Assembly (NCBI RefSeq): GCF_029589055.1
Contig: NZ_JARQZP010000003.1
Coordinates: 62,001-126,000, forward strand
DNA length: 64,000 bases
Reading direction: 5' to 3'
Source of the DNA: Vibrio hannami
GTDB taxonomy: Bacteria; Pseudomonadota; Gammaproteobacteria; Enterobacterales; Vibrionaceae
A program made the translations under genes and the position numbers. The stretch's first letter is position 1. Every line of letters begins with the position of its first letter. Of the stretch, positions 1 to 64,000 are shown one piece after another. The notes below the pieces were generated by a model. That model made no database searches. It was given only the letters and a program-made list of their open reading frames with translations, and was not told the origin of the DNA.

Positions 1-1
1 A

Positions 2-1483
2 ATACTATTCGATTGTTTTGAATCGATTAATGTCAGACTACCCGATATTAGTAAGGAGCTGATTAACCAGGCCAGTACGGTCTTTTTAGCTACGAAACAT
101 ACAGTGGATAATGATTCAGTTAGCGATGACCAGCCAGATATGGGGCTAAATCATCGCGGTGGCGCACCCGGGTTTGTACGCCTTTACGAAGAGATCATGG
201 GTGATGAAGTTACAACCTACATAGTCATGCCGGATCATTCAGGTAACCGGTTCTATCAATCACTTGGAAATATCCAAATCAATAAACAGGTTGGTTTGAT
301 ATTTCCAGATTTCATTTCTGGCAGCCTACTATATATAACCGGTGAGGCGGAAAACCTGTTTGATGAAGAGGCTGAGGAGTTGATGCCTCGGGTTAGTTTA
401 TTAACACGAATCCGTGTAACTGGTGCTGTACACATTAAGCAAGGCTTAAATCTCAAAATGGTATCGGCAGAGCGATTTTCTCCCTATAACCCGCCCATCA
501 GATACTTAAAGCATGAACTAGAACAAATGGGACGTTATGGAGAGGCTGCCCCTGATTCTGACAATTCAATCTCTGCAACGTTAGTGTCGGTTAAACAGCT
601 TACAACTAGTGTAAGTACATTCACGTTCCAATTGTCAAAAGCGGTAGTGTTACCTTCTCCGGGAGGATTTGGTGTGTTTGATTTTTCAGGAGTTATTGAT
701 TCTGGTTACCGACATATGGATGACGACAATCCGCAGTTGGTGAACGACGATTATATTCGTACCTGGACACTCTCAAGCTCAGCTGACTTTGATGTAGAAG
801 CAAAGAAGTTTAGCTCGGTGAGTGAAATCAATGTAACGGTTAAACGCAAACCCGGTGGATTAATTTCCAATCTTTTACATGAAAATGCTGAGCAGAGAAT
901 TCAAAATACAAATCAAAAGCCTAGCAGTGTTATACGCTCTGGTTTTAAAGGCGCTGGTGCTGGTTTTAGCTGCTTTAACAACAAGGCTTACAGTGGCCTG
1001 CCTGCTATTCCACCGTATATGCTTTGGGTAGCAGGTGGTGTAGGTATTACGCCGTTTATGGCTATGTGGGACGGTATTTTGAATGTGTCTCGCGCACTCC
1101 CAGACCGAACAGAATTAACGACGGATATTATACTGCTGTTTGCTGGACGCGATGATGATATGAATCTGCTGAAACCTTTTCTGGAAAAAACGTCTTCACT
1201 TCCCAGCAATGTGCGTATAAAGGTATTTGGGTACCAGAGTATCAGCACTAACGAGTCAAATGGAAACAAAACGTTTTTCGAGCTCAAGCAAGGGTTTTCA
1301 GACTCAACTCTTGAAATAGAACAAAGGCGACTACAACAAAGTGACTTTGAGAGCATAGATCACTTGTCCGCTAGAGAAGTGTTTCTATGTGGTCCCAACG
1401 CACTTATGGAGATGGCTACAACGTCGTTGCAAAGCCTTGGTGGAACTGATTTGAAAATTCATCGGGAATCATACTTTTATTAG
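2..1483 (+). CDS. PPOX-type FMN domain / ferredoxin-reductase-like oxidoreductase (5' partial)
   Basis: The frame is open from base 2 with no stop, so the gene starts before the window. A GTG at 104 lies inside the N-terminal domain and is not a credible start. The first part resembles a pyridoxamine-phosphate-oxidase-like split barrel (GNRFYQSLGNI, then an IRVTG strand). The second half is an FAD/NAD(P) reductase module, with RTWTLSSS as the flavin motif, VAGGVGITPF as the nucleotide loop and FLCGPNALM near the end. No C-terminal CxxxxCxxC ferredoxin domain follows; the protein ends about 15 residues after the CGP motif. Such fusions are flavin-dependent electron-transfer proteins of unknown physiological substrate. 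The domain call is fairly sure, the reaction is not known. Confidence 0.8.
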   Translation: MLFDCFESINVRLPDISKELINQASTVFLATKHTVDNDSVSDDQPDMGLNHRGGAPGFVRLYEEIMGDEVTTYIVMPDHSGNRFYQSLGNIQINKQVGLIFPDFISGSLLYITGEAENLFDEEAEELMPRVSLLTRIRVTGAVHIKQGLNLKMVSAERFSPYNPPIRYLKHELEQMGRYGEAAPDSDNSISATLVSVKQLTTSVSTFTFQLSKAVVLPSPGGFGVFDFSGVIDSGYRHMDDDNPQLVNDDYIRTWTLSSSADFDVEAKKFSSVSEINVTVKRKPGGLISNLLHENAEQRIQNTNQKPSSVIRSGFKGAGAGFSCFNNKAYSGLPAIPPYMLWVAGGVGITPFMAMWDGILNVSRALPDRTELTTDIILLFAGRDDDMNLLKPFLEKTSSLPSNVRIKVFGYQSISTNESNGNKTFFELKQGFSDSTLEIEQRRLQQSDFESIDHLSAREVFLCGPNALMEMATTSLQSLGGTDLKIHRESYFY

Positions 1484-1577
1484 AATCGCTTGTTTGTCTC
1501 AATCGCTAAATGGTGAATGAGGAGAGTTACAAGTTCCAAAGACCCATCTGAAAGGGCACTGCCATCGCAATGGTAGG

Positions 1578-1862
1578 TTATATAATATTGTTTCGTACTA
1601 ATCCCCGCTTCACATTGGTACAGAGCTTTCCAAACTTACGAATGTCATCGAATCCGGGGGAGATACCCCGGTTTATGGTGTTTTCCCAGTAGGTTAGCTC
1701 TGAATCAACCAGTTCCATCAATTTTTTGGGACAACCAATGCAATTATTGTCTGTACCACAAACGAAGGTGTCTTCTTCATAAAGAGGAAATTCTTCTTTC
1801 GCTTGTTCGATGATGTAGCGCATTGCGGTAATACGATCAGGCTTCATGGTGGTGAGGGACAT
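1578..1862 (-). CDS. Small cysteine-containing hypothetical protein
   Basis: A 94-residue protein I do not recognise by function. Residues around 35-45 carry C-x5-C-x2-C (VCGTDNNCIGCPKK) and a further Cys lies near residue 80 (KLCTN), so metal or Fe-S binding is possible. It is rich in charged residues and has no signal peptide or membrane segment. It lies alone between two plus-strand genes. No good ribosome-binding site precedes either the first Met or the Met at residue 6, so the start is uncertain. The conserved-looking Cys pattern and lack of overlap with other genes support it as real. Confidence 0.6.
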   Translation of the reverse strand: MSLTTMKPDRITAMRYIIEQAKEEFPLYEEDTFVCGTDNNCIGCPKKLMELVDSELTYWENTINRGISPGFDDIRKFGKLCTNVKRGLVRNNII

Positions 1863-2028
1863 GGTTGAATTATGGTGAGCAAGGGTACCATCTGATTTGC
1901 TAATTTAGAAATAGCTCACAAGAAGTATCTTTACTGCCCAGACCTAGACTAAAGTCATGCATGGGTACACGGAATATCAACTATGTTTAAAGGGATATTA
2001 AAAACACAATACATTCAGGTGACCCAAA

Positions 2029-3297
2029 ATGCCCCACACTTACGATCGCCATATCAGTAATCTCACCAAAAACACATATGCGGTAATTCTTGCTGGAGGG
2101 CGAGGTAGTCGACTTCACGAGTTAACTCAATGGCGGGCCAAACCCGCAGTGTCATTTGGGGGAAAGTTTCGCATTATTGATTTTCCTTTATCGAACTGTT
2201 TTAACTCGGGAGTCTGTAAGGTAGGAGTGGCTACTCAGTATAAATCTCATTCTCTGATCCAGCATATCAGCAGAGGTTGGGGGCAGTTTAAAGCGGATTT
2301 ATCGGAGTTTGTTGAGATTCTGCCTGCATCACAGAGGCATGGAGAGGACTGGTACTCGGGCACGGCGGACGCCGTGCGGCAAAACCTGGATATTATTCGA
2401 AACACGGGCGCAAAGTATGTATTGGTTTTGTCTGGTGATCATGTTTACAGAATGGACTACGGAACATTAATTGCTCAACATGTAGAGAACAACGCCGATA
2501 TGACGGTTTGTTGTGTTGAGACTACAGTAACCGAAGCACGCGGTGCTTTTGGTGTTATGGCTGTAGACGAATCTAACCGTGTTCAGGCTTTTGATGAAAA
2601 ACCCGAAGAGCCAAAAGTGTTGCCAGGAAAACCGGGGTACTGTCTGGCTTCTATGGGGAACTACGTATTCGATATTGAGTTTCTTACTGAGCAACTGGAA
2701 AAAGACTGCATAAACGAAAGCTCAAGCCATGATTTTGGGCATGACATTATCCCTTCTATTATCGATACACATAACATTTTCGCATTTGCATTTACTGACC
2801 CTGATACAAGTAAAAAGCCATATTGGAGGGACGTTGGGACGCTGGATTCGTTCTGGGAAGCAAATATGGAGCTGGTGGAGCCCGAGCCGCAATTTGATCT
2901 CTACGACCGTACCTGGCCAATAATGACATATCAGGAGCAGTTACCTCCGGCAAAATTCATATTTGATAATGATTTTCGTCGAGGAACCGCTTTGGATTCG
3001 ACAGTCTCAAGTGGCTGCATTATCTCGGGTTCAACGATTAGAAAATCGCTGCTTTATTCCCGCGTTCATACTCATTCCCATAGCCTAATCGAATTTTCGG
3101 TTTTGATGCGAGGCTGTGATATTGGTGAGCACTGCAAGTTACTTAGAGTGATCGTTGATGCGGAGTGCCGCATACCAGCGGGGCTGACCATAGGTTACGA
3201 TAGGGAACAGGATATCGCTAACGGCTTTCGGGTCTCTGAAAATGGGATTACGCTGGTGACAAAAGATATGCTCGATGCACTGTCAAATAGACAATAG
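2029..3297 (+). CDS. glgC: Glucose-1-phosphate adenylyltransferase (ADP-glucose pyrophosphorylase)
   Basis: GlgC makes ADP-glucose from ATP and glucose 1-phosphate, the committed step of bacterial glycogen synthesis. The 422-residue length is normal. Near the N terminus are the nucleotide-binding loop LAGGRGSRL and the allosteric-site motif KPAVSFGG, followed by [18 protein letters not shown] is the catalytic Asp region, and FDEKPEEP is the sugar-phosphate-binding Lys region. The C-terminal third is a left-handed beta-helix of the hexapeptide type. No glgA, glgB or glgX lies beside it in the window, so it acts with genes elsewhere. A perfect palindrome covers its stop codon. Confidence 0.95.
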
Positions 3298-3312
3298 TTT
3301 GTCTATTTGACA
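3281..3312 (+). repeat. Perfect 14-bp inverted repeat spanning the glgC stop codon
   Basis: Arms 3281-3294 and 3299-3312 are exact reverse complements with a TAGT loop, and the glgC stop TAG (3295-3297) sits in the loop. The hairpin is AT-rich and is not followed by a T run, so it is a poor intrinsic terminator. It could protect the glgC mRNA 3' end. Confidence 0.6.
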
Positions 3313-3472
3313 ACGCGTTATGTTGTCATAATTACATCTTGCAAAGAGCATTTATTTCTAATGCATTGATTTTTATAGGATAAAAAACGGTATATTTCCT
3401 GCTATTTCACTTAGTGATAATGGTGAGTTAGCCATAGTCACTATTTGATTTACTCTGCGTGGGGAAATATAG

Positions 3473-3598
3473 ATGAAATACGTAACTTCGATGTTGAAAA
3501 TCGTGCTTGGTGCTGGCGGCGTTTATTACTCAGCAATGCTTTTAGCCTATCTTCCAGATCTTATTTACCAGTTTTTGTTTAACTTAAGTATGATGTGA
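3473..3598 (+). CDS. Possible small membrane protein (41 aa)
   Basis: A 41-codon ORF with a GGGG-containing stretch about ten bases upstream of its ATG. The peptide is strongly hydrophobic (VLGAGGVYYSAMLLAYLP) and could form one or two membrane passes. It lies in the 400-base gap between glgC and the hemerythrin gene, in the same direction. I recognise no family. It could be chance, but the base composition, hydrophobic pattern and ribosome-binding site make it plausible. Confidence 0.4.
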   Translation: MKYVTSMLKIVLGAGGVYYSAMLLAYLPDLIYQFLFNLSMM

Positions 3599-3693
3599 CG
3601 GCAACGAGTAAAATACGACTTTAAAGGTATATATTTTATTGAATATGCTCATTATTATTAACTTAAGATTTGTCTAATGAGCGCGAGAAATAT

Positions 3694-4134
3694 ATGCCAA
3701 CAATTCAGAATTTTATGACCCAGCACCATAAAACGTGCGACGAGTTACTCATTAAAGCTGAGGGAAAACTGGCTATTGGAGAGTGGGAACAGTTCAGTGA
3801 AGATTGGAATGAGTTTGAACTAGAAACGCTTCATCACTTTCAGCTAGAAGAAGACATTTTATTCCCGGAGTTTGAGACCCAAACAGGTATGACTGGCGGA
3901 CCGACAATGGTTATGCGTCAGGAGCACGCGCAAGCAAGGGCCCTTATGGAACAAATGACGGTGGCAGTTGCAGATAAAAATACCGATAAAGCGATGGGTA
4001 TTCTTGAAAGCCTGATGATCCTTATTCAGCAACACAACATGAAAGAAGAGCAAATTCTCTATCCTATGTCGGACAACCACCTGCAAAATAACGAAGAGGT
4101 TGTCGCTAAGATGGAAAATATGACCAGAGATTAA
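3694..4134 (+). CDS. Hemerythrin-like HHE-domain protein
   Basis: A four-helix di-iron protein of the hemerythrin HHE family. The ligand pattern is visible: His in FMTQHHKTCDEL, HHFQLEEDILFPEFE in helix 2, RQEHAQAR in helix 3 and QHNMKEEQILYPM in helix 4. Such proteins bind O2 or NO, or take part in iron-sulfur repair; which applies here cannot be told. I chose the ATG at 3694, which has GAG upstream. A TTG at 3670 would add eight residues. The next gene begins eight bases downstream, so it is the first gene of a three-gene operon with DUF2249 and a polytopic membrane protein. Confidence 0.85.
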   Translation: MPTIQNFMTQHHKTCDELLIKAEGKLAIGEWEQFSEDWNEFELETLHHFQLEEDILFPEFETQTGMTGGPTMVMRQEHAQARALMEQMTVAVADKNTDKAMGILESLMILIQQHNMKEEQILYPMSDNHLQNNEEVVAKMENMTRD

Positions 4135-4141
4135 TAAGAGT

Positions 4142-4402
4142 ATGGTTTATATCGTTAATCTCGATGTCAGTTTAATGGAACCTCCTCAACCTATGAGAGA
4201 AATATGTAAGAAACTCGAATCGATTAAAACGGGTGAGGTTCTGCATGTTACACACAGACGAAAGCCGGTTCCTCTGTTTGAGATGCTTGACCCTAGATTT
4301 GCCTTCGACCACCAGGAGTTTGCGCCGGATGATCATCACATCTGGTTCTGGCTTAAGGATGATTCGGACGCCGAACAGTACATTAGGGGCAATAAAAAAT
4401 GA
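4142..4402 (+). CDS. DUF2249 domain protein
   Basis: An 86-residue protein of the DUF2249 type. The core is a start like LDVSLMEPPQPM, then KLESIKTGEVLHVTHRRKPVPLFEML, and ends HHIWFWLKDD. These small TusA-like folds are often encoded beside hemerythrin-like and NO-metabolism genes; their biochemical role is not settled. It lies 8 bases after the hemerythrin gene and its stop overlaps the ATG of the next gene (ATGA), so the three genes are probably translated together. Confidence 0.8.
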   Translation: MVYIVNLDVSLMEPPQPMREICKKLESIKTGEVLHVTHRRKPVPLFEMLDPRFAFDHQEFAPDDHHIWFWLKDDSDAEQYIRGNKK

Positions 4403-5691
4403 GAATGGCGGGGCTGAATTTCGACTCTATACCGGTGATTGATGTACCTTTCCGTTTTTACCTGACAGCACCTATATTTGCGATTCTTGCATCACTGTTA
4501 TTGCTCGATCAGGGAAGTAATATATGGCTCACTCGCTGGATGCCCGGAACCCTTGCAATAACACACCTAATCGCCCTTGGGGTGATGGGAATGGTAATGA
4601 TTGGTTCCCTGTTCCAGGTGATGCCTGTGTTGTGTGGGGCACCGATTCCTATAACGGGTATTCGTGTGTCCCTTCTCCACATTGCATTTTCAGCTGGCGC
4701 ATTTTTTTTATGTGCGGCCTTTGTTGGGTGGGTGAGTTTTGACATAGGGTTTGGTTTGCTCGGCTTGAGTCTTGGCTATTTCGTCTTTGCGCTCATGAAG
4801 GTGCTTATTGTACAGGCAAGCGGTGAACAGACTCGTTTACCTATTTTATTCGCTATTGCTGCGCTTGGTATCGTGATGTTCGCTGGACTCATGCTGCTGT
4901 CTGGTTATCTATGGGGGTGGCAACTAGCTTCTGGAAAAAGCCTGACCAACTTGCATGCAGGTACTGCTTTGTTTGGCTGGGTAATGTTGTTGGTAATGGC
5001 AGTCAGTTTCCAGGTTATCCCAATGTTTCACGTAACTCCTGTTTTTCCTCGTTACTGGCAGGTAGGGCTTGTTCTTGCTACTTTGGTTGGTTTGTGGCTT
5101 ATTATCGCAGACACGTTAGCAGGAACTAACATAAGTCAGATTGGAAGTTTAAATGCATTGGTGGCTATCCTATATGCAGGGCTTGGGCTCAATCGGATAA
5201 GTAAGCGCAAGCGCAAACTGCCAGATGTAGTCATCTCTTATTGGCAGGTTGCGTTTGTCAGTTTAATCGCAGGTTGTACATTGCTTATCGCTTTACCGTT
5301 TTTATCCACTGAGTGGCAATCAAAAACTGAAGTGTTTATGGCGATGATTATTGGATGTGGATTCATTCTTGGTATTATCCAGGGGATGTTGCTAAAGATA
5401 GTTCCGTTTCTTATCAGCCTTCATTTGCAATCAGTCGCGATGAAAAATCCGGCGTCCATGATGCTATTACCCGATCACTATAGCCTGATTAGTCGTAGTC
5501 AAGGGAAAGCTCAGTTCTGGTTATATATAGCTGTGCTTGTTTCAATTAGTATTGCTTTTCTGCACCCTGAATTCACACAATTTTTGGGGCTGATATTTAT
5601 GGCAAACTGGCTGTGTGTCGGGTACAACATCGTTACCGCAGCAACCAGATACTCACGAGTGAGAAATGAGATGCTGGAATACAATGCTTAA
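4399..5691 (+). CDS. Polytopic membrane protein, heme-copper-oxidase-like / NO-response associated
   Basis: A 430-residue protein with about 12 hydrophobic segments and almost no soluble domain. Conserved-looking histidines lie inside or beside membrane segments: ITHLIALG around residue 55, NLHAGTALFGW in the middle, IPMFHVTP and LISLHLQ later. The pattern recalls subunit I of heme-copper oxidases and NnrS-like haem proteins, but I cannot place it in NnrS itself. Partners hemerythrin and DUF2249 suggest a role in NO or low-oxygen physiology (inference). It starts inside the stop of the DUF2249 gene. An intact T8 run (4702-4709) is read in frame here. Confidence 0.7.
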   Translation: MRMAGLNFDSIPVIDVPFRFYLTAPIFAILASLLLLDQGSNIWLTRWMPGTLAITHLIALGVMGMVMIGSLFQVMPVLCGAPIPITGIRVSLLHIAFSAGAFFLCAAFVGWVSFDIGFGLLGLSLGYFVFALMKVLIVQASGEQTRLPILFAIAALGIVMFAGLMLLSGYLWGWQLASGKSLTNLHAGTALFGWVMLLVMAVSFQVIPMFHVTPVFPRYWQVGLVLATLVGLWLIIADTLAGTNISQIGSLNALVAILYAGLGLNRISKRKRKLPDVVISYWQVAFVSLIAGCTLLIALPFLSTEWQSKTEVFMAMIIGCGFILGIIQGMLLKIVPFLISLHLQSVAMKNPASMMLLPDHYSLISRSQGKAQFWLYIAVLVSISIAFLHPEFTQFLGLIFMANWLCVGYNIVTAATRYSRVRNEMLEYNA

Positions 5692-6391
5692 CTCTTTATC
5701 CATTCGTTCTTATAGCCATCAAAGGAAAGGACATGCTCATGATTACCATCAGCTAGTATTGCCTTTGCGTGGTGCGATTAATATCGAAGTAGAGACGTTT
5801 AAAGGAAAAGTGGTGCCAGGTGAATGCGTCATCGTGAAGTCTGGAGAGATGCATTACTTCAATGCAGAATCAGAAGCAAAATTTGTTGTCGCTGATTTGG
5901 ATACGCTTCCTGACTCTCTAGGCTATTCAGATACAGTGGTGTTTTCAGTTTCACCTCCCTTGTTTCACTTCCTAGGATTTGTAGAAGCTCAACTCAAACA
6001 TCAGCTAAATAATCAGGTAGAAAGGCTGATGTTTGACACATTTTATAGTGTTCTCGCTGAGCAAAGATTAATAAGAAAACGAGACCCTAGGGTTCGTGAG
6101 GTGATGGACTACATAGAAAACCATTTAGCTGAGCCTTTGTCTGTTCCAGGCCTGGCAAGTGTGGCGTGTCTAAGTCCTACTCAGTTTAAGAAGGTTTTTA
6201 AACAGCAAACTGAGTATACCGTTTCCGATTATATTACTAAGTTACGTATGGAAAGGGCGCAGGCTCTATTGATACATACTGATTATCCAATGCAAATAGT
6301 CGCGGAGTCGGTTGGTTACTCGGACCTTTCTGCATTCAGTCGTCGTTTCTCCAAATTTTATGGTATGCCGCCGTCGAAGATTTCACGCTAA
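5684..6391 (+). CDS. AraC-family transcriptional regulator with N-terminal cupin
   Basis: The N-terminal half is a cupin-like sensor domain (HAHDYHQLVLPLRG, then SGEMHYFN). The C-terminal 100 residues hold the two helix-turn-helix motifs of the AraC/XylS family: LSVPGLASVACLSPTQFKKVF and the signature SVGYSDLSAFSRRFSKFYG, ending PPSKISR. I prefer the ATG at 5684, which overlaps the upstream stop by 8 bases; an in-frame ATG at 5666 would add six residues. Regulators of this short cupin type often control a neighbouring exporter, and a DMT-family transporter gene follows 113 bases downstream. Confidence 0.85.
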   Translation: MLNSLSIRSYSHQRKGHAHDYHQLVLPLRGAINIEVETFKGKVVPGECVIVKSGEMHYFNAESEAKFVVADLDTLPDSLGYSDTVVFSVSPPLFHFLGFVEAQLKHQLNNQVERLMFDTFYSVLAEQRLIRKRDPRVREVMDYIENHLAEPLSVPGLASVACLSPTQFKKVFKQQTEYTVSDYITKLRMERAQALLIHTDYPMQIVAESVGYSDLSAFSRRFSKFYGMPPSKISR

Positions 6392-6504
6392 AGATTATTA
6401 ATCCAATTACATTTATACAGCAATAAAAAGCGTCCGATCTGCAAAATAAAAATCAAGCTAACCATTTAAGCTTTCTGTTATTCGAGAAACATCAATGACA
6501 GATT

Positions 6505-7431
6505 ATGCAAATAAAAGATGAACCAACCCTTGGAGTAATGGCGGTAGTCGCAGCAAGTTTCCTATGGGGAACAACCGGCACCGCTGCAAGTTTTACTCTG
6601 GACGTAAGTCCACTCGCGACTGGCGCGTTTGCGATGGGAGTCGCGGGTATCCTACTCGTGTTACGCTCTTTTAGAACACTACGTGAAGATCTTCCTCGTT
6701 TGCGAGATAATTTGCCCTTACTATGTGTAGGCGGCTTATCTGTTGCTGCATACCCGCTGGCTTTTTATTCCTCCATGAGGTTGTCTGGAGTTGCGATTGG
6801 TACGGTTATCTCGATTGCAAGTGCTCCCCTTTTCACTGTGTTACTTGAAAAAATCATTAATAGAAAGCCGATAGCGTCTAAGTGGGTATGGAGCTTCTGT
6901 ATTGGTAGCCTTGGTGTGATATTGCTTTCGGTTGGGAAGCAAAGTGGCTCCATACAATATAGCGACTCTCCTTATCAACTTTATGGCATTTTACTTGGAA
7001 TATTAGCGGCACTGAGTTATGCCGTGTATTCGTGGTCAGCTCGTGAATTAATTGTAAAAGGTGTAGGCTCCTCCTCGGCGGTGTCCGCACAATTTGGTAT
7101 AGCTGCTTTTATCTTACTCCCTTCACTCTACTTAACAGGAGAGAATTTATTTGCAGGAGTGCAAAATACAGTCGTCGCTATTTACATGGCAACAGTACCA
7201 ATGTTTTTGGGCTATCTGGCTTTTGGGTATGCGTTAAAAAAGATAGAAGCCAGTATGGTGACACTTATCACTCTTCTCGAGCCTGCAGTGGCAGTGGTTT
7301 TTGCTGTGTTGATAGTAGGAGAAAGGTTCAACTTGCTTGCGTTGATAGGAATACTTCTCATCAGTGTTGCACTGTTGATCCAAATTATTAAACCCAATTT
7401 GGTGTTTGGAGTTTTGAATTCACGTGGGTAA
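6505..7431 (+). CDS. EamA/DMT-family transporter
   Basis: A 308-residue inner-membrane protein with ten predicted helices in two EamA repeats. The first repeat starts at GVMAVVAASFLWGTTGTAASF; the second starts around LYGILLGILAALSYAVYSWSAR. The signature near the end of the second repeat, LITLLEPAVAVVFAVLIVGE, is typical. Family members export amino acids, metabolites or drugs; the substrate is not predictable here. The preceding AraC gene may be its regulator. Confidence 0.88.
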   Translation: MQIKDEPTLGVMAVVAASFLWGTTGTAASFTLDVSPLATGAFAMGVAGILLVLRSFRTLREDLPRLRDNLPLLCVGGLSVAAYPLAFYSSMRLSGVAIGTVISIASAPLFTVLLEKIINRKPIASKWVWSFCIGSLGVILLSVGKQSGSIQYSDSPYQLYGILLGILAALSYAVYSWSARELIVKGVGSSSAVSAQFGIAAFILLPSLYLTGENLFAGVQNTVVAIYMATVPMFLGYLAFGYALKKIEASMVTLITLLEPAVAVVFAVLIVGERFNLLALIGILLISVALLIQIIKPNLVFGVLNSRG

Positions 7432-7443
7432 TGTTATTCTTCA

Positions 7444-9144
7444 ATGAACTATCTTTTAGTTCAGTCAATTATGATTTCCAAAGTCCTTCAAAGACGATTT
7501 ATTAGTATGTTCAACACCGCAGTCGAAGGACTGTGGATAATGACTCCTGACGGAAAACTCTCCTATTACAACCACTCTTTTTATCAACAATTTGATATCA
7601 GTATAGAGAACGCTACGCTAGAGGATTGGATCAATCTTATACACCCAGAAGATCGTATCCAGTTTGATGAGCGGGTCGATGAGCACCTCAATGAAGAAGA
7701 GAAGAGTTCGGAGAGAGTTTATAGCCAGTACAGAGTGCTAAAAAAAGATGGTAACTATTGCTGGATTGAAGCGGTAGGCGTGATGCAAGAGGATGCTGAT
7801 GGCGAGTTTATGGTGGGTAACCACCGTGACATCAGTGAACAAAAGGTGTTGGAGTCATCAATACGTCGCCTTGCCTATTTCGATCAAAGTACTGGTTTGC
7901 CAAATAGTGATCAGCTAAAAATAGATCTCGAGAACCGACATTCTAACGTTACTCTGTTTAGTATCCACCTTGATGGTATACGCTCTTTTATCAATCAGTA
8001 CGGTACTGATAGTGTTAAGGAAATTGTTAACAGCATTATTGAATGCTCAGAGATTTTTTCGTCTTTCAACAGCAAATTCTACCGGACTGATATCGATACT
8101 TTTGCGGTTCTGCTTACTAGTGAAGTAACCGAGCAGTACCTGGCAAAGTTGTGTCAAAAATTCATCTCAAAGTTTACCAGCATATCCACTGGCAGTGGTG
8201 TTTTATACGCAGGCAGAGTCTTTGTTGGAGCCTTTCCTTGCAGTGATAAGGGGCTCTCTCCAGAGTCAATTATCGCCTGGGCCGATCAAACCGCAGAGTA
8301 CGCATTGCGACATGAACCAGCGCATTGGGCGGTATGCAATGCTTCTATCCAGATAAAAGTTGAACGCTATTTCTACATAGAGAGAAACTTAAAGAGTGCG
8401 ATTGAAAACGATGAGATATCTATCCGTTTTCAACCCATTGTATGCTCAAGTACAAATCAGATAAGAAGCTTTGAAGCACTTGCTCGTTGGGAGAAAAGTG
8501 AAATTGGTGAAATCTACCCGGATGAGTTTATTCCAGCAGCCGAGCGCAAAAGCCTGATAAGTGCATTAGGAGAGAAGGTATTTGCCCAGGCAGCAAGTTT
8601 CATCGCTTACTACGACAAGATATGGAATTGTAGCATTAAGATAAACGTGAATATATCGGTGCTCCAGTTGTTGGCGAGCGACTTTCCGCAACAACTCATT
8701 CGTATCGCTCAAGAAGAAGGTGCCCGACCTGAAAGTATCGTTATCGAGTTAACGGAGTCAGTACTACTGGAAGGGCAGCATCAAGCGATGACTCAGTTGA
8801 GGGAGTTAGATAAAGCTGGATTTGAGCTAGCCATGGATGATTTTGGTTCTGGTCATAGCTCTGTAACCGGCTTCTTTAAACTGCCATTCAACTGTTTGAA
8901 GATTGATCGAGAGTTAGCTAATGAGTCTATGAAAGAGATAGAACCGTTAGCCTATTTGGAGTTTTTAACCATGCTATGCTCCATGAAGGGAATCAAGGTT
9001 ACCGTAGAGGGTATAGAATCAACTGAGATGGTAGAGAAGTTTACAAACATGGATGTGACCCATTTTCAAGGCTATTTCTATTCTCGACCAATGACGCTGG
9101 AAAACGCACTATCGATAAAACCGAGTACGGTTTTTCCAATCTAA
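7444..9144 (+). CDS. PAS - degenerate GGDEF - EAL protein, probable c-di-GMP phosphodiesterase
   Basis: Residues about 20-135 form a PAS domain ending in a PAC-like RDISEQK motif. A GGDEF-type fold follows, but at the active-site position the sequence reads RTDIDTF instead of GGDEF, so cyclase activity is unlikely. The C-terminal EAL domain keeps its key residues: FEALARW, INVNIS, IELTES, AMDDFGSG, LKIDRE, VEGIES and HFQGYFYS. It should therefore degrade c-di-GMP, with the GGDEF fold perhaps serving as a GTP sensor (known for such hybrids). There is no membrane segment, so it is cytoplasmic. The gene is monocistronic, with a strong terminator behind it. Starts at 7444 or 7471 are both possible. 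Confidence 0.88.
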   Translation: MNYLLVQSIMISKVLQRRFISMFNTAVEGLWIMTPDGKLSYYNHSFYQQFDISIENATLEDWINLIHPEDRIQFDERVDEHLNEEEKSSERVYSQYRVLKKDGNYCWIEAVGVMQEDADGEFMVGNHRDISEQKVLESSIRRLAYFDQSTGLPNSDQLKIDLENRHSNVTLFSIHLDGIRSFINQYGTDSVKEIVNSIIECSEIFSSFNSKFYRTDIDTFAVLLTSEVTEQYLAKLCQKFISKFTSISTGSGVLYAGRVFVGAFPCSDKGLSPESIIAWADQTAEYALRHEPAHWAVCNASIQIKVERYFYIERNLKSAIENDEISIRFQPIVCSSTNQIRSFEALARWEKSEIGEIYPDEFIPAAERKSLISALGEKVFAQAASFIAYYDKIWNCSIKINVNISVLQLLASDFPQQLIRIAQEEGARPESIVIELTESVLLEGQHQAMTQLRELDKAGFELAMDDFGSGHSSVTGFFKLPFNCLKIDRELANESMKEIEPLAYLEFLTMLCSMKGIKVTVEGIESTEMVEKFTNMDVTHFQGYFYSRPMTLENALSIKPSTVFPI

Positions 9145-9177
9145 AACAAAATCTGTATCTAAAAATCACTCGACTAT

Positions 9178-9209
9178 AGAAAGCCTGCTGTTTAAAGCAG
9201 GCTTTCTTT
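9178..9209 (+). terminator. Rho-independent terminator
   Basis: A perfect 12-bp stem (9178-9189 with 9196-9207), loop GTTTAA, followed by TTATTTA. It ends the PAS-GGDEF-EAL transcript. Confidence 0.9.
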
Positions 9210-9266
9210 ATTTACCCAGACTCTGCCGTTAAAATAGTCCGCTAAAGTTTATAGTTGGAAATAAAA

Positions 9267-9785
9267 ATGGCGAAACTATCCCTACAAGAACAGATGTTGA
9301 AAGCAGGTCTGGTCAACGAGAAAAAGTTAAAAAAAGCGAAGAAAGGCTCCAAGAAATCACGAGTGCAGGCACGAGAGGTGAAGGCTGCGGTAGAGGCGAA
9401 TAAAAACGCTCAGCTTGAAAAAGATCAGGCATTAAACCAGCAAAGTAAAGAGCAGCAGTTATCTAAAGAGATTAAAGCACAGGTTAAGCAACTTATAGAG
9501 CTTAACAAGCTGGAATTAAAAGAAGGTGATATCAAGTATAACTTTACCGATGGTACCTTCGTTAAGTCGATTTACGTAGAGTCATTGATCCGTGATCAGC
9601 TTGCTAATGGTGTACTGGCCATCGCCCGCTATGAAGATAGCTATGTTGTGATTCCTGGGGCAGTAGCCAAGAAAATCGCGATGCGGGATGAAGATACCGT
9701 AATTGAGATTCAAGTTACCGAAGAAGTTCCAGCAGAAGATGACCCATACGCTGACTTTGTCGTACCAGACGATTTGATGTGGTAA
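9267..9785 (+). CDS. DUF2058 family protein (YaiL-like)
   Basis: A 172-residue protein starting MAKLSLQEQMLKAGLV, the usual start of the DUF2058/YaiL family. A long Lys/Ala/Glu/Gln-rich helix covers roughly residues 20-85. A compact C-terminal domain (IKYNFTDGTFVKSIYV, then YVVIPGAVAKKI) ends in an acidic tail. The function is unknown; the charged N terminus suggests nucleic acid or ribosome contact. I use the ATG at 9267, with GGAA upstream, because the conserved family start lies there; an in-frame TTG at 9255 is less likely. Confidence 0.88.
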   Translation: MAKLSLQEQMLKAGLVNEKKLKKAKKGSKKSRVQAREVKAAVEANKNAQLEKDQALNQQSKEQQLSKEIKAQVKQLIELNKLELKEGDIKYNFTDGTFVKSIYVESLIRDQLANGVLAIARYEDSYVVIPGAVAKKIAMRDEDTVIEIQVTEEVPAEDDPYADFVVPDDLMW

Positions 9786-9795
9786 ATAAAAAAAG

Positions 9796-9822
9796 AGCCA
9801 ACCGCAATAAATGCGATTGGCT
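9796..9822. terminator. Hairpin terminator behind the DUF2058 gene
   Basis: An 11-bp stem with one A-C mismatch (9796-9806 with 9812-9822). On the plus strand the T tail is poor. On the minus strand the hairpin is followed by a run of seven T, so it could also stop reverse-strand transcription. Confidence 0.6.
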
Positions 9823-10180
9823 TATAGATAGTGTGAACAATTAATATTCACTAACAACGTCAGTTGGCTAGGTGACCCTCGGCTTTAAGAAGGGTCACTC
9901 TTAGTAATGCACTATGTGTGCCAACTTTTACGAAAACGTTTGCCTTGTCATTTTGATGAAATTTGAGCTTATTTATAGAGTCTTAGTTGCATTTTGCAAA
10001 TGCATATTGCAAATTATTCTTTAAATAAAATCCAGTTTCCCAATTTACCTTTCTAACAACAGTATTCACTGCATTTTTTACAGTCGATTCCCTATTCTTC
10101 ACGGTGATCGTTAAGTCCCTTTACAGCGTAAAAGTTTCTAAGTTTGTTGAAACAAAAAATACTTATAGAGGGAGAAGAAA
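9823..10180. other. AT-rich intergenic region with one hairpin
   Basis: No credible ORF. An 8-bp stem with an 11-base loop (9872-9879 with 9891-9898, GTGACCCT/AGGGTCAC) stands out and is followed by TCTTAG. It may be a weak terminator or part of a leader. The last bases hold a strong Shine-Dalgarno sequence (GAGGGAGA) for the LON-domain gene. I cannot pick a clear sigma-70 promoter. Confidence 0.5.
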
Positions 10181-10825
10181 TTGAATCAGAACATTGTAGA
10201 TAAGGTAAACCTGGAAACTGATCCTCGTTCACCAGTGTTTCCTCTACCGATTTTTCTACTATCTGGCGGAATGCAGAGGCTGCGGATATTTGAGCCTAAA
10301 TATGTTTCCATGATTGCTAATGCTCACAATACAGATGGGTTTGTGATATCGCTTTATCAGGATAAGGCTACTTTCAAGGCATCTTCATGGGGAACTCATG
10401 TCCAGCTGGTTGATTTTGATAAGGGCGAAGATGGGATCTTAACGGTAGATGTTCTGGCCGACCGATTGGTTTCATTAACTGAGTTTGACTATCAGAAAGA
10501 TGGCTTATTAGTCGCATCAGCAAAAACGCTAAATCATTGGTCTTCTGGTTCATCAAACTTCGAAAATTCGGCATATTTTGAAGCGAATGAAATCATTTAC
10601 CAGCGCTTGTCAAATATCTTGAGGGAGTTATTTGAAGCGCATCCTGAACTGAGAAAATTATATCAAAATAATTACTTCGACTATGCTGAATGGGTATGCG
10701 CCCGAATGTTGGAAATCGTTCCAATCCCAATGACTGAAAAAGAAAAGTTCGTTCAACGGTTAGATTTTACCCAATTGACGACTCTCTTAGGTACGCTTTG
10801 TGAAATAGAAGCTGAAAGTAGGTGA
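10181..10825 (+). CDS. LON substrate-binding domain protein
   Basis: A 214-residue protein with only the N-terminal (PUA-like) domain of the Lon protease: SPVFPLPIFLLSGGMQRLRIFEPKY at residues 13-38, and a helical C terminus. There is no ATPase or peptidase domain. Such stand-alone LON proteins are widespread with unknown role. The start is TTG at 10181, chosen because GAGGGAGA lies about eight bases upstream and the domain begins only a dozen residues later; the first in-frame ATG would cut the domain. Its stop codon overlaps the -35 of the downstream ECF promoter, and it lies 58 bases before the sigma gene, pointing to a shared stress regulon. Confidence 0.85.
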   Translation: MNQNIVDKVNLETDPRSPVFPLPIFLLSGGMQRLRIFEPKYVSMIANAHNTDGFVISLYQDKATFKASSWGTHVQLVDFDKGEDGILTVDVLADRLVSLTEFDYQKDGLLVASAKTLNHWSSGSSNFENSAYFEANEIIYQRLSNILRELFEAHPELRKLYQNNYFDYAEWVCARMLEIVPIPMTEKEKFVQRLDFTQLTTLLGTLCEIEAESR

Positions 10826-10851
10826 TCCAATACCTAATCGACAACGTAAAC
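10823..10851 (+). promoter_or_regulatory. ECF11-type promoter of the rpoE-chrR operon
   Basis: TGATCC at 10823-10828, an 18-base spacer, then TAAAC at 10847-10851. This fits what is known of promoters read by RpoE/ChrR-type (ECF11) sigma factors, with TGATCC at -35 and a TAA-containing -10, and it lies 32 bases before the sigma-factor ATG. Autoregulation is therefore likely. Confidence 0.75.
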
Positions 10852-10883
10852 AATAGTATGTTGGGAAAACGGGTGTAGTTGAA

Positions 10884-11510
10884 ATGCATCAGACAGAAGG
10901 CAATACAGAATTGATAACGGAAGTTAATAATAAGCGAGAGCCATCGACTTACCCGGAGCTGAGTCAATGGTTGACACTTGTTGGAAAGAATCAGGACAAG
11001 GTTGCATTTACTCAGTTATTCAAGTTTTTTGCTCCTAAGATTAAGCGTTTTGGTATTAAAAAGTTCAGCAACGAGAGTCAGGCAAACGAGTTGGTTCAGG
11101 AAACCATGACTAATGTCTGGCGTAAAGCCAGGCTTTACGATGCAAGTAAGGGAGCCGCAACCACCTGGGTTTATACTGTCATGAGAAACGCCTCATTTGA
11201 TCAATACAGAAGCATTAAGAGTAAGCCTGAACAGAACATTGGAGATGATATCTGGCCATTGGAACAAGCAATGGCTGAACATAACGATGATTCAATGATG
11301 ACTCACGACCACTGGGCATCTGAGAAACTGGAGCGTTTGGTTGAAGGGCTACCCATGGCACAACGTGTGGTTGTTCAGGGTGTTTACTTTCAGGAGTTGT
11401 CCCAGGAGCAAATGGCGCAGCAGCTCGGTATACCTATAGGAACAGTAAAATCAAGATTGAGATTAGCACTCGCCAAGATTCGACAGCATATGGGGGATTT
11501 AGACAAATGA
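10884..11510 (+). CDS. rpoE: ECF RNA polymerase sigma factor, RpoE/ChrR type
   Basis: A 208-residue sigma-70 factor of the extracytoplasmic-function type. Region 2 is seen as ESQANELVQETMTNVWRKA with TWVYTVMRNASFDQYRS. Region 4 is seen as LPMAQRVVVQGVYFQELSQEQMAQQLGIPIGTVKSRLRLALAKIR. The stop overlaps the start of a ChrR-type anti-sigma factor gene (ATGA), the arrangement of the singlet-oxygen/organic-peroxide response pair known from Rhodobacter. It should direct RNA polymerase to TGATCC-type promoters, including its own at 10823. Confidence 0.92.
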   Translation: MHQTEGNTELITEVNNKREPSTYPELSQWLTLVGKNQDKVAFTQLFKFFAPKIKRFGIKKFSNESQANELVQETMTNVWRKARLYDASKGAATTWVYTVMRNASFDQYRSIKSKPEQNIGDDIWPLEQAMAEHNDDSMMTHDHWASEKLERLVEGLPMAQRVVVQGVYFQELSQEQMAQQLGIPIGTVKSRLRLALAKIRQHMGDLDK

Positions 11511-12196
11511 TTAAACACCACCCGAGCAGGGCTGTACTGGAACAGTTTGTTGCAGGTGAACTGCACGATTCAGTGTCTGTTATTGTAGCCAGCCATATAG
11601 AGATGTGCCCTGATTGTCAGGAGTTAGTTTTTCAATTAACGGAACAAGCTGCGCTTGATGCATTCGAACTATCAGATGTTTGCCTTAGTTCCGATAATTT
11701 CGACTTTTATAGTGCGGATTTTGACGAATCGAAAGCCATTCAACTGGCAAATTTGATAACGGAAACACAAGACGAGTTTTTGGTTGAACAGCCTGTTAAA
11801 TCGACAGAGATAAAGTTTGAAAACAAGAAGATCGAGCTGCCCAGAGCGATGAGTTCCATTGTATTAAAAGAGTGGCAGGGATTAGGAAAGGTTTCACGCG
11901 CCAGGCTGCAGCTAGACGACGATGAGAGGAGGATGAGCTTGCTTCATATTGCAGAAGGCGGAAACATACCGTCTCATTCGCATAATGGTTTTGAAATAAC
12001 ATTGCTCCTCCAGGGAAGTTTTGAAGACGAAATGGGCCACTATCAAGCTGGCGATTTTATCTGGCTTGATGGGGAGCATACGCATACTCCCGCAACGAAA
12101 GAAGGTTGTGTATGTTTAACCGTATCGAGCGATGCCATTCACTTTACGCAAGGGGTTAGCCAGATTTTTAATCCATTAGGTAAGTTAATCTACTAG
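11507..12196 (+). CDS. chrR: ChrR-type zinc anti-sigma factor with cupin domain
   Basis: A 229-residue anti-sigma factor. The N-terminal zinc anti-sigma domain has an early His pair and the ASHIEMCPDC motif (H-x3-C-x2-C) near residue 30. The C-terminal half is a ChrR-like cupin with IPSHSHNGFEITLLLQGSF and DGEHTHTP, the second metal site. In the known system the N-terminal domain holds the ECF sigma factor inactive, and the cupin is needed for response to singlet oxygen. It is translationally coupled to the sigma gene. A strong terminator follows. Confidence 0.92.
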   Translation: MIKHHPSRAVLEQFVAGELHDSVSVIVASHIEMCPDCQELVFQLTEQAALDAFELSDVCLSSDNFDFYSADFDESKAIQLANLITETQDEFLVEQPVKSTEIKFENKKIELPRAMSSIVLKEWQGLGKVSRARLQLDDDERRMSLLHIAEGGNIPSHSHNGFEITLLLQGSFEDEMGHYQAGDFIWLDGEHTHTPATKEGCVCLTVSSDAIHFTQGVSQIFNPLGKLIY

Positions 12197-12227
12197 AATA
12201 CTTTTAAGCTAAGGTTCGGTTAAAAAG

Positions 12228-12259
12228 GTCATTTATCCTGAACGGATAAATGACTTTTT
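12228..12259. terminator. Bidirectional terminator between chrR and the acyltransferase
   Basis: A perfect 11-bp stem (12228-12238 with 12244-12254) flanked by A5 on the left and T5 on the right. It serves the two convergent genes. Confidence 0.9.
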
Positions 12260-12261
12260 GT

Positions 12262-13284
12262 TTATCGTAATAGAACCTTTTGTAGCGCGGAACGGGAGAT
12301 CCCCCATATGAGAAGAAGCGACACCATGGTTGCGCCAAAGGTAACCAGAACATCCTTGGAGTAGCCTGTTAATTCCAACACCCCGGCAAGGTTGAGGAAC
12401 AGAATCATTATTGGTAAGTGAGCTACGTAGACACCAAGTACCATATTTGCCAACGTTAAAATAATTGGCTTGTTACCAAACGTTGGGTTCGCAAGTAATA
12501 ACATGAATAAGCCTGTACCCCATAGAGATGTACCCAGCAGGAAATCATGGGTGTTGAAAGGCACGCCGTGGTTATATAGCCAGGTAGCTTCACCAAAGTG
12601 AATTAACATTCCAGCACAGGCTAGTATCGCCGCTGTCACTGGCTTTATGGAATATTCCTGACGGCGGATCTCAAATCCAACCCATACCATTAATGTATTG
12701 AAGAAAGGCCCATTCCGGGTGAAAAACGGCGTCCATATCTCAGTCAATGAAACATAGCTGCCACCTGCTACACCATATAGATACAGGCCGATAGCTATAT
12801 AAGGAAGTGCCTTTGTAGCTTTGTATTTTAGGGCAACAGCGATAATACCTACAGCACATATCAGGCCTGGTATAAACCATAAATGTATAAGGCCACCTTC
12901 CATCAAGGTGTTTATTGGTGTTTCTAATAACCAGTCCCAGTAACCGAACCTTTCTGCCAGATACCCCTCGGTTGCTACAACTCCTAAGTTGAACGGTATA
13001 AGTAGACAGATAACACTCCATATAAACCATATCTTTAAAAGAGGCTTGCTATAACTACTGAACGTAGATAGTGGTGATGCTGTCAGCTTCGGCTGTACTA
13101 AGTAGCCAGACAGGATAAAGAAAAAAGGCACACCAAATCGCGCTAGTTGGTTCACAACGTATCCGATCCACGGCACATCATTAATAAGAGGTAACTCGTG
13201 CAGTATGTGGCAGTGCAAAAGGATTATTGCGAACATTGCTATTACCCGGCCGAGTTCGAGGCTGGCAATTTTATTAGAATTCAT
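12262..13284 (-). CDS. Acyltransferase 3 family membrane protein
   Basis: A 340-residue inner-membrane protein with about ten helices. The family signature is at the N terminus: LELGRVIAMFAIILLHCHI (catalytic His near residue 24) and RFGVPFFFILSGYL around residue 50. These enzymes O-acylate sugars, lipids or peptides on the periplasmic face; the substrate is unknown and no surface-polysaccharide genes are adjacent. AGGAA lies six bases before the ATG. Confidence 0.85.
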   Translation of the reverse strand: MNSNKIASLELGRVIAMFAIILLHCHILHELPLINDVPWIGYVVNQLARFGVPFFFILSGYLVQPKLTASPLSTFSSYSKPLLKIWFIWSVICLLIPFNLGVVATEGYLAERFGYWDWLLETPINTLMEGGLIHLWFIPGLICAVGIIAVALKYKATKALPYIAIGLYLYGVAGGSYVSLTEIWTPFFTRNGPFFNTLMVWVGFEIRRQEYSIKPVTAAILACAGMLIHFGEATWLYNHGVPFNTHDFLLGTSLWGTGLFMLLLANPTFGNKPIILTLANMVLGVYVAHLPIMILFLNLAGVLELTGYSKDVLVTFGATMVSLLLIWGISRSALQKVLLR

Positions 13285-13408
13285 GATGATTCCTGAAAAT
13301 GCATTGATACCAACAGGTTAATGCTATGAATAGACGGGAAAAAGAGTGACTTTGCTCTTTTGAGAACTCTGCATGTTACAAAGTGTAACTTCTCATAACG
13401 TAAAGTTA

Positions 13409-13445
13409 TGAACGATTGTTCAAATTAATATTGAACGTTCGTTCA
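13409..13445. promoter_or_regulatory. Two tandem TetR-type operators upstream of the GST gene
   Basis: TGAAC-N4-GTTCA occurs at 13409-13422 and again at 13432-13445, centres 23 bases apart (about two helical turns). The second copy has the same 14-base core as the palindrome upstream of the tetR gene at 17096. This suggests repression of the GST gene by that TetR protein. Confidence 0.7.
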
Positions 13446-13486
13446 TGTTGTGTTTGAATGCTTTTAAATCACGTAAGGAGACAACC

Positions 13487-14167
13487 ATGATTCGATTCTA
13501 TTATCACGCAACACCAAACCCGTCAAAAGTAGCCCTATATCTAGAAGAAACAGGTTTGCCGTATGAGTTAATACCCGTAGACACAGCAAAAGGAGAGCAG
13601 CACACACCAGAATATCGCACAATTAATCCGAATGGGAAGACGCCGGCTATCGTGGATGATGGTGTGCGTGTTTTTGATTCAAACGCGATTCTTATCTATC
13701 TGGCAGAGAAAACGGGAGAGTTGACTGGTGCTCCTGAAAACAGAGCGGAGTTACTTTCCTGGATGATGTTTATTGGTACAGGTCTGGGGCCTTTTTCTGG
13801 TCAGGCGGTACATTTTCAGCGAGCTGCGCCAGAGAAAGTTCCTTACGCGATAAACAGATACTTAAGAGAAGCCCAGCGCCATTATGAGGTTTTGGACAAC
13901 CACCTGGCTGATCGCACTTATATTGTAGGTGATGAATTTACCATTGCCGATGTATCAGCGTGGGGTTGGATTGACAAAGCTAAAGTAGTACTAGGCGAGA
14001 GTGGTCTAGAACCCTACACAAATCTGAAGCGTTGGTTTGAAAATATTGATAGTAGACCAGCGGTTAAGCGAGCGAGAGAAGTCGGTAAGGATATTGAGTT
14101 TAAAGCTCCCGCCGACGAGGAAGCGAGAAAAGCGCTTTATCCGTCCAATTATCCGGTTGATTCATAG
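13487..14167 (+). CDS. Glutathione S-transferase
   Basis: A 226-residue cytosolic GST. The N-terminal thioredoxin-like domain begins IRFYYHATPNPSKVALYLEE, with the glutathione-binding NPNGKTPAI and the DSNAILIYLAE motif after it. The C-terminal helical domain carries FTIADVSAWGW. The true start is the ATG at 13487 with AAGGAG eight bases upstream; an upstream in-frame ATG at 13445 overlaps the operator and is unlikely. Two TetR-type operators precede it, so it is probably induced by an electrophile or similar ligand (inference). Confidence 0.9.
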   Translation: MIRFYYHATPNPSKVALYLEETGLPYELIPVDTAKGEQHTPEYRTINPNGKTPAIVDDGVRVFDSNAILIYLAEKTGELTGAPENRAELLSWMMFIGTGLGPFSGQAVHFQRAAPEKVPYAINRYLREAQRHYEVLDNHLADRTYIVGDEFTIADVSAWGWIDKAKVVLGESGLEPYTNLKRWFENIDSRPAVKRAREVGKDIEFKAPADEEARKALYPSNYPVDS

Positions 14168-14268
14168 TCAGTATTTTTGTTGTTAGTAGTCTATATTTTT
14201 AGTTACCGAATGTGATACTAGTAGCTATATACGTGAGCATACAACGAATAACTAAGTGAGAAAGTGTA

Positions 14269-15126
14269 ATGAGCAACGAATACGTACCACCCAAAATCTG
14301 GGTTAACGAAGACAATGGCGGTAACCAATGGGCAAATATCAATCGTCCCGAAGCGGGAGCCAGATTTGAACGAGAGCTGCCTGTCGGTGAGCATCCATTT
14401 CAATTGTACTCGCTAGGAACACCTAATGGTCAAAAGGTTACTATCATGTTTGAAGAGCTTTTGGCTCTTGGCATAAAGGAAGCTGAATACGATGCTTTCC
14501 TAATAAGAATTGGCGAGTCCGATCAGTTTTCATCTGGATTTGTGGGAGTGAATCCTAACTCAAAAATTCCAGCTTTGGTGGATAAGTCTGGTGAAAGCGA
14601 TGTGAATGTATTTGAATCGGCTTCGATTCTGGTCCATCTTGCAGAAAAATTTGATAAGTTTCTTCCTAAAGAAGGTAGCGCCAGAACACAAACCTTTAAC
14701 TGGTTATTCTGGGCGCAAGGTTCAGCCCCATTCTTAGGTGGTGGATTTGGTCATTTCTATGCTTATGCTGATGAAAAACAAGAGTATCCAATAAACCGAT
14801 TCGCAATGGAAGCAAAGCGTCAGCTAGATGTTTTAGATAAGCAACTGGCTGAGAACACTTATGTATCCGGTGAGGAGTATACCATTGCAGATATGGCTAT
14901 CTGGCCATGGTACGGTAACCTTGTATTAGGCAACCTATACAACGCAGCAGAATTTCTTCAGGTAGAAAGTTATACCAATGTGGTTCGCTGGGCTAAAGCT
15001 ATTGAGTCTCGCGAAGTTGTACAGCGTGGCCGTTTGGTAAACCGCCCATTTGGAGAAGAGTGGGAACAAGTGCTAGAACGCCACAGTGCTGAAGACATAA
15101 CTGAAAAATTAAAAATGAAGCCATAG
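14269..15126 (+). CDS. yghU: YghU-type GSH-dependent disulfide-bond oxidoreductase (GST family)
   Basis: A 285-residue protein very close to E. coli YghU. It shares PVGEHPFQLYSLGTPNGQKVT, RIGESDQFSSGFV, VNPNSKIPAL, FESASILVHLAEKF, FLGGGFGHFYAYA and YTIADMAIWPWYG. YghU binds two glutathione molecules and has disulfide-bond reductase activity. The longer N terminus (about 45 residues before the thioredoxin fold) is typical for the subfamily. It lies about 100 bases after the first GST gene; the TGAAC operator is not repeated in front of it, so shared control would need read-through. Confidence 0.93.
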   Translation: MSNEYVPPKIWVNEDNGGNQWANINRPEAGARFERELPVGEHPFQLYSLGTPNGQKVTIMFEELLALGIKEAEYDAFLIRIGESDQFSSGFVGVNPNSKIPALVDKSGESDVNVFESASILVHLAEKFDKFLPKEGSARTQTFNWLFWAQGSAPFLGGGFGHFYAYADEKQEYPINRFAMEAKRQLDVLDKQLAENTYVSGEEYTIADMAIWPWYGNLVLGNLYNAAEFLQVESYTNVVRWAKAIESREVVQRGRLVNRPFGEEWEQVLERHSAEDITEKLKMKP

Positions 15127-15162
15127 AGTTTATTGAATATCTCTAAGAGTCACGCAAATAAG

Positions 15163-15186
15163 CAGCCCTATACGTATATGGGGCTG
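15163..15186 (+). terminator. Probable terminator of yghU
   Basis: A 10-bp stem with one G-T pair (15163-15172 with 15177-15186) followed by TTGTGTATCT. The hairpin is strong but the T tail is short. Confidence 0.65.
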
Positions 15187-15338
15187 TTGTGTATCTATGT
15201 AATGTAGTTTTCATATGTACCCTCAATACTTAATACTGAAAGACAAATGGTCACTCTCATTTCTACGTTGTAAATAGTAACAAAATGGTCAATTTTTGTT
15301 AATATCCGCCGTGGGTAATTTTAGAACATGGTAGTCGG

Positions 15339-16463
15339 ATGACAATTAACGCTCACGACTTTGTTGCTGATAAACTTATCAACATTGTTGAAGATAAACA
15401 TAAAAGAATGCAATTGATGGTGAACTCATTCACCATTTTTGGCCTTATTTTTCTTATCTTGCTTTTTATAAATAGCTTAGTTAACACCGATGACACACTT
15501 TTAAGTAGCATCTTAGGCGTTTTTTCACTTGCAGCGCTCGTAAACGTGTTTGTAATGAATCGCAATCGGGAAGCGGGACGAATTGGTCTCACTATCATCA
15601 ATTACTCTCTGGCTCTACTGCTTTTATACTCTGGCGGATATGAATCCACTGGTATGCTTTGGAGTTATCTCCTGGTTGCAGTGGGGATTTTTATCAACTC
15701 ATTTCGCACAGGGTTAATATTAAACATAGCATTTCTGGTTATCGCTTCTGCGATACTTCTGGTTGGTTATGACTATGGCTTTAGTAGAGTCGAGTATGCC
15801 GAAGTGCTTGCATTTAGGGTGATTCTTACGCTTTTTGCACTAAGCGGTATGTGCCATATATTGATATTCTTCCAAAGCCGGGCTGATGAACAAATCTTAA
15901 GTATGCATGAAGGTGGTATAGCTTCATTAGCTTACCTGGATTCGTTAACCATGCTCTCCAACCGAGTTACTTTTCGTTCTGTGCTCTATCATGAAGTGCA
16001 ATTAGGACATAACAAGAAGACCGCTTTGGTTTATATTGACCTGGATAACTTTAAACCTATTAACGATTTAAACGGACACGACTTTGGTGATTTGGTGTTG
16101 GCTGAGTATGCAAAAGCACTCAAAAAAGTAGTACACGACACTTTGGGAGAAGAGAATGTCGGTGAATATGACGTAGGTCGTTTAGGTGGCGACGAGTTCG
16201 CAGTTTTTGTCAGGGATGCTTCTGATGAAGAAAAAGTACGAAAACTTTCTGAGCGTATTTTGACAATGACAAACCACAATCAGATGCCTGTGCTGAAAAA
16301 TATTGAACACAACTTAGGTAGTAGTATCGGGGTCGTTTTTGTAAATACCGAACACCAAAACTTAACAGATAGCTTATCTATTGCTGATAAAGGAATGTAC
16401 GAAGCCAAAAAAGCAGGAAAAGGTGCGGTTCGTTATATCAACATGACGCAAAGCCTTGCGTAG
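15339..16463 (+). CDS. Membrane-anchored diguanylate cyclase (GGDEF)
   Basis: The N-terminal half has about six hydrophobic segments (from FTIFGLIFLILLFINSLV to ILTLFALSGMCHILIFF), a membrane sensor module. The C-terminal GGDEF domain starts at LAYLDSLTMLSNR and has an intact active site, GRLGGDEFAVFV, with IDLDNFKPINDLNG as the metal-binding region. It should make c-di-GMP. An I-site RxxD just upstream of GGDEF is not evident. It is convergent with the TetR gene, 10 bases apart. Confidence 0.9.
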   Translation: MTINAHDFVADKLINIVEDKHKRMQLMVNSFTIFGLIFLILLFINSLVNTDDTLLSSILGVFSLAALVNVFVMNRNREAGRIGLTIINYSLALLLLYSGGYESTGMLWSYLLVAVGIFINSFRTGLILNIAFLVIASAILLVGYDYGFSRVEYAEVLAFRVILTLFALSGMCHILIFFQSRADEQILSMHEGGIASLAYLDSLTMLSNRVTFRSVLYHEVQLGHNKKTALVYIDLDNFKPINDLNGHDFGDLVLAEYAKALKKVVHDTLGEENVGEYDVGRLGGDEFAVFVRDASDEEKVRKLSERILTMTNHNQMPVLKNIEHNLGSSIGVVFVNTEHQNLTDSLSIADKGMYEAKKAGKGAVRYINMTQSLA

Positions 16464-16473
16464 TTACCATGAC

Positions 16474-17070
16474 CTATTTAACGCGCTTTAGCGGACCTGT
16501 TTCAAAAATATCATTTAACAGATCTAACGCATCCTGTTCATTATTGTTAGCGCGAACGTAAGTACGCAGTCCAATGACCTGAACCTGTAGGTATCTTGCC
16601 AGTTTGATAGGATCAGAAGCACTATCCAACTCGCCTCTCTCTATCGACATTCTTATTACTCGTGAAAACTGAGTCTCAACATTTTTTAGTAAACGCTGAG
16701 CTTCTGATAATAGCTCTTTGTTTTCATCGGTTAACTCGGCAACAGTTTTCACCAGCATACACATACCGCTAGGCGCAGAATGTCGAGAATCTATAACCGA
16801 AGCTTTGACGAACAACTTGAGTGCTTCAAGAGGTGACTGTTCTTCGTTGCAGCATAGTTCTATTCTTTGATCAAAATCAGAGGAATAGCGTAGGAGAGCT
16901 TCTTTAAACAGGTTTTCTTTACTGCCAAATGTTGAGTAGATACTTCCCGGGCGCATGTCTATCACGTCTTGAAGGTTTCGCATAGATGTTGCGTGAAAGC
17001 CTTTTTCCCAATAGAGGTTTTTTGCTTTTTCTACTACATCATCTCGGTCAAACTTTGCGTGATTTGCCAT
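16474..17070 (-). CDS. TetR/AcrR-family repressor
   Basis: A 198-residue protein with an N-terminal TetR helix-turn-helix: AKNLYWEKGFHATSMRNLQ, then GSIYSTFGSKENLFKEAL. The ligand-binding domain carries MCMLVKTVAEL, as in YxaF/NemR-like repressors, with Cys residues in CCNEEQ and GMCMLV. The palindrome TGAAC-N4-GTTCA at 17096 lies 26 bases upstream of its start, and two more copies precede the GST at 13487. Likely autoregulated and controlling that GST; the inducer is unknown. Confidence 0.88.
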   Translation of the reverse strand: MANHAKFDRDDVVEKAKNLYWEKGFHATSMRNLQDVIDMRPGSIYSTFGSKENLFKEALLRYSSDFDQRIELCCNEEQSPLEALKLFVKASVIDSRHSAPSGMCMLVKTVAELTDENKELLSEAQRLLKNVETQFSRVIRMSIERGELDSASDPIKLARYLQVQVIGLRTYVRANNNEQDALDLLNDIFETGPLKRVK

Positions 17071-17095
17071 TAATATCTGCCCTAATACTTATTTA

Positions 17096-17109
17096 TGAAC
17101 GTTCGTTCA
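17096..17109. promoter_or_regulatory. TetR-type operator upstream of the tetR gene
   Basis: TGAAC-GTTC-GTTCA with flanking A and T extends the palindrome to ATGAAC/GTTCAT. Its core is identical to the copy at 13432. The position fits autorepression. Confidence 0.7.
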
Positions 17110-17350
17110 TAATACTATTGATACTTTCAAACGTCTACTGATGCGGTAAGTAGTCACCATGTGAATAGTTCCTTATTGAGAATTGATGAAATGGTCTCAA
17201 GAATTTCATGCTAGAGATCACCATTGATGAATTTAACGGTAATCCATACGGGTTAATCCTCGCTCTAAATTGATCTGGATCATTTCTAAGTTCCGGGATA
17301 GTGCGATATGTTGCAAGAGTGTTATGAAGTGGTTTAAAAGAGGTAAGCGC

Positions 17351-17539
17351 ATGGAACTTAAAAAAGACCCAAGATGTTATACGGACGTTTGTATTAATGG
17401 TAAGTGGTTTCATCATGATCACTTAACCACGAAAGCTTACATGCTAAAGGGTGGTGCGTCACCTGAGTTTGATTTGGCTAAAGTGCCTACGACAGAAGAT
17501 GAGTTGATCGAGATGTTAAATAACGTCGAAATTAAATAA
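17351..17539 (+). CDS. Small hypothetical protein (62 aa)
   Basis: A short protein I do not recognise. It has two Cys near the start (DPRCYTDVCINGKWF), a HHDH stretch and an acidic C terminus, so metal binding is conceivable. The ATG at 17351 has AGAGGT about seven bases upstream. Earlier in-frame starts (17270 TTG, 17324 ATG) lack a good site. A perfect terminator follows 30 bases later, which supports a real transcript. Confidence 0.6.
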   Translation: MELKKDPRCYTDVCINGKWFHHDHLTTKAYMLKGGASPEFDLAKVPTTEDELIEMLNNVEIK

Positions 17540-17570
17540 CTAGAATCGTTAACGACAAAAGGATATGTGA

Positions 17571-17603
17571 TAAGGGGAAGCTTACGCTTCCCCTTATTAT
17601 TTT
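17571..17603 (+). terminator. Rho-independent terminator
   Basis: A perfect 11-bp stem (17571-17581 with 17586-17596), loop TTAC, then TTATTTTG. It closes the small plus-strand gene and lies just before the 3' end of the nitroreductase gene. Confidence 0.85.
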
Positions 17604-17621
17604 GTTTTGAAGTCGGTTTAC

Positions 17622-18278
17622 TTAAACAACAGTAACAACGTCTTCTTGAGCCAAGCGAGCTTTTGGTGGACCGAAGTTCCAGTCTTCAGCATCTTTGCGG
17701 TAACCCATCGCTAGTGCAACGTCACATACATGACCGTCAAGCTCTTCACCGAACAGCTCAGTTAGCATTGCAGCGTCAACACCTTCCATTGGAGTAGAGT
17801 CGATACCAAGGCGAGCAAGTACGTGTAGGATGTTACCCAGAGCAATATATACCTGAGCCTTAGTCCAGCCACCGTTGTAGCCGCTCTCATCAGTGTTCAT
17901 TTCGGCAAAAGCATATGCACCCATAAATTGATCGTACATGTCTGCAGGCAGGTGACCTGAGCTTACTTCTGCATCAACACGCTTGCTGAACTTCTCTTTA
18001 GTGAACTTAGGATCGTAAGCCAGAAGAAGAGTGTGAGAAGCTTCTTTTGCGTGTGGCTGGTTGAACTGAAAGTTATTAGCGTAAGAATCGTGCATGCGCT
18101 GTTTTGCTTCGTCACTTTCAACGATTACGAATTTCCAAGGCTGAGAGTTGATAGAAGAAGCAGAAAGACGAAGAGCTTCCTTGATTACTTCCATATCTTC
18201 AGCTGAGATACGCTTGTCAGCGTCGTATTTTTTAGCGGTGTAACGGCTATGCAGATCTTTAATGATTTGATGAGACAC
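17622..18278 (-). CDS. nfsB: NfsB-type NAD(P)H nitroreductase / flavin reductase
   Basis: A 218-residue FMN-dependent nitroreductase. Family features are RYTAKKYD at the N terminus, the FMN-contact segment LSASSINSQPWKFV, KAQVYIALGNIL, the ST-PMEG motif near residue 165 and the final basic/PP segment GPPKARL. It reduces nitroaromatics, quinones and flavins with NAD(P)H. The start is a GTG at 18278 with AGGAG six bases upstream. It is monocistronic; the nearest regulator is the TetR gene 550 bases away, with no matching operator here. Confidence 0.88.
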   Translation of the reverse strand: MSHQIIKDLHSRYTAKKYDADKRISAEDMEVIKEALRLSASSINSQPWKFVIVESDEAKQRMHDSYANNFQFNQPHAKEASHTLLLAYDPKFTKEKFSKRVDAEVSSGHLPADMYDQFMGAYAFAEMNTDESGYNGGWTKAQVYIALGNILHVLARLGIDSTPMEGVDAAMLTELFGEELDGHVCDVALAMGYRKDAEDWNFGPPKARLAQEDVVTVV

Positions 18279-18425
18279 TGTCTTCTCCTGGTTATGCTGT
18301 TTGGCTAAAAAGAGTAAATACTCTGTTATCTTTTAAAGCCATTATAGGAGCTTAGAAGAGATGAAAAAGATGCTAATGGTTGAATGACTTTCTCCTTTTC
18401 ATTGATAATTGGCCGTAAATGAAAT

Positions 18426-18450
18426 CAGGGAAGCAAATAATGCTTCCCTG
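18426..18450 (-). terminator. Probable terminator of the DcuC-family gene
   Basis: A 10-bp perfect stem (18426-18435 with 18441-18450), loop AATAA. Reading the minus strand it is followed by ATTTCATTTA. It lies 26 bases beyond the stop of the transporter gene. Confidence 0.65.
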
Positions 18451-18476
18451 TTTACGTTGTATTAGCGGATTGCTGC

Positions 18477-19844
18477 TTATGCAGACATTGGCACCAATAC
18501 CAGAGTTCCGAATATCACGGTGATCAAGCCAGCCAAAACAGGAACAGATGTACGTTTAACCACTTCAAATGGAGAAATCTTACCCATTCCTGATGTTGCT
18601 ACGATAACACCGGAAACCGGAGAAATTGTGCGACCCAGATTTGAAGCCTGAAGCATAGGAATAATCAGGAACGCAGGGTTTAAGCCCATTTTCGCTGCTA
18701 GTGATGGTGCAAGCTCTACGAACGCATAGAATGGAGCATTACCAGAACCTGTTGCGATTGCAGCGGCAACCGTTAAACCAGTCAGAATCAGCATAAGTGC
18801 CACACCGCCTGCACCCGCTTTGTCTGCAAGGTGAAGAAGGTTGTCAATTGCACCAATAGACATCAAGCCTTGTGCGAACACGCCAGCTGCGACTAACAAC
18901 ATTACTACGCCTTTAAAAGCGTCCGCCATTCCCTGATAGCAGGATTCAAGATCTTCCAGTGATTGTTTGCCGTTAAATCGTTTAGTAACGAAGTTTACCA
19001 AGGCGCCCAGGAAGATAGAGCAAACTACAATGGTGTAGATGTCTAACGACAGTCCAGGAATAGTGCGGCCATTGAAAAGGAATACACCGATGATTGGAAG
19101 GAATGGAAGTATGCAGTAGAACGCCGGTGCATCGACTTTAATCGTAGACACATCGACACGCTCCATTGGAGAACTATCTTTTTTGTCCAGATACTTGTTC
19201 CAGAAGAATGCCGCAGCTGCCATGACAATAATGGCACAAATAGAGACAGGCAAAACCGTCTGAACAGCGAATACGTCCAATGCCAATCCTGATTTTTCAG
19301 CGGCAATAACAACGTCGCCGGAGGTTGGAGAAAGGATAATAGCGGCAGGGGAAGCACATACTGCAACCGCAGCCGGGCGCGAAATTCCCATCGCAGTCAT
19401 CATTGGGAATAAAGTCGCCATTAGAAGCACACCAAGACCGGTAGCAGAGCTCACGGCCAGAGACATTAGGCAGGCAACAATGTATGCGGCAACAAGAAGT
19501 ACATAAGGAGACTTAATGAAAGAGAGAGGCTTCGAAAACTGTTTAACTACAACATTGTTTGCACCAATGTGCGTCATATAAGAAGCGAAACCACAAAGTA
19601 GCATGATCTGCATACCCAGACCGCCACCACGATACTGCAGCATATATTTCACGTACTCCAGCGCATCTGTAACCATGTTACCTGTAGAAGCGACTTTAGC
19701 TGGCAAAACGGTGTGACCAAGAATGCCGGTTAGAAGAAGAAGAAAAATACCAGCTGTTAATAAAGTGCCAGCAGGCCTATAACCTTTGACGATAAAATAG
19801 CCGACCGCAATGGTAACGGCTAATCCTATGAATAGTTCCAACAT
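18477..19844 (-). CDS. DcuC-family C4-dicarboxylate transporter
   Basis: A 455-residue inner-membrane carrier with about 12 helices, of the DcuC (C4-dicarboxylate uptake C) type. Recognisable parts are SSATGLGVLLMATLFPMM, SPAAIILSPTSGDVV, ATGSGNAPFYAFVELAP and NLGRTISPVSGVIVATSG. DcuC proteins exchange or export succinate and related acids, mainly under anaerobic conditions. The gene is divergent from another carboxylate carrier (20422), with a 577-base gap between. Confidence 0.9.
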   Translation of the reverse strand: MLELFIGLAVTIAVGYFIVKGYRPAGTLLTAGIFLLLLTGILGHTVLPAKVASTGNMVTDALEYVKYMLQYRGGGLGMQIMLLCGFASYMTHIGANNVVVKQFSKPLSFIKSPYVLLVAAYIVACLMSLAVSSATGLGVLLMATLFPMMTAMGISRPAAVAVCASPAAIILSPTSGDVVIAAEKSGLALDVFAVQTVLPVSICAIIVMAAAAFFWNKYLDKKDSSPMERVDVSTIKVDAPAFYCILPFLPIIGVFLFNGRTIPGLSLDIYTIVVCSIFLGALVNFVTKRFNGKQSLEDLESCYQGMADAFKGVVMLLVAAGVFAQGLMSIGAIDNLLHLADKAGAGGVALMLILTGLTVAAAIATGSGNAPFYAFVELAPSLAAKMGLNPAFLIIPMLQASNLGRTISPVSGVIVATSGMGKISPFEVVKRTSVPVLAGLITVIFGTLVLVPMSA

Positions 19845-20151
19845 GTTAATTTACTCTTAGTGTGAGATTGTATTTGCATAAAACGCCAAGAGCTTACCGA
19901 ATAATTCACGGCTATACGATTTGATAATAGTCGATTCATGATCTGTGACAAAATGTCGATTAAAATAAATTAGACAGTTTATTACTCTGCTAATTGGCTA
20001 ATGTGTGGTTGTTAATATTGAATCACGGTGACTTTAATAAGCATGAGCCTTGTGAATATTTTAATTAGAAGCATTCATTGCAAGAGTGTATCTCCATGAG
20101 ATATTACTTATCTGGTGTGTGATTTTGCATCAGTTTAGCAAGGTAATGGGT
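19845..20151. other. AT-rich intergenic region between two divergent carriers
   Basis: No credible gene in this part. Several AT-rich stretches could hold promoters for the DcuC-family gene, but no well-matched -35/-10 pair or operator stands out. Confidence 0.4.
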
Positions 20152-20307
20152 ATGTCACTTGTGGTGTTATATTGGCAAATTAATCAATTCAACAATCAAA
20201 AAGTATATATTGCGTTAATGAGTGTTGGCCTGGTGTGCTTGTTGTTAATTTTCTGTTTGTTGAATGGTTTTTATTGTGTAAATACATATAAGATTAAGGT
20301 GATTTAG
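20152..20307 (+). CDS. Possible small single-pass membrane protein (51 aa)
   Basis: A short ORF with one strongly hydrophobic segment (IALMSVGLVCLLLIFCLLNG) and a basic C terminus. AAGG lies eight bases before the ATG at 20152. It sits in the long gap before the carboxylate symporter gene and ends inside the CRP-like site. No family is recognised; it may be chance. Confidence 0.3.
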   Translation: MSLVVLYWQINQFNNQKVYIALMSVGLVCLLLIFCLLNGFYCVNTYKIKVI

Positions 20308-20313
20308 ATCACG
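20298..20313. promoter_or_regulatory. CRP-like binding site
   Basis: GGTGA-N6-TCACG, which matches the TGTGA-N6-TCACA consensus in 8 of 10 fixed positions with a perfect GTGA/TCAC core. It lies 109 bases before the symporter ATG, a reasonable place for activation of a carboxylate carrier by cAMP-CRP. Confidence 0.65.
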
Positions 20314-20421
20314 TTTATTATTTTGAGGTGACAAATATCCTTTTTTTACAGGTGTTTCTGCTGATAGCCTCCTGACCTCCTTGAATTGAACTCAAGGGAA
20401 AAACTATAAGGAGTGTTCACA

Positions 20422-21726
20422 ATGAATACCAAGAAACCTATGTCGCTAACCAGCCGTGTCATCATTGGTATGGTAGCGGGTATCTTGACAGGATTTGCTA
20501 TACGCAGCCTCTTTGGCGACAACGGATTTGTCGACGAATATATTGTTAATGGACTATTTGAAGTTGGCGGAAAAATCTTCGTTGCCAGCTTAAAAATGCT
20601 TGTTGTTCCACTGGTGTTTGTTTCACTGGTTTGTGGAACCAGTTCACTAAAAGACTTATCAACCCTAGGCCGAATGGGTGGTAAGACACTGGCATTTTAC
20701 ATCGCCACTACAGCTATCGCTATTACGCTAGCGCTGACTATGGGTAACCTATTCCAGCCGGGCGCTGGTGCTGACCTAACAGCTGCTAGCTCATTTAAGT
20801 CAACTGAAGCACCTTCGTTGGGACAAGTAATCATTGATATGTTCCCAACTAACCCAATTAACGCAATGGCGGAAGGTAACACGCTACAGGTTATCGTTTT
20901 TGCTGTGCTGTTTGGTATCGCAATCAGCGCAGCTGGAAAGCCGGGAGAGCGAGTTGCAGCCATGTTCTCTGACCTGAACGATGTGATCATGAAGCTTGTT
21001 GCTTTGCTAATGAACATTGCTCCGTACGGTGTGTTCTTCCTAATGGCTAAGCTCTTCACTGGCCTGGGACTGGGTGCAATTCTTAATCTGGCGGAGTACT
21101 TCCTGGTACTGGCTGGTACATTGCTTTTGCATGGCCTGGTGACATACAGCCTGATGCTGAAAGGTCTTACTGGTCTAAACCCGATCACCTTCCTGAAGAA
21201 GATGGAAGATGCAATTATGTTTGCGTTTTCAACCGCTTCTTCTGCTGCGACAATCCCAGTTACGATGGAAACAGCGAAGAACCGTATGGGTGTCGCTAAC
21301 CGTATCTCATCTTTTACTGTACCTCTAGGCGCAACTGTGAACATGGACGGTACTGCTATCATGCAGGGTGTGGCGACAGCATTTATTGCTCAGGCGTTTA
21401 ACATTGACCTGACCATGACTGACTATCTAATGGTTATTATGACTGCAACTCTGGCATCTATCGGTACTGCTGGTGTTCCTGGTGTTGGTCTGATCATGCT
21501 TGCAATGGTTCTTAATCAGGTTGGTCTGCCGCTGGAAGGTATTGCACTGATTATGGGTGTTGACCGCTTGTTGGATATGATCCGTACTGCAGTAAACATC
21601 ACGGGTGACTGTGCGGTTTCTATTATCGTTGCCAAGTCTGAAGGTGCGTTGGATATGGAAAGATTCAATGATCCTCAGGCGGGTGAAAAGGAAGAAGAGA
21701 TCCACTTGCACGAGGCAGAAGCCTAG
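20422..21726 (+). CDS. Dicarboxylate/amino acid:cation symporter (DAACS family)
   Basis: A 434-residue sodium- or proton-coupled carrier of the GltP/DctA family. It has about eight helices plus two re-entrant hairpins. Signature segments are FSTASSAATIPVTMET (serine-rich hairpin HP1), GATVNMDGTAIM (helix 7), ASIGTAGVPGVG (HP2) and VDRLLDMIRTAVNITGD (helix 8). The substrate is an acidic amino acid or C4-dicarboxylate; which one cannot be told from sequence. I use the ATG at 20422 with AAGGAG eight bases upstream rather than the GTG at 20413. A CRP-like site precedes it and a perfect terminator follows. Confidence 0.92.
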   Translation: MNTKKPMSLTSRVIIGMVAGILTGFAIRSLFGDNGFVDEYIVNGLFEVGGKIFVASLKMLVVPLVFVSLVCGTSSLKDLSTLGRMGGKTLAFYIATTAIAITLALTMGNLFQPGAGADLTAASSFKSTEAPSLGQVIIDMFPTNPINAMAEGNTLQVIVFAVLFGIAISAAGKPGERVAAMFSDLNDVIMKLVALLMNIAPYGVFFLMAKLFTGLGLGAILNLAEYFLVLAGTLLLHGLVTYSLMLKGLTGLNPITFLKKMEDAIMFAFSTASSAATIPVTMETAKNRMGVANRISSFTVPLGATVNMDGTAIMQGVATAFIAQAFNIDLTMTDYLMVIMTATLASIGTAGVPGVGLIMLAMVLNQVGLPLEGIALIMGVDRLLDMIRTAVNITGDCAVSIIVAKSEGALDMERFNDPQAGEKEEEIHLHEAEA

Positions 21727-21751
21727 CATTAGAAACTATACTCTTCTATGG

Positions 21752-21779
21752 AAAAACGGGGCTTTGTAGCCCCGTTTTT
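21752..21779. terminator. Bidirectional rho-independent terminator
   Basis: A perfect 12-bp stem (21752-21763 with 21768-21779), AAAAACGGGGCT on the left, loop TTGT and T5 on the right. It is symmetrical, so it serves both the symporter and the convergent radical SAM gene. Confidence 0.92.
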
Positions 21780-21801
21780 GGTTTCAGTTATCTCTATGTG
21801 C

Positions 21802-22677
21802 CTACCAGGCGAAGGTCTGAATAACATTTTGCTTTGTCACTGGGTTTGTTGCGATATCACGGTTGATCTTATTCAGAAACGGCTCACGGGCTGCTGGCAT
21901 CATGCCACGCATTGGCGAGATGTTGTTACCATGGTCGCCCCAGTAATAGCATGGAAAGTCATCCATGTTTTCCAGCAAATACTTTTCTTCTTCTAAAATC
22001 TGCAATGGAGTGGGTAGGGTAAACTCTCCTCGTGCTATTTCACGCTCCAGCTCGCTGCCAGGTTGAACAGCCAAAGCCATTGGCGCAATAGCATCAGGCC
22101 TAATAATGTTCAGCAGGCTGGTAGTATTAACAGCGTGTTCCTTCGAGCGCTCTTTGCCACCAAGGCCGAAAATGAACGATGCTAACACTTTGATTCCTGC
22201 TTCGCGTGCCATTGCCATACCTTCGATAGCATGTTCTCGCGTCATTTTCTTTTTGATTTTTTCCAGTACAACGGGATCTCCAGATTCCAGACCAGTGTAT
22301 GCCATAGTGACACCAGCTTCACGAATCTCTTTAAGTTCTGAGATGCTTTTACGTCTGAAATCATTGAATCCTGAGTAAAGCGACAGATTCTTAAGTTCTG
22401 GGAACGTTGCTTTCACCTTCTCAACAACTTTTAGTAAATTTTCTGTTCTCATCGCCATTACGTTGCCATCGATAAGAAAGATCGACTCTACAAACGGGTA
22501 TATGATTCGTGCTTCTTCGATATCTTTAAATACGTCTTCGATGTCGCGTACCTTAAAACGCTTGTCATCGAACATAGTGCAGAAGGTGCATTGATTGTTA
22601 CTACATCCCAGTGTTGTCTGGATTAGTACACTTTCTGCCTCCATCCATGGGCGATAGATTTTACCTTCATAATGCAT
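21802..22677 (-). CDS. Radical SAM protein
   Basis: A 291-residue enzyme with a radical SAM core and little else. The cluster motif reads GCSNNQCTFC, that is C-x4-C-x2-C rather than the usual C-x3-C-x2-C. Later core motifs include LIDGNVMAM, LSLYSGFN, MAYTGLESGD (the GE-like SAM contact) and FIFGLGGKER. It resembles HemN/YgiQ-like radical SAM proteins, but no specific reaction can be assigned. The ATG at 22677 has GAGGA eight bases upstream; a TTG at 22692 would add five residues. It shares a terminator with the convergent symporter gene. Confidence 0.85.
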   Translation of the reverse strand: MHYEGKIYRPWMEAESVLIQTTLGCSNNQCTFCTMFDDKRFKVRDIEDVFKDIEEARIIYPFVESIFLIDGNVMAMRTENLLKVVEKVKATFPELKNLSLYSGFNDFRRKSISELKEIREAGVTMAYTGLESGDPVVLEKIKKKMTREHAIEGMAMAREAGIKVLASFIFGLGGKERSKEHAVNTTSLLNIIRPDAIAPMALAVQPGSELEREIARGEFTLPTPLQILEEEKYLLENMDDFPCYYWGDHGNNISPMRGMMPAAREPFLNKINRDIATNPVTKQNVIQTFAW

Positions 22678-22837
22678 AAGAATTTTCCTCAACTATTTGA
22701 CGAAGAGAGTCTAACAATAGGAACTAATGTTGATAATTGGGGTTGAACCTAAATCAGTTTATAGAACTCGTTGATAATAAAATGGCATTCAGCTACGAGC
22801 TGACTCGTAGCTGAATAGTTGGAACGTGTTAGTTTTG

Positions 22838-23683
22838 TTAGTTAATTTCCTGAACGTTCATCACCAGATCATTCCAATTACGTTGGTTTTCAATGTCGTG
22901 TTCCAGACCTTTTTCATCAGCGATGGTAAAACGCTTGATAGCAGGAGTTTTGCTTGTAGCTTGATATAGCCAGTACGCTTCTGCTTTTAATGCTTCATCA
23001 ATTGGTTTGTCGATTGACTCATATACCGCTTGCTTACATGCATTGATAGATTCCGCCGGGAACTGAGAAATACGCTTCGCCAGTGCATCAACGTATGGAC
23101 CGATCTCGTCTGGGTCTAGTGCCTTGTTGATAGTGCCGTACGCTTCAGCTTCGTCTGCTGTAAAGTCACGAGCGCTAAGAATGATTTCAAGAGCACGACC
23201 AAGACCTGTCTGACGAGCCATACGAGATGCACCACCGCCACATGGAAGAATGCCCATACCAACTTCCATCTGCATGAACTTATATTTGCCGCGAGCAGCA
23301 AAACGCATATCACAAGCCAGTGCGAACTCATGGCCGCCCCCACGAGCGAAACCTTCAAGTTTAGCAATCGTTGCCTGAGGAAGCTTGCTGATGCGCTCAA
23401 GTACAGACTGAAGATCAAGAAGTTGAGCCTCTTCACGAGATACTGCTTCAGTAGACATATCTTTTAGAAGGTTAGTGTCGTAGTGGCACACCCAGATTTC
23501 AGGATTTGCAGATTGGAATACAACCACTTTAACTGAGCGATCACGCTCCAGGCGCATTGCTAGGCCGTTCAGGTCAGCCAGCATCTCTTGACCCTGAACG
23601 TTCACAGAGCCGAAATCAAAAGTTACTGTCAAAATTGCATTTTCTTGTTCTGCTGTAAATGTTGTGTAGCCTTCGTAAGCCAT
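22838..23683 (-). CDS. Enoyl-CoA hydratase/isomerase (crotonase) family protein
   Basis: A 281-residue crotonase-fold protein. The oxyanion-hole segment reads ATIAKLEGFARGGGHEFALACD and the catalytic-loop segment MEVGMGILPCGGGASRMAR, with a Glu in the expected place. The tail is helical, as in hexameric members. No other beta-oxidation gene is near, so the acyl-CoA substrate is open; the divergent LysR gene at 24036 may control it. AAGGA lies nine bases before the ATG. Confidence 0.87.
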   Translation of the reverse strand: MAYEGYTTFTAEQENAILTVTFDFGSVNVQGQEMLADLNGLAMRLERDRSVKVVVFQSANPEIWVCHYDTNLLKDMSTEAVSREEAQLLDLQSVLERISKLPQATIAKLEGFARGGGHEFALACDMRFAARGKYKFMQMEVGMGILPCGGGASRMARQTGLGRALEIILSARDFTADEAEAYGTINKALDPDEIGPYVDALAKRISQFPAESINACKQAVYESIDKPIDEALKAEAYWLYQATSKTPAIKRFTIADEKGLEHDIENQRNWNDLVMNVQEIN

Positions 23684-24035
23684 TTCTATATTCCTTGTAC
23701 CTTGTTGATTTAATGTTTTTCTGAGGAGCTCCTCAGGTTCGGGAAAAAGATTAGCAACGTTTCGAATGGGTGATAATTGAGCAACTAACTAAATGAGTTT
23801 TTAGAAAGTGTTGATAGTTTTAACGTGTCAGAGAGGTAGGTTAACTTGTAATTGGAGCACAAAGACGTTTATTTTCAATGATAACTATAAACTGTTTCGT
23901 TTCTGGTCTTATTGTTTTGTTTTTATTGAATAATATACTCGGACGAGTCATAGACGTTATCAACAATTATAAAGGTAATAGATAGCGTCTTCTTTCTAGT
24001 TTACTCGTTTCAAATACCTACAACTGGACCGGAAA
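23684..24035. other. Divergent regulatory region between the crotonase gene and lysR
   Basis: No gene seen. It contains a perfect 16-base palindrome (23721-23736) close to the crotonase start. The remainder is AT-rich, with no LysR-type repeat that I can fix with confidence. Confidence 0.5.
23721..23736. promoter_or_regulatory. Perfect 16-bp palindrome upstream of the crotonase gene
   Basis: CTGAGGAGCTCCTCAG, centred 45 bases before the crotonase ATG. It is likely an operator or, in RNA, a short 5'-leader hairpin; a terminator is unlikely because no T run follows on the minus strand. Confidence 0.5.
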
Positions 24036-24947
24036 ATGAACATAGAGCACCTGAAACTTTTTGTACGTATAGCCTCCACACACAACATTAGTCAGGCTGG
24101 ACAGGAGTTAGGCCTGTCTCCGGCTGTATCGAGCGCGCATATCAACAAGCTGGAAGAAAACTTGGGTGTTCGACTTGTGCATCGTACTACTCGAAAGGTA
24201 TCTCTAACTGAAGAAGGGATGAACTTTCTGCCTCATGCGGAAGAGGTCATTGCAAGTATTGATGCGGCCAAAGCGTCGGTTGGAAGTGGTAGTCTGCAAC
24301 CTCAAGGCACTCTAAGAATCACCGCACCTGCTTCGTTTGGCCGTATGCACCTGATACCCGCATTGAATGGATTTATGGAGAAGTTTCCCGATATATCTGT
24401 TGATATTCGACTCACTGATTCTATTGTGGATATGATCCAGGGTGGATTTGATGTCGCGATACGTAATGCTGAGCTAAAAGATTCTACACTGATAGCGAGG
24501 AAGATCGCCCCGGACAATAGGGTAATATGCGCCTCTCCGAAGTATCTAAAGGAATATGGTGAGCCGAGAAAACCTGAAGACTTGCATCATCATAAATGTT
24601 TAAAACTGACCGGACTTGAAACCTGGACATTTGATACTCCAGACGGTGCATACCATCTTAAAAACAAGGGTAATTTTAGAGTGGATCATGGCGAAGCCGC
24701 GAGGGATGCATGTGTTAATGGCCTTGGCATCACACTGTGTGCGTCCTGGATTGCTTCTGAGCAATTAAAGAGTGGTGAGCTTGTCCCTATATTAAAAGAT
24801 TACCCACTAATCAGCGATGCAGCACTTTGGATTGTCTACCCTAGCTCTAGGTTACTTGCGCCAAAGGTTCGGGCATTTATCGACTATTTTGCCAGTTACT
24901 ACGGCAATCCTCCGTATTGGGATAGCGATATTGAACACCTAAATTAA
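24036..24947 (+). CDS. LysR-family transcriptional regulator
   Basis: A 303-residue LysR protein. The N-terminal winged helix is typical: LKLFVRIASTHNISQAGQELGLSPAVSSAHINKLEENLGVRLVHRTTRKVSLTEEG, positions 5-61. The periplasmic-binding-protein-like effector domain begins GTLRITAPASFGRMHLIP. It belongs to the CrgA/DsdC-like group with the LRITAPASFG motif. Divergent from the crotonase gene, which it may control; the effector is unknown. Confidence 0.88.
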   Translation: MNIEHLKLFVRIASTHNISQAGQELGLSPAVSSAHINKLEENLGVRLVHRTTRKVSLTEEGMNFLPHAEEVIASIDAAKASVGSGSLQPQGTLRITAPASFGRMHLIPALNGFMEKFPDISVDIRLTDSIVDMIQGGFDVAIRNAELKDSTLIARKIAPDNRVICASPKYLKEYGEPRKPEDLHHHKCLKLTGLETWTFDTPDGAYHLKNKGNFRVDHGEAARDACVNGLGITLCASWIASEQLKSGELVPILKDYPLISDAALWIVYPSSRLLAPKVRAFIDYFASYYGNPPYWDSDIEHLN

Positions 24948-24988
24948 GAAAGGCTGTTTAACTTTCTCGCCGCTCTGAATAACGTACT

Positions 24989-25864
24989 TTACTGCGAAGA
25001 TATATTCCTGGATAAAAAGTCTAGCAGCAATCTAACCTTAGGTGATAGATTTCTGTTCTCCGGGTAAAGTGCCCAGATACCTTCGCGTTCAGCCCGAAAC
25101 GGCTTTAATACTTCAATCAAAGAGCCCGAGTTTATATCATCTGCGACGTAATAGTCGGGTAGTTGAACCAGACCAAGACCACATTTAGCGGCGTCATCCA
25201 AAGCAACGCCGCTATTGCACTTCACTCGACCGGATACGCGCACTGATGTTTCTTTCTTATCAACGATAAAACGCCAGTAGTCAATGGAGCCACTCAAGCA
25301 CTGATGGTTGTTCAGTTCTGATAGGGTGTGAGGTTCACCATATTTTCTAAGGTAGTCTGGACTTGCGCAGACATGTAACTGGCGAGTGGTTAGTCGCCTG
25401 GCGATCATTCGAGAATCTTCTAGCTGACCAAGTCGAATCGCTACGTCTATGCCGCTTTCCAGCAAATCCAGCTTTTGGTTAGTCAGAATTAACTCCAGTT
25501 CAACCTCAGGGTAGGTTTGAAGAAATTTATGAACCAAAGGTGCGATCTGTTTTTCTCCATAGGTAACCGGCGCCGTCATCTTCAATAAGCCTTTTGGATA
25601 AGACTGCATTTGCGTGACGGCAAGTTCAGCCAGCTCTAAGCCTTCAACCAGATGTTTACATTGGTTGAAATAGAGTTGCCCAGCTTCCGTTAAGGTGACC
25701 TTACGAGTGGTGCGGTTTAGCAGTTTGACAGCAAGCCGTTCTTCAAGAGCCGATACACGGCGGCTTACCTGCGCAACAGATGTAGAGAGTTTTTCTGCAG
25801 CTGCGGTAAAGCTGTTTATTTCTGCTACAGCGACGAACTCGGTAACACCTTCCCAATTAGCCAT
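24989..25864 (-). CDS. LysR-family regulator divergent from frmA
   Basis: A 291-residue LysR protein. It begins WEGVTEFVAVAEINSFTAAAEKL with the helix-turn-helix VAQVSRRVSALEERL, and has an effector domain starting LLKMTAPVTYGEKQIAPLV. It is divergent from frmA-fghA with about 200 bases between the starts, the usual arrangement for a LysR-controlled formaldehyde detoxification operon. Direct control is inferred from position only. Confidence 0.88.
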   Translation of the reverse strand: MANWEGVTEFVAVAEINSFTAAAEKLSTSVAQVSRRVSALEERLAVKLLNRTTRKVTLTEAGQLYFNQCKHLVEGLELAELAVTQMQSYPKGLLKMTAPVTYGEKQIAPLVHKFLQTYPEVELELILTNQKLDLLESGIDVAIRLGQLEDSRMIARRLTTRQLHVCASPDYLRKYGEPHTLSELNNHQCLSGSIDYWRFIVDKKETSVRVSGRVKCNSGVALDDAAKCGLGLVQLPDYYVADDINSGSLIEVLKPFRAEREGIWALYPENRNLSPKVRLLLDFLSRNISSQ

Positions 25865-26031
25865 GCTTTGTGCCTTTTACAGTTTTACACCATCAACAAT
25901 AGAACGCTCTATTTTAGTCTATTATTACATATTCGTAAAAATGATTTTCAAAATGATGGGATTATCAGATAAATCGAAATATTTATACTAGTTTTATATC
26001 AATCGAGTGAACGAATAACGCTGTTGGTTAA

Positions 26032-27222
<1,191 letters not shown>

Positions 27223-27301
27223 CTCCATACGGATAAATAACATAGCTATCGCCGCATCTAGAGGCAACATTACATAGATGCGGCACTCTCAGGAGTAAAA
27301 A

Positions 27302-28141
27302 ATGACCCTTGAAAATATCAGCCAGAACAAGGCTTCTGGTGGCTGGCATAAACAGTACTCTCACTATTCGTCGGTACTTAATTGTAAGATGCGATTTGCC
27401 ATTTATACGCCGCCAAAGGCAACGTCAGAAAGCCCGGTTCCGGTTTTGTATTGGCTATCCGGACTTACCTGTACTGATGAAAACTTTATGCAGAAAGCGG
27501 GTGCATTCCGCAAGGCAGCGGAGCTTGGGATTGCTATTGTTGCTATGGATACCAGCCCGCGAGGCGATGACGTTGCGGATGATGATAATTACGACCTTGG
27601 TCAGGGAGCCGGGTTTTATCTGAATGCTACTCAGCACCCCTGGTCTAGCCATTATCACATGTACGATTATGTCATTCAGGAGCTTCCGGATTTAATTGAG
27701 AGCAACTTTCCAGTTTCGTCAATTAAGGCTATTTCTGGTCATAGCATGGGTGGGCACGGTGCGCTAACGATTGGATTAAAAAATCCGAATACGTATCGGT
27801 CGATATCGGCATTTAGTCCTATCAGCAATCCAATGCAGTGCCCATGGGGACAAAAAGCATTTAGTAGCTATCTTGGAACTAATACGGATGACTGGAAACA
27901 GTATGATTCCAGCAAGCTATTAAAGAGTTCGGATTCTAAGTTGCCTATTTTGGTTGATCAGGGCGATGCTGATAATTTTCTTACTGAACAGCTGAAACCA
28001 GAAATGCTCGTAGCGGCAGCGAAAGAGTATGGGGCAGAGTTTGAACTTCGCATTCAGACTGGGTATGACCACAGCTATTACTTTATTTCCAGCTTTATTG
28101 AGGAACACCTGGAGTTTCACTCGCGTTATCTGTTTTCGTAA
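27302..28141 (+). CDS. fghA: S-formylglutathione hydrolase
   Basis: A 279-residue serine hydrolase of the esterase D family that splits S-formylglutathione into formate and glutathione, completing formaldehyde removal. The nucleophile elbow is SGHSMGGHGAL; upstream are LYWLSGLTCTDENFMQKAG and DTSPRGDDV; the catalytic Asp lies in LVDQGDADNFL and the His in YDHSYYFI. It lies 79 bases after frmA with a good SD (AGGAG). Confidence 0.95.
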   Translation: MTLENISQNKASGGWHKQYSHYSSVLNCKMRFAIYTPPKATSESPVPVLYWLSGLTCTDENFMQKAGAFRKAAELGIAIVAMDTSPRGDDVADDDNYDLGQGAGFYLNATQHPWSSHYHMYDYVIQELPDLIESNFPVSSIKAISGHSMGGHGALTIGLKNPNTYRSISAFSPISNPMQCPWGQKAFSSYLGTNTDDWKQYDSSKLLKSSDSKLPILVDQGDADNFLTEQLKPEMLVAAAKEYGAEFELRIQTGYDHSYYFISSFIEEHLEFHSRYLFS

Positions 28142-28151
28142 TTCAGTTCTT

Positions 28152-28183
28152 ATGTCGCCTTTCTATAGCTAGAAAAGCGACAT
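28152..28183. terminator. Hairpin between convergent fghA and yegD
   Basis: A 14-bp stem with one mismatch (28152-28165 with 28170-28183), loop TAGC, followed by ATTTAAC on the plus strand. Probably terminates fghA and possibly yegD as well. Confidence 0.6.
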
Positions 28184-28192
28184 ATTTAACCT

Positions 28193-29545
28193 CTAGTTGA
28201 AACAAACATCTGCCCATCGTGCAAGCCCGGCGGTAACAGAGCCAAAGTAGCTGCCACTGACAATTTCGATATCAGGTAAAACGGATTGTATCGCTGCTCG
28301 CAGTATTGGAGAGCGAGCTGAACCACCTGTCATATAGATAACATCTGGCTTTGTTTGTGCCAGTTTTTCCGCTTCCAGAACGATACGAATTATCTTGTTT
28401 ACCGGTTCTGTAATGGCTTGTGACATTTGTTCCTTACTTACTATTGTATCGAATACTTCTTCCAGCAAGTTGATTGAAACGCTGTGAGTTTCCGCTTCAC
28501 CGAGTGCTATTTTGGTTGTCTCTGCAGAGCGGACAATACTGTGACCAAGTGTTCCGTTGTAGGTATGGATAAGACGTACAAGCTTTTCAGGGCTTTCAGC
28601 GCCTTTATATAGTTCTTTTAACAACTTCAGATTTTCTGGTCGGTAGAAATCTCTCTGAGCAATAACGTCGTTGATTGCGATGCTATTCCAGAATTGCGCA
28701 ATCGGTACTGGTAAACCGGAACCTTGGTTTGTGCCAAGACCAAACTCCTGCATAAAGCGTTTGAAGGCGATAGCAATATCAAGATCGTTACCACCAACAC
28801 GGATACCTGTATGGGCCAGAAGGGAGTCCGAACGATCTTTTTTGCCTCTCCAGCTTGGTCCCATTTGAATAACTGAGCAGTCGGATGTACCACCACCTAT
28901 ATCCACCACAAGAACTGTTTTATTCGAGGTTAATGTAGATTCATATTCTAAACCTGCTGCAACAGGTTCAAACTGGAATTCGATGTTCTTAAATCCTGCA
29001 CGAGCGGCAGCTTTACGAAGTATGTTTTCCGCTTGCTGGTTCGAACGCTCCCCACCGCGGCCATGAAAGTTAATTGGTCGTCCAATGACAACGTCTGTTG
29101 CCGAGTCTCCAAGATAGCTTTCGGTACGACCTTTGATGTTTGCCATCATAGCGCATACCAGATCTTCAAAAAACGAAAGCTGAACGTCTCTTAACCCTAG
29201 TGTACCAAGGAAGGATTTTGGTGATTTTACGTAGTAGACGTACTTAGGATCATCGAGATAGAGATCGAGTGCTGTCTGACCAAATTGAATATCATCAGCT
29301 CTGATTTCCAACCCTTCTTCGTTGTTCTCTTTTATTGCTCGCCTGAGAACCGTTTCACCGGTTTCATCTGAAGGTTTGATGTTCAGGCAACGAAACAGGT
29401 ATTCAGAGACAGATTCTGGATTTGGTGCACTTAATGTCGAAGGAACGTAAAAGCCTTCTCCAGAAAGGGGAATATGCGTCAGTTCGTTATCCTTACACTG
29501 GGCAACCGAGCAATTTGAAGTACCAAAATCAAAACCAATAGCCAT
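28193..29545 (-). CDS. yegD: YegD-type Hsp70 family protein
   Basis: A 450-residue Hsp70-like ATPase of the same length as E. coli YegD. It has the actin-fold phosphate loops IGFDFGTSNCSVA at the N terminus and VVDIGGGTSDCSV in the middle, the adenosine motif MTGGSARSPIL near the C terminus, and VKSPKSFLG, all shared with YegD. It lacks the substrate-binding domain of DnaK. The role of YegD is not established. Monocistronic. Confidence 0.93.
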   Translation of the reverse strand: MAIGFDFGTSNCSVAQCKDNELTHIPLSGEGFYVPSTLSAPNPESVSEYLFRCLNIKPSDETGETVLRRAIKENNEEGLEIRADDIQFGQTALDLYLDDPKYVYYVKSPKSFLGTLGLRDVQLSFFEDLVCAMMANIKGRTESYLGDSATDVVIGRPINFHGRGGERSNQQAENILRKAAARAGFKNIEFQFEPVAAGLEYESTLTSNKTVLVVDIGGGTSDCSVIQMGPSWRGKKDRSDSLLAHTGIRVGGNDLDIAIAFKRFMQEFGLGTNQGSGLPVPIAQFWNSIAINDVIAQRDFYRPENLKLLKELYKGAESPEKLVRLIHTYNGTLGHSIVRSAETTKIALGEAETHSVSINLLEEVFDTIVSKEQMSQAITEPVNKIIRIVLEAEKLAQTKPDVIYMTGGSARSPILRAAIQSVLPDIEIVSGSYFGSVTAGLARWADVCFN

Positions 29546-29632
29546 GTGAGAGCCTCTCAGAATAAAAACGGCCGCACACTATATAGGGAGTTTAGGAATT
29601 TGGCTACCTGTCTGCGTGGGAAACAACTATTT

Positions 29633-30150
29633 TTATGCGTTAAGGTGTTCAAGTAAAGCCAGTACCGCTTTTGCCAGGTCGTGCTGTATTTCTCTTTTTT
29701 GATGCTCTATAGATTCCAAATAAAAGTTTTCGTTTAAACTCAGATCTTTATCAATGAGCGGGAAGTCCATCAGATTTAGTGATTGCACTATGTTCATTTC
29801 GCTGATGGTATTGAATAGAACTTCATCGTTGAACTCGGTTGTATGTTTAGCGTGTCGGTATTTCTTAGAAAGAAAAAAATAGTCGTGATGTCTTGTATAT
29901 CTTGATCACTAATCTGACCGAGGTTCGTTAGTATTCGTAACTTAACAATTGTTTCTTCAATAGGACCGTCATCTGTATCTAATAGAGTGCCTACTAACGG
30001 AACAGAAAAGAGATCGGATGCGAAGGAGTTGTGCGCAAGCTCATTAGTTGCTTTGGTTATCTCTGACGTGCTTATAGCGAAAAAACTGGCTACATCTGAA
30101 CACTGATCCAGTTTGAGAAAGAGAGCTTGCCTATGTATTGAGTCGTCCAT
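29633..30150 (-). pseudogene. Hypothetical protein gene, broken by an apparent 1-base deletion in a T7 run
   Basis: The 5' part (start at 30150) reads 91 residues in one frame and the rest continues in another frame to a TAA at 29633-29635. The switch falls at seven A on the plus strand (29873-29879); eight would restore a 172-residue protein. Without the shift the ORF ends early, 27 residues after the run. The restored protein is acidic and helical, with a conserved-looking DLFSVPLVGTLLDTDDGP segment and a C terminus rich in Glu and Leu. I recognise no family. It may be intact in the cell and misread, or truly broken. Confidence 0.6.
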
Positions 30151-30219
30151 TAACCGATGATTGTACTAACCGAAGAGTTTTAATTAGTATATTTGATTAT
30201 GGTCGCTCTTCTTTGAAAA

Positions 30220-30265
30220 TTCTAATTCCTTGCGCAAACCAGTTCTAATTCCTTGCGCAAACCAG
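30220..30265. repeat. 23-bp direct tandem duplication
   Basis: Unit TTCTAATTCCTTGCGCAAAC followed by CAG occurs twice (30220-30242 and 30243-30265), and the next seven bases start a third copy. It abuts the 3' end of a LysR gene. Confidence 0.9.
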
Positions 30266-30267
30266 TT

Positions 30268-31167
30268 CTAATTTTGATCAAAATAGCTCCTAAGCTTATC
30301 TCTCAGCCACATATTGGCAGGGCTATGTTTCATTCTGTTATGGGTCATGAGTTGGTATCGAATAGGAATGGTCGTAAATGGAGGCTCAATTATTTGAATA
30401 TCAAACTTATCTTTGTACATTTTTGCGATGCTAATAGCGGTCGCTGAAATACAATCACTGCTTGAAACCATAGAAAGCTGCGATAGTAAAGACTCACATT
30501 CAGCGGCGACTATACGCTCATTCATTCTTTCTTTTGTATAGTAGTCTGCTAGATAGGCGTCTTCCCTACGTAGTTTCAGTGTGATGTGTTTCTCCTGGTA
30601 AAACTGCTCCCCGGAAATAGCACCATTAACCCTTGGATGCCCCTTTCTGGCGATTAAACAAATCTGATCTTCGAACAGGTATTCTGAGAAAAAAGACGGC
30701 GTTGAATAGTTTGAAAATTCGATGGCCAAATCGGCCTGTTGCTGGTTCAGGCTCTGTATCAGCGACTCCTCGTCTGCCAGGGTTGGGTGCAACTCTATCG
30801 ATACATTACCCAGTGATTCATCTTTTTCAATTAGAGGTAACAGCATCAGCATGGTGGGTTCTGAAGAGTAAACAATAAACTTTCTTGGTTGTTCTGTACT
30901 AAACGTATCGATACTCTCTATCGCATTTTGAATTTGGGTAAACGCAGGGCTGACTTGCCTTATTAACTCATGAGCCTGGTGCGTAGGTACAATTCCTCGG
31001 CCAGAACGGACAAACAACTGAACTCCCAGTTGTTGCTGTAATCGCTTTATTAATCCGCTGACACCAGGCTGGGTCATATCCAACTCATCAGCGGTGAGTG
31101 TAATAGAACGATTTTCATAGACGGCTATAAAAACTTTCAACAGGTTGAGGTCTAAATCTCTAAGCAT
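30268..31167 (-). CDS. LysR-family regulator divergent from the alkylsulfatase gene
   Basis: A 299-residue LysR protein starting MLRDLDLNLLKVFIAVYENRSI, with the helix-turn-helix ELDMTQPGVSGLIKRLQQQLGVQLFVR, of the NodD/LeuO-like group. I place the start at 31167 because an upstream in-frame ATG at 31191 lies inside the inverted repeat that is probably its own operator. It is divergent from the alkylsulfatase gene and probably regulates it (inferred from position and the operator). Confidence 0.87.
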   Translation of the reverse strand: MLRDLDLNLLKVFIAVYENRSITLTADELDMTQPGVSGLIKRLQQQLGVQLFVRSGRGIVPTHQAHELIRQVSPAFTQIQNAIESIDTFSTEQPRKFIVYSSEPTMLMLLPLIEKDESLGNVSIELHPTLADEESLIQSLNQQQADLAIEFSNYSTPSFFSEYLFEDQICLIARKGHPRVNGAISGEQFYQEKHITLKLRREDAYLADYYTKERMNERIVAAECESLLSQLSMVSSSDCISATAISIAKMYKDKFDIQIIEPPFTTIPIRYQLMTHNRMKHSPANMWLRDKLRSYFDQN

Positions 31168-31177
31168 AAAGCACCAT

Positions 31178-31229
31178 ACATAACAAAACATGATGTGTTG
31201 TATATATTCTCATTTATGTTTTGTTATGT
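31178..31229. promoter_or_regulatory. Perfect 14-bp inverted repeat in the lysR/alkylsulfatase promoter region
   Basis: ACATAACAAAACAT at 31178-31191 and its exact reverse complement at 31216-31229, 24 bases apart. It lies centrally in the 115-base divergent region, so one regulator bound here could act on both genes. Confidence 0.7.
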
Positions 31230-31282
31230 GTCAAACGGGTACATTAGTCACAGTTTAATACTGAGACAGAATGAGGCACTAC

Positions 31283-33301
31283 ATGAAAACCCGTTTCGCA
31301 CCTTCACTTATCTCCCTGGCTGTTGTTTTTTCTTTTAGCGCACAAGCTGATTATGCCAGCCTTGAAACCTATCAGGGTAAGCCAGCAAGCGACCACACTA
31401 TCGCAGTAAATAAAGAGTTGGCGAAGCAACTACCATGGGAAGATACGAGCGCATTTGAGCGCACGCAAAAAGGACTTATTGCGGAATTTGGTACACATGA
31501 AGCCGGTGAACTGAAGAATCGATTTGAGTATATGTCAGACATGACCGTCGATGAGTTGCCAGCATCCGTGAACCCTTCTATCTGGCGTCAGGGTATGCTC
31601 AATTATGCGGCAGGTGGTTTGTATGAAGTGACTGACGGTGTGTACCAGATTCGTGGTTCAGACCTATCAAATATGACCATCTATCGTACCGATAATGGCT
31701 ATGTAATTCACGATCCATTGTTGTCTAAAGAAGCGGCAGCGGCATCGTGGGAGTTCGCGAAACTGCACCTGCCAGCAATCAACGGTGAACACAAGATTAC
31801 AGGCATGATTTACTCTCATATGCATGCCGACCACTTTGGTGGTTCACGAGGTATCGTTGAATCTGGCGATTTCGCAGAAGATGCAGAAATCTATGCACCA
31901 AAAGATTTCATTAAAGAGCTGGCAGATGAAAATGTGATCGCTGGTACTGCGATGGGACGTAGAGCGAACTACCAGTACGGTACAACGCTAGATAACAACA
32001 CCAAAGGTATTGTGGATAACGCATTGGGCCTTGGGACTTCTCGCGGGGAGGTAACTTTGGTTGCTCCTACTCATGAAATTCAGGAACGCGAGAAAGTGAT
32101 TGTTATTGATGGACTGGAGTTTCACGCGATAAACATGCCTGGTGCCGAAGCCCCTGCTGAAATCGTGCTATATGTGCCGGAGTATCGTTCTCTGAACACG
32201 GCTGAACTGACCTATGACGGTATGCATAATATTTATACTTTCCGAGGTGCAAAAGTACGTGATTCACTGGTTTGGACTAAATATCTGACAGAGCTGAAAC
32301 TACGTTATGTAGACAGTGGATTGGTTGACAATATCCATGCAGCACACTCTGCGCCAGTATGGAACGACCCAAATACAGCTGTGAATGAAATCTCAGAATA
32401 TATGGCGCTTCAGCGTGATAACTACGGCTTTATTCACAATCAAGCAATGCGATTGGCTAATCATGGCGTAAGCATCAATGATGTAGGCAGAGAAATTGAA
32501 ACATTGGTTCCTCAGTCTCAGAAAGATACCTGGCACACCAATGGATACCACGGCTCATACAGCCACAATGCCCGTGCGGTAGTGAACTTGTACCTTGGTT
32601 ACCATGACCTGAATCCGGTGAATACAAACCCGCTACAAACGAAAGATAAGTCTTGCGTTTATGTAGAAGCGGCAGGGGCGGAAACGTTATACAACGCGGG
32701 TATGGTACACTTCAATAATGGAGAGTATCAGGAGGCTTCGCAGTTGTTTAATGACCTTGTCCAGTGCGACCCGAATAACATTCAGTACCGTTTTGCGTTA
32801 GCAGATAGTTTTGAGCAGCAAGGGTATCAGTCTGAAACAATGGCATGGCGTAATTCATACCTTCAGGGTGCGGTGGAGCTTCGAACGGGTGAGATTCAGC
32901 CTTCTATCAAGTTAGCGTCGGCTGATGTAATAGCGAACACTCCAACAGGTATGTTTCTTGACTTTGTGGCGGTGATGTTGAATGCAGAAAAAGCAGAAGC
33001 GGAGGCACTGAACTTTAACTTTGCAGTTGTGCATCCAGAGCTTAATGAAAAGTTCTATGGTGAGGTTTCAAACGCTAATATGGCTAATATTCAGGTTGAC
33101 GAGTTGCCTAATACCGATTTCAGGATTGATATCGCTAAAGAGGATCTGACCAAAGTCGTTTTAGGTCAGGCGACACTTGAGTCACTCGCTGAAGCTGGTG
33201 CGGTTAAAGTGACAGGTGATGCTGAGTTATTACAGAAGTTAGCTGGCACCCTGGACGAGTTTGATGGCTTGTTCGAGATACTGCCAATGCCAACCAAGTA
33301 A
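31283..33301 (+). CDS. Secreted alkyl sulfatase (SdsA1/metallo-beta-lactamase type)
   Basis: A 672-residue protein with a clear signal peptide (MKTRFAPSLISLAVVFSFSAQA, cleavage near residue 22). The metallo-beta-lactamase domain carries the zinc motif SHMHADHFGG at residues 178-187. A helical dimerisation domain and a C-terminal SCP2-like hydrophobic-pocket domain follow, with FNNGEYQEASQLFNDLVQCDP marking the helical part. These enzymes split sulfate from long-chain primary alkyl sulfates such as SDS, in the periplasm. The length and domain order match the family. GAGG precedes the ATG at 31283; an ATG at 31271 is an alternative. Substrate range is not known. Confidence 0.9.
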   Translation: MKTRFAPSLISLAVVFSFSAQADYASLETYQGKPASDHTIAVNKELAKQLPWEDTSAFERTQKGLIAEFGTHEAGELKNRFEYMSDMTVDELPASVNPSIWRQGMLNYAAGGLYEVTDGVYQIRGSDLSNMTIYRTDNGYVIHDPLLSKEAAAASWEFAKLHLPAINGEHKITGMIYSHMHADHFGGSRGIVESGDFAEDAEIYAPKDFIKELADENVIAGTAMGRRANYQYGTTLDNNTKGIVDNALGLGTSRGEVTLVAPTHEIQEREKVIVIDGLEFHAINMPGAEAPAEIVLYVPEYRSLNTAELTYDGMHNIYTFRGAKVRDSLVWTKYLTELKLRYVDSGLVDNIHAAHSAPVWNDPNTAVNEISEYMALQRDNYGFIHNQAMRLANHGVSINDVGREIETLVPQSQKDTWHTNGYHGSYSHNARAVVNLYLGYHDLNPVNTNPLQTKDKSCVYVEAAGAETLYNAGMVHFNNGEYQEASQLFNDLVQCDPNNIQYRFALADSFEQQGYQSETMAWRNSYLQGAVELRTGEIQPSIKLASADVIANTPTGMFLDFVAVMLNAEKAEAEALNFNFAVVHPELNEKFYGEVSNANMANIQVDELPNTDFRIDIAKEDLTKVVLGQATLESLAEAGAVKVTGDAELLQKLAGTLDEFDGLFEILPMPTK

Positions 33302-33323
33302 ATAGTTACTATGCATTGAAGCC

Positions 33324-33351
33324 GAAGCCTCACATCATGTGGGGCTTCTTT
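33324..33351 (+). terminator. Rho-independent terminator of the alkylsulfatase gene
   Basis: An 11-bp stem with one G-T pair (33324-33334 with 33338-33348), loop TCA, then TTTCG. Confidence 0.75.
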
Positions 33352-33466
33352 CGTAAGAAACACCATGACAAGAGAACACTCATCCGATCTCTGATACAAG
33401 CCGATTAACTATACTCTACATATTGCAATTAAGGGCAATTGACCACCGTATGGTGTGGAGGCAGTT

Positions 33467-35155
33467 ATGATTCCAGTCAATGAAGCCTTATGGACACAAA
33501 GTAAGGCGAATCGGCTTTCTCCCCGTTTTGAACAAAAATATAACAATATTGTTCAGCAGTTTTTTTCTCGGGATCCACGTCACTGGCCTATTTTTCAAAT
33601 CGCAGAGCTTGGCGATCTTGTTACCCGTCGGCGCTCACTTCATCCTCATTCAAATGTTTCTATGGCGGACAGGCTAGAGACAGAAGCAACCATCCCTTTA
33701 ACCAGTAGTGATGCAGCGACTCCTTTTGATCCGCTCGCGCTTTATGCCGCGAATATGTCGAAAAACTGGGAAGATCCAGCATCAGTAGAGAATGTGGTGT
33801 CCACACCAAGCGATCCTGCTATTCATGGTGCGTTATTAGCAACTATCGCCAATCCAAACCTTGTCTCTCGCCAGTATGCGGGGGGAGCAGTTGAACTAGA
33901 GCAGGTTGTCATCCGGCAAATAGCCAATCTTGTTGGGTATGATGATAAAAAAGCGACCGGACTTTTTACTCAGGGCGGAACCTTCTGCAACCTCTATGGC
34001 TATCTGTTAGGTATTCGAAAAGCGTTTCCCGATTCGTCTGTAAACGGGCTGTCAAATCACTCGTTTTGCATGATGAACTCGGAAGCCGGGCACTACTCGA
34101 ACATGACCGATCTTGCATTAATGGGGATCAGTATTAACAAGCAGGTAATGAGAGTTCGGGTGAATCGTGATAACCAGATAGACGTCGAAGATTTTGAACG
34201 TCGCATGAAAGAGTGCATTCAAAAAGGGATTAAAGTACCAACGATATTGCTGACCTGCGGAACGACGGACACATTTGCCATCGATGATGTAGAAGCTATT
34301 TATCGAATAAAAGAAGAGCTCTGCTACAGATACAATTTGAGCTACAAGCCTCACATTCATGTTGATGCAGCGGTGGGTTGGAGCTTAATGTTTTTCAATA
34401 GCTACAATTTTGAAGCAAACCCTCTTGATATCAACCCAGCGACACTTCATGGACTGGACTCGATCATGCCAAAGGTTCGGGCACTGAAGTACGCAGATTC
34501 TATCACCATCGATTTCCAAAAATGGGGTTATGTGCCGTATACATCGAGCATGATCATTATAAAAAATGGCAAAGATATGGAGGCGCTGAAGCAGGATCCT
34601 AACTATTTCTCTTACTTCGAACCAAGGATGAAAGAAGCGTCTCATTTACAGTCAACAATAGAGTGTTCAAGAAGCGCGGTCGGTGTTTTTTCTGCGTATT
34701 CGGCACTGTCTTATATCGGTATTGAAGGGTTTCAGTTGCTGATTTCAAACTGTATGCAAAACGCTAATTACCTGAGGTATCTGCTTTCGACGCAGGATCA
34801 CTGCCGTGTGGTTTCGGCGAGTAATCAAGGGCCAAGTGTGACTTTCCGCTTGTATCATCCGCAGTCAAAAGAGGACCCGTATGAACTGTTTGACGAGGAA
34901 CGCAGAGTGGTGAACGATGAGTTTTTTGATAGTGAAGCTAACCACGCGGCCTATCATCGAAAGAACTTTATTGCGCGCAAAGGACGATGCCTGCACACCA
35001 ATTGGGTAGAGTCTATCGCTCATACGGATTACAACAGCTTTGGTAATTGCCTATATCTGCCTGGCGAAAAAGCGGTGTTCTTTAATCCACATACGACCAG
35101 AGATCAAATTCAGGAGTTTGTGGAGCATTTGTATTTTCACAGGCACCGGATTTAG
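33467..35155 (+). CDS. Group II PLP-dependent decarboxylase
   Basis: A 562-residue fold-type I enzyme of the amino-acid decarboxylase group II. The PLP lysine is K352 in TIDFQKWGYVPYTSS, where the family usually has H before K; here it is Gln. HVDAAVGWSL is the Asp contact to the pyridine ring, and GGTFCNLYGYLLG is the phosphate region. The substrate could be aspartate, glutamate or an aromatic amino acid; sequence motifs do not decide. It differs clearly from Vibrio PanP (different N terminus and active-site lysine context). The start is ATG 33467 with GGAGG six bases upstream. It stands alone. Confidence 0.85.
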   Translation: MIPVNEALWTQSKANRLSPRFEQKYNNIVQQFFSRDPRHWPIFQIAELGDLVTRRRSLHPHSNVSMADRLETEATIPLTSSDAATPFDPLALYAANMSKNWEDPASVENVVSTPSDPAIHGALLATIANPNLVSRQYAGGAVELEQVVIRQIANLVGYDDKKATGLFTQGGTFCNLYGYLLGIRKAFPDSSVNGLSNHSFCMMNSEAGHYSNMTDLALMGISINKQVMRVRVNRDNQIDVEDFERRMKECIQKGIKVPTILLTCGTTDTFAIDDVEAIYRIKEELCYRYNLSYKPHIHVDAAVGWSLMFFNSYNFEANPLDINPATLHGLDSIMPKVRALKYADSITIDFQKWGYVPYTSSMIIIKNGKDMEALKQDPNYFSYFEPRMKEASHLQSTIECSRSAVGVFSAYSALSYIGIEGFQLLISNCMQNANYLRYLLSTQDHCRVVSASNQGPSVTFRLYHPQSKEDPYELFDEERRVVNDEFFDSEANHAAYHRKNFIARKGRCLHTNWVESIAHTDYNSFGNCLYLPGEKAVFFNPHTTRDQIQEFVEHLYFHRHRI

Positions 35156-35232
35156 GAGTTGTATTTCACCGAAAATAGAATATTCTCAGCATCTTGTCAC
35201 GTGAGTATATATGGAATAACTTCGGAACCGAA

Positions 35233-35987
35233 ATGCGAGTAAAGCCTTCATTGCTTGCGCTGTTATTGTAACAGCGCAAGCCCATTCATCCTCTCTCGAA
35301 CAGTCCGCTAATATAGAACGAAGCATCATTTTTGATGCTCAGGCAAGCCAACAGGTTGTTAGCAAAAGCTCAGATATAGCTTTTGAGCTTCAAGCAGAGA
35401 TAAAAGCACTGGAGGCGGAATTAAACAGGCTGAATGTTTATGAGAAGCACCTGAAAGAAGTGGTAGAAAACCAGAACCAGGAAGTGAAAAGTCTAGATTC
35501 ACAGCTGGTAGAGATCGCCGAAACCCGCCAGAGTATCGTTCCTTTAATGTATGAAATGCTGGATGGCTTATCCGTTTATATCAGCCGTGATATGCCTATC
35601 CGAAAACAGGCTCGATTAGAGAGGGTGGAAAAGCTTCGTAATTTAATGGTACAGGCTGATATTAGTGACGCCGAAAAGTTTCGTCGTATTTTAGAGGCTT
35701 ACCAGATAGAACTCGATTACGTCATGAAGATAGGAACCTATACAGGAATCATAGAGATCAACGGAATGAAACGGCAAGCAGAGCAGCTCTACGTTGGTCG
35801 CCTTTCATACCTGGCCAGGAGCACTGATAAGCAACAATACTGGGTATGGAGCAGTAACTCGAAAAGCTGGAACGAACTTGATACATCCTTCTACCCAGAA
35901 CTCGGAAAGGCCTATTCGGTAGCAAACAAACTTGCGCCACCTTCTATCCTTCAGCTTCCTCTGTCGCAAGCGGAGGTGAGTCAATGA
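35233..35987 (+). pseudogene. DUF3450 periplasmic protein gene of the TonB operon, with a frameshift in its signal peptide
   Basis: From an ATG at 35233 the sequence codes MRVKPSLLALLL, then TAA. In the neighbouring frame, VTAQAHSSSLEQS follows at once and stays open to 35987. One missing base near 35268-35269 would join them into a 251-residue DUF3450 protein with a perfect signal peptide (MRVKPSLLALLLVTAQA). Without it, the only in-frame start is GTG 35460, which would give a leaderless 175-residue fragment. DUF3450 proteins are periplasmic coiled-coil partners of the TonB2-type system. The stop overlaps the ttpC ATG. Error in assembly or a real mutation cannot be told apart here. Confidence 0.8.
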
Positions 35988-37321
35988 AACAAGTTAAATT
36001 CATCCTTGGCAGCGTGCTATTGACGATCCTATTTGTGCTGAGCGCTCCGGCTTCCGCCGGGCCGGAGTTACTGAGTTCGACTAAACAGGTACAAACTGAA
36101 GAACGGATTAAAAACGAGCAACGGGAAGAACAGTTTCATACAAAAGAAGAGGAACTGCGACAGATACGTGACCGTCTTCTTGCAGAGAAACAGAGCCTTG
36201 AAGCCAGCATTGATAACCTGAGTCATAACTTTAGCGAGAACGAACAGTTACTAGCAGATAAAGAGAAGGCACTGCACCTGGAGTCGGGCAGTCTGGGAGA
36301 GCTTTTTGGTGTGGTTCACCAGGTAGCAAAAGAGCTACAGAGTGAGTTAAACGGTTCTGTTACGGCTATCGGGCAGGATAAAAGTATTGAACAACTAAAC
36401 GAAATTGTTCGAGCAAAGGTGCTTCCTTCAAAAGAAGAGTTATACGCACTTTGGGAAACCCTTAACGCACAGTTAAAAGTCGCCTCCGGTATTGAAGATA
36501 TTACCGTTCCCGTTGTTCATAGTGATGGCGTGATAGGGGACGAGCATGTTCTCAGGCTTGGCGCTTTTGGGATAGCAAACGAAAGTGGCTATTTAAAATG
36601 GTCAGGGGATAACTTAGGTGCTGTTACCTACAAGGTTCAGCCTATAAATACCCCATTAAAAACGAGTTTAACTGACCAGAATTCGTTGGTTTCTATCGAC
36701 CCGAGCAAAGGTCAGCTGCTTGAGCAACTAGCTTTGACTCCAACTCTGTCAGAGCGTGTTGAGCAGGGTGGTGTAGTTGGGATAATCATCCTTGGACTTC
36801 TGGCTACGGGCCTATTGATTGGATTGGTTCAGGGCGCTTTTCTTCTGAATAGCCGCATTAAAATAAACGCTCAACTCAAAGATACAGGAAACATAGGTAA
36901 TAACGCATTGGGTCGTGTTCTTAGTGTCTATAAATATGATGAATCGCCGAATGTTGAAGCGCTTGAGCTGAGGCTTTTTGAAGCGGTTCTGGATGAGCTG
37001 CAAACGCTGGAGCGTGGACTTTCGATGATTAAGCTTATCGCGGCACTTTCGCCTATGTTGGGTCTTCTCGGAACGGTTACCGGTATGATCGAGACTTTTC
37101 AAGTGATTACTCAGTATGGCAATGCTGACCCGCGTGTGATGGCTGGTGGTATCTCTACTGCTCTGATAACCACAGTACTTGGCCTGGTTGCGGCTATGCC
37201 TCTTTTGTTTATTCACAATATTCTGAGCTCTCAAGCGGAAAGTATACGTACCATTCTGGAAAAACAGGGAGTGGGGCTAGTGGCACAACGAGCAGAACTC
37301 ACGGCAGCGGAGCAAAATTAA
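35984..37321 (+). CDS. ttpC: TtpC-type ExbB/TolQ-family protein of the TonB2 system
   Basis: A 445-residue protein. An N-terminal signal peptide (ILGSVLLTILFVLSAPASA) is followed by a long coiled coil (about residues 40-110) in the periplasm, then three membrane segments of the MotA/TolQ/ExbB domain. The last part includes LIAALSPMLGLLGTVTGMIETFQVI and MAGGISTALITTVLGLVAAMPLLF, the proton-channel signature. TtpC is an essential extra component of the TonB2 system in Vibrio. It overlaps the DUF3450 stop by 4 bases (ATGA) and is followed after 2 bases by exbB. Confidence 0.9.
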   Translation: MKQVKFILGSVLLTILFVLSAPASAGPELLSSTKQVQTEERIKNEQREEQFHTKEEELRQIRDRLLAEKQSLEASIDNLSHNFSENEQLLADKEKALHLESGSLGELFGVVHQVAKELQSELNGSVTAIGQDKSIEQLNEIVRAKVLPSKEELYALWETLNAQLKVASGIEDITVPVVHSDGVIGDEHVLRLGAFGIANESGYLKWSGDNLGAVTYKVQPINTPLKTSLTDQNSLVSIDPSKGQLLEQLALTPTLSERVEQGGVVGIIILGLLATGLLIGLVQGAFLLNSRIKINAQLKDTGNIGNNALGRVLSVYKYDESPNVEALELRLFEAVLDELQTLERGLSMIKLIAALSPMLGLLGTVTGMIETFQVITQYGNADPRVMAGGISTALITTVLGLVAAMPLLFIHNILSSQAESIRTILEKQGVGLVAQRAELTAAEQN

Positions 37322-37323
37322 TA

Positions 37324-37865
37324 GTGGAATGGTATAGCTTGTTGCCCGAGTTTAATTTAGGTGCTGGCATTGAGCAGTTTATGTCTCGTGGGGGGCCTAT
37401 TCTGTGGTGGCTGGCAGCACTAATGCTAGTTTTCTGGTTAGTGGCAGTTGAGCGTTTGATATTTCTATATTTTGTTTTTCCCAACAGGCAAAAAAATGGA
37501 TGTCCGCCTGGAATGCCAGAGCAGATCATCAGTCGTGGTTTGCCAGAAAGCAGCGGGATTCATGGTTGAGTCAGGCGCATTTAGAGCTGTTCCAGAATGT
37601 TAGTTTCCTGAAGATGCTGATCGGTCTGTTTCCAATGCTAGGGTTGCTTGGCACAGTAACCGGTATGATTTCCGTGTTTGACGTTTTGGCGACAGAAGGC
37701 TCTTCTCAGCCCCGGCTTATGGCATCTGGTATTTCAATGGCGACAATTCCAACCATGGCGGGAATGGTTGCTGCGTTAGCCGGTGTTTTTTCATTCTCCC
37801 GTCTGACGGCGCTTATTGAGAGAAGAGAAGTGCATTTAGAAAAAATGATGAGGAGCCGAAAATGA
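37324..37865 (+). pseudogene. exbB: exbB (TonB2-type), broken by an apparent 1-base deletion in an A7 run
   Basis: The first part (GTG start at 37324, 56 residues with the first helix GGPILWWLAALMLVFWLVAVERL) breaks after FPNRQK. The second part continues from WMSAWNARADHQSW in the -1 frame with the proton-channel helices MLGLLGTVTGMISVFDVL and SMATIPTMAGMVAALAGVFS. The run of seven A (37490-37496) is the switch; eight A would give an 180-residue ExbB of normal length. As written, the protein ends after 81 residues. The exbD start overlaps its stop (ATGA). It should act with ExbD and TonB in energising outer-membrane transport. Confidence 0.85.
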
Positions 37866-38266
37866 GACTGGGGAACCGAAGAAAAAACAGAGAAGAAGCC
37901 CAAATAGATATGACATCCATGTTAGATATCGTATTTATCATGCTGATCTTTTTTATCGTGACCAGTTCTTTTGTTAATGAGTCTGGTGTAGAGGTGAATC
38001 GTCCAAAAGCGGCGAACTCAGTCAACCAGAAACAGGCAACTATTTTTATAGCCATCACGGCCCAAAATGAAATATACATAGACAAAAGAGTCGTCGATAA
38101 AGAGCGGGTGCAGGCAACGCTGGAACATCTGGTGACCGAGCAACCCGACGCGTCGGTTGTTATACAGGCTGACGAATTTGCATTTAATGGCGCCGTTGTC
38201 TCGGTTATGGATTCTGCAAAAGGGGCTGGTATAGCCAATATCGCGTTAGCAACGGAGCAGAAGTAA
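37862..38266 (+). CDS. exbD: ExbD/TolR-family protein
   Basis: A 134-residue protein with one N-terminal membrane helix (MLDIVFIMLIFFIVTSSFV) containing the essential Asp for proton movement, preceded by IDMTSMLD. The periplasmic domain is typical: FIAITAQNEIYIDKRVV and ASVVIQADEFAFNGAVVSVMDSAKGAGI. It overlaps exbB by 4 bases and abuts tonB. In the operon it works with ExbB and TtpC to energise TonB. Confidence 0.93.
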   Translation: MRLGNRRKNREEAQIDMTSMLDIVFIMLIFFIVTSSFVNESGVEVNRPKAANSVNQKQATIFIAITAQNEIYIDKRVVDKERVQATLEHLVTEQPDASVVIQADEFAFNGAVVSVMDSAKGAGIANIALATEQK

Positions 38267-38947
38267 ATGCTACGTTTTTTGCTCGCCTTACCGGTCGCAG
38301 CCTTTGTTTGTTCAGGCCTGATCGCGGCGATGGCCTGGATGGTAGATTTGAATACCAACCCAGATAAGCCAAAGCGTGAGCCACTTAGATTTGACGTGAT
38401 AATTGCAGAGCAAGAACAATCAAGTGAAAGACGGAAACGTACCTTACCAGAACCACCAGTACCGGCTCCGGCGACACCGGTACAATCAGCCCCCTTATCT
38501 AAACAAACATCGAAGGTCTCTTTAGAAGTGTTAAATTTGCAGGCGCTTCCTGAGGTGAGTATTGATTTGTCCGTTTCCGGTTTAAATATCACGGCTCCGG
38601 CGCAATCTATCTCGGTTACAGAAAAAAACGCCACACCGGATGTAATAGAAGCACTGCCGGCTATGTCAGGACAGACTCAGCAGGTGATGCCTATTAGGCG
38701 TGTCGAACCTATATACCCAAGAAAAGCGCAGCAAAGAAAGATCGAAGGTTACGTGTTGCTCAGATTTGATATTGACCGCTCTGGTAAGCCAACTCAGATC
38801 GAAGTAACGGAGGCTAGCCCTGCACGTATTTTTAATCGGGAAGCGATAAAAGCACTGAAGAAATGGCGCTATCAACCGCAAATGGTCAATGGCATAGCGC
38901 AAGAGCGTATAGGGCAGGAAGTCAAACTTGAGTTTAGGATCCGCTGA
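38267..38947 (+). CDS. tonB: TonB protein (TonB2 type)
   Basis: A 226-residue energy transducer. It has an N-terminal membrane anchor (FLLALPVAAFVCSGLIAAMAW), a short Pro/Glu-rich linker (LPEPPVPAPATPVQ) and a C-terminal TonB domain: IRRVEPIYPRKAQQRKIEGYV, FDIDRSGKPTQIEV, NREAIKALKKWRYQP. The Pro-rich linker is short, as in Vibrio TonB2, which would not need the long spacer of E. coli TonB. Its start follows exbD directly and its stop overlaps the next ATG. Receptor genes it may serve include the one at 43919. Confidence 0.93.
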   Translation: MLRFLLALPVAAFVCSGLIAAMAWMVDLNTNPDKPKREPLRFDVIIAEQEQSSERRKRTLPEPPVPAPATPVQSAPLSKQTSKVSLEVLNLQALPEVSIDLSVSGLNITAPAQSISVTEKNATPDVIEALPAMSGQTQQVMPIRRVEPIYPRKAQQRKIEGYVLLRFDIDRSGKPTQIEVTEASPARIFNREAIKALKKWRYQPQMVNGIAQERIGQEVKLEFRIR

Positions 38948-40130
38948 TGATTAAGAGTCGTTTTTCCTGCCTGATATTGCTCATTACTGCGTTAGCTGGA
39001 GCCTCTTTACCATACAACGGGTTGGCGCAGGAGCTATCGAGTTATACAGTTCGCAAGGTGCAGCGAGCTTATCAATTGCAACAAGAAGGTAGTCTGAAGC
39101 AGGCTATCGATATGTTGGAGAGCATCGAATCAAGCCGCAAATTCGACGTTGCGTATGTGAATCGTATGCTTGGAAGCCTGTACTGGCAAACCGAAAAAAA
39201 CATCAGGCGATAGAACATCTGAAGCAGGCCGTTGATTCTAAAGCTCTGCCTGAATCGCAACAAAAAGATACGACCAGAATGCTGGCAGATATCCTTTTAT
39301 CAGAAGGAAGGTATCAACAGGCGGAAGACAGCTATAAAAGTTTGTTGGCACTTTATAGCAAACCAGATGATTTAGAGTGGATCTGGTTGCGAATAGCCCA
39401 AGCACAATATCAACAGAATAAGTGGACTTCTGTTGAGCAGTCTGTGGATAACCAGCAAAAATACCAGAACCAAGCTGGCTTCAACCCCAAAATATCTCCA
39501 CTAAACATGAAGTTATATTCACAGGTCGCGTTGGGTAAGTATACGAGCGCAATTTATACAACTAAGGCCATTCGAGAGCTGGAACCGAATAACCTGCTGT
39601 GGTGGAAGCAGCTAACATCACTGTATATGCATACTCAAAATTATAACCTGGCGCTGGTGACTTTGCAGCAATCAGAACGTGCCGGATTTGAGCTTAGTAA
39701 ACAGTATCTCGAACTACTAGCACAGCTATATGGCCAGCTTGGTGTACCAGAAAAAGCAGCGGAAACTTTTCAGCGGCTTGCCGTCAAATATGGCGAATTA
39801 TATTTTACTGTTCAGGCGGCACGCTATTGGCAAACTGCAAGAGAGTGGGTTAAAGCTGAGAGTGTTTGGAAGCAAGCAGCCATTCATGATGGCAAATACT
39901 ACTGGCAGCTTGCTCAGCTAAAAATTCAGTTACATCAATACCAGGGTGCGCTTGATGCGATAGAAAAAATGCCTGATATGAGTTCAACGGTATTGTTAGC
40001 AAAGACCAGAGCTTTAAATGCTTTGGGAAAGCACAACAAAGCATTGGAAAGTGCTAAACTGGCGCACCAGCAGTCGCCATCAGAAGAAAGTCTAAGCTGG
40101 ATTAGGTATTTGTCTGTGTTGAGTCAGTAG
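38947..40130 (+). pseudogene. TPR protein of the TonB2 operon, broken by an apparent 1-base deletion in an A7 run
   Basis: The start (38947) overlaps the tonB stop. A signal peptide (SCLILLITALAGASLPYNGLA) and the first TPR are read up to WQTEKN, where a run of seven A (39194-39200) leads to a stop. The next frame continues from HQAIEHLKQAVD through several TPRs (GRYQQAEDSYKSLLALY, ALVTLQQSERAGFEL, PEKAAETFQRLAVKYG, HNKALESAKLAHQQSP) to 40130. Eight A would give a 394-residue protein of the length usual for this operon. As in exbB, one base is missing from the run. TPR proteins of this operon are periplasmic accessory factors with no defined biochemical activity. Confidence 0.85.
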
Positions 40131-40229
40131 GAGTTTGAGATAAATTTTAGTGGCCTGCACGCTACCTAACTTATTACCGAGCATAACGCAGAAATTTCTC
40201 AAGCTTATGCAAAGCAATATTATACCCCA

Positions 40230-40384
40230 CCTCGTTCCCACGCTCCGCGTGGTAATGCATATTGCTGTTAGATATATCCACATAAGTTAATCAAAATAAA
40301 GAAAATAAGTTCAGTGAAAGTTTATACACCTAATTATAGTGTTGAATCTGATATGCATTCCCACAGAAGACTGTGGGAACGAGG
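40230..40384. repeat. REPIN-like element: two inverted REP-type palindromes
   Basis: The left unit CCTCGTTCCCACGCTCCGCG is followed by TGG, with a 6-bp stem CCACGC/GCGTGG (40238-40252). The right unit, 40353-40384, holds a 9-bp stem TTCCCACAG/CTGTGGGAA (40358-40379) and ends in GAACGAGG. The outer parts of the two units are reverse complements (CCTCGTTCCCAC with GTGGGAACGAGG). This is the architecture of a REP doublet, about 155 bases long. It lies directly before a methyltransferase remnant. No RAYT transposase is seen in the window. Confidence 0.8.
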
Positions 40385-40395
40385 ATTACGTGTAA

Positions 40396-40773
40396 CTATT
40401 CAAGTTTAAATCACTGCTAGCACCACAAGGGTCAATTGCGCTCGATGTCTATACAGCGACACGTTTTACTAAGCAGAGTGAATACTTGAACCTTGATAAA
40501 AACGCCATGAATGGCTTTTGGAGCGCAGAAGATTACTGGTGTATCCAGTCTTCTTTCAAATATGAAGATGACTCTGTAACGCTAGATAAATATGTTATCT
40601 GCGAAGATAAAAGAGAATGGACGGTGTATAACTGGTTGCAACACTTCACCATAAAAATGCTAAGTAATGAACTTGACGCACACGGGCTCGAAATAAAAGC
40701 GACTTATAGCGACCTGAGAGGCTCACCATATAAAGATGGTGATGAAATGGCGGTAGTCATTAGCCATAAGTAA
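40396..40773 (+). pseudogene. C-terminal remnant of a SAM-dependent methyltransferase
   Basis: The frame is open from 40396, just after a TAA at 40393, to 40773, with no credible start. The 125 residues look like the C-terminal half of a class I methyltransferase: LLAPQGSIALDVYTATRF (beta-4/5 region), GFWSAEDYW, YVICEDKREWTVYNWLQHFT and KATYSDLRG. The N-terminal half with the SAM-binding GxG loop is missing. The REPIN-like element ends 11 bases upstream, so the gene was probably truncated by rearrangement or decay there. A TTG at 40486 could start a shorter peptide, but no function would be expected. Confidence 0.7.
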
Positions 40774-40790
40774 CTAAAGTAGTGATATTC

Positions 40791-40814
40791 AAGGGGCGAA
40801 ATGTTCGCCCTTTT
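40791..40814 (+). terminator. Rho-independent terminator behind the methyltransferase remnant
   Basis: A 7-bp perfect stem (40794-40800 with 40804-40810), loop ATG, then T4, with additional A-T and G-T pairs outside. It suggests the gene was once properly transcribed. Confidence 0.75.
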
Positions 40815-40871
40815 ATTGATTCTAAAGCCTACCTGAGTGTTAGTCTATTGATGAAGAGCTGTAGGTTGTGC

Positions 40872-41225
40872 TTATCCAGCACGACTCCCATTTGGAACGT
40901 CGCATTCAGGCATAGCTAGACATGGCGTTAGTTTATCTTCATAGCCAATATCAAAAAGCATCCCTTGCGGAAGTTCCCCAGCCATTTTTCGCTCTGGTAG
41001 ATTCATGACAAATAGTGCCTGTTTTCCTTCTATTTCTTGAGGGTTCTCTCGTTCCTGCTTTATACCTGCAAGGATTGAGCGTTCATGGTCACCAAAATCC
41101 ACAATTAGTTTCATTAGCTTATCTGATTTGGCTACTTCAACGACTTGAGTGATTCTCCCAACACGGATATCAAGCTTTGCAAAGTCATCATATGAGATAA
41201 GATCTTTAATTGGAGCTGGAGTCAT
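40872..41225 (-). CDS. csaA: tRNA-binding domain protein, CsaA-like
   Basis: A 117-residue stand-alone EMAP/Myf (OB-fold) tRNA-binding protein, typical of CsaA: FAKLDIRVGRITQVVEVAKSDKLMKLIVDFG, SILAGIKQERENPQEIEGKQALFVMNLPERKMAGELPQGMLF. CsaA proteins have been proposed to act as a chaperone or bind tRNA; the role is not fixed. Monocistronic. Normal length of about 110 residues. Confidence 0.88.
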   Translation of the reverse strand: MTPAPIKDLISYDDFAKLDIRVGRITQVVEVAKSDKLMKLIVDFGDHERSILAGIKQERENPQEIEGKQALFVMNLPERKMAGELPQGMLFDIGYEDKLTPCLAMPECDVPNGSRAG

Positions 41226-41361
41226 TGTTTGTCGTTAAACCAGGTTATATGAATGTCATAGACGAGACTATAAGACACGAAATACTCAGTAAAGCTAATA
41301 TTATTTATCACCCATAAGATTGACTGATATGAGCAACAAACTTATATGGAAGCCTTTCAAC

Positions 41362-43383
41362 TCACTGACCAACAGCAACTTTTTGCTCCAAAAATCTCAT
41401 GAAATCAGAGTGACAAACTGCCTCAGAATAGTAGTGCCCCTGACCATATAGATATCCGTAGCTAACGAGTCGATCTCTTTGTATGGCGGTTTCAATACCT
41501 TCCGCCACCACATTCATGTTCAAACCCTGTGCCATGGGTAAAAAAGTTCTGCACAAAGTATTACTTGCCTGATCGCTATCAATCGATTGTACGAAGCTTT
41601 TATCAACTTTAAGAATATCAGCATCCAGCTTATGAAGATAAGAAAGCGATGAGTAGCCAACACCGAAGTCATCGATAGCAATATGTACACCTTTGGACTT
41701 AAGAGTTTTGAGCTTCATCAGTGTTGATTCATCACTGGTCATCAACACATTTTCGGTAATCTCTATGAATACAGGGCACTCTTCTTCACCAAGTTTATCA
41801 AGACATTGATTAAAGTGAGCGAACCAGTTTTTGCTGTTATCGAACAAAATTGGCGAAACGTTGATCGACAGGTTTATTGGTTTGCCAGAAAATTCTCGGA
41901 ATTGTCTTACTGCTGAAAACGCTTGTTCGTTGATTAAGCAACTGATTTCGTCCACCAGCCCACTCTCTTCTGCCAGATATATAAATTCATCTGGAAAGAT
42001 AATGCCTTTATCGGGATGGTTCCAACGAATAAGGGCTTCAGCTTTTTGAATTTCTCCGGTGAGTAGATTTACGATCGGCTGATAGTGCAGCTCAAATTCT
42101 CGGTTTTGAATTGCTTCTCTCAGGTCGTTTATTGTTTGTCTCTTATATTGAAGCTTTTGTAGCATTGGAGTAGCAAAAAAGTTGACTGTGTTTCTACCCG
42201 CTGCTTTAGATTCGTACATGGCAATATCAGCATTCTTGAGTACTTCTTCGGTGGTTTTTCCTCCATGGGGGTATTGGCAAATCCCTATACTCGCAGAAAT
42301 TCGTATCGATTCTCCTTTTAAGTTAAATGGCTTTGCAAGTTCCTTAAGAATGCCTTTGGAGATACGATCCAGAACGAAGGTTTCAGGAGTGCCATCCATT
42401 AGTACGGTAAACTCATCACCACCTAAGCGCGCTAACGTATCTTGCCTTCTGATGACGCTTTCAATCCGCTTGGAAGCGTAACGAAGTAATTCGTCTCCAA
42501 CGTCATGGCCCAGATTATCATTCACATCTTTAAATCCATCCAAATCAAGATACATCAAGGTGAACTCATCGACACTTTCGCTCTCGACCAGGCTATTCAT
42601 TTGCTCAAGTATATACCGGCGATTTGGTAGGCCAGATAAGGGATCACGATATACCTGTGTCTTTAACTCTTTGGTTCGTTCCTGAACCTGGGATTCCAAA
42701 AACAGATCTCGATGTTCCACTTCTTCCAACATTGTGTTGAAACAGTGAGTTAATACGCCAAGCTCATCCCCTCGTTGAGTTTCAGTTACTCTTAACTTGT
42801 AGTTATTACTTTTTGTCACTTGCTCTGCAACGTCAACCAGGCCAATAATTGGTTTTGTAAAAATACGGCTGAGATAGAGTGATACCCAGAAGCTAACCGC
42901 GAGAGACAGCAGTAGCATGACAAATAATATGCGTATGTATGAGTTAGCCTGATTGTCTAAACGAGTATTATCTGTCCAGATAACCAGGTCACCATAGTCA
43001 GTCCCTTCAAGGCTTAGCTGAGTCGAAAATCGAGTAAGCTCACCGTATATATCCTTAGTATTTTGTGTCCCGGGATCTGATCTTAAAAATACGTCACCAT
43101 TAGCATCGTAGATAATCACTGCAGCAACATCTTGCAAGCCAATCAAAGGTGTAATCAACTCTTTTACCGTATCTGTATCCTGGAAGAGTATGGATGCAGT
43201 AAGGTTAGGAGCCAGAATTTCACTAATAGAGTGAATACGGTCAGCTTCTGACTCTTTTGTTGAATTTAGTTCATAGACTGTGAACACTAGTGAGGTGACA
43301 AGTGTTAATAGTGCTGCCAACAACATCAAATAGAAGAATAGTTTTCCCCTTAAAGACTTTTTAGCAGAAAGCGACTGCATCAT
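41362..43383 (-). CDS. HAMP-GGDEF-EAL protein in an operon with yfiR
   Basis: A 673-residue inner-membrane protein. There is a helix at residues 17-37, a periplasmic sensor domain of about 110 residues (CHASE8-like, as in YfiN), a second helix (ILFVMLLLSLAVSFWVSLYL), HAMP, and then GGDEF. The GGDEF site is intact, RLGGDEFTVLM. The EAL domain follows (KAEALIRW, NLSINVSP, IEITENVL, AIDDFGVGYSSL, KVDKSFV, VVAEGIET, and YGQGHYYSEAV in place of the usual FQGY). The gene overlaps yfiR by 4 bases. By analogy with the YfiR/YfiN pair in Pseudomonas, YfiR may hold its cyclase activity down in the periplasm, here with a phosphodiesterase domain added. Confidence 0.9.
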   Translation of the reverse strand: MMQSLSAKKSLRGKLFFYLMLLAALLTLVTSLVFTVYELNSTKESEADRIHSISEILAPNLTASILFQDTDTVKELITPLIGLQDVAAVIIYDANGDVFLRSDPGTQNTKDIYGELTRFSTQLSLEGTDYGDLVIWTDNTRLDNQANSYIRILFVMLLLSLAVSFWVSLYLSRIFTKPIIGLVDVAEQVTKSNNYKLRVTETQRGDELGVLTHCFNTMLEEVEHRDLFLESQVQERTKELKTQVYRDPLSGLPNRRYILEQMNSLVESESVDEFTLMYLDLDGFKDVNDNLGHDVGDELLRYASKRIESVIRRQDTLARLGGDEFTVLMDGTPETFVLDRISKGILKELAKPFNLKGESIRISASIGICQYPHGGKTTEEVLKNADIAMYESKAAGRNTVNFFATPMLQKLQYKRQTINDLREAIQNREFELHYQPIVNLLTGEIQKAEALIRWNHPDKGIIFPDEFIYLAEESGLVDEISCLINEQAFSAVRQFREFSGKPINLSINVSPILFDNSKNWFAHFNQCLDKLGEEECPVFIEITENVLMTSDESTLMKLKTLKSKGVHIAIDDFGVGYSSLSYLHKLDADILKVDKSFVQSIDSDQASNTLCRTFLPMAQGLNMNVVAEGIETAIQRDRLVSYGYLYGQGHYYSEAVCHSDFMRFLEQKVAVGQ

Positions 43384-43910
43384 GGTGTTTTACTCCCGTC
43401 GACTATTCTCCCTAATCTCAACACTTTAGAACTAAGCTTTATTCCCGCATTAGATAGATTTTCAGGACTGACTTCGAATCTTATTTTTCCTCCTGCCAGG
43501 AAGAAGCTTATGTGTCCGCCGTCTGCTATAAACGAACTTTGTTGGCCTACAATCATTGAGTTTTTAAATTCTGTACTATTAATAAAATTATTTGATACTG
43601 CTTTAGTTACAAACAGCGTATGGCATCCCGATTCTGGTGCCGTGATTTGTCTGGTTTTTATTGGGCGCGATTTCACTATCTGCTTCTTAAGAGTATTGCC
43701 CGCCACTTCTACAAAATCTGGGTCTAAGCTGCAAATAACGTATTGATCATCTACGTTTTCATCGAACCACTCACCGGTACTGTATCTTGCAAAGTTATAT
43801 AAAAAGCCTGCTTTAAGCGCGAACTCCCGCTCTCCTGCGTAACTGTATACAGGAGAAAAGTATGCTAGCAATGTCAAAAACAACGTTAAGAGCTTGCTTA
43901 AGTTAGACAT
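43380..43910 (-). CDS. yfiR: YfiR-family periplasmic regulator (DUF4154)
   Basis: A 176-residue periplasmic protein. A signal peptide (LLTLFLTLLAYFSPVYSYA) is followed by the DUF4154 core: REFALKAGFLYNFARYSTGEW, QYVICSLDPDFVEVAG, QITAPESGCHTLFVT, IADGGHISFFLAGGKIRFEVSPENLSNAGIKLSSKVLRLGRIV. YfiR inhibits the YfiN diguanylate cyclase in the known system. It lies between a TonB receptor gene (8 bases upstream) and the GGDEF-EAL gene (overlap), a set seen repeatedly in marine gammaproteobacteria. Confidence 0.88.
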   Translation of the reverse strand: MSNLSKLLTLFLTLLAYFSPVYSYAGEREFALKAGFLYNFARYSTGEWFDENVDDQYVICSLDPDFVEVAGNTLKKQIVKSRPIKTRQITAPESGCHTLFVTKAVSNNFINSTEFKNSMIVGQQSSFIADGGHISFFLAGGKIRFEVSPENLSNAGIKLSSKVLRLGRIVDGSKTP

Positions 43911-43918
43911 GTTATCTG

Positions 43919-45997
43919 CTAGAAGTTAACTAACACGGCAGCGGTGAAAGAGGGTTCTATATATGTTGGTAGGGTATACATTTCGTCTGTATTTCCAAAT
44001 TCCACTTTATCACCATGAAGAAGGTTGTTAGCTGCAATTCCTAGCTGTAGGTTTTGCGACGCTTGCCATTGCCAACTTACGTCCAGAGCGAAGAAGTCGT
44101 CTACGTCATAGGCCTCACCATCTTCGTATCTAAGTTTGGTGAATAGACTATGTGAATCAGTAAGAAACGCTGATGCTTTAATCATTACTTGCTGCTGTGT
44201 AGAACTGTAACCTATGGCACTTTTCATGGAGTCAGATAATTTATAGTCTTGATCTACATAGCTGTAGGCAACTTCACCTTTGAGCCCCGGAAGTATCTGC
44301 TTGCCAATGACAAGTTCGCCACCATAGCTTTCGATTTCGGCACCCGTGACAAACAGTGAGTTCACATAAGTTGATGCGAGGGCGCTAGCAAAATTCGCTG
44401 GATTGGTAAGATACAGAGAGATCAACTGATCTACGCTTGTGCTCGAGCTTGTTTCAATTGACATGACATCTTTGGTATCGGTATGAAAAAGGGATACATC
44501 AATATTCCATTGGTTCGCCATATAGCGATAACCGATTTCTTTTGATGTGGATGTTTCAGGCTCTATATCTTCGTTGCCGGTGAGATAATGATTAAAGTTG
44601 TAGCTATACAATTCTTGTGGCAATGAGGCGGCCAGTGCGGGGTCGTATTTTTCTGCCAGAGAGCCAAGAGTCGGCCCGCCGATACGATATTGTGCGCTAT
44701 TTTCGGTTATCGAAGGAATGCGTACGCCCCTTGATATGGATGTCCAAACTGTGCTTTGCTCATCCACAAGCCATAGGAGTTTTGCAGCGGGCTGATGTTC
44801 CCAACCAGTAAAGTCATTGTGTTCTGATTTATTTCCGACGATAAATTTTACAGTATCAGAAATCAGATCCCATTGAACTTGAGCGAATGCACCATATTGT
44901 TCGTACTTATCTACATCGGAAATCAGAGAATAGATGTCTGTTTCCTCGAGTTCCAAATCGATATAACGGTAGTTTAGCCCCCAATCGAACTGATAATGGT
45001 CGACTACGATATTCATCTGATAATCAGCATCTGCAGTCCGTTTTATTTCGTGGTAATAGTCACTTTTGTCCTGAGTAAATGAGTAGGCGAGCTGCATCAT
45101 CTGAGTTGTATTGGGATTGATGACATGCTCAGTTCTGGACATCAAATTAAATGAGTCCCATTTATCCTTAGTATTACTAGGGAAAGGATCGTTTGTAGCG
45201 AGATCGACATAGTAAACATCGCTATTAATGGATGCTGTCAGGTAATCTATCTTCAGCAAGGTGAATAGACTTTCACTTAAGTTGAAATCCAGTCGCCCAC
45301 CAACACTTTGGCTTTGACTGCTATCGTCTGGAGTAGAGATTCGGTTACTTTTTAATGATGAATCAAGGTCGTCACTCATCGCATAAACACGATAAGAGCC
45401 GTGTATCCCCAGATCATCACCGTATCGTGCAGTAACGTCGTGATTTAGTGTCGTGCCAGTGTTCGCTTGTAGTGCAAGAGACCGCGTATCTTCACTATGT
45501 TTGGTGATTATATTGATGACACCATTTGTGGCGTTACTTCCCCATAACAGGCTGCCTTGACCTCTGATAACTTCAATTTTTTCGATATCAATAAGAGGAA
45601 CCTTAAGTACTTCCCAGTTTACACCAGCATGTATTGGGTCATAAACACTCTGTCCGTCGACCATTACCAGGAGTTTATTAGAGTATCGGCTTGCAGATGC
45701 TCTTGAAGTAATCGCCCAGAGATTCTGGTTAATTTGTCTTACCTGTAAACCCGGAACTAACTTTAACGCTTGTGGAACAGAAGTTGAGCCTGACCGAAGA
45801 ATCTCTTCCCCAGTTAATACATAGACAGATGCAGCAGTATCTTTTGTTGACTGGAGCCGTCTCATTACTGACGAAAGTTGTACGTCAGAACTCATCAGTG
45901 ATTCGAGATCAAATGAGTTCACCTCAGAATCATTGCCAAAGGCAAATAGAGGCATAAATAATGCAAAAGGGACTATTGTCTTTATTTTGAAAGGCAT
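43919..45997 (-). CDS. TonB-dependent outer-membrane receptor
   Basis: A 692-residue receptor. A signal peptide (VPFALFMPLFAFG) is followed by a plug domain with TAASVYVLTGEEILRSGSTSVPQALKLVPGLQVR and EVLKVPLIDIEKIEVIRGQGSLLWGSNATNGVINIITK, the typical plug end. The barrel ends NLLHGDKVEF and SFTAAVLVNF with terminal Phe. A TonB box can be suspected near SEVNSFDLES but is not clear. It heads the operon with yfiR and the GGDEF-EAL gene, so ligand uptake or sensing may feed into c-di-GMP. The ligand is unknown and I see no clear Fur box upstream. Confidence 0.9.
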   Translation of the reverse strand: MPFKIKTIVPFALFMPLFAFGNDSEVNSFDLESLMSSDVQLSSVMRRLQSTKDTAASVYVLTGEEILRSGSTSVPQALKLVPGLQVRQINQNLWAITSRASASRYSNKLLVMVDGQSVYDPIHAGVNWEVLKVPLIDIEKIEVIRGQGSLLWGSNATNGVINIITKHSEDTRSLALQANTGTTLNHDVTARYGDDLGIHGSYRVYAMSDDLDSSLKSNRISTPDDSSQSQSVGGRLDFNLSESLFTLLKIDYLTASINSDVYYVDLATNDPFPSNTKDKWDSFNLMSRTEHVINPNTTQMMQLAYSFTQDKSDYYHEIKRTADADYQMNIVVDHYQFDWGLNYRYIDLELEETDIYSLISDVDKYEQYGAFAQVQWDLISDTVKFIVGNKSEHNDFTGWEHQPAAKLLWLVDEQSTVWTSISRGVRIPSITENSAQYRIGGPTLGSLAEKYDPALAASLPQELYSYNFNHYLTGNEDIEPETSTSKEIGYRYMANQWNIDVSLFHTDTKDVMSIETSSSTSVDQLISLYLTNPANFASALASTYVNSLFVTGAEIESYGGELVIGKQILPGLKGEVAYSYVDQDYKLSDSMKSAIGYSSTQQQVMIKASAFLTDSHSLFTKLRYEDGEAYDVDDFFALDVSWQWQASQNLQLGIAANNLLHGDKVEFGNTDEMYTLPTYIEPSFTAAVLVNF

Positions 45998-46260
45998 ATA
46001 ACTAGGTCCATACTACAAGCTGGTGTTATTACACTCGTGAATTATTAAGCCCACATTTTAAATGGGGTTTATGTGGCATAAATGGAACGAGTTTAACATT
46101 TACACAATTCAAATGAATGCTAAATCAGTCTTGTATTTGACACTTTTATAATTTCGTTCTTCTAGAAATGTTTTAGATCACACTTTCTAACTTATATTTA
46201 CTATTTGAGGTAACTAATTGATGTAATGACGTCATGGTGTCATAAGCTGAAGGATAATTT
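45998..46260. other. Divergent intergenic region
   Basis: Promoter region between the receptor gene and the small RHH gene. It holds a loose stem CCACAT/ATGTGG and a half CRP site, neither convincing. Confidence 0.4.
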
Positions 46261-46452
46261 ATGGCAAAAGACAAAGACAAAGACAAAGACAAAGACAAAG
46301 ACAAAAGCAGCAAGAAAAATACCTCATTACGGCTAGAGGCAAAAACGCTTAAAGCACTTAAGCTTAGAGCAATAGAAGAAGATACATCGGTACAAAAAAT
46401 TATTGAGAAGTTAATCAAGAATTTTCTCGATCAGGATAAAGCAAAGAAATAG
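46261..46452 (+). CDS. Small ribbon-helix-helix protein with Lys-Asp repeat
   Basis: A 63-residue protein. The first 15 residues are a (KD) repeat, encoded by six GACAAA units. The rest reads SLRLEAKTLKALKLRAIEEDTSVQKIIEKLIKNFL, which fits an Arc/MetJ-type ribbon-helix-helix DNA-binding domain (strand, then two helices). AAGGAT lies seven bases before the ATG. It is 17 bases upstream of the phosphofructokinase gene, so it may be in one transcript. It may be a DNA-binding regulator; no toxin gene follows, so it is not an obvious antitoxin. Confidence 0.75.
   Translation: MAKDKDKDKDKDKDKSSKKNTSLRLEAKTLKALKLRAIEEDTSVQKIIEKLIKNFLDQDKAKK
46270..46305 (+). repeat. In-frame hexanucleotide microsatellite (GACAAA)6
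   Basis: Six exact tandem copies of GACAAA coding (Asp-Lys)6. Since the unit is six bases, copy-number change would lengthen or shorten the charged tail without shifting the frame. Confidence 0.95.
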
Positions 46453-46469
46453 CGAGAGAGAGTTTACGT

Positions 46470-47531
46470 ATGAGTTCAGTGACTAAAAGAATTGGTGTAT
46501 TGACTGCTGGTGGAGATGCACCGGGTCTGAACGCAGCCATGAGAGGACTGGCAAAAGCAGCTCAGGATAACTATGGCATTGAAATTGTGGGTTTTTATGA
46601 CGGTTATAAAGGCCTGGTAGAAAACAATGCCAGACTGATGGAGCACGCAGACTTCTCCGGTATCCTGCATGAAGGTGGTTCTTTCTTGAGAAACTCCCGG
46701 GAGCGGCCTTTTAAAGACGAAGCTAAAGTTCAAAAAATGGTAGATAACTACCATGCGTGGAATCTGGATTGTTTAGTCGTACTTGGTGGTGGTGGCACCA
46801 ATAAACGGGGTTACTGGCTAACAGAAAGAGGCCTGAATGTTATTGGCCTCCCCAAAACGATAGACAACGACATATTCGGTACCGATATTACCTTCGGTTT
46901 CCATTCTGCTTTGGAGTTTTGCACAGACGCCGTAGACCGCTTACACACGACAGCAGCTTCGCACAAGCGCGTAATTTTAGCTGAGATTATGGGTAATTCA
47001 GCAGGCTGGCTGGCTCTTTACGCTGGTATTGCCGGTGGTGCGGATGCGATTATTCTTCCGGAAATTCCTTACGATGTTCACAAACTCAAAGAGCATGTTG
47101 ATAAGCGAATGAAGAATTCCAAATCACAGTTCTGCGTGATTGTGGTTGCTGAAGGTGCGCGTACGTTAGAAGAAGCTCATTTAACTAAGAAGAAGTTTAA
47201 GAAAAAACGAGCTGCAGAAGGTATCGGTGCTGCAGACAGGCTATCGAAGGAGCTTAATGCAATTTCAGATTATGAATCGAGAGTGTCTGTTTTGGGTTAC
47301 TTGCAAAGAGGGGGCAGCCCGACAGGCTATGACAGGGTACTGGCAACCCAGTTTGGAGCTAAAGCGGCGGAGCTGTTGTACAAAGGCGAATATAACAAAA
47401 TCGTTGCGGCAAAAGGGTTAGAAGTGGTTGCAGTTCCGCTTGAGGATATCGCTGGTAAAACAAAGTTTGTACCTAAAGATCATCTAGCCGTTCAGTCCGC
47501 GAAGCTGACAGGAATCTGTTTTGCTGATTAA
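46470..47531 (+). CDS. pfkA: 6-phosphofructokinase family enzyme
   Basis: A 353-residue PFK-fold kinase. Seen are GVLTAGGDAPGLNAAMRG at the N terminus, LGGGGTNKRG near residue 110, GLPKTIDNDIFGTDITFGFHSAL, IMGNSAGWLALYAGIAGGAD, and LGYLQRGGSPTGYDRVLATQFGAKA. The usual GGDGS motif is GGGGT here, and K replaces G in PKTIDND, as in PPi-type and group III PFKs. It is therefore either an ATP- or PPi-dependent fructose-6-phosphate kinase; the donor is not fixed by sequence. It differs from the housekeeping PFK of enterobacteria. The RHH gene precedes it by 17 bases. Confidence 0.88.
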   Translation: MSSVTKRIGVLTAGGDAPGLNAAMRGLAKAAQDNYGIEIVGFYDGYKGLVENNARLMEHADFSGILHEGGSFLRNSRERPFKDEAKVQKMVDNYHAWNLDCLVVLGGGGTNKRGYWLTERGLNVIGLPKTIDNDIFGTDITFGFHSALEFCTDAVDRLHTTAASHKRVILAEIMGNSAGWLALYAGIAGGADAIILPEIPYDVHKLKEHVDKRMKNSKSQFCVIVVAEGARTLEEAHLTKKKFKKKRAAEGIGAADRLSKELNAISDYESRVSVLGYLQRGGSPTGYDRVLATQFGAKAAELLYKGEYNKIVAAKGLEVVAVPLEDIAGKTKFVPKDHLAVQSAKLTGICFAD

Positions 47532-47656
47532 GTTATAGCTTTTGGTGATAAATAACTCATTTGACCAACTAACTCCAGCATATACACTATGATCTATGAA
47601 ATGGAGTAGGGGATGTTGAGCTTGCTCGATGTTCCCGGTTTTTTCTAGAGGTAAAA

Positions 47657-48403
47657 ATGAAGTTTGTAGGATACAGCTTAAAACTATTCACCCTTACATC
47701 GGCCATTTTGTTTTCTCATCTCAGCGTTGCTGAAACATTGAAAGTGATGCTTCATACAGGATCTTTCCCGCCCTATTTCTTTGAAGAGAGCGATTCACGA
47801 ACCGGAACGATAAAGGATATATTCTCTGCTCTATCTGAAGAAACAGGGGACAAGATTGAATATGTTCGAGTTCCGTTTAACCGTGCTTTATATATGTTCG
47901 AAGCTGGAGAAATCCATATTGAACCTATGACCAACCCGGCTTATCGGGGAGAATCTAAAGTTCCTGGTATTTACAGTGAGCCGTTTACCGTTGCCGATGA
48001 AACGCTTCTTTTTAACAAAAAGTACGTTAAACAAGTGGAATCTCAGGACGACTTATTAGGTGAGAGTATCGGTGTTGTGAAAGGGTATTACTATCCGAAA
48101 TATACACCTTATTTTGAAGACAACCGCATTGAAGCTTATCCAACGCAAAGTGAAAACAAGCTAATCCAATTACTACTATCTGAACGAATTCACCAGGCAC
48201 TTATTAATAAGGATTTCGCCCAGTACCAGATTAGGGAGCAAAATTTGAGTGACAAGCTTGTCGTAGGTGAGCCTTACCACTCTTTGGATATGATGATCCG
48301 ATTTCATCCTTCTAAACAAGATGCTGTTGAGCGCTTTAATCATGCGATCCTAAAGCTCAAGGAGAAAGGGGCTATTGACGAGATCTACGATAAGTATCGA
48401 TGA
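47657..48403 (+). CDS. Periplasmic solute-binding protein, family 3
   Basis: A 248-residue protein with a signal peptide (LKLFTLTSAILFSHLSVAE) and the SBP_bac_3 fold: LKVMLHTGSFPPYFFEES, FNRALYMFEAGEIHIEPMTNP, and a final IDEIYDKYR. Such proteins bind amino acids or related ligands; no permease or ATPase gene is adjacent, so it may be a sensor or an orphan. Convergent with the M20 amidohydrolase gene. Confidence 0.85.
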   Translation: MKFVGYSLKLFTLTSAILFSHLSVAETLKVMLHTGSFPPYFFEESDSRTGTIKDIFSALSEETGDKIEYVRVPFNRALYMFEAGEIHIEPMTNPAYRGESKVPGIYSEPFTVADETLLFNKKYVKQVESQDDLLGESIGVVKGYYYPKYTPYFEDNRIEAYPTQSENKLIQLLLSERIHQALINKDFAQYQIREQNLSDKLVVGEPYHSLDMMIRFHPSKQDAVERFNHAILKLKEKGAIDEIYDKYR

Positions 48404-48463
48404 GTTAATTTGAAAGCTAACTAGCCATACCTAACCGTGAGTTGCTGTCAACAGCATCGAGTA

Positions 48464-49588
48464 TTATCGATGCTTACTCTCAATCAGAGATAAAAACAGA
48501 TTGGAAGCGGTCGTTAGAATTTGGTCAGGGAAATCGTAATCGGGATTGTGAAGTTCGGCATGATCTATCCCGCTGCCTATGCCAAATAATGCGCCGGGGG
48601 ACTTGAGAAGGAATTCGGCGAAGTCTTCCGACCAGCGGAGGGGTTCATCAAGTTCCGTTACCGACAAATCCAGTTTTTGCGCCTGTTGAATCAATTGCTC
48701 GACGTGAACATTTGAGTTACTCGCAGCATTGAACGGTTCATGCCAGCTATACTGAATTTTTAGCTTACTTTGTTGCTGCATCAGATTAATTTTATCTAGG
48801 ATTTGATTTTGCATATCCACAAACGTGGCATTACATTCACTACGAAGTGTAGCCATGACCTTCGCACTCCCTGCTGAAACGCCGAAGGCTTCCTCTCCAA
48901 GGATTGCATGTACGATCGTAACCAGGCTAAAAGTGTCGGCGTATTTCTGAGGTAAATCCTGTAAGAAATTTATAAGTTCTATCATCTCATTTACAGGGCT
49001 GATCCCTCTGGAAGGGTAGGCGGCATGAGATGTCTTTCCTTGCAGTTCTATAGATATACCGGTAGATGCACATGCGAAAGTGCCTTTTTTGACCACGACC
49101 TCGTGCAAGGGGTAACCCGGTAAATTGTGATAAGCAAATACATTTTCTACCGGTAATCCCGATAGATTATGATCTGCTAACATTTCTTTGGCTCCAGTAC
49201 CAGTTTCCTCTGCTGGTTGAAACAGTAAAATGACTTTCCCTTTGTGTGGAGGATATTTGCTTAGCTGTTCAGCCACGCTTAACAAAGAGGTGGTATGCCC
49301 ATCATGGCCGCAACCATGCATGACGCCATCGTTAAGGGATGCATGGTTGTGTTCAGCTTTTTCCTTAACCTGAATAGCATCGAAGTCTGCTCGTATCAGC
49401 GTTGTTTCACCTTCTTCTGTTCCCTCAAACACACAAATAATCCCATGACCACCGATCTTTGTTATCGGGCTAAGGCCAAAAGCTTGCAATTGCGTAGCTA
49501 TGGCAAGCGCGGTCTCTTCCTCTTGGTTCGAAAGCTCTGGGTTGCGGTGCAATTGTTTTCTAAACTCGGGAGCGTTAAAAGTGGCCAT
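48464..49588 (-). CDS. M20 family amidohydrolase / peptidase
   Basis: A 374-residue M20D-type zinc amidohydrolase. Metal ligands are seen in NDGVMHGCGHDGHTTSLL, QPAEETGTGAKEML, FAYHNLPGYPL, and in GIDHAELHNPDYDFPDQIL. The dimerisation domain is in the middle. Members cleave N-acyl amino acids (e.g. IAA-amino acid, N-acetyl or aminobenzoyl-glutamate); the substrate is open. Divergent from dsdA, separated by about 135 bases. Confidence 0.88.
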   Translation of the reverse strand: MATFNAPEFRKQLHRNPELSNQEEETALAIATQLQAFGLSPITKIGGHGIICVFEGTEEGETTLIRADFDAIQVKEKAEHNHASLNDGVMHGCGHDGHTTSLLSVAEQLSKYPPHKGKVILLFQPAEETGTGAKEMLADHNLSGLPVENVFAYHNLPGYPLHEVVVKKGTFACASTGISIELQGKTSHAAYPSRGISPVNEMIELINFLQDLPQKYADTFSLVTIVHAILGEEAFGVSAGSAKVMATLRSECNATFVDMQNQILDKINLMQQQSKLKIQYSWHEPFNAASNSNVHVEQLIQQAQKLDLSVTELDEPLRWSEDFAEFLLKSPGALFGIGSGIDHAELHNPDYDFPDQILTTASNLFLSLIESKHR

Positions 49589-49722
49589 GCTGCATCCTTG
49601 TTCTTTTAGTATCTATCCTAGTTTGCCAATAGGGCAACAGTATCACAGAGAAAAATAAATGGGGTTTCTATCTGAGGATTAGATAAACTAACCTCTCAAA
49701 CTCATTCCCGTAAGGAAGCGTA

Positions 49723-51051
49723 ATGACCTCGCATAATGTTGGAGAGCTGACTGCTCAGTTTCCTCTTCTAAATGAACTTATTGAGCTGAAGGAAATATCC
49801 TGGTTTAACCCGTCAGTTACTTCGTTGGAGAAGGCTTTGCCGTATGTTGGATTAGATTCCGAAGATATCCGTGATGCCAGTATGCGCCTGAAAAGGTTTG
49901 CTCCATATTTGAGCAAGGTTTTTCCGGAGACAGCGTCTTTGAAAGGGATGATTGAATCGGAGTTAGTGGATATCCCTGATATGCAAAAGCGTGTTGAGGC
50001 TGAAGCCGGTTGTTCAATACCGGGAAGGCTGATGCTTAAAAAGGACAGTCACTTACCAATATCCGGTTCCATAAAAGCTAGAGGCGGGATTTATGAGGTG
50101 CTTGCTCATGCTGAAAAGCTCGCGCTTGCTGCTGGGTTGCTCTCCATAGAAGATGACTACAGTAAATTGGCAGGAGACGATTTTAAACAGTTCTTTAGCC
50201 AATACAGCATAGCGGTAGGGTCAACGGGTAACCTTGGACTGTCTATTGGCATAATGAGTGCAAAACTTGGCTTTTCAGTTTCGGTGCATATGTCTGCTGA
50301 CGCCAGGGACTGGAAAAAGCAGATGCTACGAGCTCATGGCGTTAACGTTGTGGAGTATGAGCAAGATTATAGTGTCGCCGTTGAGCAAGGTAGGAAAGAA
50401 GCAGAAAAAGACCCGAATTGCTTTTTTATCGATGACGAGAACTCTAAAACACTGTTTTTAGGTTATTCGGTAGCGGGAGAGCGTTTAAAAGCACAGCTAG
50501 ATCAATTAGGTATCGCTGTTGATGAAGAACATCCACTTTTTGTTTATCTGCCTTGTGGTGTCGGTGGTGGCCCTGGTGGTGTGGCATTTGGATTGAAGAT
50601 GGCACTAGGTGATCATGTGCACTGCATATTTGCAGAGCCTACGCATTCGCCGTGCATGTTGTTGGGAGTGCATACCGGATTGCATGATGAAATAGCCGTT
50701 CAGGATATTGGCATCGACAACGTGACCACGGCTGATGGTTTGGCTGTCGGAAGAGCTTCTGGGTTTGTAGGTAGGGCAATGGAGCGGCTATTGGATGGCT
50801 ATTACACCATCTCTGATGAGAGCATGCTGCGCTATCTCTGGGAATTGAATGACGCCGAAGGAATACTTTTGGAACCGTCGGCCTTGGCGGGAATGCTTGG
50901 CCCTCAGACAGTGATTCGAGGATCTGATTATTTGCAGCGATTTGGTTTGAGCCCGTCAGTTATGAATAATGCCACTCATATAATCTGGGCAACCGGAGGT
51001 GGAATGGTACCTGAGTCAGAAATGCAGAAATACCTAAACGCAAGTCTGTGA
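49723..51051 (+). CDS. dsdA: D-serine dehydratase
   Basis: A 442-residue PLP enzyme that turns D-serine into pyruvate and ammonia. It follows E. coli DsdA closely, with the same length: [46 protein letters not shown] (PLP Lys in SIKARG), [29 protein letters not shown] (phosphate loop) and [18 protein letters not shown] lies just upstream. No dsdC or dsdX is seen beside it. Confidence 0.95.
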
Positions 51052-51120
51052 GTAGTTTCTCTGTATCCACTTAAAAATTATGGTCTTATGATTGTTTTAG
51101 AAATGGTAAGGGATGTACGC

Positions 51121-51414
51121 ATGAAGTTGGTAGCAAAAAGAGATGATGGCTGGCAGTTATATAAAGCGGCAGAGCAATATTTTGAGTCGCAGATAGAGCT
51201 TACTGATGAGCAACTCGCCACAGATGGTGAAGAACAGTTGATGAGCTCAGGTAATCTCAAACAGCTGGCTTTCAGTGACTCCTCGATTAAAGGCTGGTTC
51301 AACAACGAAGTTAAAGACGAAGATTTCCAGAAAGTACTTGAAACGCTAGAACCAATCATTGTCGGGTTCTGGCAACAGAAAAAAATCGAATCTTGGATAA
51401 TGGAGATTTATTAA
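51121..51414 (+). CDS. Small hypothetical protein
   Basis: A 97-residue acidic protein, unrecognised. It starts MKLVAKRDDGWQLYKAAEQYF, is rich in Glu and Gln, and is probably helical; no signal peptide or membrane segment. I choose ATG 51121 with AAGGGA eight bases upstream over earlier in-frame ATGs at 51088 and 51103. It follows dsdA by about 70 bases in the same direction and ends at a good terminator. Confidence 0.6.
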   Translation: MKLVAKRDDGWQLYKAAEQYFESQIELTDEQLATDGEEQLMSSGNLKQLAFSDSSIKGWFNNEVKDEDFQKVLETLEPIIVGFWQQKKIESWIMEIY

Positions 51415-51446
51415 GTTTTAATTGGACTTGTTGTCTCTCAAAGTAT

Positions 51447-51473
51447 AACGGCACCAATGCAGGTGCCGTTTTT
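51447..51473 (+). terminator. Rho-independent terminator
   Basis: A perfect 9-bp stem (51447-51455 with 51462-51470), loop AATGCA, followed by T run. It ends the dsdA-hypothetical transcript. Confidence 0.85.
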
Positions 51474-51492
51474 AATAGAGATAAAAAATTGC

Positions 51493-52710
51493 TTAATTGA
51501 TTAGTTCAATCTTATTGAAGTCAATTTTGTTCGCTTTTGGAGAGCGTTCGATAACGGAAACCCGGCGATAACTTGTCGCCATAATGTACATAAAGCACCC
51601 AAGAATCAATCCAATTGCTAACGCGCCAACCCACTGAATTTGTAAGAAGTCCAGCTTAAACAACAACGTTAAGCCAGAAAGTAAGATCAGATTACCGACA
51701 AAGTAACGGGTTTTACCGAAGCGCTGCACGGTCAAGTCCAGATTGTCTGTATAGAGCCTTACTAAAGAATCTAAAGAGTTGACGACAAAAGTCATGCCTA
51801 CGAAAACCATCGCCAGGTTATAGAATCCGTCTACCGGAATAGCGTTTGCGCTGTAGTAGTATAGAACCGTAAACCATATTGCAATTGGAATAGATGGGAA
51901 CACCATCATCGCAGCCAGTACCTGATAGGTTCTTAATCCACCGACAAAGCGCGACGTAAACTGACCAATCATAATGCTCCATGCGAACCACCAGTAAAGG
52001 TAAAACTCGTGGTAGTCGTTGATTGGCAAAATAAACTGATGAAGGTTTGCAAAGTAATCCCCAAGCAGAGAGAAGGTGACAAAAAACTCACCAACACTTG
52101 AGCTTTCGGCTAAGAACGCGTTACCCCACATCATTGTAATCAATATGAAAAACAGCCAGCTACTGCCAAGGCTAAGTACTTTTACATAACGGATACTGGT
52201 GCTTGAATAAACAGCGATAGCAATAACGGCAAACACTATGAGGTAGAAGCTGCCGATAACCGTTTCGCCGTCACCTAATTCAGGCAGATACCAAGGCAAG
52301 TTAACCAGCAGCAAATATGCGGTAAATGCACATGTGCCAATAATTACAATGTTATTAATAAATTTTATTAATGGAATTTCGAAAAACTTAACTCTAGGCT
52401 CAATGACACAAAAATAGAAGCAAGTTAAGAAATAAAAAGCCCAGATAAAGAATGCCCAGAACCCAAACTCAATAGATAACGGGTTGCTAAATGCATATTC
52501 TGGACTTGCGATGACATCAGCGTAGCCAGAAAACTCGGTTAGAGGGAACATTATCAGCCCGACATCTAAACCGGATGTAAATAGAATCGCGATAAAAGTA
52601 AATTTACGTACTGGAGTAACGCCGATGCATTGCATATTACCCCAGCGATAGAGAATGAATATGATAGCGGCGAATGTAAATAAAATACCAGTTGATAACC
52701 AGGTGGTCAT
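51493..52710 (-). CDS. Short BCCT-like transporter
   Basis: A 405-residue membrane protein with about 11 helices. The BCCT signature is visible in altered form as FYLYWWFAWSIMIGQFTSRFVGG (family WxWWxxWxxxxGxFxxRxS). Typical BCCT carriers for choline, betaine or carnitine are 500-680 residues with an extended C terminus; this one is clearly shorter. It lies downstream of betA in the same direction (203-base gap), so import of choline or a related quaternary amine is likely (inference). The ATG at 52710 has GGAGG seven bases upstream. Confidence 0.8.
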   Translation of the reverse strand: MTTWLSTGILFTFAAIIFILYRWGNMQCIGVTPVRKFTFIAILFTSGLDVGLIMFPLTEFSGYADVIASPEYAFSNPLSIEFGFWAFFIWAFYFLTCFYFCVIEPRVKFFEIPLIKFINNIVIIGTCAFTAYLLLVNLPWYLPELGDGETVIGSFYLIVFAVIAIAVYSSTSIRYVKVLSLGSSWLFFILITMMWGNAFLAESSSVGEFFVTFSLLGDYFANLHQFILPINDYHEFYLYWWFAWSIMIGQFTSRFVGGLRTYQVLAAMMVFPSIPIAIWFTVLYYYSANAIPVDGFYNLAMVFVGMTFVVNSLDSLVRLYTDNLDLTVQRFGKTRYFVGNLILLSGLTLLFKLDFLQIQWVGALAIGLILGCFMYIMATSYRRVSVIERSPKANKIDFNKIELIN

Positions 52711-52913
52711 TACTTGACCTCCATGTTGTAGCTATAAAACACAATGAAATCCTTATTATGTTTTGCTGAGCTCGCTACAGTCGTTTGATAGCAGATGCCA
52801 TCAGGTCTTAAGTATCGTGCTGACGATAGTTAAAACCTGATCAACCGTTTCGGAGCCAGATGAAACCATTTGCGAGTATCGCGTAGGCTGGTTAGATGCC
52901 TTCAAAGACGTTT

Positions 52914-54602
52914 TTAGTAAGTCACCTCTCTTTTAGGGGAGTGTGATCTCTGGTTCGTTTCCCACTGTTCGGCAACCATTACTTCTGCATGCTCTGCCGC
53001 AAGTAATTCTTCACCAAGAATCATATCTGCTGCACGTTCAGCAACCATGATGGTAGGAGCATTCAGGTTGCCATTTGGAATGGTCGGAAAAATAGAAGAG
53101 TCGACGACTCGTAGGTTCTCTACCCCGTGAACCTTTGTCTCGGAATCGACAACTGACATCTGATCCTCTCCCATCTTGCATGAACAGGAAGGATGGTAAG
53201 CGCTCTCAACCGAGCTCCTTACGAACTTGTCTATCTCTTCATCGGTCTGGACATCTAAGCCAGGTTGAATCTCCTCACCACGATACTCGTCCAGAGCCGG
53301 TTGGTTGATAATTTCCCGAGTAAGGCGGACACATGCGCGAAAGCCTTCGATATCTTCCTGGTGAGACAAATAATTAAACTGAATTTTTGGGGCTATCTTC
53401 GCGTCATTGGAGACAACTTTTACAGAGCCTCGACTTTTAGGTTTGTTGTGCCCAATATGTACCTGGAATCCATGCCCGGCAAAAGCTTCTCTACCGTCGT
53501 ACCTCATGGCTGCAGGCAAAAAGTGGTACTGTAGATCTGGCCATTCTAGATCTGCTTTAGAACGAATAAAGCCGCACGACTCAAAATGGTTGGTTGCACC
53601 AAGCCCCGATTTGTTCAGTATCCAACGAGTGCCAATAAGCAGCTTATTGAATGGGTCAAGTTTGCCATTCAAAGAAATAGGCTTCAGACACTTGAACTGA
53701 AAGTAAAATTCCAGGTGGTCTTGTAAATTTTCACCAACACCTGGAAGCTCATGTACAAGGTCAATTCCGGCTTCTGCTAGAATGTCAGCATTGCCAATAC
53801 CAGACAACTGTAATAGGTGCGGAGAGCCGATTGAACCCGCAGAAAGAATCACTTCTTTTTGGCAGTGTTCGTCAATAATATTTCCTTTTATTTCATAGCG
53901 AACACCGACCACTTTTTTGCCCTCAAGTAATACTTTATGTACCTGAGCGTGAGTCACTACAGTCAGATTGCTACGTGACATTGCTGGCCTCAAATAGGCA
54001 TTTGCTGTCGACCAGCGCACACCATCTTTAATGGTCATATGCATAGGTCCAAAACCTTCCTGTTGGGCTGCATTATAGTCTTCGGTATGCATGTAACCTG
54101 CATCGCTACCAGCATCTACAAATGCCTGATATAAAGGGTTCTTCATGTTGTTGCCGTTGTTCACAGCAAGCGGACCTTCTCCACCTCGATATTCGTTGCC
54201 TCCAGATATCCAGTTTTCCGCTTTCTTAAAGTAAGGTAGGCAATGAGCGTAATCCCACTGGTTAGCGCCTTCCTGTTGCCATTCATCAAAGTCTCTTGCA
54301 TGCCCCCGAACATAAACCATACCGTTAATCGATGAGGATCCCCCTAAAACCTTACCGCGAGGGCAGTGCATGCGACGATTATCCAAAAAAGGTTCTGGTT
54401 CGGTTTCAAACTGCCAGGCGTACTTTTCAGTGTTCATAGGAATGGACAGTGCGGTAGGCATCTGGATAAATATACTCTTATCACTGCCGCCTGTTTCCAG
54501 AAGCAATACTCTATGTAAAGGATTGGCCGATAACCGGTTTGCAAGCACGCAACCTGCGCTGCCTGCACCAACTATAATGTAGTCATATTTTCCTTGGTTC
54601 AT
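52914..54602 (-). CDS. betA: Choline dehydrogenase
   Basis: A 562-residue GMC-family flavoenzyme that oxidises choline to betaine aldehyde. The FAD loop is [37 protein letters not shown] is GMC signature 1; [16 protein letters not shown] is signature 2. [14 protein letters not shown] and [33 protein letters not shown], with the catalytic His, match BetA closely. It lies 8 bases downstream of betB, with AGGAACTCCT before the start. There is no betI beside it, unlike the usual betIBA order. Confidence 0.95.
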
Positions 54603-54610
54603 AGGAGTTC

Positions 54611-56077
54611 CTAAAAGGGGCTTTCAAGAGGTTGCATACCAACGTAGACGGCTTTGGTCTGAGTATAGGCTTTCAGTGTTTCTGAACCATTTTCCCGACC
54701 AATCCCAGACATTTTATAGCCCCCAACCGGCATCTCGGCAGGAGAAGCGCCATAAGCATTTATCCAACATATTCCTGCTTGCATCTGGCTTATTACTCTG
54801 TGCGCACGAGTGATGTCCTGCGTAAATACGCCAGCGGCCAGCCCCAGGTGAGTATTATTTGCACGACGTATCACCTCGTCTTCATCTGAAAAGGTAAGTA
54901 CAGACATTACTGGTCCGAAAATCTCCTCTCGGGTAATGGTCATATCGTCAGTACAATCAGTGAAAATTGTGGGTGCGACAAAAAATCCGTCTGGGGAATC
55001 TTTGGGTTGCAGGGCAAAACCACCTGTAAGTAATTTTGCTCCTTCGACTTTGCCCTGATTAATATATGTGAGTACTTTCTCTTGGTGTTGTTTTGATATT
55101 AATGCGCCAAAATTTGTCTCGGGATTCATTGGATTACCGCAGATGATGTTTTGTTCGGTGCGCTCAATGAGTCGTTCGATAAACTGTGAGTAGATATCCT
55201 GATGAACAAACACTCGCGTACCGTTGGTGCAAATCTCTCCTTGGGTGTAGAAATTGCCTAACATCGCGGCAGAAACCGCGTTTTCGATATCTGCATCATC
55301 AAAAATAATTAAAGGTGATTTGCCACCAAGCTCCATTGTGACTTCTTTGAGAGATGCCGAAGCTGAAGCCATAACTTTGCAACCGGTACCCACTTCCCCG
55401 GTAAAAGATACCTTATCAATATCTTGATGCGCGGTTAGCCAAGCACCAACCTTACCGTCACCATGTATGACGTTAAATACCCCATCGGGTACGCCTGCTT
55501 CAGTAAAAATTTCGGCCAGCAACATTGCTCCACGCGGTGTTTCTTCTGAAGGTTTAAACAACATTGCGTTGCCACATGCCAGAGCAGGAGCTGACTTCCA
55601 GCAAGCTATTTGTAACGGATAATTCCATGCGCCTATTCCAGCACAAATGCCAAGAGGTTCGCGTCGTGTGTAATAAAAATCGTCGCCAATGGGTTGTTGC
55701 GTACCTTCGATACCAGGCGCTAACCCAGCAAAATATTCGATAGAATCAGCGCCTGTAACCACATCCACTACCGAAGCTTCCTGCCAGGGTTTACCGGTAT
55801 CAATAACTTCTATTTCAGCAAGTTCGTCGTTACGTTCGCGTAGTAAAGCAACAGCGTTAAGAAGAATTCGGCAGCGCTCGGTTGCTGTCATTTTAGACCA
55901 TATTAAAAAACCTGATTTTGCGCTTTCGATAGCTGCACTCTGAACACTCTCGTCCGCAACCTCAACCAAATAACTTACCTTACCAGTAGCTGGATTTATC
56001 ACCTCAAATGTTTCGCCCGTATCGTTAGGTACGTACCGACCATGCACATAGTTTTGGTAAGTCGTTAACGGTGACAT
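54611..56077 (-). CDS. betB: Betaine aldehyde dehydrogenase
   Basis: A 488-residue NAD(P)-dependent aldehyde dehydrogenase that makes glycine betaine. It matches Bet[62 protein letters not shown], catalytic Glu in [12 protein letters not shown] and Cys in [13 protein letters not shown], and [25 protein letters not shown]-like C terminus (here [19 protein letters not shown]). It heads the betB-betA-BCCT cluster and is divergent from a choline/carnitine acyltransferase gene. Confidence 0.95.
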
Positions 56078-56203
56078 AAATTAATTTCCTTTGATGGTTA
56101 CTATTTGAGCAAGCGCTCTACGTTGCATTTTTATCCTAATCATTTGAGTTCTAATGATCAAGGGGTAACAAAATAATAACAACATATAAAATATAAATAT
56201 ATT

Positions 56204-56252
56204 AGGCAATAAATTGATCTAAACACATTAAAATATCAGATGTTTATTGCCT
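56204..56252. promoter_or_regulatory. Inverted repeat in the betB / acyltransferase divergent region
   Basis: AGGCAATAAA (56204-56213) and its exact reverse complement TTTATTGCCT (56243-56252) enclose a 29-base spacer, with a second inner TAAACA/TGTTTA pair. It lies 116-164 bases before the acyltransferase ATG and 127 bases beyond the betB start. A candidate operator for coordinated control. Confidence 0.5.
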
Positions 56253-56367
56253 TTTAATTAATGTGAGTTTATATAGTTAGCCCTCAAATGATTAGAGTTA
56301 AAACTAATTTTGTAAATAGCGCTCAATTATTGAATGCTTACCTGTTTAGTTATAAGGCTACGAAGTA

Positions 56368-58152
56368 ATGGAAAACACATTTAGTCACCAGTCGAAGCTG
56401 CCAGAAATGCCAGTGCCAGAGTTAACAATAACCTTTAAAAAACTGATTGAGTGGGCAGAACCATTACTAACTGAAAGTGAGCTAAATGAAGCAAAGATAG
56501 AGGTGGATAAATTCCTGGAACCAGGAGGAGAAGGCGAAAAGCTACAGAAAAATTTGATCGAATGGGCTCAGGAAAGCACGGTTAGCAATTGGTCGGCACC
56601 AGTGTGGAAGAATATTTATTTGGATGCTCGTCATTCCCTGACTATTAACAGCAATGTGTTTTACTACCTAAAAAGCAAACTCGATGAAAAATCGAATTCT
56701 CAAGCACATATTGCAGCAGCATTAACCGCGACGGTTTATGATTTTATTGGCTCAGTTGACAACGAGCTATTGAGCGTTGACATGCAAAAAGATCGCTACC
56801 TATGCATGAATCAATATAAGAACATCTTTTCTTCGGTCAGAATTCCTTGCGTAGGTAGTGACCAGTTCAAAGTGTCAAAGTGCCGTAAGTCCATTATTGT
56901 TCTGCACAATCAAAAGATGTTTCAGGTCGACATTCTTGATGAGAGTGGTCGCCGCAGGGTGGTCCCGGACATCGAGCATGATTTGCAATTGATTCTATCT
57001 ATAGGGGATAAAGGACAAAACTTCGGATTACTGACAACCACTCCTCGGGAATCATGGGCTTTTGACAGGAAGCATCTACTGGATATATCAGAGAACAATC
57101 AGCGTGCCATGCAGATAATAGAAGATGCTGCATTTGTTCTCTGTTTAGACAACGGCAACCCTGATGCAATAACAGATATATCAAAACAACTATTGCATGG
57201 TGGTGGAGAAGATCGTTATTTCGATAAGGCATTGCAGTTTGTCGTATTTAACAATGGAAAAACAGGAATTAACTTCGAACACACAGGTGTAGATGGATCT
57301 GTAATGCTTCGCATGATAGGGCATATCTACAACTCTATCGATAAAGTGTCCGTACAAGAAGGCCAAGTAAACAAACTTGTCGCTAAATCAGATGCTCGTT
57401 TGCAGGAAATAGAGTTTTACCTTGATGAGACATTGGTTGATGCTATTCAAAATGCAAAAAACGCGTTCCATCAACATGTTGAGAATACTCAAACTCGAGT
57501 GCTGAGCTTCTCTCATTTTGGTAAAGATAGAATCAAGCAGTTTGGTGTTAGTCCTGATGCATTTGTACAGCTAGCCTTGCAGCTGGCTGAATTCAAACTC
57601 TACGGGAAGTTTTTTAGCGCCTATGAAGCGGTGATGACAAGAACGTTTTTAGATGGACGTATTGATGTGCTTTATACCGTTTCCCCAGAATCTTCGGCTT
57701 TTGTAAAGTCTCTGGTTGTGGAAGATCAAAATGTTGAAATCAGCCAGGATTTGCTTCGAAAAGCGGCACAACAGCACGTAAATCGAGCAAAAGAGTGCCG
57801 GTTTGGCGAGGGCGTTTACTCTCATTGTCTAGCGTTGCAACATCGATATAAAAAAGCCGGAAAAGAGTTGGGCATTGATGCTATGCCATCCATATTTAAC
57901 TCTCATGTGTACAAAGCGCTGACGAACAGTGTGGTATGCACCAGCACAACCTCCGATTACGGTGTCGAACTGGCAGGATATGGACCAATTGTCGATAATG
58001 GGTATGGTATTCGTTACTTTATACGTAACGATTCTATCTGTTTCAATATGACTAGCCGAACAGCACTTTCTGAGAACTTAGATAAAATGCATCGCTATAT
58101 TGAGCAGTCATTAGTCGAAATGGGAGAACTCATGGAGACAGGCGATACATAG
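56368..58152 (+). CDS. Choline/carnitine O-acyltransferase family protein
   Basis: A 594-residue protein of the carnitine/choline acyltransferase family, which is mainly eukaryotic. It moves an acyl group between CoA and carnitine or choline. Seen are LPEMPVPELTITFKKLIEWAEPLL at the N terminus, the catalytic His in GINFEHTGVDGSVMLRM, GKDRIKQFGVSPDAFVQLALQLA, the YEAVMTRTFLDGRIDVLYTVS substrate region, and the STS-like TSTTSDYGVELAGYGPIVDNGYG near the end. No targeting peptide or transmembrane segment is seen. The length (about 600) matches carnitine acetyltransferase. It is divergent from betB. Choline versus carnitine as acceptor cannot be fixed from motifs. Confidence 0.88.
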   Translation: MENTFSHQSKLPEMPVPELTITFKKLIEWAEPLLTESELNEAKIEVDKFLEPGGEGEKLQKNLIEWAQESTVSNWSAPVWKNIYLDARHSLTINSNVFYYLKSKLDEKSNSQAHIAAALTATVYDFIGSVDNELLSVDMQKDRYLCMNQYKNIFSSVRIPCVGSDQFKVSKCRKSIIVLHNQKMFQVDILDESGRRRVVPDIEHDLQLILSIGDKGQNFGLLTTTPRESWAFDRKHLLDISENNQRAMQIIEDAAFVLCLDNGNPDAITDISKQLLHGGGEDRYFDKALQFVVFNNGKTGINFEHTGVDGSVMLRMIGHIYNSIDKVSVQEGQVNKLVAKSDARLQEIEFYLDETLVDAIQNAKNAFHQHVENTQTRVLSFSHFGKDRIKQFGVSPDAFVQLALQLAEFKLYGKFFSAYEAVMTRTFLDGRIDVLYTVSPESSAFVKSLVVEDQNVEISQDLLRKAAQQHVNRAKECRFGEGVYSHCLALQHRYKKAGKELGIDAMPSIFNSHVYKALTNSVVCTSTTSDYGVELAGYGPIVDNGYGIRYFIRNDSICFNMTSRTALSENLDKMHRYIEQSLVEMGELMETGDT

Positions 58153-58193
58153 TAAGTGCGTACTATGAGTTGTTGAAACGAGCCACTTCGTTA

Positions 58194-58629
58194 CTAGGCA
58201 TTAATGTTTTTTAGTAAAACGTCGCTGATTCGTTTTAACTCCAGTGCTTCTTCTCTTGCAATGTTGATCTTACATGAGAGCTTTTCTGGTATAGAAACAG
58301 CCTCTTTTTTTAGCTTCTCGCCTTTTTGTGTCAGGCTGATTTCCATTACTCTTTCATCTTCACGACTACGATTGCGGCTTATTAATTCTTTTTGTTCTAA
58401 ACGCTTTAGAAGGGGAGTTAATGTTCCTGAATCCAGATACATTTTTTTCCGATCTCTTTTACGTTAAGCGGAGCATGTTTCCAAAGGACGATCATGGTCA
58501 TATATTGAAGGTATGTGAGGTCAAGCTCATCTAAAAGCGGACGATAGGCTCGTAATACTGCGTTGCTGGCACTATAGAGAGAAAACAGATTTGGTTTTCT
58601 ATATCGATTATCTGGTCAGAATCACTCAT
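58194..58629 (-). pseudogene. MarR/OhrR-family regulator, broken by two apparent 1-base deletions
   Basis: From an ATG at 58629 the first frame reads SDSDQIIDIENQICF; the -1 frame continues SLYSASNAVLRAYRPLLDELDLTYLQYM to KEIGKK; a third frame continues MYLDSGTLTPLLKRLEQKEL and RNRSREDERVMEISLTQKG to the stop. The joins are at T4 (58582-58585) and at T7 (58442-58448). With one base added at each, a 145-residue OhrR-like MarR protein results, matching the family (DSGTLTPLLKRLE, DERV). OhrR senses organic peroxides through a Cys near residue 15, here in NQICF. No ohr gene is next to it. Confidence 0.8.
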
Positions 58630-58710
58630 GTTTAATATTCACCGTGCTTAACTAAATTGTGCTCAATATACTTAACTTGAGATTAGAAAACCAGATGAAC
58701 GAGGCCCTTA

Positions 58711-58746
58711 TTGAAAAACTGCCATCTTTTGATGGCAGTTTTTCAA
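58711..58746. terminator. Strong bidirectional terminator
   Basis: A perfect 16-bp stem (58711-58726 with 58731-58746), loop TTTT, with A5 and T5 in the stem ends. It lies 16 bases beyond the stop of the small gene at 58763 (minus) and likely serves it. Confidence 0.9.
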
Positions 58747-58762
58747 TCAAGGTCAATAGACC

Positions 58763-58984
58763 CTAGTACGCTCCTGTCCAGCAACTAAAGTCGCTTTCAG
58801 TCAATTGGTCATGAGTTCCGGATATCAAAGGAAGCAGCCAAAGGGCATTATTAGTTTCAAAAGGATAATCTGTAATAATAGCACTTCCCTGAACAATACA
58901 TTTGCCCCCTAAACCATCAATAAACGCATGGATCATATTTGCGTAGTGTTCGTTTAGGGCTTCTATTTTGTATACATTACTCAT
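58763..58984 (-). CDS. Small hypothetical protein
   Basis: A 73-residue protein of unknown function: MSNVYKIEALNEHYANMIHAFIDGLGG, ending SDFSCWTGAY, no signal peptide. Start is unsure; an in-frame ATG at 59005 would add seven residues, and neither has a good SD. The strong terminator after it supports expression. Confidence 0.5.
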   Translation of the reverse strand: MSNVYKIEALNEHYANMIHAFIDGLGGKCIVQGSAIITDYPFETNNALWLLPLISGTHDQLTESDFSCWTGAY

Positions 58985-59106
58985 AATACACTGCCGGACA
59001 TACATTTTTCTTATAGGTTAATCATCATACAAATAAACTAGGAAAATACTAGCCTTGAGAAGTCTTAAATGTGAGATCGCTCAATAGCTAGTACGAATTA
59101 CATGAT

Positions 59107-60468
59107 CTACGACAAAAAGCTGAGTATTTCTTCGGTCTTCGACGTCATTAACTGATGGTTTCCTCGACTTTCGACATTTAGCCTTATTACTGGTTCGGTA
59201 TTCGATGCCCTTAGGTTAAACCGCCATTCCTCAAACTCCATGCTGAGTCCATCTGTTGTATCTATGGAGGTTGCATCAGCTTCAAACATATTGCGAATCA
59301 ACGCGATCGTTACTTCTGTATCGGCAACTTTTCTGTTTATTTCACCCGATGATGGGTATTTCTGAATTCTGTCTTCAACAAGTTGAGACAGTGGCTTATT
59401 ACGCAAGCTGACCAGTTCTGCTACCAGCAACCATGGAATCATTCCACTGTCACAGTAGGCAAAGTCACGAAAATAGTGGTGAGCACTCATTTCACCACCG
59501 TAAACCGCATCTTTCTCTCGCATTATTTGCTTTATAAAAGCGTGACCTGTTTTCGACTGGATTGCAGTGCCGCCGTTTTCTTCTACGGTGTCAATCGTAT
59601 TCCAGGTCAGGCGAGGGTCGTGGATAATTTTTGCGCCTTTATCTTTCTTCAGAAATGCTTCGGCCAAAAGACCCACGATATAGTAGCCCTCGATAAAGGC
59701 ACCGTTTTCATCAAAGAAGAAACAACGGTCAAAGTCGCCGTCCCAGGCAATACCCATATCAGCATTATGTTCCTGTACGGCATTAGATGTGTCTGCTCGG
59801 TTTTCGGGTAGTATCGGGTTAGGGATACCGTTCGGAAATGTAAAGTCAGGTTCATTATGAATCTTGATAAACTCGATTGGAGCATTCAGTTTACTAAGCT
59901 TGCGTTCGAGTATATCTACCACATGTCCTGCAGCGCCGTTACCTGCATTAACCACTAACTTTAATGGTTTAATGTTGTTTGGATTGATGTAGGTAAGTAA
60001 GTGGTCACTATAGTCATCTATCATAGAAACATTAAGAAGATTTCCTTTGTGATAGCTACTCTCGAACTGGTTTGCTTCTGCTAGTTTTTTGATCTCAAGC
60101 AGGCCGGTATCATTACTGATAGGCTTAGAGTTCTCCCTTACCAGCTTCATTCCATTGTAATTAATTGGGTTGTGACTAGCGGTGATAGCAATGCCACCGT
60201 CTACCTGAGTGTTGCTTGCTGCGTAGTAAATTTCTTCGGTTCCGGCTAAACCGATGTCGAGTACGTCAGTGCCTCCGTCCATAAGCCCGCGAGCAACCGC
60301 TGCCTTTAATGTTGGTGACGTTTCGCGTGCGTCGCCACCCACAGCAACTACTTTAGGGTTCAGATATTGGGCATAAGCTCTGCCAATTCGGTATGCAATA
60401 TCTTCGTTAAGTTCATCGCCGAGCTTGCCCCGGATATCGTATGATTTGAAACAGGTCAATGAGCTCAT
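59107..60468 (-). CDS. Phosphomannomutase / phosphoglucomutase
   Basis: A 453-residue alpha-D-phosphohexomutase. Four family motifs appear: [16 protein letters not shown] with the phospho-Ser, [14 protein letters not shown] for Mg, [10 protein letters not shown] for sugar specificity and [15 protein letters not shown] for phosphate. It interconverts mannose (or glucose) 6- and 1-phosphate. The ATG at 60468 with GAGGAAA upstream begins [14 protein letters not shown], the usual family start. The 5' end overlaps the upstream glycosyltransferase by 56 bases, so they are co-transcribed. It may supply a hexose 1-phosphate for a nucleotide sugar used by that enzyme (inference). Confidence 0.92.
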
Positions 60469-61819
60469 TTTTTTCCTCGGCAGTGCCAAAAATTGAGCCC
60501 AGCAACTCTCTAAGCGCAGGGTAAGAGAAGTTCTTCTCACCTATCTGATAGTTAAGTGACATATCTTTTTCACGAAGATTTTTATCCAGCAGATAAGTGA
60601 GAGTCTGATCTACCGCTTTATCTAATGTCTGTTCGTTAACAACAGCAAGACCATCTTCGTCAAGCTCATGTTTGTTACCCAGGTCAATGATATTGAACTT
60701 ATAGTCAGCAATATCCAGGTCATAAACCGGGTAGCGATAAGTTGCCATCGGAACTTTGGCGATCAATCCTTCAAGGAACTGATTACCCCAACCTTCCAAC
60801 AGACTCGGGTAAGTGATGATGTCTGCATGACAATATACGTCCCAGAGAGAGTAGGTTTTTATCTCATTTTCCAGGTGTCTTGAGTGGCCTACTGACTCGT
60901 TGATGAAAAGCAGCTCGACATCGCAAGAAGCAGCTTTATTTTTCAACAGTTCAAGATAAGGTTCATCTTCATTCATACCTGCAAACACAAGTATGATGCG
61001 GCTATCTTCAGTGAATATTCGGCCATTGTAGAGTGTTTTGCCGATAAGTTGTTCGCGTCTGTCTTGCAGCCTTTTCAACAGATCAAGGGCAATTTCGATG
61101 CCTTTACGTGCAACAATTCTTGTTGCCTGAAGGAAAAACAGATCGTTTTCTTTGATACCAAATTTTTCACGAAGATCCTGGTTGAAGTTATCAATTTTCC
61201 ACTGGTTACCATGAAAATCGAACACGTTCGGCACAACAGTAGAGTCAATGTCTCTTCGTTGTTTCAGTTCAGTCTGTGCAATTCGGTTTATTACGCAGTG
61301 CTTAATTAGCGGGTGTTTTGGTGGGAAGTAGGTTTCCAGCAGAGACTGTATGCTTGCAGATGTTGGTTTGGAGTACTTCTCGCGCTCCCAATGAAAGTCG
61401 TGGTGGTGGCATATTACTTTGGTCTGGGTTGATTCTATTGCTTTCATTAAGCCAATAGCTGCTGGCAGATGGTAACCCAGAGACCAGATGTTGTTAGGGA
61501 CAACGACATCAATATCATAAGAATCTATAACTTCGGCTACCTTGATTGCAATGTTGTCAGCAATGCGTTCTATATCATTTATCAAAACCGATTCTGATGC
61601 GTAATCTGTTAATTCTACATACGCGTTATGTATGATTTTATCGTTGACTGGGTTTAGGTAATGAAGCTCCGGAATCAGTAGTGCCTGGCAGCTTCCAGAA
61701 GATCCAGCCAGGTAATATACATTGTGTCCAAGTGCTTCAAGTGCTTGTTTCCACTTGTCCATTTCAAGAGAAACCCCGTCAGTTTCTCCAACTCTAAAGT
61801 GTGCTAGTAATATGTTCAT
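60413..61819 (-). CDS. Glycosyltransferase, GT4-like
   Basis: A 468-residue GT-B enzyme. The N-terminal domain begins [20 protein letters not shown]; the C-terminal domain has [24 protein letters not shown] and the GT4 signature [21 protein letters not shown], with the ExxxxxxE-type pattern. I prefer ATG 61819 over a TTG at 61834. It overlaps the phosphomutase gene and is divergent from a disaccharide phosphorylase, with LacI-type operators between; synthesis of a glucosyl or mannosyl glycoside by this enzyme and its breakdown by the phosphorylase would make sense (inference). The acceptor is unknown. Confidence 0.85.
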
Positions 61820-61937
61820 CTCTCGTTCATCCAACGCAAACTATCTATCAATCACGCGCTAATCTAACGGAAGTTCAACCTGTATAGACAGGCTTTTTGT
61901 TGATTTATTCGTCAATAATTGATCTTGTTCACGTTTC

Positions 61938-61955
61938 ATCAAAACCGGTTTTGAT
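61938..61955. promoter_or_regulatory. LacI-type operator 1
   Basis: A perfect 18-bp palindrome ATCAAAACCGGTTTTGAT with the central CCGG typical of LacI-family operators. About 120 bases before the glycosyltransferase start. Confidence 0.8.
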
Positions 61956-62068
61956 TGGGGAGTAAAATGAGATTTAGTTCAAATATTGATTCAATTTATC
62001 GTTCTATACTTGTTTGCAATTGAGTATTGGCAGTGACATTTTCGATAGTCACTTTTTTTTGAAAGTTA

Positions 62069-62086
62069 ATCAAAACCGGTTTTGTT
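62069..62086. promoter_or_regulatory. LacI-type operator 2
   Basis: ATCAAAACCGGTTTTGTT, the same palindrome with one mismatch (perfect over 14 bases, 62071-62084). About 45 bases before the phosphorylase start and 131 bases from operator 1, centre to centre. The pair could support looping repression of both divergent transcripts. Confidence 0.8.
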
Positions 62087-62129
62087 GTTTTGAGTTAACA
62101 ATTTGTAAGTCAAAGTAATGGAAAGAAAA

Positions 62130-63827
62130 ATGGGCCACGAGCAAACAAAATTTTCAGGTGTTAAAAAGGATCTCCAACAGATTCTGGCTGGCGTCTACTC
62201 CCCAGAACAGCTAAGTGTTCTTATTCCGAACCTGATGAAAGTAATAGAAGCTCAGCCTTCATATGAAGGTAAAAAGCAGTGGGTTGATCAAAGTGATGTG
62301 ATGCTGATTACTTACGGTGACTCAATCAAAGAAGAAGGCAAAGCACCTCTTCAGACTTTGAACGAGTTTCTAAATGACAATGCGAAAGACATTCTGTCTG
62401 CTGTGCATCTGCTGCCTTGTTTCCCATATACATCAGATGACGGTTTCTCAGTGGTTGATTACTGGAAAATTAATCCGGATCTGGGTGACTGGGACAACGT
62501 TCAGAAGTTGTCTGGTGACTACAATCTGATGTTTGATGGTGTGATTAACCATATTTCACAAGCAAGTGACTGGTTCCAGGGTTACCTAAAGGGTGAAGAG
62601 CAATATCGCAACTTCTTTACTGAAGCAAACCCTGACCGCGATTACAGCTCAGTAACTCGTCCTCGAGCACTTCCACTACTGACTACATTTGAAACGGCAC
62701 ACGGTACAAAGCATATCTGGACAACATTCAGTGAAGACCAGATTGACCTTAACTTCCGTTGCCCTGAAGTTTTCCAGAAGATTGTTGAGCTTCTACTATT
62801 CTATGCAGAGCAGGGCGCTTCATTTGTTCGTCTTGATGCGATCGGCTTCATGTGGAAAGAGCTCGATACACCTTGTATTCACCAGCCTCAGACTCATGCT
62901 TTGGTGCAGGCTATGCGAGCGGTAATCGATGCAGTGGCTCCACACGTTAAATTGATTACGGAAACCAACGTACCGCACAAAGATAACATCAGTTACTTCG
63001 GTAACGGTGAGAACGAAGCGCACCTTGTTTATCAGTTCCCGCTACCACCACTAACACTGCACACCATTCAAACCGGTAACAGTGAGAAGATCGTCGACTG
63101 GATGGCGAGCTTAGAACCATGCTCTGACAAAACGACTTTCTTTAACTTCCTGGCATCACACGACGGTATCGGTGTTCGCCCTGTTGAAGGCATTCTGAGC
63201 AAAGATCAGGTAGACCACCTGCTAAATGTTGTTCAAACCAATGGTGGCCGCGTTTCATACAAAGATAACGGTGATGGTACTCAAAGTCCTTATGAGCTGA
63301 ACATCAACTATTTTGATGCAGTTAGCGCAATTGATGCCGATGACGAGACCAATCTAAACCGCTTTATGGCAGCACAGTCTATTCTTATTTCTATGGCTGG
63401 TGTTCCGGGAATCTATGTACATAGTCTTCTGGGTTCCGGGAATGACCTGGAAGGTCTTGAGAAACTTGGATACAACCGAGCGATTAACCGTGAAAAGCTG
63501 GTAAGAAGTGAAGTAGAGGCTGACCTTGCTAATCCAGAATCTCGTCGTACTCAGGTTCTGAATCGCTTCAAGAAACTACTTACTATTCGCAAACAGGAAG
63601 AGGCGTTTACACCATTTGCTTCTCAGCGTGTTGTGAAATCTGGTGAGCAACTAATTACCTTTGTCCGCGGCGAAAAAGTCGCCGTGGTCATCAACATCTC
63701 CAATCAGGTTGTTGAATTAGATACTGACGCTTTACTTGATGGTATCAGTCAAGACTTGATTAGCGGTGAAGCTGCTTCTGGCAAGCTTTCCGTTCAGCCA
63801 TATCAGGTAATGTGGTTGAGCAAATAA
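62130..63827 (+). CDS. GH13 family glucoside phosphorylase (sucrose phosphorylase / YcjM type)
   Basis: A 565-residue GH13_18-type phosphorylase. The nucleophile is D236 in FVRLDAIGFMWKE, acid/base E278 in ITETNVPHKDN, and the stabilising Asp D345 in ASHDGIGV. HLLPCFPYTSDDGFSVVDY and VTRPRALPLLT are shared with YcjM, a glucosylglycerate phosphorylase of E. coli, and the whole sequence follows YcjM rather than classic sucrose phosphorylase. Substrate could be glucosylglycerate, glucosylglycerol or sucrose. The ATG at 62130 has GGA seven bases upstream; the ATG at 62118 has no SD. A sugar ABC binding protein follows, as in the ycj operon. Confidence 0.9.
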   Translation: MGHEQTKFSGVKKDLQQILAGVYSPEQLSVLIPNLMKVIEAQPSYEGKKQWVDQSDVMLITYGDSIKEEGKAPLQTLNEFLNDNAKDILSAVHLLPCFPYTSDDGFSVVDYWKINPDLGDWDNVQKLSGDYNLMFDGVINHISQASDWFQGYLKGEEQYRNFFTEANPDRDYSSVTRPRALPLLTTFETAHGTKHIWTTFSEDQIDLNFRCPEVFQKIVELLLFYAEQGASFVRLDAIGFMWKELDTPCIHQPQTHALVQAMRAVIDAVAPHVKLITETNVPHKDNISYFGNGENEAHLVYQFPLPPLTLHTIQTGNSEKIVDWMASLEPCSDKTTFFNFLASHDGIGVRPVEGILSKDQVDHLLNVVQTNGGRVSYKDNGDGTQSPYELNINYFDAVSAIDADDETNLNRFMAAQSILISMAGVPGIYVHSLLGSGNDLEGLEKLGYNRAINREKLVRSEVEADLANPESRRTQVLNRFKKLLTIRKQEEAFTPFASQRVVKSGEQLITFVRGEKVAVVINISNQVVELDTDALLDGISQDLISGEAASGKLSVQPYQVMWLSK

Positions 63828-63892
63828 TGGCACCGGCTATTTCGGTAGCCCGGTTTATAACAATATGAATCCTAATCGTAAGGGATAACACG

Positions 63893-64000
63893 ATGAAACT
63901 AAAAACTCTGACTCTTGGACTCGCTGCTGCGGGCTTATCAATGTCAAGTGTTGCCAATGCAACTACCGTTGAATTTTGGACAACACTGACTCAGTCTGAC
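63893..64000 (+). CDS. ABC transporter sugar-binding protein (3' partial)
   Basis: The first 36 codons of a gene that runs out of the window. AAGGGA lies just before the ATG. A signal peptide (LTLGLAAAGLSMSSVANA) is followed by TTVEFWTTLTQSD, the start of an extracellular solute-binding family 1 protein. It comes 65 bases after the phosphorylase gene, so it probably imports the phosphorylase substrate. Confidence 0.85.
   Translation, partial: MKLKTLTLGLAAAGLSMSSVANATTVEFWTTLTQSD

Follow-up and report, generated by a model that had tools for sequence, protein, structure and literature searches.

Active site and conserved neighbours of a rare acyltransferase of marine gammaproteobacteria suggest the joining or splitting of fatty acids and choline

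What is a full-length acyltransferase of the choline/carnitine family doing back to back with the genes that turn choline into glycine betaine in a Vibrio? To our knowledge, bacterial genes that join or split fatty acids and choline are hardly known. The locus in question lies at positions 51493-58152 of the window (the whole 64,000-nucleotide stretch of Vibrio hannami DNA that was analysed), and was singled out by a sequence-only reading, which described such an acyltransferase (CAT) next to betB-betA and a short BCCT carrier. This observation is confirmed, as the four open reading frames are in place, CAT matching PF00755 and BetA and BetB their NCBIfam families; carrier, betA and betB are read from the minus strand, and CAT is divergent from them on the plus strand. 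Taken together, the active site of CAT and its conserved neighbours suggest the joining or splitting of fatty acids and choline. The features of the locus are as follows:

51493..52710, minus strand: short divergent BCCT-like carrier, 405 aa (profile score, motifs and profile-profile comparison)
52914..54602, minus strand: betA, choline dehydrogenase (NCBIfam TIGR01810, 808.5 against a cut-off of 732.1)
54611..56077, minus strand: betB, betaine-aldehyde dehydrogenase (NCBIfam TIGR01804, 669.4 against a cut-off of 668.6, a narrow pass)
56136..56162, plus strand: putative operator in the betB-CAT intergenic region, CTAATCATTTGAG then CTAATGATCAAG (conservation across loci)
56283..56295, minus strand: inverted second copy of CTAATCATTTGAG, on the CAT side of the betB-CAT intergenic region
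56368..58152, plus strand: CAT, choline/carnitine-type O-acyltransferase, 594 aa (PF00755)

CAT is covered by PF00755 over the entire profile (positions 1-574 of 574) with 535.6 bits, the Pfam cut-off being 22.3, and both betA and betB match the equivalog families of the betIBA choline-to-betaine operon; betA is the sole match in the window's genome at E <= 0.001. The absence of betI next to the bet genes, already pointed out in the sequence-only reading, was borne out by a search with one Photobacterium BetI as the query, which gave no match in the window at E <= 1e-4, while in three Psychromonas loci betI sits between betB and CAT. Compared with the betIBA-betT and betIBA-proXWV operons, with which the locus shares betA, betB and a quaternary-amine carrier or ProXWV, the window locus differs in having a short divergent BCCT relative, in that no betI was found in the window, and in the addition of CAT.

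Such an enzyme was expected to be rare in bacteria, and the counts agree: in draws of genomes from successive taxonomic ranks, which share members and all contain the genome of the window, CAT turned up in 8 of 148 for the genus, 11 of 247 for the family (counting one fragment), 6 of 295 for the order, 6 of 369 for the class and 3 of 398 for the phylum. When contigs were scanned with the CAT alignment, 17 loci came up in members of Vibrio, Photobacterium, Psychromonas, Shewanella and Moritella and in a single 'Clostridiaceae' MAG, 11 of the 17 being from genomes already in the taxonomic draws. Distinct genomes with a full-length CAT of the main subfamily number 23 (at least 48.7% identity to the window CAT); outside them are a 58-residue CAT fragment (G285) and a divergent pair, L015 and L016 (40–42% identity), and this pair together with the 23 makes up the 25-row clade referred to below. 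Relatives G882, G655, G779, G833, G722 and G1039 lie outside the clade, and in the first three the catalytic His is replaced by Arg. No relatives of CAT were found among 72,556 plasmid records (tblastn, E <= 1e-5), and no viral relatives of its fold in BFVD at E <= 0.001.

The sequence-only reading had allowed that CAT might be next to bet genes by chance in a single strain. Chance placement is ruled out by the survey, since carrier, bet or proXWV genes lie within 10 kb of CAT in 18 of the 23 genomes (Vibrio, Psychromonas, Photobacterium and Shewanella) and in three layouts, and the finding is more general than that reading could know. In the first layout, carrier-betA-betB is divergent from CAT (nine genomes: the window, five other Vibrio and three Psychromonas); in the second, CAT follows betI-betB-betA-proX-proW-proV on the same strand (four Photobacterium), with a variant in P. 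chitinilyticum, where CAT follows betI-proXWV, also on the same strand; in the third, carrier and CAT stand together without betA or betB (four genomes: P. obscurum, one Vibrio, S. canadensis and S. atlantica). The P. obscurum locus also holds a betI remnant. No choline gene lies within 10 kb of CAT in 5 of the 23 (S. benthica, Shewanella UCD-KL12, S. gelidimarina, the Moritella and the MAG), nor within that distance of either divergent Vibrio CAT, and these unlinked cases argue against a module. Around unlinked CATs only generic aldehyde dehydrogenase or ATPase matches below 30% were seen; generic matches of this kind below 37% identity were left out of the neighbourhood counts, for which some contigs stop short of the full 10 kb. 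The genomes with unlinked CATs carry betA elsewhere, the MAG excepted, and betA is present in 15 of 16 genomes tested (two pairs being the same genome), with the MAG alone being without it.

Within the genus, the carrier has matches in 20 of 148 genomes at E <= 0.001, of which 9 are orthologues (67–100% identity, full length) and the remaining 11 are weak matches to ordinary BCCTs. Carrier orthologue and CAT occur together in six genomes, CAT being present in 8 and the carrier in 9 of the 148 (hypergeometric p of 1.7e-7, uncorrected for shared descent). The carrier also accompanies betA and betB at loci that lack CAT (G084 and G028, and G013 with a more distant bet pair), and so is a choline-handling gene independently of CAT. 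A betI-betB-betA-carrier cluster away from CAT is present in six of six CAT-bearing genomes (five Shewanella, one Moritella), and S. canadensis and S. atlantica have two carriers each, one in this cluster and one adjoining CAT.

The description of CAT as eukaryotic-type stands as far as fold and family are concerned, and fails if it is taken to mean a recent copy of a mammalian enzyme. In a maximum-likelihood tree of 35 rows, which has several long branches and represents eukaryotes by four mammalian rows only (CRAT, ChAT, COT and CPT2), the marine clade (92/98) is apart from the mammalian rows, which come together (99/95); ChAT pairs with CRAT (100/96), and the marine clade is not joined to ChAT. 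Judging from this tree, the marine clade is no recent copy of mammalian CRAT, ChAT, COT or CPT2. The predicted structure of CAT (pLDDT 81.5) is tied between CRAT (Z 39.0) and ChAT (Z 38.7), with CPT2 and COT at about 37.

The formation of acylcarnitines, or the use of those of a host, was among the ideas of the sequence-only reading, and would make CAT a true carnitine or gamma-butyrobetaine acyltransferase. In favour of it, the best PDB sequence match of CAT is CRAT (250.9 bits, versus 211.8 for ChAT), and carnitine is in general a substrate of BCCT carriers. The catalytic machinery is kept: H305 of the window CAT corresponds to the catalytic His343 of CRAT, and this His together with the equivalents of Lys423, D430, E453 and S554 is present in 25 of 25 clade members, while the Lys419 equivalent of the CoA site is kept in 24 of 25 (Q in L016). 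The window CAT retains Lys419 too, and so has all of His343, Lys419/Lys423, Asp430 and Glu453 looked for in a PF00755 enzyme; the roles of the CoA-site Lys, Asp and Glu and of the catalytic His are those given in PMC11852590. The acceptor site is another matter, as T465 is replaced by I or L, T467 by V or A, and R518 by S, T or A in 25 of 25 clade members, the window CAT having I432, V434 and S485 (residue letters for mouse CRAT, human ChAT, mouse COT and rat CPT2 were taken from PDB alignments). In CRAT, T465 and R518 are the residues that we take to hold the carnitine carboxylate. Both are retained by CRAT, COT and CPT2 and also by the more distant bacterial relatives G1039 and G722, yet none of the 25 clade members has them; at the three positions human ChAT has V/N/N, versus T/T/R in mouse COT and rat CPT2. 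As the carnitine-carboxylate residues are replaced as in ChAT, with the catalytic His kept, the acylcarnitine idea is disfavoured; gamma-butyrobetaine does not fit the acceptor-site residues either, and the oxidation genes linked to CAT are choline genes. We therefore regard a carnitine-type enzyme as quite unlikely, and, from these residues, choline as a more likely acceptor than carnitine is fairly well supported.

With animal ChAT, CAT shares the fold, the catalytic His and the lack of the carnitine-carboxylate Arg and Thr; it differs in its identity of only 28% (window CAT), in Ser/Thr/Ala for Asn514, in A-G for C-C (see below), in its separate branch of the tree and in its bacterial bet context. 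The acceptor-site pattern, which we take to be Val459/Asn461/Asn514 in ChAT numbering, appears in the window CAT as I/V/S. Both the failure to reproduce Asn514 and the tree, in which the clade is not joined to ChAT, count against choline; the marine CAT may work like ChAT nonetheless. Weighing these points, we consider choline to be a rather probable acceptor.

As for the acyl group, all 25 clade members have A-G at positions 564-565 (A536/G537 in the window CAT), where CRAT has M-F (as read from two mutant chains), COT G-V, CPT2 G-G and ChAT C-C. M564 of CRAT presumably limits acyl length, and since A-G is nearest to the G-G of CPT2, we read the pocket as one for medium or long chains, a reading for which the chances seem balanced. 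Mouse M564G and S554A/M564G structures, the latter with hexanoylcarnitine, are among the structure matches of CAT. In sum of likeness, CAT goes with CRAT, COT and CPT2 in being full-length, in its CoA-site Lys/Asp/Glu and catalytic His and in this resemblance to CPT2, and departs from them in lacking Arg518/Thr465 and in its 26–31% identity (window CAT).

The carrier had been called unusually short for a BCCT, and rightly so, its 405 aa being shared by its relatives: the length is 403 or 405 aa in 22 of 22, with starts aligned to the window's and an alternative start 9-11 codons further upstream in four of the 22. A truncated gene is excluded by this uniformity. The BCCT score of 22.5 bits is below the Pfam gathering cut-off of 27, and profile-profile comparison (hhalign) with 13 ordinary Vibrio BCCTs gave a probability of 97.9%; the aromatic box is present, as TM4 W/W/Y, TM8 WWxxW and TM10 SLDS are found in 22 of 22 carriers, together with Asp49. 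The TM3 motif starts at residue 47, compared to 92-131 in 10 of the 13 Vibrio BCCTs read and 48 in one (L068), the motif not being found in the other two, and the TM4-TM8 and TM8-TM10 spacings are about 20 residues shorter. The carrier is thus like BetP, DddT and BetT in the TM4, TM8 and TM10 (SxDS) motifs and in the profile relation, and unlike them in its length, early TM3 motif, Asp49 and sub-threshold Pfam score.

In the alignment, GLDVG of the carrier stands opposite GMGIG of BetP, which places Asp49 at the middle Gly of the TM3 glycine stretch. According to PMC13270143, backbone amides of A99 and G101 of the BCCT DddT hold the DMSP carboxylate and G101D is inactive, and Asp49 probably takes the G101 position. 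CAT, and perhaps also the carrier, seem from their residues to have lost carboxylate recognition, with which choline or choline esters would fit better than betaine, carnitine or DMSP. An AlphaFold2 model of the carrier, built with 14 close sequences, had a pLDDT of 38.2. In the carrier tree, one branch (95/100) holds 12 of 13 CAT-linked and 2 of 9 unlinked carriers, the CAT-side carriers of S. canadensis and S. atlantica included, and the CAT-linkage label changes 4 times, versus 7.2 in shuffles (7 of 500 shuffles were as low). No fixed residue distinguishing CAT-linked from bet-only carriers was found in the carrier alignment, and the sequences thus lend no support to a carrier specialised on acylcholines.

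Of the joint function first suggested, i.e., import of one quaternary amine followed by oxidation to betaine or acylation, the core is upheld by the conserved linkage, the carrier-CAT co-occurrence and the choline-fitting residues, and the carnitine branch is not. To hypothesize, with about even confidence, CAT would serve within a choline/betaine module as a CoA-dependent choline O-acyltransferase, probably with medium or long acyl groups and leaning slightly to assimilation. The short carrier, or ProXWV in Photobacterium, would import a carboxylate-free quaternary amine, BetA and BetB would oxidise choline to glycine betaine, and CAT, its acyl pocket open to medium and long chains, would catalyse acyl-CoA + choline = acylcholine + CoA. 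CAT would pass the acyl group of imported acylcholines to CoA; the acyl-CoA would then enter beta-oxidation, and the choline would go on to betaine. That CAT works mainly towards assimilation, as the layout suggests, is put forward tentatively.

Also possible, and likewise short of an even chance, is the opposite direction, in which CAT would turn choline and acyl-CoA into acylcholines or acetylcholine, whether to buffer CoA, to act on membranes as a cationic lipid or to signal to animal hosts. The reaction of the family is reversible, as stated in PMC11852590 and PMC13255071. In a preprint from 2026, C14-C19 acylcholines are reported to be formed from choline by Limosilactobacillus reuteri (PMC12803358), and on this report bacterial acylcholine synthesis is real in at least this one case; the authors suppose CoA thioesters (acyl-CoA) as donors, and the word 'acyltransferase' is absent from the main text. 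Because this one reported bacterial case runs to synthesis, it counts against assimilation, and we lowered our estimate for assimilation slightly and raised that for synthesis slightly. In Vibrio, BetI and CosR control betIBA-proXWV and choline relieves BetI (PMC7876524), so that in the four Photobacterium, where CAT is co-oriented after betIBA-proXWV, it may be made when choline is present. On the other hand, the A-G pocket speaks against an acetyl-only enzyme, and two Shewanella have a second importer next to CAT, which is more in keeping with uptake.

Returning to assimilation, we would go further only as a speculation, and a rather unlikely one: marine gammaproteobacteria may have a choline O-acyltransferase for feeding on choline esters, evolved independently of animal ChAT, which in reverse would give acylcholines, acetylcholine-like signals among them. 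Acylcholines would be taken up by a carrier, the acyl group would go directly to CoA, so that the ester bond is not wasted, and the choline set free would be made into betaine as an osmoprotectant. If true, bacteria would have a choline-type acyltransferase whose descent is separate from that of animal ChAT and which can be recognised by its residues and its conserved gene module; choline-versus-carnitine selectivity would have a second natural solution, and choline esters would count among the quaternary amines of the sea that serve as osmoprotectants and carbon sources. It would also offer candidate genes for bacterial acylcholine turnover, reported without a named enzyme in the available text of PMC12803358. 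Among the matches listed from open-licence PMC text, there were no papers on a carrier-betA-betB-CAT cluster.

Comparison of six Vibrio loci showed one strongly conserved block in the betB-CAT intergenic region, ending in CTAATGATCAAG. This sequence is found without mismatch in each of the 7 Vibrio loci whose CAT belongs to the main subfamily, one of which is without bet genes and has carrier and CAT divergent. CTAATGATCAAG occurs once in the 5.37-Mb genome, between betB and CAT; about one copy is expected by chance and the reversed control also gave one, so only the conservation across loci counts. At one mismatch, it is missing from two scanned carrier-bet Vibrio loci without CAT and from the scanned non-Vibrio loci except L029, L032 and L090, where it lies, with one mismatch each, near betB or CAT (L090 has another elsewhere).

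At several loci of Shewanella, Psychromonas and Moritella, a MarR-family gene is the neighbour of the carrier or of CAT. Such genes in the Shewanella and Psychromonas loci, like an acceptor pocket that is not letter-for-letter that of ChAT, speak for a different acceptor, either a non-choline alcohol or some other neutral amine alcohol, with the bet genes linked to CAT only through shared osmotic or choline-responsive regulation. We hold this to be unlikely, since the linkage in three layouts and the second carrier beside CAT point to a shared substrate, and all 25 clade members retain Tyr452. The window's genome holds a MarR-family gene, 57% to the Shewanella one, and relatives are also present in four Vibrio drawn without CAT; that the gene of the window's genome is CosR is a guess, and the Shewanella relative passed no NCBIfam cut-off. 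CTAATGATCAAG was absent, at up to 2 mismatches, from 3.5 kb around the MarR gene of the window's genome. Looser half-sites, which may be due to chance, are present near the MarR gene in the window's and several other genomes.

When window positions 51493-58152 are compared with loci L010-L014, which carry relatives of the choline/carnitine-type O-acyltransferase (CAT) gene, the conservation of CAT (59-63%) lies far below that of its neighbours, the short BCCT-like carrier, betA and betB (82-86%). A locus of another Vibrio (L035:9112-9285) retains a CAT relic of 58 residues with 72% identity, which suggests gene loss.

A 49% relative of CAT is found at locus L095, in a MAG labelled Clostridiaceae, and it has the same active-site signature as the CAT clade, and no bet genes were found near it in the neighbourhood survey; its presence in this MAG reflects either transfer or mis-binning. 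Outside the main clade, the PF00755 relatives L076, L077 and L078 (genomes G882, G655 and G779, respectively) are members of another gammaproteobacterial family and, since the catalytic His is replaced by Arg, these proteins are perhaps not acyltransferases.

Directly downstream of CAT lies a gene with its MarR-family halves in two different frames, with the closest likeness to OhrR of Vibrio:

58197-58573, minus strand, broken MarR-family gene

Elsewhere in the same genome, two BCCT genes are apparently split over several frames, being either pseudogenes or assembly errors:

contig C7, about 1186213-1187675, apparently frame-split BCCT gene
contig C7, about 1481183-1482647, apparently frame-split BCCT gene
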